Below are positions 1 to 38,134 of a stretch of 38,134 nucleotides of DNA, one piece after another; position 1 is the first letter of the stretch, and the number at the start of each line of letters is the position of its first letter. A program made the translations under genes and the position numbers. The stretch covers positions 1 to 38,134 of the forward strand of contig JAJFLV010000161.1 in assembly GCA_021772535.1 (NCBI GenBank). Direction: 5' to 3'. The stretch is from Opitutales bacterium (GTDB taxonomy: Bacteria > Verrucomicrobiota > Verrucomicrobiia > Opitutales > UBA2987). The notes below the pieces were generated by a model, which saw only the letters and a list, made by a program, of their open reading frames with translations, searched no databases and was not told the DNA's origin.

Positions 1-1359
1 GCGCTTAACGGTGTCGTCCTGCTCCATCATATTGACAACGGTTTTACACGCATGGATGACGGTTCCGTGGTCCCTTCCGCCGAAGGATTCCCCGATTTCC
101 TGAAGACTGTGGTTGGTCATGTTTCGGCTTAAATACATGGCAATCTGCCTGGGAAAGGCAATGTTGCTGGGTCTCCTGCGAGTTGTCATGTCAGCCGGGC
201 GCAATTGGAAAAATTCGACCACTTTCTTTTTAATTTTTTCGATGCTGATCTGGTTTTGGACTTCTTCCTGAAAGGTGTAGTGGAGGAGCTTTTCAACGAT
301 TTCAATATTGAGCGGCTGATTCATCAAGGTACCGTAGCTGGCCACTTTGATGAGGGCCCCTTCCAGCCTGCGAACGTTGCTGGTAATGCGTTGAGCCAGA
401 AATTGCAAAATTTCATCGGAAATATTGAAGTTCATGGCACTCGCTTTTTTGCTCAAGATGGCTTGGCGAGTCTCCAGATCCGGGGCCTGGATATCGGTAA
501 CCATACCCCATTGAAAGCGTGAGAGAAGCCGGTTTTCCAGCTTGGAGATTTCGCTCGCGGGACGGTCGCTGGTCAGGCAAATCTGCCGCTGCACTTCGAA
601 CAAGTCATTAAAGGTGTGAAAGAACTCTTCCTGAATCCGCTCCTTGCCGGCCAGAAAATGGATATCGTCGATCAGCAACAGCTCAATATTGCGGTAAAAC
701 TTGCGGAAATTGATGATGGTATTTTCCTGAATCGCCCGGATAAATTCGTTGGTAAACTTTTCGCAGGAGACATAGACCACTCTGCTGTCGGGGTTCTGGT
801 CGAGGATGGTGTGAGCGATTGCCTGGAGCAGGTGGGTTTTGCCCAGGCCGGTATCGCCGTAAAGAAAGAGAGGATTGTAAGCCTTGGCGGGCGCCTTGGC
901 TACCGCCATGCTGGCAGCATGAGCGAGTTGATTGCCCGAACCGACAATGAAATTCTCAAAGGTATTGCGGGGATTGAGCAAGGGGGGGCGAGCTTTTTTC
1001 TTGCCTAGTTTGCTTGGCCTCCGATCATTGGAACCTGTTCCCTTGTTTCCAAGGTCCCTCCTTGTCGATGACGATAATTGACGGGTTTCTTCCTGCTGGC
1101 CGTGGTCCACCACTTTGAGGACGACCTCATAGGGTCTGTCGGCCACCAGATTTAATTTTTCCTCGATCAGGTCTATATAATTATCCTTGATCCAGATTTC
1201 GGCAAAATCGTTAGGAACCCCCAGGACCATGGTCCCGTCCACCGCCTCAAGGCAACAAAGGTCGGCAAACCAAGCATCGAACACATCACGTTGAAAGAGC
1301 GATTTGAATTCTTCTTTTACGTTGAACCAAAGGTTTTCTACGGTCGCTCGTTGTGTCAT
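1..1359 (-). CDS. dnaA: Chromosomal replication initiator protein DnaA (C-terminal end truncated by window edge)
   Basis: Own minus-strand translation from ATG at 1359: MTQRATVENLWFNVKEEFKSLFQRDVFDAWF...NTFENFIVGSGNQLAHAASMAVAKAPAKAYNPLFLYGDTGLGKTHLLQAIAH...LLIDDIHFLAGKERIQEEFFHTFN...GGRDHGTVIHACKTV. Walker A/B and domain IV GGRDHGTVIHA signature; 453 codons open to position 1. Confidence 0.97.
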   Translation of the reverse strand, partial: MTQRATVENLWFNVKEEFKSLFQRDVFDAWFADLCCLEAVDGTMVLGVPNDFAEIWIKDNYIDLIEEKLNLVADRPYEVVLKVVDHGQQEETRQLSSSTRRDLGNKGTGSNDRRPSKLGKKKARPPLLNPRNTFENFIVGSGNQLAHAASMAVAKAPAKAYNPLFLYGDTGLGKTHLLQAIAHTILDQNPDSRVVYVSCEKFTNEFIRAIQENTIINFRKFYRNIELLLIDDIHFLAGKERIQEEFFHTFNDLFEVQRQICLTSDRPASEISKLENRLLSRFQWGMVTDIQAPDLETRQAILSKKASAMNFNISDEILQFLAQRITSNVRRLEGALIKVASYGTLMNQPLNIEIVEKLLHYTFQEEVQNQISIEKIKKKVVEFFQLRPADMTTRRRPSNIAFPRQIAMYLSRNMTNHSLQEIGESFGGRDHGTVIHACKTVVNMMEQDDTVKR

Positions 1360-1918
1360 TTTGGCAAAAATTCATAAAATTATTCACATTGGGAAACTTT
1401 GGAACCAAACCGAAAATTAGCTTTTTTCAAACCATACAGGCAAGCTACGGTTATTCTCTTCGAAAGTTGGGGTCGCAATGGGAAAAATGTTATTGAAATA
1501 ATGGATTAAATTTATAATATATTAATGATCAAAGTCTTATGAAGATGGATGTCTTTCGTATTTTAAATCGGACATTTACCAAGGGCGCTATGTTAAATTC
1601 CCATCCCGGGCCGTCATCGACCAGCGGTTTATTTATAATTTGTAAAGATACCTTGTTTTCAAGTTCAACTTTTTAACAACTTGTTCACACCACCTCTGCT
1701 GATAACTTTTGACAGAAAAAACTTGCTTTTGAAAATAGGATTGAAGCGATCACGTAAGAACTTAACCACAAGGCATTCCAGTAAAAATCCGGTTGGGGAA
1801 TTATGTTTTCGGCAGGACGAGATACTTATTTTTCCACTACTTTTCCCGACTTGGCAACCCCGGATTTCAAGTTTTACAATTTTTTTTGGAGATATTTTTC
1901 GAGCAAGGAAAAGTCTGC
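1360..1918. other. Candidate origin of replication / dnaA upstream region (AT-rich, DnaA-box-like 9-mers)
   Basis: Non-coding AT-rich region upstream of dnaA. Perfect TTATNCACA box TTATTCACA at 1380-1388; one-mismatch boxes TTGTTCACA at 1681-1689 and TTAACCACA at 1762-1770; AT-rich stretch around 1490-1535 (ttattgaaataatggattaaatttataatatattaatg). Confidence 0.5.
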
Positions 1919-2878
1919 TTATTTACCGGTCATGTAAGAAATCAGGCGTTCGTTAAACTCCTGTGCAGAATCATGGCCGTGAGCGCGCAAGGCTTGCTCC
2001 ATGGTGGCCACTTCCACCAGACGGGCCAGGTCGCGTCCCGGGCGAACCGGCAGTTCAATGTGCGGAACCTTAATACCGAGAATCTCGAAATCATCACGCT
2101 CCAAACCAGTTCGATCCTCTTCCATCCCAGGGGCCCAATCGGTGAAAGTCACCACCAAGTCCACACGTTTTTCCAGACGCAGGGAGCGGATGCCGAATAA
2201 TTCAGCCACATTGATGATACCAAGCCCCCTGCACTCCATATAACCCCGGTTCAGCTCTGCACTGGTGGCCATCAACTCGCGCTCATTTAACAGGCGCACT
2301 GGAACAACATCGTCGGCCACCAAACTGTGGCCATGTTCAATTAGCGCCAGGGCACACTCACTTTTTCCGATGCCGCTGCCTCCGCGAATGAGAACGCCAA
2401 CTCCCCTTACATCCATCATCGTTCCCTGGACGGTGATGCGGGGGGCAAATTTTTCTTCCAGAAGGATAACGGCAGTAGTGAGGAAATCGCGAGAAGTCAA
2501 AGGGCTGCGCATGAGGGGAATGTTGTGCTTCCCGGCGATTTCCTGCATAGGTTTGGTCGGCATCAAATTCCGCGAGACAATAATACAGGGAATGCGGCAA
2601 TCGGCCACTTCTTTGAGTACCTGGTATTGTTTTTTTTCACTGAGGTCTCGCAGATAGCCCATTTCACCAGCGCCGAACAACTGTATCCTTTTAGCGGCAA
2701 AGTATTTGTGATATCCGGTCAAAACCAGGGAAGGCCGGTTAACGCTTTTGTCGCGAATGTGACCGGTCATTCCTTTTTTCCCGGTCATAAGCCGCAATTT
2801 AAGGACGTCCTTGAAGGAATCGAAAAACTCCTGGACCGTTATGCTATCGATATACTTGGGGAAAGGTTTTTGAGGCAT
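1919..2878 (-). CDS. hprK: HPr kinase/phosphorylase
   Basis: P-loop [25 protein letters not shown] and [16 protein letters not shown] signature. Start taken at MPQKPFPK (2878) rather than the longer ORF start at 2986, which would overlap lptB. Confidence 0.93.
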
Positions 2879-2891
2879 GGAATGTAGCAGA

Positions 2892-3632
2892 CTAAAGATT
2901 GAATTTTTCGCCCAGATAGAGGTGGCGGCTCTGCGCATCGTTAAGTAAAAATTCGCTCGACCCCTGACAAAGCACGCGTCCTTCATGCATCAGGTAGGCC
3001 CGATCCACAATTTCCAGTATTTCACGAACACTGTGGTCGGTGATAAGGACGCCGATGCCTTTTTTTGAGAGGGCTCCAATAATAGACTGAACTTCGTTCA
3101 CACTGATCGGGTCGATATTGGCAAAAGGCTCATCCATAAGGAGAAAGCGGGGGCGGGCAACGAGCGCGCGCGATATTTCCAGGCGGCGCTGTTCCCCACC
3201 ACTCAAGGTATAAGCTTTTTGCCTGGCCAAGGGTATCAGGTTGAGTTCAGCCAGATGCCGCTCCACCGTCTCGGCCCGCTCTTTACGATTCAAGGGGAGG
3301 GTTTCGACCACTGCGCGGATGTTTTCCTCGACGGTTAATTTGGCAAATACGGAATGTTCCTGAGGCAGATAGCCAATACCCAGGCGAGCCCTCTTGTACA
3401 TGGGCGTCCGAGTTATGTTCTGCTCATCCAGTCGGACCATTCCACCGGTGGATTCAAGCAAACCGACAATAATATAGAATGATGTGGTCTTGCCGGCTCC
3501 GTTCGGTCCCAGCAGGCCGACCACCTCGCCGCTCTTCACTTCCAGGTCGACCTTGTTGAGAACACGCCGCCTGCCAAAGTCCTTAATCAGGCCTTCGGCG
3601 CGAATGATTGAACTGCCGTTTTCCTTCATCAA
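2892..3632 (-). CDS. lptB: LPS export ABC transporter ATP-binding protein LptB
   Basis: [22 protein letters not shown] Walker [17 protein letters not shown] signature, [15 protein letters not shown]; followed by lptA- and lptC-like genes. Confidence 0.95.
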
Positions 3633-3648
3633 TCCCTAATTGAAACAA

Positions 3649-4308
3649 TCACAAATCCGGTCCACCAAGGGTATCCTTGCCTTCCTCCGCTTCACCTTCA
3701 TTTTCCTCTTCATCACCCGCGCCCTCACTCTCACTTTCATCAAATCCAAGATCGGGCAGAGAGCCGCCGCCCAGAGTTATGGTGGGCCGTTCTCTTTCCT
3801 CTGTTTGCATATCGGGATTGGGCGTCACTGTAACCTGGCGTTCGCCCCGGTTCAAAACAATTTGCCAACCGGTTACCTCAGTTTCCCCGTCAACCACTCG
3901 CGGGGATTCACTCAATACTACCTTGCCTTCCTTGGGCAGAACTACCGCCCGACCGGCGTAGGCTTCGCGACCGGCCTGAAAAATTTCCACTTTGCCAATG
4001 GCCACAATACTTTCAATGGCGCCGATCTCCCCAATTGTCGCATCGGGATCGTCCACCTTATTTTCGCGTAGGGCGACCACCTCCAGGCAATCGCTTTTGA
4101 CGATCAGATTGGTTGCCTCCACCTGGACATTTTTTTCAAAATAAAAATAATTTTTCTCCTCCGTACTCTTCATCTGTAGGTGGTCGCTCACGATGACCGT
4201 GAATTCCTCCGGTTGGTCGGAACCATCAGCCAAGTACCCTTGGAAAGCGATAAACCAAATCGATCCGGCCAAAGCGAAAAGGGGAAGGTTCAGAAAATTC
4301 CTTTTCAC
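3649..4308 (-). CDS. lptA: LptA/OstA-like periplasmic LPS transport protein
   Basis: Signal-like N-terminus; OstA-type repeats (SDHLQMKSTEEKNYFYFEKNVQVEATNLIVKSDCLEVV...AGRAVVLPKEGKVVLSESPRVVDGETEVTGWQIVLNRGERQVTV); ATGA overlap with the lptC-like gene. Confidence 0.8.
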   Translation of the reverse strand: MKRNFLNLPLFALAGSIWFIAFQGYLADGSDQPEEFTVIVSDHLQMKSTEEKNYFYFEKNVQVEATNLIVKSDCLEVVALRENKVDDPDATIGEIGAIESIVAIGKVEIFQAGREAYAGRAVVLPKEGKVVLSESPRVVDGETEVTGWQIVLNRGERQVTVTPNPDMQTEERERPTITLGGGSLPDLGFDESESEGAGDEEENEGEAEEGKDTLGGPDL

Positions 4309-4829
4309 TTTAAAATTCCCGCCAGACGTTGCTGAAAAGAAACCTGGACATTTTTGTTCACCTTTACAGTTCGGGTTTTACCCTCCCATTGCCAGTTTTC
4401 ACCGTCGATCTGAAACTGATTGCCGGTGATTTTAATTTTCGACTTCCCCTCAGCCCGGCTTTGCTGAACCAACATGGTAGCTGACGGGCTTTCTATTGTG
4501 GTATGCACCTGCAATTCCTCATCTCCAGAGTAAAGCCGCAGACTCAAATCCACAACATCGATTCTTTCCTCATTGATGTATCGTCCCTCACGACCATGCA
4601 GCTCCCATATTTTATAACCATTCTGACCAAACATGGGGAGTTTGAAATCAAGAACCGGCGCATCGGGTGTCAGGCGACCCTCCAGCAAATGAGGGAAAAA
4701 CGGTAGTTGCGGAAGAATAATCATTAGTGCTGAAATAAAGACAAAACCGGTTTTGAGACAAAAACCATGGCCAGAACGGTCGCAAAGATCGTTCAAAACC
4801 GGGAAAATGTCTCCGTTTCCTTTTGCCAT
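4305..4829 (-). CDS. lptC: LptC-like LPS export protein
   Basis: One N-terminal TM and beta-rich domain (PMFGQNGYKIWELHGREGRYINEERIDVVDLSLRLYSGDE...); position directly before lptA-lptB. Confidence 0.7.
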   Translation of the reverse strand: MAKGNGDIFPVLNDLCDRSGHGFCLKTGFVFISALMIILPQLPFFPHLLEGRLTPDAPVLDFKLPMFGQNGYKIWELHGREGRYINEERIDVVDLSLRLYSGDEELQVHTTIESPSATMLVQQSRAEGKSKIKITGNQFQIDGENWQWEGKTRTVKVNKNVQVSFQQRLAGILK

Positions 4830-4886
4830 GCACTCATCCTAAATAATTCAGGGATAGAGATTCAATTAATAAAAAATAATTTGGCC

Positions 4887-6533
4887 CTATCCCGGCAACA
4901 AGACCAAAAAGAGAAGCAGCCCTACTCCGTAAAGGAAAAGCAAGCAGTAAAAAGGCCGCCAATTGCGGCGAAACTGATTGAAGCGCCCTCCGCCATTAGG
5001 CCGGATTCTAAAAAGAGTGTTTTCCAGTCTTTCCGCGGCAGGGGCAGGGAAAAGCATGCTGAGGAGATACCCTAAAACAAAGGCTGTCGCAAAACCGGTC
5101 ACGTTCCACCACAGCCAGGAGACATCGGGCTGGAATCTCCAGAGATAAAGATTGCAGAGTATACCGGCAATCAGTCCACCTACCACACCGGGGCCATTGG
5201 TTCGCCTGCTGAGCACACCCATGACGAAGAGCGCCAGGGTGGGACCGTAGAGGAGAGAGCCGATTTTATTAATTGATTCGACCACAGTTTCCGAGATGCC
5301 ACCGACAATAAAAGCAAAGGAAAGACAAACAATACCCCAGAATACCGTCAGCATCTTGCTGAATGCCAGTTCCTGCCGCTCGGTAATCTCACTCTTCAAA
5401 AATCTTGGCAAAATATCCTGCATGGAGGCAGCGCTAAGGGAGTTGAGGGCTGAATCGAGGGAAGACATGGCCGCCGCGAACAAACCCACCACGACCAGCC
5501 CGATGAGTCCATGAGGAAAATTTTGCGATACAAAAACGGGAACTGCCAGGTTGAAGTTTGGTTCTGCAACGGTCTGCCCGCCGGTAGTGGTTTCAGAGAG
5601 GGGAAGTGAGTTTAAGAATTCCGGATGCGCCACAGCAAAGGCTCCAATACAAAGTCCGAGCAGGCAATAGGAGAGAATAAGGGGGAAACGCAGCATTCCG
5701 CCCAGGAAGAGGGCCATGTTGGTGTCGTCAACATTCCGGGTGGCCAATTCCCGCTGGGCCTGAGTCTGGTCGCATCCGTAATAGGAAATGGAGAGAAAAA
5801 TAACCCCGAAAAAGGAAGGAAGAAAAGCGTATGTTCGGCCATCTCCAAAGCCATGACCGGAGAGATCGAGCCCTTTCAACCGGCTGCGGTCGAAAAGCTC
5901 AAGAACCTCCCCCACCCCTCCGACCTTGTTCAAAGCAACGGTGATGGCCAAGAAAACGGAACCGAATATAATGATTATCTGGATAACGTCCGACCAAATG
6001 ACCGCCTTCATTCCCCCAATGGTGTCGTAAACGATGGTTATAATTCCCAAAAGAAGGACCGCCACCCAAAACGGCACGTTGAGGATGTGCTGCAAAACGA
6101 GCGAAATTCCATAAATGGTCACACCCGTAGCCAAAGCCCGCACGATTTGGAAAAGCAGGCTGGCCAGAGTTCTCGTGCCAATACCGAATCTGGTTTCCAG
6201 GTAGCCGTAAATAGACACCAGGTTGAGACTCCTGAAAACGGGAAACAGGAATACCATAAGGAAAATCATGGCAAATGGCAGGGCAACTTCTCCCTGTAGC
6301 CAGACCAATCCTCCGTAAGCGGTAAACCCCACAAATGCCGGAATTCCCAACATGCTGTTGGTCGAGGATTGCGTGGCCATGGTGGACAACGCGATAGGCA
6401 GCGGTCCGGCGGTGTTGCCTCCAAGATAATAATCCCGCTGGGATTTCTGGCCGCGTCGAAGATAAAAGCTCAGGCCCACCATCCCTACCATATAGGCGAT
6501 AATCACCCCCCAATCCAAACCATCCAGCGCCAT
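4887..6533 (-). CDS. Sodium:solute symporter (SSS family)
   Basis: Multi-TM protein with SSS features: YYLGGNTAGPLPIALSTMATQSSTNSMLGIPAFVGF, YDTIGGMKAVIWSDVIQ, AAAMSSLDSALNSLSAAS. Confidence 0.92.
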   Translation of the reverse strand: MALDGLDWGVIIAYMVGMVGLSFYLRRGQKSQRDYYLGGNTAGPLPIALSTMATQSSTNSMLGIPAFVGFTAYGGLVWLQGEVALPFAMIFLMVFLFPVFRSLNLVSIYGYLETRFGIGTRTLASLLFQIVRALATGVTIYGISLVLQHILNVPFWVAVLLLGIITIVYDTIGGMKAVIWSDVIQIIIIFGSVFLAITVALNKVGGVGEVLELFDRSRLKGLDLSGHGFGDGRTYAFLPSFFGVIFLSISYYGCDQTQAQRELATRNVDDTNMALFLGGMLRFPLILSYCLLGLCIGAFAVAHPEFLNSLPLSETTTGGQTVAEPNFNLAVPVFVSQNFPHGLIGLVVVGLFAAAMSSLDSALNSLSAASMQDILPRFLKSEITERQELAFSKMLTVFWGIVCLSFAFIVGGISETVVESINKIGSLLYGPTLALFVMGVLSRRTNGPGVVGGLIAGILCNLYLWRFQPDVSWLWWNVTGFATAFVLGYLLSMLFPAPAAERLENTLFRIRPNGGGRFNQFRRNWRPFYCLLFLYGVGLLLFLVLLPG

Positions 6534-6695
6534 ATTCGGTTAATGAAAGATTATCAGCGGCTCATCAACATTGTTTTCGCAAAGGTCATTGCTGAACAAG
6601 GTTCAAGGCGGATTCGGCGCCGAAATAGACGACACCATCCCAACCAATGCACCTTGCGTAATCAAAGTACATCTAGTGGAGGCAACAGGCATCGC

Positions 6696-7634
6696 TCAAA
6701 GGCTGACCATGCGGGCTGGACCTTCCCGTGGGTCCACATAGGGTTCGCTCTTGCCGTCGATTCTCGCAACAAGGAACTCACCGGCCTTGACTGGATCATA
6801 CTGGCAAGGATTCTCCTCGGTGACACAACTCGGGATACATTCAATGACCGTTTCGGGATTCGGATTGGCGAAAAATGGAATCGAAAACCGGTCCTGGGTA
6901 GAGGATCCGATGACACGATGCGGGGTCGATTTGTACCGATTGTTGGTCCAACGGGCGAGCATGTCCCCAAGGTTGATGACCAAACTCTTCGGTGGTGTCA
7001 CGACCGGGGTCCAATCGCCCCCCAGTGGCTTCACCTCCAGGCCGGGAACACCATCGGTGGCAAGCAGTGTGATGGCTCCATAATCCGTGTGGGGCTTGGT
7101 CCCAACGGGCAAAGACCCGTCGGCATTCAGTGGCGCTACCAGATAATGCAAAAAGCGCAAACGGCATTGCGGACTTGCCATGTATTGAGCAAAGAAACCC
7201 GGTTCGAGCTCAAGGGCGATGGCGATCGCGCGCAGGGTTATTGCCGCGACATCGAGGATGCCCCTTTGGTAGGCCCTGACAGCCGCGTTGAACCCTGGAA
7301 GATCCGGCAGCGGCCACTCGTCGCCGAGCCCGATGTCGATAAACTCCGTCCCCTCTCCGACGCGGGATCTGTCGATCGCGAGGGATTTGTGGGGGACATA
7401 TCCGTAACGTTCAGACTTCGGAAACGCTTCTTTCTCTGCCTGTGGAAGCGCGAAAAAGGTATGTGCTGCCTGAAATACGCCTTCGAGCTGCTCATCAAGG
7501 CCGTGCCCGACAACAACAAGAAATCCACTCCTGGTGGAAGCGTGATGGATGGATTCGATGCAAGCTCTTGCTTCTGGACTTTCAGGTTCAGTACGAAGTG
7601 GGGAAATATCAATTAGAGGAGGAGAAGTTGTCAT
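6696..7634 (-). CDS. 2-oxoglutarate-Fe(II) oxygenase, isopenicillin N synthase-like
   Basis: HTDYGAITLLATDGVPGLEV (HxD), PHRVIGSSTQDRFSIPFFANPN (distal His and Arg) typical of IPNS-like dioxygenases. Confidence 0.9.
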   Translation of the reverse strand: MTTSPPLIDISPLRTEPESPEARACIESIHHASTRSGFLVVVGHGLDEQLEGVFQAAHTFFALPQAEKEAFPKSERYGYVPHKSLAIDRSRVGEGTEFIDIGLGDEWPLPDLPGFNAAVRAYQRGILDVAAITLRAIAIALELEPGFFAQYMASPQCRLRFLHYLVAPLNADGSLPVGTKPHTDYGAITLLATDGVPGLEVKPLGGDWTPVVTPPKSLVINLGDMLARWTNNRYKSTPHRVIGSSTQDRFSIPFFANPNPETVIECIPSCVTEENPCQYDPVKAGEFLVARIDGKSEPYVDPREGPARMVSL

Positions 7635-7843
7635 ATGCCTTTCTTACCAAGGGATAAGGATTTGCTTTCTGGGTTTAGGGGTTTTGGTTTGAATTGAGGA
7701 AATATCGGGGTAAAGAACCATCTGGAATAGAACAGGTCAGCTTGCTTGAATGGGAGTTTATGGAAGGCAAAAAAGTATTTTCAAACGGAAAATTCGATCT
7801 TGGTAATATAAGTGTAGAATTAATTATAAAAATTTTGCACCAG

Positions 7844-9073
7844 CTATTCCTTTTCCAGCAAATCACAGAATTGGGGAAAGAGAATTTGATTGGCGAACTC
7901 GGTTTGGATGGCTGATTTACCGCGTTGTCCGAATTGGGACAGCTGGGCAGGGTCCATTTCCAGGCACTTGTTCAGTATTGAAACGAAACCGGTAATGTCG
8001 GAATGGTGGACCTGCCATCCGCATTGGCGCCTTTCCAGAATATCGGTAATATGGCTGGGACTGGGGCCGAGGTAGAGGAAGGGTTTACCCAGGGCCATGG
8101 CGCCATAAAATTTACAGGGATGATTGCAGCCGACCATATCTTCGCCCAAAGCCACCAGATGCAAATCAGCGGCGGACAATGAATATTTGATCTGATCCAG
8201 GGGTTGGTAAGGCAGAGAAACGACATTGGCCGGGTTGTGGTGAAGGATGAATTCGTCGATTTCTTTTTTCCCGTTTCCCCCGCCGATAAAGAAAAATACT
8301 ACTTCCGGCTTATCGAGGATAAGTTGAGATGCTTTCAGGACAGTGGTCAATGGGTGGCAGGAGCTGTGGTTTCCACTGTACATGACGACAAATTTACCCT
8401 CCAACCGGTATTTTTCTATAAAAGGATTTTCACTGGCCGAAACGGCAATTAAATGCTCATTCAGCGGCCAAGGCGGGATGATTGATAATCGCCCCTTCGG
8501 TCGAATTTTTCGCGTCAGCCTTTCCCTCATAAACCGGTCAAGCGCGATTATATCGTCGGCATTGGATAAAATCCGGCGGTTCAACCAGTCAAAACCCTTC
8601 ACCGGAAAGCTATTGGGCTTGAACAAACCCATTTCCACGGCCTGGTCCGGATTAAGGTCCAAGACCCACCATTTGATTGAGACCGATCGAAAAATTCTCA
8701 ATAAAAGCGCTGCCACACACCCCATGGGAGGTGAGGTGGTTGCCAGGATGCTTTTCAAATCTTTTAAGAAAAGTCCCCCCAGAAAGCATTGCAAAAGAAA
8801 CATAAACTGTCCGAGCAGACGTATGGGGATGCTCCTCTTGCCAAAGGAGGAGAAAGGGAACCGCCGAACTTCCACACCGTCGAGAATTTCCTGAGGGAAA
8901 AATTTTTGCTCCGGATTGTCATAACCGCGATTGGCCGTGTAAACCTTTACCCGCCAGCCTCTCTTCACCATTTCGGCAGCAACCCCAGCAATATACTGGC
9001 CGACAGCCGACGGATCGGGCAAATAGACCTGAGTAATTAAAAGAATGGTCTTGCGGGTTTTTTCGCTCATCAA
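7844..9073 (-). CDS. Glycosyltransferase, GT4-like
   Basis: TQVYLPDPSAVGQYIAGVAAEMVKRGWRVKVYTANRGYDNPEQKF N-terminus; FVVMYSGNHSSCHPL and VFFFIGGGNGKKEIDEFI segments of WbuB-type family 4 transferases. Confidence 0.85.
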   Translation of the reverse strand: MMSEKTRKTILLITQVYLPDPSAVGQYIAGVAAEMVKRGWRVKVYTANRGYDNPEQKFFPQEILDGVEVRRFPFSSFGKRSIPIRLLGQFMFLLQCFLGGLFLKDLKSILATTSPPMGCVAALLLRIFRSVSIKWWVLDLNPDQAVEMGLFKPNSFPVKGFDWLNRRILSNADDIIALDRFMRERLTRKIRPKGRLSIIPPWPLNEHLIAVSASENPFIEKYRLEGKFVVMYSGNHSSCHPLTTVLKASQLILDKPEVVFFFIGGGNGKKEIDEFILHHNPANVVSLPYQPLDQIKYSLSAADLHLVALGEDMVGCNHPCKFYGAMALGKPFLYLGPSPSHITDILERRQCGWQVHHSDITGFVSILNKCLEMDPAQLSQFGQRGKSAIQTEFANQILFPQFCDLLEKE

Positions 9074-9287
9074 TTTACCGACTCCTCATTTAATGGTGTC
9101 GAAAGGTTGGAAGGTTGAATATTTGAAGTGCTTTGAGCAAACCGAAATCCTCAAATTTACCATCCAAAGAGGGGCAAATAAAATATTGGACGAATGGGTA
9201 GATAATCTTTAATCTTGCCTCCTTTTTCAAATTAATGAGTTAAAAAGAGCTATTTAAAGCTGTCACAAAGACATAGAAAATTGCTGA

Positions 9288-9770
9288 ATGGACCGCCTCC
9301 ATTCATATTGGAGAATGGAGTATGTCAAAGCCCCCAAAAAAGCGGAGGGTTATGACAATCTTTTCTCAAATCTGCATCAAACTGATAATGACAAAGACGC
9401 TCTCATTCTTTTGCGAAGTTCGTCCAATTACCTGGTCCTTAACAAGTTTCCCTACAATCCTGGGCATTTACTGGCCGTCCCTTACCGGGAGGTGGCCGAT
9501 TTGGAGGATTTAAGCGAGGAGGAGAGCAGCGACCTCATGGCCACTATCACCAAAGGCAAACAAATCGTGCAGCGGGCCTTCCAGCCCGACGGTTTTAATA
9601 TCGGCTTCAATTTCGGTCAGGCAGCCGGAGCTGGAATCCCCCGCCATTTGCATTGTCATATCGTTCCGCGATGGGAGGGGGACACCAACTTCATGCCCGT
9701 AATCGGACAGACGCGCGTCCTTCCCCAGGCGTTGGAGGAAACTTGGGAAATCTTAAAAAAACATTGCTGA
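9288..9770 (+). CDS. HIT family protein (AP4A phosphorylase-like)
   Basis: LNKFPYNPGHLLAVPYREV and histidine triad GIPRHLHCHIVPRWEGDTNFMPV. Confidence 0.93.
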   Translation: MDRLHSYWRMEYVKAPKKAEGYDNLFSNLHQTDNDKDALILLRSSSNYLVLNKFPYNPGHLLAVPYREVADLEDLSEEESSDLMATITKGKQIVQRAFQPDGFNIGFNFGQAAGAGIPRHLHCHIVPRWEGDTNFMPVIGQTRVLPQALEETWEILKKHC

Positions 9771-9846
9771 GGACTCAGTCCATTTAAAGAACGCCGCCCG
9801 CCCGCTTCAATTTGGAAGAGACGGACGGCTCCCTCTATTTGAAACG

Positions 9847-10833
9847 ATGCCCGAAAAGACTCTTCATTTTCCCAACCCCCGACTTCTACACGACCTTTAC
9901 TGTGGCCGGGAGGACAATCTGGCAGAAGTGGAAAAAGCCTTATCCGTGAAACTGGTGACAAGAGAAGATTGGCTGCAGGTTCAGGGGGCCGAAAAAGCCA
10001 TCGAGAAAGTGGAAACACTCTTTAACAACCTGCGGGAAGGCCGCTCGCATGGGATGTTTGTGAACAACGCGGATTTCCGAAACCTGCTGCGGGCGGTGGC
10101 CAACGGGCACAGCCAACAACTGCAGGCCCTCTACGAAAAACCGCATCTCATACAGGTTAAAAACCGCAGCATCGTACCTCGGTCGATCAACCAGAAAAAA
10201 TACCTGGAGGCAATTGGAAAAAAAGACATCGTTTTCGGCATTGGACCGGCCGGTACAGGCAAAACCTACCTCGCCATGGCTGCGGCGATCGACGCCCTTC
10301 TCAAAGAGGAAGTGGAAAAACTGATTCTAACACGACCGGCAGTAGAGGCGGGAGAAGCTCTCGGATTTCTGCCGGGCGACCTGAGGGAAAAAATAGAGCC
10401 CTACCTGCGCCCTCTCTATGATGCCATGTATGATATCCTGGGCCGTGAGAGATCAGTTAAACTGATTGAACGGGAGATCATCGAAATTGCCCCTTTGGCC
10501 TATATGCGAGGACGCACCCTTTCGAAGGCTTTTATTATTCTGGACGAAGCTCAAAACACGACTCCCGAACAGATGATGATGTTTTTAACCCGTATGGGCG
10601 ACAGCAGCCGGATGGTCATCACCGGCGACATCACTCAAGTGGACCTGCCTGCACGTATACACTCAGGACTCAAGCAGGTCATAAAGGTCCTGCGCGGCGT
10701 AAAGGATATCTCTTTCATCTATCTCGAGGGGCAGGATGTGGTAAGGCACCCGATTGTGCAAAACATCATCGAAGCCTATCAACGTTTCGCGGATGAAAAA
10801 GAAAATCAGACTATTACGGAGGGGCACAATTAA
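9847..10833 (+). CDS. phoH: PhoH family ATPase
   Basis: IVFGIGPAGTGKTYLAMAAAIDALLKEEVEKLILTRPAVEAGEALGFLPGDL...AFIILDEAQNTTPEQMMMFLTRMG...VITGDITQVDLP. Confidence 0.95.
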   Translation: MPEKTLHFPNPRLLHDLYCGREDNLAEVEKALSVKLVTREDWLQVQGAEKAIEKVETLFNNLREGRSHGMFVNNADFRNLLRAVANGHSQQLQALYEKPHLIQVKNRSIVPRSINQKKYLEAIGKKDIVFGIGPAGTGKTYLAMAAAIDALLKEEVEKLILTRPAVEAGEALGFLPGDLREKIEPYLRPLYDAMYDILGRERSVKLIEREIIEIAPLAYMRGRTLSKAFIILDEAQNTTPEQMMMFLTRMGDSSRMVITGDITQVDLPARIHSGLKQVIKVLRGVKDISFIYLEGQDVVRHPIVQNIIEAYQRFADEKENQTITEGHN

Positions 10834-10896
10834 TCGTCCGCATCGTTAAGTAATTACAAGAAAAGAATTGTAAATATTTTAAACCCCAATCCCCCT

Positions 10897-13401
10897 ATGG
10901 GAACCCTCAAAAAATCAAAGAAAGAGCGGTCCACAGCCACCCGCCGGAAAAGAAAGGATGAGCAAAAATCGCTCTCCCGGCAAATGCTGGATCCTGGACG
11001 GGTGTTCTGGCTCTTTTCCTTTATTGTTTTAACAGGCCTGGTTACTTTCATCTGCTTCGTTGGCTTGTCGCCGGCCGGGCCTCGAATCCTGCCTAATCAG
11101 GTGTCCAAAATTCGCGTAGTGGCAGAGGCGCCGTTTTCCTATCAAAGCAAAATTTTAACCGACCAACTAATTGAAGACCGGAAAAGGCGGTTACCACCCG
11201 TTTATCGTCTCACCCTGGATACCTATAACAGGTTCGAAGCATACATGGGGAAGCTGGAAGAAGGTTTCACAAAACTGGAAGGAGATACCAAAGAGCTGGG
11301 TCAAGCTGAAAAAATGACCGCTATTCGACAGTTTGCCAATGAGTTCGAACTGGGTTCCGGTTACAATCCCAACAGCGAGAATATTACCATCATTCTCAAT
11401 GAAATCGACCCTTCCCAACGCCACCTGGTGATTGGAGAAGGTCTCATGATTTTGCGGGAAATTTATCGGCAAGGCGTCTATGACCCCAGTAATCAGGACA
11501 TCCGGATCGATACCGACAGTTTGATAAGGTTGAATATTCTTACCGAAACCGGCGACCTAGCCCAAGTGGAGGTCCAGTCCGAGGAAGATGCACTGCGGTT
11601 TTTACGCATTAATCTTTCGGCTCTGGATATTCCAAGGGAGGCTTCATCGGCTCTATTTCATCTTATACGCAACGGATTGGTTCCAAATTTGGAATTCGAT
11701 CCAGTCAAAACTGAAGAGAAGCGCAGCCTGGTGCAAAACGAGATCGACCCGATCATTATCCAGGTGGCCGAAGGACAAACCATAATTGAGCCGGACACTA
11801 AAGTTCGGGCCTTGGAACAGGAGCAACTGGCCGCCTATCGCCAGAGTTTGAAGGAAAACAAAGACCGCGCTCTGGGAATCGATCCCCTTCTCTGGGAACG
11901 ATTGTTAATGACCGTCGGCACACTCCTTTCGGCCGCCATTTATATAAAGGTAGGAAACCGCCAATTACGCCGCCATAAACAAAAGGTAATCCTCTCTGTA
12001 ACGGTATTACTCCTCAATCTTCTCTTTCTTCGTCTCGTCTTAGAGCTGGATTTCCTGGCTGAAACCAAACCGGCTTTACCGGCCCTCCTTCCATTCCTGG
12101 CTCCCACGGCGCTGGGCCCCATTCTGGTCGCAGTCCTAATCGGGACAGGACCAGGGATTTTCCTGGCAGTACTCATAAGCATGTTTCATGCCCTCATGCA
12201 GGGTAATTCCATGACCCTCCTGCTGGTCAGTTTTTTATCCTCCCTGTTCGGGATCTATCACTGTCACAATGTGCATGTACGATCCCGCGTGGTACAGGCA
12301 GGGACTCTAACCGGAATGAGCCTGGCAGTGTGTGCCCTTTTTATAGGACTGTACGCTGCTCTCGATGTGGCCGTCATACTGCAGCAAATGGCCGCGGCCC
12401 TGGTCGTGGGTGGAGTCACAGGCGTCGCAGTGCTTGGCCTGCTGCCATTTTTTGAAAATCTTTTCAAATTCACAACCAATATTTCCTTGCTCGAATTGAC
12501 CGATTTCAATCATCCGTTACTTCGTCGCATGCAAGTGGCCGCCCCCGGCAGCTACCACCATAGCCTCATGGTGGCCAACCTTTCCGAAAATGCCGCCGCC
12601 GAAATCGGGGCCAATCCCCTGGTCTGCCGGGTGTGTTCATTATTCCATGACATCGGGAAAATCCAGAAACCGGATTACTATACAGAAAATCAGCGCGAAG
12701 GGTTTAACCCTCACCACTTGCGCAATCCCTCCATGAGCGCCCTGGTAATCAAAAGTCATGTCAAAGAGGGTGTCCAGTTAGCCCGGCAGTATAAGCTGCC
12801 GCAGACGATTATCGATGTCATTAAGGAACACCATGGAACGACCCTGATCCAGTATTTTTACTACAAGGCTCTGAAACAAAAAGAGGACACCAACACACCA
12901 AGTATATTTCCGGATGCGCCGAAAGTGCTCATCGATGATGTCAACGAAAGCACCTACCGTTACGAAGGGCCGAAACCGCAATTCAAAGAAAGCGCGATCA
13001 TCTTTTTCGCCGATTCCATTGAGGCCGCCAGCCGATGTCTGCCTAAAGTGACTCCACAGGCCATCGACGAACTGCTCGACCGTATATTCCAGGCGCGCCT
13101 CAACGACCACCAGCTTTCCGAATGTGCCCTGACCTTTGAGGAGGTGGGAAAGATAAAAAAGAGCTTTTCCTTCACTCTGTTAAATATGCTGCACTCGCGA
13201 GTGGAATACCCCAGCCAGGAAGAACAACAGCAGGCGGTCAGCAAAGCCGAAGCAAAACCAGCCAGAGAACGAAAGAAAGCCGGAGCACAAAGGAAAAATG
13301 GAAAGGGCGAAAGGTCCTTATCGAAAACAATACCCAATGCTACTGATACAGATGCCGCCAAAGAAAAAGCCGCGCCTCATTCTGGCAGCCAATCGGTCTG
13401 A
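10897..13401 (+). CDS. 7TM-HD (HDIG domain) family membrane phosphohydrolase, PgpH/YqfF-like
   Basis: Extracellular domain, multiple TM helices, then HD domain APGSYHHSLMVANLSENAAAEIGANPLVCRVCSLFHDIGKIQKPDYYTENQ; followed by ybeY. Confidence 0.93.
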   Translation: MGTLKKSKKERSTATRRKRKDEQKSLSRQMLDPGRVFWLFSFIVLTGLVTFICFVGLSPAGPRILPNQVSKIRVVAEAPFSYQSKILTDQLIEDRKRRLPPVYRLTLDTYNRFEAYMGKLEEGFTKLEGDTKELGQAEKMTAIRQFANEFELGSGYNPNSENITIILNEIDPSQRHLVIGEGLMILREIYRQGVYDPSNQDIRIDTDSLIRLNILTETGDLAQVEVQSEEDALRFLRINLSALDIPREASSALFHLIRNGLVPNLEFDPVKTEEKRSLVQNEIDPIIIQVAEGQTIIEPDTKVRALEQEQLAAYRQSLKENKDRALGIDPLLWERLLMTVGTLLSAAIYIKVGNRQLRRHKQKVILSVTVLLLNLLFLRLVLELDFLAETKPALPALLPFLAPTALGPILVAVLIGTGPGIFLAVLISMFHALMQGNSMTLLLVSFLSSLFGIYHCHNVHVRSRVVQAGTLTGMSLAVCALFIGLYAALDVAVILQQMAAALVVGGVTGVAVLGLLPFFENLFKFTTNISLLELTDFNHPLLRRMQVAAPGSYHHSLMVANLSENAAAEIGANPLVCRVCSLFHDIGKIQKPDYYTENQREGFNPHHLRNPSMSALVIKSHVKEGVQLARQYKLPQTIIDVIKEHHGTTLIQYFYYKALKQKEDTNTPSIFPDAPKVLIDDVNESTYRYEGPKPQFKESAIIFFADSIEAASRCLPKVTPQAIDELLDRIFQARLNDHQLSECALTFEEVGKIKKSFSFTLLNMLHSRVEYPSQEEQQQAVSKAEAKPARERKKAGAQRKNGKGERSLSKTIPNATDTDAAKEKAAPHSGSQSV

Positions 13402-13825
13402 CCAGCTGAAATACCGGCTGGGGGAGGTTCAGGCACTCTTTCATTTTCTCGACAAAATCCGCCCCGAGGCCATTCCCAAGGGTGAATTATCCGTCGTTTT
13501 CATGGATGAAGCGGAACACTCAAGTCTGCACTATAATTTCATGGAAGACAAAACGCCCACCGATGTAATAACTTTCCCCGGAGATCCTGCGATGAATTTT
13601 GCCGGTGAAATATGCGTCTCGGTTGACTACGCCCATAATTCAGCTCAAGAAAGGGACCTGTCCCTAGCGCGGGAGCTTACCCTCTATCTCGTACATGGCT
13701 GGCTGCACCTGGCGGGTTTTGACGACAAAGGGGAAATCGAACGAAAAAAAATACGTGAAGAAGAAACGCGCCTTCTCACGGCTATCGAAAAAGCGGAGCG
13801 GCAGCCTCATTTTTCTGTGGCCTAA
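13352..13825 (+). CDS. ybeY: Endoribonuclease YbeY-like rRNA maturation factor
   Basis: HYNFMEDKTPTDVITFP...AGEICVSVDYAHNSAQERDLSLARELTLYLVHGWLHLAGFDD. Start 13352 (MPPKKKPRL) is inferred; the ORF is open from 13298. Overlaps the upstream gene end. Confidence 0.88.
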   Translation: MPPKKKPRLILAANRSDQLKYRLGEVQALFHFLDKIRPEAIPKGELSVVFMDEAEHSSLHYNFMEDKTPTDVITFPGDPAMNFAGEICVSVDYAHNSAQERDLSLARELTLYLVHGWLHLAGFDDKGEIERKKIREEETRLLTAIEKAERQPHFSVA

Positions 13826-14481
13826 TTTAATTTAAAAGACAGCGGTTGCAGGCGGCGGACTTTTACCGGTTTGCCGTTTTTTGTGCCCGGCTCGAATTTC
13901 CATTGCAGGACTGCTTCGATGGAAGGTTTCTCGAACTCACTGTGGCTGGATTCCTTGATCGTTGCCTTGATGACATTCCCACGCTCGTCGACAATGATAA
14001 TCAGCCTGACCCAGCCTTCGATCCCTTCGCGTTTGAATTGAAAAGGGTAAATTGGGGGGATGGCCACGATCCTCCTAGGATGATTGTTGAGATCCTTCAG
14101 GTCGAATGTCATGTTTTCAATTGTGCCGGGGTAATCATTGATATCGAAGGATTGGCCTGGTAAAAGCGCCTCGCCAACCCCAGGATGAAGTAATCCCTCA
14201 ATTTGAACTAAAGTTAGAGGCGTATTTTCCTCTTCCAATTCAGGTTTTTTCGGCTCCGGTAAAGGGTCGTCTTCCGGTGGTGGATCGGGTAGGACGGAAG
14301 GCGGCGGCGGGATGTTTGGCGCATCAGCAATAATAACGGGTTTTGGTTTACTGAAACCGCTTAACAACTGCGTTAGCGGCAGAGCCAAAAATACTAGGGC
14401 TGACAGCGTCAAAGCCCCACCAAAGGAAGTCGAGGTGTTCTTTTTTGAATCACGCGGATGGTAAACAAGTTTATCGCTCAT
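13822..14481 (-). CDS. tonB: TonB family energy transducer
   Basis: N-terminal TM, proline-rich spacer (PPPPSVLPDPPPEDDPLPEPKKP), C-terminal TonB domain (PIYPFQFKREGIEGWVRLIIIVDERGNVIKATIKESSHSEFEKPSIEAVLQWKFEPGTKNGKPV). Confidence 0.93.
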   Translation of the reverse strand: MSDKLVYHPRDSKKNTSTSFGGALTLSALVFLALPLTQLLSGFSKPKPVIIADAPNIPPPPSVLPDPPPEDDPLPEPKKPELEEENTPLTLVQIEGLLHPGVGEALLPGQSFDINDYPGTIENMTFDLKDLNNHPRRIVAIPPIYPFQFKREGIEGWVRLIIIVDERGNVIKATIKESSHSEFEKPSIEAVLQWKFEPGTKNGKPVKVRRLQPLSFKLN

Positions 14482-14610
14482 GGGAATTTCTCCAATATTC
14501 AGGAAGTTAAAATCGCATCAGTTTAACAGGACGCTCACCCTATTAAACGTGTCGGGGCGGAATTTATTAGAGCTTTTAAAAAAACCCCCGATTTTCAGGC
14601 ATCTAATGAC

Positions 14611-14888
14611 TAGAACCTATCTCAAATTCGATGATGTTGATGCAGAGAGCAATTATGCGTTTTGAGCAAGGCGCGACGGGGCTTGCCGGGCTAGCAGCCC
14701 AGCTGCCCCGCCGGAACGCTGCTCAAACACATAACTGCCTCTGTCCAAAGGATTTGTGCGGCACGGCAGCACCTGCTGCGTTGGTTTGTGCCCGAAGGGC
14801 GTCCAGCCCATCTGGGCGCAAAGCCGCCTGGCATCTGCCGTCGTGGCGCTACAAACATCATTCATCGGCAAATTTGAGATAGGTTCTA
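14611..14888. mobile_element. 278-bp MITE-like non-coding element with exact 18-bp terminal inverted repeats
   Basis: TAGAACCTATCTCAAATT at 14611-14628 and its exact reverse complement AATTTGAGATAGGTTCTA at 14871-14888; interior made of two large imperfect hairpins; end repeated at 32493-32572. Confidence 0.75.
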
Positions 14889-14898
14889 TATACCCAAA

Positions 14899-15049
14899 TG
14901 TTTCAAAAAATCGAGAAGTGATGAAAAACAAGGCGCAATTTGGAAACCGACGCGGGAATGTAGTACCCTGCATAACCAAGCGGTTTCCGGGCTGCAACGC
15001 TGCTATTTGCGCATGTCGGTACCGTCACTTTCAATGCGGTTTTCGAAAC
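14899..15049. repeat. Long imperfect palindrome (structured intergenic element)
   Basis: Nested arms: GGAAACCG 14942-14949 / CGGTTTCC 14981-14988; GCGCAA 14933-14938 / TTGCGC 15007-15012; outer TGTTTC...AAGTGA mirrored by TCACTT...GAAACA. Confidence 0.5.
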
Positions 15050-15315
15050 ACCAGAAAAATTCCATAACATATTGAATAAAATCAACAAAGACTCCGCACT
15101 TGGGAAGGCGATTGAAACTATGGGGTATATCCAACCTGTCCGCAGGTTCAAAGGATATTAAAATCGAAACAGGGAAAACGATAGGGAATCAGGTCAATCT
15201 TTTTGATATCTGCTGTTTAAGGTTTTAACCTGTATCATTCACAAAAATATCACTGTGTTCAGATTAATTTTAAGAGCGGGAAGGTTATTTCGGAGGCAAG
15301 GTTGGGGAAATAGGA

Positions 15316-15341
15316 AAGTTACCGTTATCATTACGTAACTT
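15316..15341. promoter_or_regulatory. Inverted repeat AAGTTAC-N12-GTAACTT upstream of the PhyH-like gene
   Basis: Perfect 7-bp arms (15316-15322 and 15335-15341), ending about 25 nt before the ATG at 15366. Confidence 0.3.
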
Positions 15342-15365
15342 ATTATTTATCAGGTATTTGGTAAA

Positions 15366-16319
15366 ATGTCCTCCGATTTGAATTTACTTTTTGAAGATTC
15401 GCATGATAAGACCACCGGCATGAGCACAACCTCTTATCCACGTTTTGAGGACTGTCCTGAGTTCCTTGCAGAGGAGCAACTGGTCCAATATGAGGATCAA
15501 GGGTACCTGGCCTTTGAGAATGCTCTTACTCCCGAAGAGGTGAAGGCCGCTAATGCCGATATTTCACAGATCATTCGAAAATACGCCTTTAACGATAAAC
15601 TGGCAGAATGGAACCTGGGCGATGATCTCGGCACCAATTATTCCGGGGCATGTTTCAAGAAAAAAGGAGAGGATTGCGGATTCTGGCTGGAGGCCGGCTA
15701 CGAGCCAAAACCAGAGGATTTGGACGAACTCGAACTCAATGTCCGTAAACTCATGTGGTTCCAGAACGAAACCCCGACCTTTATTCATCTCACTCAAAGG
15801 CACCTTAAACTACAAGGAGTAATACGGTTCATTCTAGGAACAGAGCCGGTCCACTACCAAACCATGGGTTTGATTAAACCTCCATTTGTCGGATCTAAGA
15901 AGCCCTGGCATCAGGACAACGCCTATTTTTCGATTGAAGACCTGAATAAGGTGTGCGGCGTTTGGGTCGCTTTGGACGACGCCACCGCCGAGAACGGTTG
16001 CATGCATGTTATCCCCGGAGGGCATAAGCTCGGTCCCCTAAGGCATCACCATACCTACGATTGCGAAATTATGCCAGACCGCATAGATCCCGCACAGGCC
16101 GTGCCAATCGAGTTAAAAGCTGGAGGCGCTCTCTTCTTTTCCAGCATGCTGCCCCATGAGACACCGCCAAACCGCTCTTCACAACGGCGTCGGGCGGTAC
16201 AATTTCATTACCGAAGCGCGGACAACAAGCTGATTCCGAAGGAAAAATATTATTCCATCTTCAAGGAATCTGATGGAACTCCCGCGACCTGCGCTTACGC
16301 CCTGCAAAAAAATTTCTGA
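15366..16319 (+). CDS. Phytanoyl-CoA dioxygenase (PhyH) family protein
   Basis: KKPWHQDNAYFSIED (HxD), GVWVALDDATAENGCMHVIPGGHKLG, HETPPNRSSQRRRAVQFHY. A start at 15420 (MSTTSYPRF) is an alternative. Confidence 0.92.
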   Translation: MSSDLNLLFEDSHDKTTGMSTTSYPRFEDCPEFLAEEQLVQYEDQGYLAFENALTPEEVKAANADISQIIRKYAFNDKLAEWNLGDDLGTNYSGACFKKKGEDCGFWLEAGYEPKPEDLDELELNVRKLMWFQNETPTFIHLTQRHLKLQGVIRFILGTEPVHYQTMGLIKPPFVGSKKPWHQDNAYFSIEDLNKVCGVWVALDDATAENGCMHVIPGGHKLGPLRHHHTYDCEIMPDRIDPAQAVPIELKAGGALFFSSMLPHETPPNRSSQRRRAVQFHYRSADNKLIPKEKYYSIFKESDGTPATCAYALQKNF

Positions 16320-16512
16320 TCTATAGGCCATAGGCCCACCATTCCATTAATGATGGGAGAGGCGAAATCGATTCTGAAATTTTCCTGCAATCCTGAGAAA
16401 TCCACCGATATACAAAGAAAAAGCAGTGTCATAATTGACCACTTTAATGGTCGGGGTTATGCTTGAGGATTCAGGATTTTTGAAAAATAAATTTGCATCT
16501 GACGATAAGTCC

Positions 16513-17412
16513 ATGAGGTTGGGAGAATTCATTGCAGAACAATCGCCCATCTTGCTCGATGGCGCAATGGGCACAGAACTGGCGGCCGCCGGTTTCGAGA
16601 TGGGGGGACACAACTGCCTTACTCATCCCGATCAGGTCTTTGCCATTCACAAAAAATATTCAGAGGCCGGCTGCGACCTTCTCATCACTAACACCCTAAC
16701 CATGAATAGGATCTACATTAAAACGCATGGGTTGGATGTGGATGTGAAAGCGGTGAATCTGGCCGGCGCCGAACTGGCCGTGTCTGCGGCCCAGCCCGGG
16801 CAATTTGTTTTGGGAGACATCAGCTCGACCGGCCATATGCTCGAGCCCTATGGCGAATTTACGGAAAAACAGTTCTTCGACACCTTCAGGGAACAAGCCG
16901 AATACCTGAAGGTCGGCGGGGTGGATGGTTTTATCATTGAAACCATTTTTGATTTGCGCGAGGCCCTCTGTGCCGTCCGCGCTTGCCAGGACACTGGAAC
17001 CTTGCCCGTGATAGCTTCCCTCACATTCCAAACTGCCGAAAATGGTGGCCGCACCATGATGGGCAATTCCGCTCGTGAAATCGCGCTTACCCTGGCCGAT
17101 GCCGGCGTTTCAGCGGTTGGAGTCAATTGTGGGGAGATCAATCCGCATGAGACAACTCGCATTGTGGAATCGATGAGTGGAGCAGTCGATTTGCCCATTC
17201 TGGTGCAGCCAAATGCGGGACTCCCGAAACTGGTGGCCGGCCACACCACATTTTCCATGGCCCCCGGCGAATTTTTGCAAGTCATTGCTGCCTGTTTACA
17301 GGCTGGGGCAAATCTGGTGGGGGGATGCTGCGGAACTACACCGGAACACATCCAATATATCGCGGAGTTTTTAGGACATATGAAGGCCCATCCAACCAAG
17401 GCGCTCGTCTGA
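16513..17412 (+). CDS. Homocysteine S-methyltransferase family protein
   Basis: LLDGAMGTELAAAGF, GVNCGEINPHETTRIVE, LVGGCCGTTPEHIQYIAEFL (Zn-binding Cys motifs). Start 16513 (MRLGEFIAEQ) inferred; ORF open from 16435. Confidence 0.92.
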   Translation: MRLGEFIAEQSPILLDGAMGTELAAAGFEMGGHNCLTHPDQVFAIHKKYSEAGCDLLITNTLTMNRIYIKTHGLDVDVKAVNLAGAELAVSAAQPGQFVLGDISSTGHMLEPYGEFTEKQFFDTFREQAEYLKVGGVDGFIIETIFDLREALCAVRACQDTGTLPVIASLTFQTAENGGRTMMGNSAREIALTLADAGVSAVGVNCGEINPHETTRIVESMSGAVDLPILVQPNAGLPKLVAGHTTFSMAPGEFLQVIAACLQAGANLVGGCCGTTPEHIQYIAEFLGHMKAHPTKALV

Positions 17413-17468
17413 CGAAAACCTTGATTTTGCCCTTTCTGGGGGTATGACGATAGAGCGGTTGAAGCTTA

Positions 17469-17912
17469 TTATTGTTCTTGAATAAGGGCGAGGGCAAAAT
17501 CGATGGTTAGGGCCAATTTTCCGTCGTTTCTTCTAACGGTACCGCGCAGGAAATGAAATTTTCCGAGGGTTTCCTTGAAGCTGGCTTCGATTGTGAGGAT
17601 TTCACCGGGTTTAACCATGTTTTTAAACTTGGCTTCCTTGATTCGGGATAGAATGGGGGTTGCCCCTTGCTGCAGATCTCCATTGCGGCCCAGTTTTTCC
17701 ACCAAGTAGATGGCGCCGGTTTGAAAAACGGCCTCACAAAGAAGAACCCCGGGCATGATGGGATTGCCGGGATAATGGCCTTCAAAATGAGGCTCCTCCG
17801 CACGCACCCGACGTTTGGCAACGGCCTTTTCTTCCGTTATTTCTATGATCTCATCGACGAATAAAAATGGAGGGCGGTGGGGAATGATCTGGCAAACTTC
17901 GTTCATAAACAA
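17469..17912 (-). CDS. fabZ: 3-hydroxyacyl-ACP dehydratase FabZ-like
   Basis: IIPHRPPFLFVDEIIEI and HFEGHYPGNPIMPGVLLCEAVFQTGAI active-site region. Confidence 0.9.
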   Translation of the reverse strand: MFMNEVCQIIPHRPPFLFVDEIIEITEEKAVAKRRVRAEEPHFEGHYPGNPIMPGVLLCEAVFQTGAIYLVEKLGRNGDLQQGATPILSRIKEAKFKNMVKPGEILTIEASFKETLGKFHFLRGTVRRNDGKLALTIDFALALIQEQ

Positions 17913-18019
17913 ATTGAATCTGGAAGATTAACGGCTACCGTTAAGGCCGAACTGCCTATCGGTGATAAAAAAAGAAAGCAGCACAATTCGCTTGCTCTTA
18001 CTCTGACTCCGGCTCGGAT

Positions 18020-19507
18020 TCAGGCAATGGCCGGTTTGGGCTTTTCCTTCTGCGCTGTTTTTTTCTTAAATCCTTTTTGCACACCGAAGAGCATTGCGTC
18101 GATCTTGTTGGCAGTGATGACGCCATAATTGATGGCCCCCAGCCAACCGGACATAATGATGCCGACGGAACCGGCATGAAACAAGCCGAGAACCTGCTTG
18201 GAAAGGTCCATGGAAACTTTCAGCCCCTCAAATTTTGTCCCGAAGGAAGCTCCGCCCATATGCCGGGTATAGTATTGTATAGTGCGGGGAGTGGCCGCCT
18301 CAATATGATCAACTTTATCCCTGATGCCGGGAATGAGATTTTCCAGGGAAGAGAGAGTCTCTTCACACAACCTTTGCTTTTCACTGATATATTCTTCTTC
18401 CGAGAGATTTGACCAATCGTCCCACTTTCCGTTGAGGGAGGCGACAATTGCGATTCGAGGATCTTTCAGGTGTGGCCTCGTTTCCGGGTAATAAACGGAA
18501 AAAGTGCGACTGGAGGTATGAATGTCGGTCAATTCCCCTGAAGAAAATTTCTTGCTGTCGGAAGTAAATACAAGGTCCCCGATATTGGGAATTTCAGCTC
18601 CTTTCTTGAGGCCCATATAAACCTGGCAGGAACTGGTGTTGACCCGAACTTTCTCTGTTTCATCAACAAAGGAGGGATCGAAATTTTTTCTGCCGACCAA
18701 TTTCAGAACGGTACTCTTGATATTGGCATTGGAGAGGACGGCCTTGCTTCGGATAAGCCGACCATTGACTTGTACGCCCGTTATGCAGCGGCGCCCATCT
18801 TTTTCCTCCACAAGCACTTTTTCCACCAGCGCTCGTTTCCGCATATCGACGCCGTTTTTCTGTAATTCGGCCACCATTTTTTTGATCAGCACATCCGTTC
18901 CGCCCCGGAAAGTGAAGACTCCTTTGTTCATGAAGTTGCCGAATACAATGCCGAAAGTGATGGCCGGATCGTCGAGGGAAGAACCATTGGCATAGGCAAT
19001 CGGCTCCATCAGAAGGCGATGCACATCTCCCCGTCCGGGAAAAAATTCCTCGAACAATTCCCGCGTGGTCAGCGTGAAGTCGTCGTAGAAATTCATCGTT
19101 TTCAGACGGGCGAAAAAATCCTCCGCGCTATTTTTGGCAATTTTAAATTTTTCGATCAACAATCTGGTAAAATGCACCTTGTCGAAAGAGGTCCAGATGT
19201 TGAATTGCGGGTTGATAAAGCGTACGTGTTTGAGCTGCACGATGGAGTCGGCAATCTCCTTGGTCCAGTATTTGCGGCAGGACTTAATCATCCCGATGGG
19301 GAAGCCATGCAGGGAAATATCAAAGATATGCCCCCCCTTGCGCTTGAACCATGTGGCTAGTCCGCCGTATTGGTAATGGTGCTCCAGCAATAGAACGGTA
19401 TGCCCGTTTTTAGCCAGGTAGTTCGCGCCGGTCAACCCGGCCAGCCCGCTGCCGATGACGATGACGTCATAATAATCGGAAACTCCTTCCAGCCAATCCT
19501 TTGCCAT
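18020..19507 (-). CDS. FAD-dependent oxidoreductase, CrtI / carotenoid isomerase-like
   Basis: [46 protein letters not shown] (FAD-binding GxGxxG) and C-terminal [28 protein letters not shown]. Confidence 0.88.
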
Positions 19508-19722
19508 ATTCTGTTCCGGCCTATTTTGTATATCTGGTCTCAGTTAGTAGTTATTATCGATCACATTAGCATCATTACTTGAATTTATTCAACTCAAAAC
19601 TACTGAACCCTTACCGAATCCTGAAGACGCGATCGAATTTCGATTGATAGGGCTTCTCTCCCCGTAATAGTTTGCGCAATGGAACCACATTCCTACAAAT
19701 CATCTATTTGCTGACATTATCC

Positions 19723-21021
19723 ATGAGGGCAAATAATTTCTACAACTCATTCGACTGCGAAACTTACCTTGAAGCCCGTCCGGAGGATGAAATCCGGACA
19801 CCCTTTCAGGTGGATCGCGACCGAGTCACTTTCACGGAAGCATTTCGACGTCTTCAGTCGAAGACCCAGGTTTTCCAATCCGGCGAATACGATTTCTACC
19901 GAACGCGGCTGACCCACTCCATCGAGGTCGCCCGTATTGGCCGAGCAATTTGCGAATATCTGCGGGAAACGAGCGAATTTCTGAACGATGATTATTTTAT
20001 CGATTCGGAGTTGGCGGAGGCTTTGGGCTTGGCTCACGATATCGGCCACCCGCCCTTCGGTCACATCGGGGAACGCAAACTCAATGACCTGATGCGTCAT
20101 TTCGGCGGTTTTGAGGGCAACGCCCAGAGTCTTCGCATCGTCACCGAACTAATTTACGAGAGACCGGACAAGCCACGGGGAATGTCCCCTACCCGAGCCT
20201 TCATGGATGGTATTCTCAAATACAAAAAACTGCAGCGGGAACTTATCGTCAAAAATGAAGAAGGAGAATCTCTTTATCCGGAAAACCACTTTCTTTACGA
20301 TGACCAGGAAAAATGCCGGGAATTTGTATTCGGCGGATCGATCCCTCCAGAGAGCTTGCTGAACGGCGATGGCCTCAACAGGTTCAAAAGCATTGAATGC
20401 CAGATTGTGGATTGGGCGGACGATGCAGCCTATTCCCTGCACGATATTCTGGACGGCATAAAGGCCGGTTTCATCGGGATCGGGCAGCTTAAAAATTGGG
20501 CCGATGGGCAGGCACTGACCCGCCAGCAATCGGATTGTATGAAGGAGCTGTCGGAACTAATCCAAAGTAACAGTATCGAGGCTGTTTTTAGCAACAAAAT
20601 CGGCAATTTCATAAAAGCCTGCCAATTGCGCAAAACGGAAAATTTCATGACTTCAAGAACCAACCGCTATCGGTTCGAACTGAAGGTGGCCCCGGAGATA
20701 CGCGAAGAGTGTGAACTTTACAAAACGATTGCCTGCGATTTGATTTTTCAATCCCCGCAAATTCAGAAAATCGAGTTTCGGGGCGGATTTTTTCTGCAAC
20801 GTCTGTTCGATGCCTATCGCGATAACTACATCGATGACTCCAGCCGAAACCTGAAAATTTTACCACTCCTGGTTTCCCGATGGATCGACCTGGAGGAATC
20901 GAAAACAGGGAAAATGCGCCGTATCTGCGACTATTTGGCCGCCATGACCGACGGAAACGCCATGCGGGCCTACAAACGCCTGTTCGATCCCGATTTCGGC
21001 ACCATCATCGAATTGCCCTGA
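19723..21021 (+). CDS. dgt: Deoxyguanosinetriphosphate triphosphohydrolase-like HD protein (dGTPase)
   Basis: FQVDRDRVTFTEAFRRLQSKTQVFQ, RLTHSIEVARIGRAI, ALGLAHDIGHPPFGHIGERKLN, DWADDAAYSLHDILDGIKAG. Start 19723 inferred; ORF open from 19672. Confidence 0.93.
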   Translation: MRANNFYNSFDCETYLEARPEDEIRTPFQVDRDRVTFTEAFRRLQSKTQVFQSGEYDFYRTRLTHSIEVARIGRAICEYLRETSEFLNDDYFIDSELAEALGLAHDIGHPPFGHIGERKLNDLMRHFGGFEGNAQSLRIVTELIYERPDKPRGMSPTRAFMDGILKYKKLQRELIVKNEEGESLYPENHFLYDDQEKCREFVFGGSIPPESLLNGDGLNRFKSIECQIVDWADDAAYSLHDILDGIKAGFIGIGQLKNWADGQALTRQQSDCMKELSELIQSNSIEAVFSNKIGNFIKACQLRKTENFMTSRTNRYRFELKVAPEIREECELYKTIACDLIFQSPQIQKIEFRGGFFLQRLFDAYRDNYIDDSSRNLKILPLLVSRWIDLEESKTGKMRRICDYLAAMTDGNAMRAYKRLFDPDFGTIIELP

Positions 21022-21031
21022 AACTTTGGCA

Positions 21032-22276
21032 TCAGCCCAACCCGCCGAAACGGTAAAGCAGGTAAAAGAGACCGAAGAAAACAAAGAAAGCGATTCCCAG
21101 CCAACTGAGACACCGCAAAAATACACCCGGCTGGTTCGCTGCCGGAACATGACTGGAGGTGATCAGGCGGTAGTTGAGCCAGGCGAATACCGGACCGGCC
21201 AGAAATCCGATCGTGATGGCCACGTCGATCAGTCTTTTCAGTCCATCTCCCCAAAAGTGAAGGATAATCAGCTCGATCAGGCAGCCAACCAGCAAAATGG
21301 ACCAACGGAGCTTTCGCTCTTTCACATTCCATTTTGTAAAAGCCAGCTTGGTTCCCATACTGAGAGCCCGGGGATTGGCATCAATGACCGTTAAAGTGGT
21401 CGAAAACATGGTGGCAAAGGCCGCCAGTGCAACCAGCGGCCCGGCCCATCCGCCGAGGAACTTTTGATAAATGAGAACCAATTGGGCAGCAAATTCGACA
21501 CCGTTTTCGGCGAATTTTTCACCCGTCCCATGCATGGCAAACGCTCCCAGGGTCAAAAATATCAGGGCCATGACCAGGCTGATCGAGTAACCGGCGTTAA
21601 AATCAAACCGTGCCTCCTCCATGGTCGTTTTTCGCCCTTTTGCTTCATCGCGGGCATTGACCCAAAGGGATTGGTAAACGGATATCTCGATCGGCGCCGG
21701 CATCCAACCCATGAGGGCCAAAAGAAATCCTATATTGGCAATGGTCCAGGGTGAAGGACCGGAAAACCCCGGAGGCGCCGCTGGCCCCCGGAATAAAGCC
21801 ATGACACAAGCGCTGATCGTCGCCAAAGCCAGAACCGCCATGATTCCCTTCATCGAAACGTCCAGCCATTTATAGTCCCCGATCAATAAAATCGTGATAC
21901 AGGCAGCCATGAGGAGAGCGCTCCAGACCGTATGATGAAGTCCCAGTGAAAGCACGTTTTCAGCCAGCGCCGCCGTCATCCCGGTAACCGCTGCCACCCC
22001 GGCCAGAGCGGCGATCAATTGCATTATGAGAAAGGCCACCAAATAACCGGTCCCCATTCGCTTATATCCGTGCAGCAACGTCTCCCCTTTGACCGCGGCG
22101 TAGCGATGGCCGTATTCGAAAAACGGGTATTTGAGAACATTGATGAGCAGGATAACCCCTACCAGTTGAAAACCGAAGTTGGCCCCAGCCCGCGTTGATT
22201 GGACGAGATGCGACACCCCAATGGCAATCCCTGCCATCAATAGACCCGGCCCGATGGCCTTCCAGCGATTTAACAT
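21032..22276 (-). CDS. NRAMP-like membrane transporter with non-canonical metal-site motifs
   Basis: RWKAIGPGLLMAGIAIGVSHLVQSTRAGANFGFQLVGVILL aligns ungapped to NRAMP TM1; multi-TM; TM6-like ALMGWMPAPIEISVYQSLW. Start 22276 inferred. Confidence 0.82.
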   Translation of the reverse strand: MLNRWKAIGPGLLMAGIAIGVSHLVQSTRAGANFGFQLVGVILLINVLKYPFFEYGHRYAAVKGETLLHGYKRMGTGYLVAFLIMQLIAALAGVAAVTGMTAALAENVLSLGLHHTVWSALLMAACITILLIGDYKWLDVSMKGIMAVLALATISACVMALFRGPAAPPGFSGPSPWTIANIGFLLALMGWMPAPIEISVYQSLWVNARDEAKGRKTTMEEARFDFNAGYSISLVMALIFLTLGAFAMHGTGEKFAENGVEFAAQLVLIYQKFLGGWAGPLVALAAFATMFSTTLTVIDANPRALSMGTKLAFTKWNVKERKLRWSILLVGCLIELIILHFWGDGLKRLIDVAITIGFLAGPVFAWLNYRLITSSHVPAANQPGVFLRCLSWLGIAFFVFFGLFYLLYRFGGLG

Positions 22277-22408
22277 GGGGCCGCCTTTCCGGATCTCATT
22301 CTTTCCATGTTTGCCAGCTTCAGGCAAAGGTGCATTTTTGTAAAACCCTATCCTATCGATTTGAAATATTCAGCTGCTTGAATCCTCTTTATTTATTCAG
22401 ATCAAGTA

Positions 22409-23440
22409 ATGACAATGAATGCTCTCGAAATATTAAGGAATCACCCGGAGGTCGTGCTTCTCGACAGGCTCGACAAAAAGGAACTAGCCGCCTATTTGCG
22501 CAATCGGGGACTGCTGGAAACTGGTGAATCGATAACCGGCAGGGAGAAACCCGGCGAAGGAAATATGAATTTCACCCTGCGGGTTAAAGCCAGCGGCGGT
22601 AGTTTCATCCTCAAACAATCGCGCCCCTGGGTGGAAAAGTATCCGCAAATCCTGGCGCCCTGGGATCGGGCTATACGCGAAGCCCGGTTTTTCGAACTGG
22701 TTTCAAAACACCCGGATATTTCTGGCGGGATGCCGCGCCTGCTCGATCTCGATCCGGTATCGCGAATATTGGCCATCGAGGATCTGGGTGAATCGAGTGA
22801 TTTCACGCATCTTTACAATCCAGAAAACCAATTTTCCGAGGAGGATCTGTCGGCCCTCTGCCAATGGCTAAGCGCCCTGCACCAAATAAAATTCGACCGG
22901 CAATCCCAATCCAGCTTGGTCAACAGGGACATGCGGCAGCTCAATCACGAACACATCTTCGACTTTCCCTTGAACAAGGATAACGGACTCGATTTGGACG
23001 CCATCACCCCCGGTCTGAAAGAAGAAGCCGCCAAATTGATTGAAGACCGGAAATTCGTTTTGGCCGTGAGGAAGATTGGAGAACTCTACCTCAAAGACGG
23101 TAAAACCCTATTACACGGTGATTATTTTCCGGGAAGCTGGCTCAACACCGCAAACGGTGTTCGCGTCATCGATCCGGAGTTCGGTTTTTTTGGGCCTGCC
23201 GAATTCGATGCCGGGGTTATGCTGGGGCATTTATTTTTGAGTGAACAGCAATCCTCTGTCATTTCGAGTTTCAGCAGATTTTACCGGCCTCCGGACGGAT
23301 TCGATTCCCAACTCATGCAGGCCTTTGCCGGGGTAGAAATCATGCGCCGCCTCATTGGAGTGGCCCAACTCCCCCTCCCCTACGGATTGGAAAAGAAAGC
23401 CAGTCTTCTGGCGAAGGCCAAATCCCTGGTCCTGGGTTGA
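22409..23440 (+). CDS. APH-fold kinase, methylthioribose-kinase-like
   Basis: GEGNMNFTLRVKASGGSFILKQSRPWVEKYP, LLHGDYFPGSWL, VIDPEFGFFGPAEFDAGVMLGHL resemble MtnK motifs. Confidence 0.78.
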   Translation: MTMNALEILRNHPEVVLLDRLDKKELAAYLRNRGLLETGESITGREKPGEGNMNFTLRVKASGGSFILKQSRPWVEKYPQILAPWDRAIREARFFELVSKHPDISGGMPRLLDLDPVSRILAIEDLGESSDFTHLYNPENQFSEEDLSALCQWLSALHQIKFDRQSQSSLVNRDMRQLNHEHIFDFPLNKDNGLDLDAITPGLKEEAAKLIEDRKFVLAVRKIGELYLKDGKTLLHGDYFPGSWLNTANGVRVIDPEFGFFGPAEFDAGVMLGHLFLSEQQSSVISSFSRFYRPPDGFDSQLMQAFAGVEIMRRLIGVAQLPLPYGLEKKASLLAKAKSLVLG

Positions 23441-23595
23441 TACACTAATTTTTCGTTATTTCCGATTTCAGGGATGCCGTAAAGTATCGACAAAACCGTC
23501 TCATTTCCTATACTGGAACCCAAAAATTCAGGTCTCCGTGAAGGAGATATGGAATTTATTCATGTGAGGATAGCTGGACCAGTTTTCGGTAAAAA

Positions 23596-26500
23596 ATGGA
23601 GGCTTTGACCCATTATATGGGGTTGTTTGAAAGAATAATGGTTATTTGGGAAAATATGAATTCCGGGAAACCGATCTTCGGCCTGGCTATAAGTATTATT
23701 CTTTTATTGGCCCCTGTTTTATCGGCTCAGGGAGCAAAGGTTCCCAAAAATTCCGACAGCGTGTTGCTGACGGTGGAAAACAAAGTGCAGGTGGCCATTG
23801 GCAAAGGTCCCTGGCTGACCGGAAAGGCTGGACAGCCGCTTAATTTCGGGAACCGCGTACGAACGGGGGAATACAGCCGGGCAACAGTCAAGCTTTCCAA
23901 CGGCAGCATCCTGCGGATCGATGAATTAACCACAATCCGCTTGAAGCCTCCCGTCGGTCCGCAAAAAAAACCGGAGGCGGAATTGGAAAAGGGGGAGCTT
24001 TATTTTTTCGGCAGATCGAAGGAGGATGAGCTGCAATTCGTCACCCCCACGGCCAATGGAGCGATCAGGGGCACCGAATTTTCCCTCAACGTGGCGGAAA
24101 ATGGAACCACTGTGCTTACCCTGATCGATGGCGTTGTGCGCCTCTTCAATCCTTTGGGCGCGATCGACCTGCAAAGCGGAGAACAGGGAACGGCCGCTCC
24201 CGGCGCCCCACCCCGTAAAACCGCCGTTATTGATGCCATCAACATCATTCAGTGGTGCCTCTATTATCCGGGTATAATCGATCCGGAAGAACTGAATTGG
24301 AGCGCGGTCGAAAAAAATGCCCACGCATCGTCGATTGAAGCTTACGAAAGAGGAAATCTACTGGAAGCCCTCAGTCTATTTGTTGTGCCCAAAGACCGTA
24401 CCCTTAACTCGGCTGAGAATATCTATTTCGCGGGTTTACTGCTGGCTACCGGGCAGGTTGAGGATTCGGCCAAGCTGTTATCTTCTTTTAGATCTGGGCA
24501 ACCATTGGCGTTGGCCTTGACTGAAACAGTGGCAGCCGTGAAAGGACAGGCAATAGATGCTTCCCGGGCTCCTCAAGGGCCTTCCCAATTACTCGCCCGC
24601 TCGTATTATTTGCAATCCCGCAGTGACCTCGAGGGGGCTTTGCAAATGGCCCGCAGGGCGGTGGAAATTTCCCCGCAGTTCGGTTTCGGCTGGGCGCGGG
24701 TGGCGGAACTGGAGTTTGGATTCGGCAGAAGCCGCGCGGTCAGAAGCGCCCTCGAAAAGGCCCGTCAATTCTCACCCAACAACCCCCAGATGGCAGCCCT
24801 GGAGGGATTTATTTTAGCCGCTGAGAACAAGTTGAAAGAGGCGTCTGAAAAATTTGAGGAAGCCATCGCCCTGGACGGCGCTCTGGGGAATGCATGGCTG
24901 GGTCTTGGGCTAACCAACATAGCGCTCAACAATGTGGCAGAAGGCCGGCAGCATTTGCAAAACGCCGCTGCCCTGGAACCCAACCGCTCCTTATTGCGCA
25001 GTTATCTGGGCAAGGGATTTTCAATCCAATCGAGCTTTGAACTGGCGGAAAATGAACTTCGACTGGCACGGATAATCGATCCCGCCGATCCCACTCCGGA
25101 TCTTTATGGGGCTCTTCTCAACCGGGCTCAAAACCGCTTCAACGAAGCCGTTCATGAACTGGAGCGGTCCCTCGAACTGAACGACAACCGCCGGCTCTAC
25201 CGGTCCCGGTTCCTGCTCGACCAGGACCGGGCGGTGCGCGGGGCCAACCTGGCGGAAATCTTGCAACGGGCCGGTTTGAAAGAACTGGCCGTAAGCGAGG
25301 CGGGAAACGCGGTGACCTCGGACTATGGCAATTTTTCTGCCCACCGCTTCTTGTCCAATGCCTATAACGAGTTGCGGGATCCATCGCGCATCAATCTGCG
25401 GTTCGAGGTAGCCTGGGCGAACGAACTTTTTCTGGCCAATATCCTCTCGCCAGTCGGGGCGGGCAACCTTTCCCCCGCCATCACCCAGCAGGAATACTCC
25501 CGATTGTTCACCCGGAGACGGCCTGAATTGAGCCTAAGCGGCTCTTATAGAAGCGATGGTCGACAGGAGTACCTGCTTTCAAGTTCAATCCCTTTAGGCA
25601 AAACGGCGCTCTACCTGGACGCCGAGCAAACCGAGTTCGACGAATTCTTTTTCAACGACGACCTGAAGCGCACCGTGGTTTATGGAAGCCTAAAGCACCA
25701 GATCAATGACCGGGATTCGCTTTACGCTCTTTTGATTTACAAAGACTCGGAAAACGGGGATGTCTTTTTACGGTACCAGGCCGATACTTCGATTGAGGAA
25801 AGCCCGTTCGGACGCGACCCGGATTTTCGCTTTCGCGAACGCCAGGAGCCTCTGGCCTTTCTCGCTTTTCACCGGGAGTGGTCGCCGGGAGTCCACACCA
25901 TCCTGATGGGCGCACGACTGGATAATGAGCAAAGTCTTTCCGATAAAAACAGGGCGACGCTCTTTTTTCGCTCCATCGACGGCGTACCCTCTCAGCAAGC
26001 CACTCCCGCGCTGGATTGGACTTTCGAATCGGATCTGGTCATTTACTCGGGAGAAATTCAGCAAATTTACACCTTGGGAAAATCCAGTTTCATCGTTGGT
26101 GGCAGGATTCAAGAAGGCGATGTTGAAAATACTTCAAGGTTAGGAACGCCAAGCCCACTATTCTCCGATCTTCTTGAACAGCGGTTATCCGAGGATTTTT
26201 CCCGGCAAACGGTTTATGGTTATATCAATCATTCAGGGTTGATTCCAGGGCAAAATATTAACATCACCCTCGGGCTGACCTATGACCGAGTGGAGTTTCC
26301 TCCTTCCCTGGGAGAAGCGCCATTGATTGCCGGTCGTAAAACGAGCGACCAGGTAGGACCAAAGGCGGGCCTCTCCTGGAGCCCAATTCCCGGATGGACC
26401 TTGCGGGCCGCTTACAGTCGGACCCAAACCGGGTTTTCCCTCGATGAGCCGGTCCGACTGGAGCCCAACCAGGTATCGGGGTTCATCCAGGCGTTCCGCT

Positions 26501-27171
26501 CGGTTATTCCGGAGAACCTGACCGGCACGATCCCAGCGGCCAAAATCGAAACCGCCAATTTCTCAGTGGACGGAAAACTGGGGCCAGATACGTACTTCGG
26601 AATGAGTTTTTTCCGGAGCGATTCCGATGTGGAACGCAACCGAAATGCCTTCGAGGCCGCTTTTTTTCCGTTCCCACCGGTGAATGTGAATGGATTCTCC
26701 TTTGAAGAGAACTTTGACTATGAGGAGAACCAGATAACTCTGCGACTGGATCACTTGCTGGGCGACTCCTGGGCGACCGGCATTCGGTTCAAATGGAATA
26801 ACGCCAAGATTAACAAAACCACCCCTGGTTTGCCGGAAACAATTACGCCATTCCCCATTCTGCAAAACCTGGAAGCGGATTTGATCAATGTCTCCTGGAA
26901 CATCCGGTATCAGTCTCCGCAAGGGATTTTTGCCCGGGGGGAATATAGCTATTGGCGGCAAGACAACCGCAATTACCATCCGGAATTGCCCGGCGATACT
27001 TTTCCTATGGTCAATCTGGAGTTGGGTTTCCGGCTACAGAGCGACCGGGGCGAAATTTTTATCGGTTTGCTGAACGCGACCGATGAGGATTACCAGATCA
27101 ACCCGCTCAACAATTTCAATCAACTACCCCGCGAGCGCACCTTTATTGTTTCGGGCAGAATCAGCTTTTAA
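23596..27171 (+). CDS. FecR domain - TPR repeats - C-terminal outer-membrane beta-barrel fusion protein
   Basis: Signal-like FGLAISIILLLAPVLSAQG; FecR region (VRTGEYSRATVKLSNGSILRIDELTTIRLKPP...TANGAIRGTEFSLNVAENGTTVLTLIDGVVRL); TPR-like repeats; alternating beta-strands to a terminal Phe (ERTFIVSGRISF), TonB-receptor-like. Confidence 0.85.
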   Translation: MEALTHYMGLFERIMVIWENMNSGKPIFGLAISIILLLAPVLSAQGAKVPKNSDSVLLTVENKVQVAIGKGPWLTGKAGQPLNFGNRVRTGEYSRATVKLSNGSILRIDELTTIRLKPPVGPQKKPEAELEKGELYFFGRSKEDELQFVTPTANGAIRGTEFSLNVAENGTTVLTLIDGVVRLFNPLGAIDLQSGEQGTAAPGAPPRKTAVIDAINIIQWCLYYPGIIDPEELNWSAVEKNAHASSIEAYERGNLLEALSLFVVPKDRTLNSAENIYFAGLLLATGQVEDSAKLLSSFRSGQPLALALTETVAAVKGQAIDASRAPQGPSQLLARSYYLQSRSDLEGALQMARRAVEISPQFGFGWARVAELEFGFGRSRAVRSALEKARQFSPNNPQMAALEGFILAAENKLKEASEKFEEAIALDGALGNAWLGLGLTNIALNNVAEGRQHLQNAAALEPNRSLLRSYLGKGFSIQSSFELAENELRLARIIDPADPTPDLYGALLNRAQNRFNEAVHELERSLELNDNRRLYRSRFLLDQDRAVRGANLAEILQRAGLKELAVSEAGNAVTSDYGNFSAHRFLSNAYNELRDPSRINLRFEVAWANELFLANILSPVGAGNLSPAITQQEYSRLFTRRRPELSLSGSYRSDGRQEYLLSSSIPLGKTALYLDAEQTEFDEFFFNDDLKRTVVYGSLKHQINDRDSLYALLIYKDSENGDVFLRYQADTSIEESPFGRDPDFRFRERQEPLAFLAFHREWSPGVHTILMGARLDNEQSLSDKNRATLFFRSIDGVPSQQATPALDWTFESDLVIYSGEIQQIYTLGKSSFIVGGRIQEGDVENTSRLGTPSPLFSDLLEQRLSEDFSRQTVYGYINHSGLIPGQNINITLGLTYDRVEFPPSLGEAPLIAGRKTSDQVGPKAGLSWSPIPGWTLRAAYSRTQTGFSLDEPVRLEPNQVSGFIQAFRSVIPENLTGTIPAAKIETANFSVDGKLGPDTYFGMSFFRSDSDVERNRNAFEAAFFPFPPVNVNGFSFEENFDYEENQITLRLDHLLGDSWATGIRFKWNNAKINKTTPGLPETITPFPILQNLEADLINVSWNIRYQSPQGIFARGEYSYWRQDNRNYHPELPGDTFPMVNLELGFRLQSDRGEIFIGLLNATDEDYQINPLNNFNQLPRERTFIVSGRISF

Positions 27172-27214
27172 TTTAATATTGTATCGAAAAATTTTGAAAA
27201 TACGATTGGTGAAA

Positions 27215-30200
27215 ATGGGCAACAAATCCCTTTGGAAGTCGTGGGCGTCGATTATGGGCATTTTTGGATACCTGCTCGGCGGTCTAACATCTTTAGTTGC
27301 GCTCAACCCTGGGGACGTGGCGCTAACCCGCGTGACTCCTGACAGTGTCATATTGCTGGCCTTGGCCGATATTCCGGCGGGCGAACGAATTATTTTTACG
27401 GACCGGCGGTGGACCTCGCGCGGGTTTGAGCCAGACAATGGACAAGAAGGAGAAGGATTTTATGTGTGGACCGCTCCCGCAAATGGAGACCGGGTGGAGG
27501 CTGGCGCCCAGGTGCGCATCAACTTCCCGTCAGGGACGATTTTTCTGGATTGGCAGGACTACCTGTTTTTATTCCAGATAACACAAAAAAATCCCCAATT
27601 TCTCTATTCTATTTTTACAGACCGGAACTGGAATCTTTGGGATAACCCGGCAAGGGGCCTAACCAATGATATTACCTCAATATCCATCGGAATTATTGCC
27701 GACGCCCCGACTGATACGAATGGCCAACCGCGCATCAATCATGAGATAAAATCCGACATTCGAGAAACCTTCAAGGGAGAGCTGGACCAACTGGGCCTGT
27801 TGCGAAAACTGGCCGAAATTCAATCGTGGACATGGGTGGAAAACAATCCGAATCCAATTGATGACGGTGATTTTGCCAACATTCCCAGCTCCGGGTTGAT
27901 CGAATTTTCCTCCCCTTTTCATTTAGTGCGGGAGGATGCAACCTCCTTCAGTGTGATTTTACGCCGACTCTACGGAAGCAAGGAGAATGTATCAGTCAGG
28001 CTCAGCACGGTGACCCGCATTTCCGATTTCGCCCGTTTCCGGCCAAGAGCGACAGGGGTTTTCGATGACCTGACAGGGGTGGCTTATGGCAATGGTATCT
28101 TTACGGTAGTGGGGTCCGGCAGTGAAACCCTCACTTCAACCAATGGGATTACATGGAATCAACCGCACCCAATACAGTTTGAGAATCTGCATGGCGTCGC
28201 TTTCGGAGCGGGTCAATTCATAGCAGTGGGAAAAGACGGACTGATTTTGACTTCTACTGATGGCGCCTCCTGGACGGAGCAAGCTTCCCCAACCGTTGAA
28301 AACCTCTACAGTGTGGAATTTTTGAACAATATATTTTTCGCGGTGGGGGAAAAGAATACCATCCTCACTTCCATTGATACTGTAACCTGGAACACTGCCA
28401 CCATCAGTAGTGAATCGGGCGCCCTTTACGGCATTAATTTTGGAAACAACTTATTCGTTGCGGTGGGAAAAGACGGCGCCCTTTTTTCCTCAGAGGATGG
28501 CGAGACCTGGCTGCCGACGGGGGTGGGTGTCACCGGTAAAACTCTGTGGGAAATCGTCTATACCAATACAGGCTTTGTGGCGGTGGGGGATGAAGGTCGC
28601 ATTGTTTTCTCAGGTGACGGCGCGACCTGGGCGCAAAAACGATCCGGCGAGCGACTTTCCCTTTACGCAGTTGCGGTGGTCGGCGCCAACAAGGTGGCTG
28701 TGGGCAAAGAAGGGCTCATTATTACAACGGACGACAGCGCGGCATCTCAAGCCTTGGAAACTCTTGATGACGACACCGATTTCCAGTCCACCCGAGAAGA
28801 GAGTCGGGCATCGTCCCTTTTCGATGTCGCTTTCGCTGCCGATACCGTCGTGGCAGTTGGTGAATACGGTAAAATAATATCGGGCGCCATCACGGGAGGA
28901 ACCCAACTTTCAGCGGCGGCAGAGACGGATTTCACATCTATCGTCAATGCAAGCGTGTTTTGGGCCGATGGTGACAGCGATCCCAAAGTCCAAACAATCA
29001 CTTTTGCTCGCGACAACGTTACTGCTGTTCGGAAGCGTTTTGATTTGCGTCTGATCTCCGCCTTGGGAGAACCCGATTTGGGAACCTCGACCACACATAT
29101 TTCAATATTTAACAGCGACCCTCCCTTCAATCGGATTGTGGACAATTACGGCCCTTTTCTAACCTTCAAGAACGTGGAGTTATCCTTGAATAATGGGGAT
29201 TCCACCCTTGCCCACCAATTAAGATTTCGTATTCAAAACACCTCCTCGGTGGACTCAAAAGCGCTCCTGGTCACATTCGACGGAAGCAACTTGCCCGACC
29301 TGGACCTGCCGATTGTTCCAAGCGGCAATGTCTCGGAAATAATACAGATCGACCTTCCGGAGGTGGTGCAGTCCATCAGTCTTTTTGAATTCCTAAGCAA
29401 CAACTCCGAACCTGTTTTTAAACACAGGCGTTTTATTAACAGTGTTTTCATTGTCGAAGATCGGTCTGGAAACGGAGTTAAAGCTGGAACCTTGGGCACG
29501 GGATTCGTGACCGACCTCGTAGCGACACCAATCGGGGTTCTGGGAAGTAAATCGTCTCAAAAAGAAAATGCCGGGGGTGTCGGTGTCATAAAACCCTTAT
29601 TCAGCGGGGGCACTCCTCCGCCTCCTCCGGGAGAAGGCGGTGGCGAAGGATTCGGACTGGTCCTGACGGAAATCGAATTAACCGGGAATTCTTCCATCGA
29701 AACCGGTAGCGGCGTCGATTTTACCGCCATTGGCACTTATCTCGACCCCTTCACCCAGGAAGAATTTGAGGAAGAATTGACGGACCCCCAGCCCGATTGG
29801 ATACTGAATCCTTTAAGTTATCCGTTAGATGCCAACGGATTATTAACCGCAAATGCCAACCCAACCCTGGTTTATCCGCAAACCGCCGCTCTATCGGCAT
29901 CTTCAATCGACGGCGCCCCGGTCGATGAGCTAGGGAACCCGATTCCTGTAATCACTGATTTGAATGTGGAAATCGATGAACCAGCGGGGAACCAGGATTA
30001 CCCGGCCTGGGTAACCACCAACGGGCTCTTAGCCGGGCCAAGCGGGGAAAAGGATGATTTCGATGGAGACGAGCGGGCCAATTTATTGGAATTTTCACTC
30101 GGGACAGACCCCACCGTTGATGATCCGCAAGGCCTGCCCTATAATATGGTCGATAAAGGGGGTGGCACTTATTCCATCCAATACACTCGCCCGAAGTCTC

Positions 30201-30367
30201 GCCGAGGCGTCATTTACAAACTGCAAAAATCGACCGACTTCCACTCCTGGAGCGATCTTGGCCAAACCCTTTTCTCACAAGACAGCACAACAGAGACGTG
30301 GGAATCGTCCGGCACAGAGGATTCACCGGCAAACTTCAGGCTGGTGATTGAGAGGTTCGATCAGTAA
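27215..30367 (+). CDS. Secreted multidomain protein: N-terminal GDVA-type domain, Calx-beta-like domain with inserted 7-repeat beta-propeller, verrucomicrobial-type C-terminal module
   Basis: Signal peptide MGNKSLWKSWASIMGIFGYLLGGLTSLVA; seven repeats such as LHGVAFGAGQFIAVGKDGLILTSTDGASWTEQ; DDFDGDERANLLEFSLGTDPTVDDP near the C-terminus. Start 27215 chosen from signal peptide; ORF open from 27083. Confidence 0.8.
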   Translation: MGNKSLWKSWASIMGIFGYLLGGLTSLVALNPGDVALTRVTPDSVILLALADIPAGERIIFTDRRWTSRGFEPDNGQEGEGFYVWTAPANGDRVEAGAQVRINFPSGTIFLDWQDYLFLFQITQKNPQFLYSIFTDRNWNLWDNPARGLTNDITSISIGIIADAPTDTNGQPRINHEIKSDIRETFKGELDQLGLLRKLAEIQSWTWVENNPNPIDDGDFANIPSSGLIEFSSPFHLVREDATSFSVILRRLYGSKENVSVRLSTVTRISDFARFRPRATGVFDDLTGVAYGNGIFTVVGSGSETLTSTNGITWNQPHPIQFENLHGVAFGAGQFIAVGKDGLILTSTDGASWTEQASPTVENLYSVEFLNNIFFAVGEKNTILTSIDTVTWNTATISSESGALYGINFGNNLFVAVGKDGALFSSEDGETWLPTGVGVTGKTLWEIVYTNTGFVAVGDEGRIVFSGDGATWAQKRSGERLSLYAVAVVGANKVAVGKEGLIITTDDSAASQALETLDDDTDFQSTREESRASSLFDVAFAADTVVAVGEYGKIISGAITGGTQLSAAAETDFTSIVNASVFWADGDSDPKVQTITFARDNVTAVRKRFDLRLISALGEPDLGTSTTHISIFNSDPPFNRIVDNYGPFLTFKNVELSLNNGDSTLAHQLRFRIQNTSSVDSKALLVTFDGSNLPDLDLPIVPSGNVSEIIQIDLPEVVQSISLFEFLSNNSEPVFKHRRFINSVFIVEDRSGNGVKAGTLGTGFVTDLVATPIGVLGSKSSQKENAGGVGVIKPLFSGGTPPPPPGEGGGEGFGLVLTEIELTGNSSIETGSGVDFTAIGTYLDPFTQEEFEEELTDPQPDWILNPLSYPLDANGLLTANANPTLVYPQTAALSASSIDGAPVDELGNPIPVITDLNVEIDEPAGNQDYPAWVTTNGLLAGPSGEKDDFDGDERANLLEFSLGTDPTVDDPQGLPYNMVDKGGGTYSIQYTRPKSRRGVIYKLQKSTDFHSWSDLGQTLFSQDSTTETWESSGTEDSPANFRLVIERFDQ

Positions 30368-30388
30368 TTTTATGAGAGTCGTTAATTT

Positions 30389-32491
30389 TTGCCGACCTCA
30401 TTCGAGATGCGAAGACCGCTGGTAAACACATTATTGCTGAATCTGGGAGGAATATTCCTGGTTTGCGGATTGGGAACGGTCCTTGTTTCGTATAAAAATG
30501 GAGAAGGACCCAGAAGGCTCAGTTTCGACCTCTTATTCCATAGTCCGCTGCACCTTCACAGAGTCGATGAAACGGCCAAAGACAACGTCATCGTTTATCT
30601 GGATGACCTTTCCCACAACGCCCTCGACCAACCCTACGATAGCATTTGGGACCGGCGCCTGCATGCCTACCTGCTTGATAGATTGACCAGCGATGGCGCC
30701 AAAATGGTCTTTTATGACATCGTCTTCGACCAGAGCAGCTCTAATAAGAAAAGCGATAACGTTTTTGCGGAGGCCATTGCCAATAACGGTTCAGTTTTTT
30801 TAGGGGCCGGCCTGGAGCGACAAGAGAGCGCAGATATGGCATATGACGAAATCATCAACGCTCCACACGGTCTATTTCGTAAAAAGGCCAAAGCCTGGGG
30901 AATGATCCACAGTCCACTCGATCCCGACCAAGGAATTCGTGTATTGTCCACCGGCACCGAGGAATATTCATCGGCCACCTGGATATCCGCCCTTTTCCTG
31001 GCTCCTGGAATAGAAAATAAACTGGGGCCTCGAATGAAGGAACGCTGGCTGAACTATCTTGGGCCGCCGGATACAATACCGTCGGTCAGTTTTTTTCGTG
31101 CCTTGCAAGAGGATGCCCTGCCATACGGATTTTTCAAAGATAAGATCGTATTTGTGGGGGCCAAGGGATCAGTAGGTTTTACTGGAACCACGAAAGATAC
31201 TTTTCGCTCTCCCTACAGGGAATCGGGCAAGCATCCCTTTTACAATGGTGTCGAACTCCACGTCATGGCTCTGGATAACCTGCTTGCAGGCAACTGGTAC
31301 ACCCGGATGAACCGAAAGACGGAACTCATTCTCGTATTGGCAATCGGGGCAATCCTTGTTCTGAGTATGATTTCCCTGCGCCCTCGTTATTCCCTGCTTA
31401 TGTCTCTGGGAGCCGTAGTTATTCTGCTGCTGGTTCCACCTTATATTTGCCTGAGCACCGGATATTTTTATAGTTGGGTCGTTCCGCCATTCTTTCTTGT
31501 GCCGACGGCCTTTCTCTGGTCGGCAGGCTGCCATTTTTTCCGCGAAGTGCGCAGACGGAACCGATTGCGACGGACGTTTTCCGCCTATTTGTCCCCCGTC
31601 ATGGTAAAACGGCTGGCCGATGCCGATGAGGAGCCTCAATTGGGCGGACATGAGGAAAACATCACCGCTTTTTTCAGCGATATCGAAAGTTTCTCCAGTT
31701 TTTCGGAATCGCTCACTCCTACACAGCTGACGGAAGTCATGAATACTTATTTAACGGAGATGACGAATATCCTCCGGGAGCAAGGAGGGGTGCTGGACAA
31801 ATATATCGGGGACGCCATCGTCGGCATGTTTGGAGCCCTGGTCGATATGGAGGATCATGCCAGCAAGGCCTGCTTTGCTGCTGCCCGGATGCAGGAGAGG
31901 CTGGCTGAATTACGCCAGGCGTGGGCAACTAAAGAAGGAATCCAGTTTACGGTGCTGGGAAAGGTGAGGGCCCGCATCGGCCTCAATAGCGGACCGGCTA
32001 CAGTGGGCAACTTCGGCTCCGAGTTCCGTTTCAACTACACCATGATGGGCGACATGGTGAATCTGGCCGCACGCTGCGAAAGCGGAGCCAAGACCTACGG
32101 CGTCTATACTATGGCGGCGGAAGAAACCAAGTCGGCGGCGGAAAAGTATTCCTCGGAGTTTCTTTTCCGCTTTCTGGACAAAGTTATCGTGAAGGGCCGC
32201 AGACAGCCGGTTAATCTCTACGAGCTTGTCGGATTCAGGGAAAAACAGCCGGAATCGGTACATGAATGCCTCCTGATTTATAACCAGGCCTTGGAAAAAT
32301 ACCTTGGCCAGGATTGGGAAGGAGCAATCGCGCTTTTGGATCAATCGGTTTTACTGGAACCCAACAGACCGGCTGGAGGCGAAGAGGAACGCGTTAATCC
32401 GTCCATAATTCTGCGGAACCGCTGCCTGCAATTGGAGAAAGACCCGCCCGCCAAAGACTGGGACGGCGTTTATATCATGTCTTCCAAATAG
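30389..32491 (+). CDS. CHASE2-domain class III adenylate/guanylate cyclase
   Basis: N-terminal CHASE2 (DNVIVYLDDLSHNALDQPYDSIWDRRLHAYLLDRLTSDGAKMVFYDIVFDQ), three TM helices, cyclase domain ITAFFSDIESFSSFSE, LDKYIGDAIVGMFG, NYTMMGDMVNLAARCESG. A start at 30407 (MRRPLVN) is also possible. Confidence 0.94.
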   Translation: MPTSFEMRRPLVNTLLLNLGGIFLVCGLGTVLVSYKNGEGPRRLSFDLLFHSPLHLHRVDETAKDNVIVYLDDLSHNALDQPYDSIWDRRLHAYLLDRLTSDGAKMVFYDIVFDQSSSNKKSDNVFAEAIANNGSVFLGAGLERQESADMAYDEIINAPHGLFRKKAKAWGMIHSPLDPDQGIRVLSTGTEEYSSATWISALFLAPGIENKLGPRMKERWLNYLGPPDTIPSVSFFRALQEDALPYGFFKDKIVFVGAKGSVGFTGTTKDTFRSPYRESGKHPFYNGVELHVMALDNLLAGNWYTRMNRKTELILVLAIGAILVLSMISLRPRYSLLMSLGAVVILLLVPPYICLSTGYFYSWVVPPFFLVPTAFLWSAGCHFFREVRRRNRLRRTFSAYLSPVMVKRLADADEEPQLGGHEENITAFFSDIESFSSFSESLTPTQLTEVMNTYLTEMTNILREQGGVLDKYIGDAIVGMFGALVDMEDHASKACFAAARMQERLAELRQAWATKEGIQFTVLGKVRARIGLNSGPATVGNFGSEFRFNYTMMGDMVNLAARCESGAKTYGVYTMAAEETKSAAEKYSSEFLFRFLDKVIVKGRRQPVNLYELVGFREKQPESVHECLLIYNQALEKYLGQDWEGAIALLDQSVLLEPNRPAGGEEERVNPSIILRNRCLQLEKDPPAKDWDGVYIMSSK

Positions 32492-32492
32492 A

Positions 32493-32572
32493 CCCGGCAA
32501 GCCCCGTCGCGCCTTGCTCAAAATGCATAATTGCTCTCTGCATCAACATCATCGAATTTGAGATAGGTTCTA
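32493..32572. repeat. Solo end of the 14611-14888 element, reverse orientation
   Basis: Reverse complement of 14611-14690 with 79/80 identities by manual alignment (single difference AACGCAT vs AATGCAT); contains one 18-bp terminal repeat at 32555-32572. Confidence 0.88.
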
Positions 32573-32598
32573 GTCTGAAACTCGGGAAAGACATCCAT

Positions 32599-32928
32599 TC
32601 ATTCGGACTCACCTTCCTCCTCAAATCTGTAGATGATGTCCTCCGGGTTGGCATAGCCGAGTTTTTGACGCACTACCCTTTCAAGAAAATCCGGCTCATG
32701 CAGAACAAGATCCAGATATTTTTCTTTTCCGGAAATTTTTTCTTTCAAAAGATTCAGCCGCTCCTCCAGCTCTGCTTCCCGTGATTCGAACTGCTCCATT
32801 TCACGATAACTTTGTAAAATGAGAGTGCCGAAAGAAAGGATTATGAGTAAAAGCAGGGTGCCCAGCAGACTTAATACGATTTGAGCCAAAGATGCGATTT
32901 TACCAGCCATTTTACCAACCAATCGCAA
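32599..32928 (-). CDS. FtsB/DivIC-like septum formation initiator protein
   Basis: Short protein with N-terminal TM, coiled coil (SREAELEERLNLLKEKISG) and DFLERVVRQKLGYANPEDIIYRF signature. Confidence 0.85.
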   Translation of the reverse strand: MRLVGKMAGKIASLAQIVLSLLGTLLLLIILSFGTLILQSYREMEQFESREAELEERLNLLKEKISGKEKYLDLVLHEPDFLERVVRQKLGYANPEDIIYRFEEEGESE

Positions 32929-33027
32929 CCTCTATAGATTTCCTATACCCCTGAAAAGAAAAAACGGATTGCTACTTTTAAAGTCATAAATTTTTTGTTA
33001 TGAAAGAGAACAGAATTTTAGGACACT

Positions 33028-33837
33028 ATGTACGAAAGTTATTTTGGCTTCCGGGAGATGCCATTCAACATCACTCCCGATCCCAAGTTTCTTTTCCTCA
33101 GCCCCACCCATTTGGATGCGCTTCAATATTTGCGCTACGGGGTTAAGGAAAGAAAGGGATTCATCGTGTTGACTGGCGAAGTCGGCTGCGGCAAAACCAC
33201 CCTGTGCCGAAAATTGCTCAATGAACTGGATGGGGAAAAGTACGAAACAGCTCTTATTCTGAATCCACGCCTTTCGGAAACCCAGTTGCTCAAGGCCATC
33301 CTGACGGAAATGGGCGAAGAGACCAAGGCCCGTAGCCGCAATGATCTTCTCAACCAGCTCAACCACGCTCTGTTGGACCGCATTCATGCCGGCAAGGATA
33401 TCGTATTGATCATCGATGAATCGCAAAATTTGGCCTTCGAAGCGCTCGAGCATATTCGGCTTCTTTCCAATCTGGAAACCGATAAGCAAAAATTGCTGCA
33501 GATTATTCTCATCGGCCAGCCCGAATTGAAGGAAAAGCTGCTGGAAAAACGGTTGCGACAGTTGAAGCAGCGCATCCTTGTCCAGTACGACCTCACTCCT
33601 CTCTCGCAGGATCAAGTGATTCATTACATTCAACACCGGCTCTCCATGGCAGGCGGCATGGGGCGGCCAAGTTTCACCCCCTACGCGTATCAGAAAATCT
33701 TTAAATCCAGCCAGGGAATTCCCAGAATGATAAATAATTTGTGTGACAAGTCCCTCCTCTCGGCATTTACTAGGTCGTCAGACAATGTCAACTATTGGGA
33801 TGTGAGGCGGGCAATAAAGGATCTAAACCTTAAATGA
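33028..33837 (+). CDS. ExeA/GspA-like AAA ATPase
   Basis: MYESYFGFREMPFNITPDPKFLFLSPTHLDALQYLRYGVKERKGFIVLTGEVGCGKTTLCRKLL; Walker B DIVLIIDESQNL. Confidence 0.92.
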   Translation: MYESYFGFREMPFNITPDPKFLFLSPTHLDALQYLRYGVKERKGFIVLTGEVGCGKTTLCRKLLNELDGEKYETALILNPRLSETQLLKAILTEMGEETKARSRNDLLNQLNHALLDRIHAGKDIVLIIDESQNLAFEALEHIRLLSNLETDKQKLLQIILIGQPELKEKLLEKRLRQLKQRILVQYDLTPLSQDQVIHYIQHRLSMAGGMGRPSFTPYAYQKIFKSSQGIPRMINNLCDKSLLSAFTRSSDNVNYWDVRRAIKDLNLK

Positions 33838-34775
33838 GCCTCATCAACGACGCTCTAAAAAAAGCCCAAAAGGCGCATTCGACGGATAATGCGCCACCGC
33901 CGCCTGTTGGACAAAGTCATTCCGTTTCCCATGGCATGGGCAAAGGACAATTGATGAAGATCTTTCTGGCGGCCGTCGTCGTTCTCGGTATTTTCGGAAC
34001 CTCGGTGGCTTTTTTAATTCTGGGTCTGATGGGCGATAAAGAGGTTGAACCTGCGGAAACTCAGGCTCTTGCCTCCTCTGCGGCACCGGTTCTTTCAAAT
34101 AAGGAGGCCTCGGCCAGCCAGAAAGTCGTGCCCGTTTCCAAACCGGAACCCGCCATTACCTCGCCCAAAGCCAATATGGTACCGGTTCCCATTGAACCAG
34201 TGGCAGCGGCGAAGCCACGACCGGCAGAAATTTCCCAACCCGCGGCCAAACCCACTCCGGCTCCGGCTCCGAAAGAGGCGCCTCCTTCATCCGCCCCGGT
34301 CACGGGTTTCGGTCTGGTCCGACAAACTGTTGTCCGGGGCAATGAAAATGCCGGCTTGGTGGATGATGTATTGGACAGCGAGCCCCAAAAAACTGTAACT
34401 CCAGTTCCCGCGAGTCCCACCCCCGCGATTGCCCAAAATCGGCCTCAAGCGGAGGCGACTCCAGCGACTTCCACGCCACAAGCTAAATCGGCGCCTGCTC
34501 AACAGAAGGAAATAGTCAAAGCAACCCCCATGCCGACAGCCAGCAAACAAACGCCCGCCGCTGCAAAGGACCCGGTGATCGCGGACTACGTCGATAAACT
34601 TGTAATCCAGGGAATTCGTCTCTCGGGCGTCAATAGCAAGGTCCTCATGAACAATAAGGTATTTCGCCTCAACACTTACGTAAACCGCGACTTGAAATTG
34701 ACAGTAATTTCAATTAGCAAAGAACGAATCATTTTTGCAGACAATGTCGGAATCCGATACACCAAATACTACTGA
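33834..34775 (+). CDS. GspB/ExeB-like single-TM protein with C-terminal T2SSB-like domain
   Basis: MSLINDALKKAQK N-terminus, single TM, Pro/Ala-rich spacer, C-terminal DYVDKLVIQGIRLSGVNSKVLMNNKVFRLNTYVNRDLKLTVISISKERIIFADNVGIRYTKYY; ATGA overlap with the ExeA-like gene. Confidence 0.7.
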   Translation: MSLINDALKKAQKAHSTDNAPPPPVGQSHSVSHGMGKGQLMKIFLAAVVVLGIFGTSVAFLILGLMGDKEVEPAETQALASSAAPVLSNKEASASQKVVPVSKPEPAITSPKANMVPVPIEPVAAAKPRPAEISQPAAKPTPAPAPKEAPPSSAPVTGFGLVRQTVVRGNENAGLVDDVLDSEPQKTVTPVPASPTPAIAQNRPQAEATPATSTPQAKSAPAQQKEIVKATPMPTASKQTPAAAKDPVIADYVDKLVIQGIRLSGVNSKVLMNNKVFRLNTYVNRDLKLTVISISKERIIFADNVGIRYTKYY

Positions 34776-36171
34776 TTCTTCCAAGGGTGAGGAATCACAA
34801 AGTCCCGAAAGCCCTCCAAAGCTGCGTCTTTCCCTGAGGAAAACGTCTTCTCCCGACCCTGGTCAAAGCGCAGAGGAAAAACCTCCGGCAGCGCCTCCGC
34901 CCCAAGAGGAGGCCGCAAAGCCCGAGGAAACGAAGGCCGAAGCGGAATTACCCGGTGGCGGTGACAGCGCGGGCGGCAAGCTGAAACTTTCCCTGGGACC
35001 AATAAAGGATGTCACTCCGCAACCAGAGGCCGAAAAAACGGATTTGGATTCCGATGCCGATCCATTTGACATCAAACCAAACCCAGTCGAGGGCGGCACT
35101 GCTCTGAAATTAGGCATCAAGCCCAAGGCGCCTGAACCGGAAGCGAAACCGGCAACGCCTCCTCCCGTCAAAAAGAAAAAATCCGGCATTACCATCCGGG
35201 GGCTGACAGGAAGGCCTTTTGGCCCTCAAGAAACCAAGGAGGAAGAAAAACCGGCCCCGGAGGCCACGATTTCTGAAGAACCCGGGGTTGAAAGCGATGC
35301 GGCTCCTCCTATCGAAGCCGGAGAAACACTCGCTCCTTCCGAAACCCAAGGTCTACCTGAGGAGACAAAAACGGCTCCACCTCCAGCAGCAAAGAAAGCT
35401 CCTCCGCCCCCGACAAAGAAAAAACCTGTCCCGGCCCCTCCGCCTCCGAAATCGAAGGTAAAACTGGCCAAACCCGCACCCGCTCCATCAAAAGAAAAGA
35501 AAGATAAAGTTTCGGCTCCTCCGCCCGGAAAGAAGAAACCGGCGGACCTCAAGAAAACTGAGAAAAAGCCTAAACCGGAATCCGCTAAAGCATCCCCCAA
35601 AAAAATTGCCCTTGTTCTACTGCTTGTCATGGGCATCTTTGTGGCTGCGGGATATTTTGCCATATCCGCCTTTTTTGGTTCTTCCGCGGAGGAATCATCC
35701 GAACCCATCGCTTCAACGCCCTCGGCTTCCAGCCAATCTCCATCGGCAAAGCCGGAAACTCCGGCCCCGGCCCCGGCAATCGTCAAAGATAGTGCACCCA
35801 CCCCACAACCGACAGTTACGCCAACCCCTGCTCCAGCTGTCCCCATACCTACACCTTCTGTTCCCCAACTAAAGATTGAGCGGGTGGTTGTTACTTCAGC
35901 GGAGCCGGAATCGGAACCCGAATCAGAAGAGGTTTTTCAGGCAGCCGAACCCGAGCAGGACGAAAATATAATCGCTTTCGTCGACAGCCTGGTCATCAAG
36001 GGTTCGATCGGAGATGGCGTCTCGGCCAGGATCCTTGTCGGCAATTACAAATATTCTGTCAATGATGTTGTCGATGAAAGCCTGGGGGTTGTCTTTTCAG
36101 GAATTAACAAATCCACCCGCGTGATAATTTTCACCGACGCTGAGGGTGCGCGTTATTACAAACCGTTTTGA
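34744..36171 (+). CDS. Pro/Lys/Glu-rich single-TM protein, C-terminal domain paralogous to the preceding gene
   Basis: MSESDTPNTTDSS start at 34744; long low-complexity region; TM (KIALVLLLVMGIFVAAGYFAISAFF); C-terminal IIAFVDSLVIKGSIGDGVSARILVGNYKYSVNDVVDESLGVVFSGINKSTRVIIFTDAEGARYYKPF. Confidence 0.7.
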   Translation: MSESDTPNTTDSSKGEESQSPESPPKLRLSLRKTSSPDPGQSAEEKPPAAPPPQEEAAKPEETKAEAELPGGGDSAGGKLKLSLGPIKDVTPQPEAEKTDLDSDADPFDIKPNPVEGGTALKLGIKPKAPEPEAKPATPPPVKKKKSGITIRGLTGRPFGPQETKEEEKPAPEATISEEPGVESDAAPPIEAGETLAPSETQGLPEETKTAPPPAAKKAPPPPTKKKPVPAPPPPKSKVKLAKPAPAPSKEKKDKVSAPPPGKKKPADLKKTEKKPKPESAKASPKKIALVLLLVMGIFVAAGYFAISAFFGSSAEESSEPIASTPSASSQSPSAKPETPAPAPAIVKDSAPTPQPTVTPTPAPAVPIPTPSVPQLKIERVVVTSAEPESEPESEEVFQAAEPEQDENIIAFVDSLVIKGSIGDGVSARILVGNYKYSVNDVVDESLGVVFSGINKSTRVIIFTDAEGARYYKPF

Positions 36172-36232
36172 ACAGAAATCCTTATCAGCGTCTTTCCAAT
36201 CGATCAGCCGGGCTTTTCGTTTAGAATAATTC

Positions 36233-38128
36233 TCAGCTTGGATCGTCCAAAGAGGGCACATATTCGGGAACGAAGTTTTTCAGCATTTCCTTATAGTAGC
36301 TATCGCCACCGGATGAAAGGCTGTCATTTAATAGTTTGAACTTTTTCCGCACCTCTTCTAGCGGTTGCGGATCGCATAAAAAACGTAGTATTTGGGGATG
36401 CCGGGTTTCAGTCAGGGTCTCCTCATCGCGCTGGATTTCTTCGCAAAGTTTTTCCCCTGGGCGCAATCCGGTAAATTGTATTTCAATATCCGTTTCCGGG
36501 CGAAAACCGCTTAACTCGATCATTTGGCGCGCCAGGTCAAGAATTTTGATCGGCTCGCCCATATCGAGCACAAAAATCTCTCCGCCGGTCCCCTGAGTGG
36601 CACTTTGCAAAACCAACCCGACGGCCTCAGGAATTGTCATGAAGTACCGCACAACATCCGGATGTGTCACGGTTACCGGGCCCCCCCGGTGAATTTGTTT
36701 TCGGAATATGGGAACGACGCTGCCGGATGAGCCCAACACATTGCCAAAACGAACTGCCATAAAGTTTGTCCGGTTGTGAGCCGCGCAATTGAGCGCCTGG
36801 ATGTATGTTTCCGCCAAACGCTTGGTGGCGCCCATGACATTGGTAGGATTGATGGCCTTGTCAGTGGAAATGAAAACAAATTTATCGATACCTAATTCGC
36901 TGGAGACATCGGCCAGAATACGAGTCCCCAAAGTATTGTTCTTTACCGCTTCCCCTGGCTGTCGTTCCATCAGAAAAACGTGTTTGTGGGCCGCGGCATG
37001 AAATACGATCTGGGGGTTAAATTCCGATAAAATCCGTCGTATTCTGTTTTCGTCCTGAATATCCGCCACAAGCGGTTTGATGATCGAATCGTATCCTTCC
37101 TCAATCAAGTTTTGCTCGGCTTGGAATAGTTGTACTTCGGCCCGATCGAGAAGGAGCAGCATCCCGGGTCCGTAAAAGGCTAACTGCCTGCTCAATTCGA
37201 AGCCTATACTTCCACCGGCGCCGGTCACGAGGACTCTTCTGCCCGCCACCATCTGACGAATATTATCGGATTCAAGTTCGATGGTTGCTCGTCCCAGCAA
37301 ATCCTCGATTTCAACCGGGCGAACGCGGCTGGCTTTAATTTGGCCGGTAGTCAGTTCCGCCAGAGAGGGAACTATTTCCGCTTTAAGGCCAATATTTGCA
37401 GCAATGTCCACTACCTCGCGAATTCGCCATACGGGCGCAGAGGGCATGGCAATGATGATTTCGTCAACCCCGAATTTGGGGCATAGGATTTCAAGATTAT
37501 CGGGACTGTCAACTACCGTTATGCCATGAATATGTTTTCCCCATTTTTTCCGGTTATCGTCGAGAAAAATTACCGGTTTCATACCCAGACCGCGCCGAGC
37601 CAACAGGTCTGCCGCGGTGGCCGCGCCAACATCACCGGCCCCGACTATGGCCACCCGCCGTCGTTTTATATGCTTTCCCTCGACACCTGTAATAAACCTT
37701 TCCCGGGCAACCCTTAATCCAACCCGTATTCCGCCAATAAAAACCAGTGAAAAAATAAAATCTCCGAGGATAACCCCACGCGGCGGAACAGGATTGCCCT
37801 CCAGCAAATACCAGGTGGCGGTTAAAATGATCCCGGCTAATCCCAGGGCAATAAAGACCCGGTAAAAATCAGGCAGGCGGAAGTAACTTAGGAGACCTGC
37901 AAACTGCCCGAAAGCCAGGAGTAAAATCAACTTTAGCGGCACAATCCATAATAAATTAGCGAACCGCAATTGCTTCCATTCAGCAGGCACCACAAAATCA
38001 AAGCGCAATTCATAAGCGAGATAGAGGCTGGCCGCCAAAGCTGCCGAATAAGCCAGAAAAAGAAGCGGGGTTCTCGACGGCAACAGATGACGGCAAAATC
38101 CGGCAAAGTAATGGAATTTATTGGACAT
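36233..38128 (-). CDS. Membrane-anchored nucleoside-diphosphate-sugar epimerase/dehydratase (CapD/FlaA1/PglF-like)
   Basis: N-terminal TM helices, two Rossmann folds (VAIVGAGDVGAATAADL, VLVTGAGGSIGFELSRQL), STDKAINPTNVMGATKRLAE, FRPETDIEIQFTGLRPGEKLCEEI. Confidence 0.95.
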   Translation of the reverse strand: MSNKFHYFAGFCRHLLPSRTPLLFLAYSAALAASLYLAYELRFDFVVPAEWKQLRFANLLWIVPLKLILLLAFGQFAGLLSYFRLPDFYRVFIALGLAGIILTATWYLLEGNPVPPRGVILGDFIFSLVFIGGIRVGLRVARERFITGVEGKHIKRRRVAIVGAGDVGAATAADLLARRGLGMKPVIFLDDNRKKWGKHIHGITVVDSPDNLEILCPKFGVDEIIIAMPSAPVWRIREVVDIAANIGLKAEIVPSLAELTTGQIKASRVRPVEIEDLLGRATIELESDNIRQMVAGRRVLVTGAGGSIGFELSRQLAFYGPGMLLLLDRAEVQLFQAEQNLIEEGYDSIIKPLVADIQDENRIRRILSEFNPQIVFHAAAHKHVFLMERQPGEAVKNNTLGTRILADVSSELGIDKFVFISTDKAINPTNVMGATKRLAETYIQALNCAAHNRTNFMAVRFGNVLGSSGSVVPIFRKQIHRGGPVTVTHPDVVRYFMTIPEAVGLVLQSATQGTGGEIFVLDMGEPIKILDLARQMIELSGFRPETDIEIQFTGLRPGEKLCEEIQRDEETLTETRHPQILRFLCDPQPLEEVRKKFKLLNDSLSSGGDSYYKEMLKNFVPEYVPSLDDPS

Positions 38129-38134
38129 TAATTA

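Follow-up and report, generated by a model that had tools for sequence, protein, structure and literature searches.

Few systems are understood by which Gram-negative bacteria pass a surface signal to an inner-membrane enzyme. In Sinorhizobium, the outer-membrane receptor NsrA, whose barrel occupies residues 600-1200 and whose signal is the protein uL2, acts via the CHASE2 cyclase CyaK and raises cAMP (PMC7529298, PMC13001267). FecR-type or signal-peptide proteins are encoded beside CHASE2 proteins in other bacteria as well. In a Campylobacterota cluster, outer-membrane FecR and TPR functions, the TPR on a separate protein, are grouped with a CHASE2 cyclase and a phosphodiesterase (PMC9239204); in the Burkholderia BiofilmReg operon, a FecR domain on a peptidoglycan-binding LysM protein without TPRs or barrel adjoins a CHASE2 sensor histidine kinase, with a two-component output (PMC5192318); and in magnetotactic bacteria the gene of a signal-peptide protein, the small and barrel-less MtxA, is followed by that of a CHASE2 adenylate cyclase (PMC4439547). 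In FecA-FecR-FecI ferric citrate signalling, a surface signal is relayed by a TonB-type barrel and a FecR domain. Finally, the TPR-barrel proteins PgaA and BcsC export polymer, and the exporter barrel is 16-stranded.

The locus described here comes from an Opitutales bacterium (GCA_021772535.1, contig JAJFLV010000161.1) and spans positions 23596-32491 of the window, the whole stretch of 38,134 nt that was analysed. Its genes g1, g2 and g3 (Table 1) are co-directional, and the spacings of about 43 and 21 nt given by a sequence-only reading of the same DNA proved to be exactly 43 nt (g1-g2) and 21 nt (g2-g3) by ORF calling; the trio is operon-like, and signals in a promoter and terminator scan of the locus did not clearly exceed those of shuffles. 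The start of g2 was taken as the ATG at 27215, its mechanical ORF opening at 27083 within g1, and g3 has an alternative ATG start at 30407. What the locus encodes is probably an NsrA-CyaK-type trans-envelope receptor, in which g1 would relay to g3 with g2 as a likely surface partner.

Table 1. Genes and features of the locus (window positions; aa, residues of the encoded protein).
Feature	Positions	Strand	Basis
g1, FecR-TPR-OM barrel receptor, NsrA-like, 1191 aa	23596..27171	+	ORF, Pfam, AlphaFold, Foldseek
g1 hydrophobic signal helix, aa 26-43	23671..23724	+	model helix 26-43; hydropathy 23-50
g1 FecR domain, aa ~60-200	23773..24195	+	Pfam FecR 87-182, 2.6e-12; all-beta 55-210 in model
g1 TPR solenoid, aa 237-617	24304..25446	+	Pfam TPRs; helical hairpins 237-617 in model
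g1 22-strand barrel, plugless, aa 644-1190	25525..27165	+	DSSP count, Pfam, Foldseek
g2, secreted propeller protein, 1050 aa	27215..30367	+	ORF, hydropathy, homologs
g2 Calx-beta-like domain, first half, aa 216-281	27860..28057	+	alignment with G001/G002/G056 homologs; hhalign
g2 seven-bladed BNR/Ycf48-like propeller, aa 282-560	28058..28894	+	sub-threshold DUF6242 Pfam; model; Foldseek
g2 Calx-beta-like domain, second half, aa 561-660	28895..29194	+	alignment with homologs; hhalign
g3, CHASE2 adenylyl cyclase, 700 aa, TTG start	30389..32491	+	ORF, Pfam
g3 CHASE2 periplasmic sensor, aa 43-322	30515..31354	+	Pfam CHASE2 1.1e-27
g3 transmembrane hairpin, aa 309-362	31313..31474	+	hydropathy
g3 class III cyclase domain, aa 422-612	31652..32224	+	Pfam Guanylate_cyc 2.9e-19; PDB CyaB 3r5g; residue columns

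Beside the FecR match, Pfam finds TPR_2 (5e-8) and TonB_dep_Rec_b-barrel (1.4e-6) in g1, which carries about 11 TPRs. In its AlphaFold model (pLDDT 86, pTM 0.84), 22 long barrel strands were counted manually from the DSSP elements, and the closest PDB folds by Foldseek are the TonB-dependent transporters FptA, FecA and OprC. The 22-strand barrel is shared with TonB-dependent receptors but the N-terminal plug domain is not: Pfam gave no plug family match at E<=1, and the TPRs reach the barrel directly in the model. Such a plugless TPR-barrel, together with the large secreted genes that adjoin g1 in several relatives, would also suit a protein that acts mainly as a channel for export or uptake, secreting g2 or a polymer while the CHASE2 cyclase monitors its load. 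We consider this unlikely, since the barrel is TonB-receptor-like and differs in strand number from the generally known exporter type, no recurring glycosyltransferase or export partners were seen beside g1, and NsrA is published as a receptor. A polysaccharide exporter of the PgaA/BcsC type was rejected on the same strand count, with no synthase directly beside g1 among the window genes scanned. Membership of Fec surface signalling, with its inner-membrane FecR anti-sigma protein and its sigma factor FecI, was likewise rejected: in g1, FecR and barrel form one protein at the outer-membrane side, the receiver is CHASE2, and no sigma factor was found among the neighbours scanned.

On pSymB of S. 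meliloti, tblastn with g1 reached a FecR-TPR ORF (1224 aa) followed at once by a CHASE2 cyclase ORF, the stop of the first overlapping the start of the second; this pair matches the published NsrA-CyaK. The g1 and Sinorhizobium families align end to end by hhalign over 1031 columns (E=1.9e-50, about 18% identical), the NsrA barrel being too diverged for a confident hmmsearch match and spanned by hhalign alone. Both systems run from FecR through TPR to an outer-membrane barrel of ~550-600 aa in a protein of ~1200 aa, and both have a class III CHASE2 cyclase gene adjacent on the same strand, with g2 intervening here. As judged from these alignments, g1-g3 is a distant relative of NsrA-CyaK and does not represent a new kind of pair; the fusion of FecR to a barrel, earlier taken to be new, is the layout of NsrA itself. 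What is new here is the Verrucomicrobiota branch, the swapped outputs described below and the linked secreted partner gene. No secreted gene is named for the Sinorhizobium pair in PMC7529298 and PMC13001267, and no secreted propeller is reported for the Campylobacterota cluster, whose phosphodiesterase is absent here (PMC9239204). The locus places NsrA-CyaK in a large Verrucomicrobiota family of similar pairs, of which no description was found in the literature searched.

The FecR/TPR/barrel protein and a CHASE2 gene form a strongly conserved pair across Verrucomicrobiota. In the fetched flanks, a same-strand CHASE2 gene lies within ~9 kb in 78 of the 106 testable distinct g1 loci, and the other 28 have none in range, some of their flanks being too short. 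It is directly downstream of g1 in 55 loci, with a median of 185 nt separating the g1 stop from the CHASE2 domain (L102 and L213, where it is directly upstream, are left out of this count), and most pairs have no gene in between. The chance of such an adjacency is by our own estimate ~1%, because CHASE2 genes are few per genome and present in about two thirds of genomes (92 of 145 in the class). Moreover, pairs in other families (L068, L070) lie in unrelated flanks, and co-inheritance shows in g1 and CHASE2 distances that correlate at r=0.77 with relatedness not removed, 1000 permutations giving at most 0.13.

The intracellular part of the CHASE2 protein beside g1 varies, being a cyclase in 47 cases, a Ser/Thr kinase in 12, a histidine kinase in 8 and TIR in 2, a swapping that sets the Verrucomicrobiota relatives apart from NsrA-CyaK; on the g1 tree these output types need 5 changes, against 20.8 in shuffles. 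A constant receptor with an exchanged output speaks for docking of FecR-TPR-barrel receptors onto CHASE2, and the output in relatives need not be a cyclic nucleotide. That g3 senses alone through CHASE2, with g1 a co-regulated TonB-type nutrient receptor, would fit the resemblance of the g1 barrel to siderophore and copper receptors and the larger share of class genomes with CHASE2 genes than with g1 (39 of 390), but the missing plug, the distance correlation, the clustering of output types on the g1 tree and the genetics of NsrA make it very improbable.

In the case of g3, Pfam and hydropathy place the CHASE2 domain between transmembrane segments, and in the alignment all adenylyl-cyclase residues are present: the metal-binding D431 and D475, the adenine pair K471 and T551, N558 and R562. 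The cyclic-nucleotide output foreseen by the sequence-only reading would apply to g3 and need not apply to relatives. Partners 65-66% identical to g3 are present in congeners, a search of viral contigs with g3 found nothing, and the genome itself has 13 cNMP-binding domain matches.

The relay earlier proposed from barrel, FecR and TPR parts to a CHASE2 cyclase gains support from the conserved pair and from its published homolog. We infer that g1 sits in the outer membrane by its barrel, with the FecR and TPR parts hanging into the periplasm. A surface ligand, probably a protein, would alter the state of barrel, TPR and FecR, after which the FecR/TPR region may contact CHASE2 of g3 in the periplasm and switch the cytoplasmic cyclase, which would make cAMP to be read by cNMP-binding effectors. 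For the exported g2, the most likely role would be that of a cognate partner to g1 at the cell surface, whether it serves as a ligand, as a co-receptor or by presenting a ligand.

The g2 protein has a signal peptide without a lipobox cysteine (hydrophobic stretch 12-31). Its sole Pfam signal is the sub-threshold propeller family, and its model is poor overall (pLDDT 44) with the propeller alone usable (pLDDT mostly 57-92 across aa 281-500, lower at ~505-532); Foldseek matches the latter to Ycf48 and to 7/8-bladed propellers. The earlier label of g2 as a Calx-beta/propeller protein keeps its propeller, while Calx-beta is not called by Pfam, with nothing above threshold for the intact protein, the spliced halves or the single halves. 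Joined in silico, however, the propeller flanks match bona fide Calx-beta by hhalign (probability 95.6%, E=1.3e-8), against a best E of 0.036 in 20 column shuffles, and the label plausibly holds as a split domain with the propeller inserted between its halves. A phage search with g2 gave partial, uninformative matches to the propeller region alone, in baseplate and hypothetical proteins.

A linkage of all three genes, for which neighbourhood analysis had been suggested, is found on a narrower scale than that of g1 and CHASE2: of the 292 order genomes only four, all Opitutales, have g2, which adjoins a CHASE2 gene in each. Two congeners (L066, L067) repeat the order g1-g2-g3, which is weak evidence by itself because their flanks are syntenic. 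The fourth homolog, in a genome of another family (G056), is 28% identical and again lies beside CHASE2, in permuted order; there, the two contig ends hold the two ends of one transposon within the CHASE2 gene (17 of 18 inverted bases, 6-bp target duplication TGGTTT), which supports the order g2-g3-g1. Most g1-CHASE2 loci lack g2, so that the pair does not depend on it, and g2 could be an unrelated surface protein inserted into a signalling pair and kept by synteny in one genus. Its rarity and the many pairs without an intervening gene speak for this possible but rather doubtful reading; against it stand the permuted arrangement in another family and the slot between the two genes in L109, L112 and L207, which is filled by other secreted propeller/PKD proteins. 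The locus also offers candidate cognate secreted ligands, and with them what CHASE2 senses becomes directly testable. We suggest only tentatively that there is a single class of FecR-TPR-barrel receptors working with CHASE2 and swapped outputs, in which several lineages co-encode a propeller ligand as a self- or kin-sensing circuit. In relatives, an enrichment of large secreted genes in the neighbourhood is suggestive only, with Ig_3 in 10 of 45 adjacent and 4 of 45 control proteins.

The receptor gene g1, the gene for the secreted propeller protein g2 and the CHASE2 cyclase gene g3 are co-directional ORFs separated by 43 and 21 nt, and the ORFs thus bear out the short gaps noted in the sequence-only reading. 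The window is contig 70 of a 272-contig assembly, the same-genus relatives of the host include Opitutales bacterium OFTM35 (L142), which places the host in the Opitutales (Verrucomicrobiota), and the functions ascribed to the three proteins in this host are putative. The ATPase downstream of the trio closely resembles the XrtA/PEP-CTERM-associated ATPase, scoring 302 bits against TIGR03015 (cutoff 324.5); it also adjoins the trio in both congeners.

Coordinates of the trio and of features in the window and compared loci
Feature	Location	Strand	Remarks
g1, receptor	window:23596-27171	+	1191 aa
g2, secreted propeller protein	window:27215-30367	+	1050 aa
g3, CHASE2 cyclase	window:30389-32491	+	700 aa
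ATPase and two proteins without Pfam match	window:33028-36171		directly downstream of trio
dGTP triphosphohydrolase	window:19672-21021		similar to anti-phage dGTPases (354.5 bits against a cutoff of 400)
Second CHASE2 cyclase of the source genome	L073:6979-8316 (contig 54)		truncated at contig end
TIR-output CHASE2 protein	L120:3230-4774		adjoins g1 receptor
Ser/Thr kinase + CHASE2 + cyclase, one protein	L102:11031-14171		directly upstream of g1 homolog
Transposon ends in CHASE2 gene, genome G056	L071:12410-13069; L072:1-400		contig ends
Two giant paralogous secreted proteins	L074:751-14813		Opitutales; 2415 and 2193 aa

The g1 protein combines a FecR domain, TPRs and a TonB-receptor-type barrel. 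In its AlphaFold model (38 input sequences; pLDDT 86, pTM 0.84), a signal helix precedes the FecR domain, which is all-beta (55-210), and a TPR solenoid (237-617) leads on to 22 long strands (644-1190). The Foldseek search was topped by TonB-dependent receptors, among them FptA, FecA and OprC; a Pfam search found no plug domain. CHASE2 and class III cyclase domains make up g3, which carries the residues that adenylyl cyclases use for metal, adenine and catalysis (D431, K471, D475, T551, N558, R562), each common to 39 to 47 of 48 aligned cyclases. The second CHASE2 cyclase of the genome is of another type, roughly 750-830 aa and widespread in the order.

A tblastn search of plasmids with g1 matched Sinorhizobium pSymB, where a 1224-aa FecR-TPR ORF and a 649-aa CHASE2 cyclase ORF overlap at the start of the latter, and profile alignment of g1 with this FecR-TPR protein runs end to end (E=1.9e-50). 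From its layout, which fits the published NsrA and CyaK, we take the locus to be nsrA-cyaK. The NsrA barrel lies at aa 600-1200, and a protein signal (ribosomal uL2) is perceived only with NsrA, cAMP being made by CyaK (PMC7529298, PMC13001267). The core of the trio belongs to this receptor kind, as a distant branch within Verrucomicrobiota. The relay to CHASE2 proposed earlier is supported in outline; the FecR-barrel fusion, claimed as new, is not new, and FecR adjoining CHASE2 is also known in Burkholderia (PMC5192318) and Campylobacterota (PMC9239204). New are the breadth of the g1 family, the swapped outputs and, as had been claimed, the co-encoded secreted partner.

Of 390 genomes of the class, 39 gave homologs in a g1 profile search, and relatives are encoded in 310 stretches of GTDB genomes, the best 80 of which bear mostly Verrucomicrobiota names, one being a Pontiellaceae (Kiritimatiellota) bin. 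Of the 121 distinct g1 loci, 15 without CHASE2 that end <1.5 kb downstream were set aside; a same-strand CHASE2 gene was found at 78 of the remaining 106, directly downstream at 55, and the linkage is thus kept across Verrucomicrobiota. Class genomes hold a mean of one to two CHASE2 genes, and chance adjacency is therefore estimated at about 1%. The output (cytoplasmic domain) of the CHASE2 partner is a cyclase at 47 loci, a Ser/Thr kinase at 12, a hybrid histidine kinase at eight, TIR at two, and cut or unclassified at nine. Output type requires only five changes on the g1 tree versus 20.8 in shuffles (0/200 as low), and g1 and CHASE2 distances correlate (r=0.77), in part from shared ancestry of the genomes. 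The two genes are co-inherited, and outputs are rarely swapped. The two TIR-output proteins (L120, L213), both adjoining a g1 receptor, possibly provide a link to NAD-consuming or defence signalling.

The g2 protein carries a signal peptide and contains a propeller that matches Ycf48; outside the propeller its structure model is poor. The Calx-beta part of the earlier assignment is not confirmed by Pfam; the propeller nevertheless seems inserted in a Calx-beta-like fold, because its flanks, once joined computationally, align with genuine Calx-beta domains at the profile level (E=1.3e-8; best shuffle, 0.036). Full-length g2 occurs in 4/292 order and 2/394 phylum genomes, every time with g1, and two congeners (L066, L067) have the order g1-g2-g3. 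G056 belongs to another family; its g2, at 28% identity, lies at the end of a contig that breaks off early in a CHASE2 gene, whose remainder opens the g1-bearing contig. The order there reads as g2-g3-g1, because each of these contig ends carries one end of a transposon that has entered the CHASE2 gene (18-bp inverted ends, 17/18 bases inverted; 6-bp target duplication) and joining its flanks restores the reading frame. The middle part of this CHASE2 gene is also missing, so the strain or its assembly has a disrupted gene, either a decaying copy or a collapsed assembly.

Elsewhere, FG-GAP/PKD proteins of about 1800 aa lie directly after g1 and before CHASE2 (L109 and L112, by domain check; L207, by shared C-terminus), and Kelch, NHL or DUF5122 propellers or Ig-domain proteins lie upstream or downstream of other pairs. 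Ig_3 occurs in 10/45 adjacent versus 4/45 control proteins, and FG-GAP_2, DUF5122 and NHL have 3-4 adjacent members each versus none among the 25 control families listed, giving modest support for an enrichment of large secreted proteins beside the pair. The first L074 giant, in which Pfam finds Calx-beta, FG-GAP and trypsin-like domains, is the immediate upstream neighbour of a g1 homolog.
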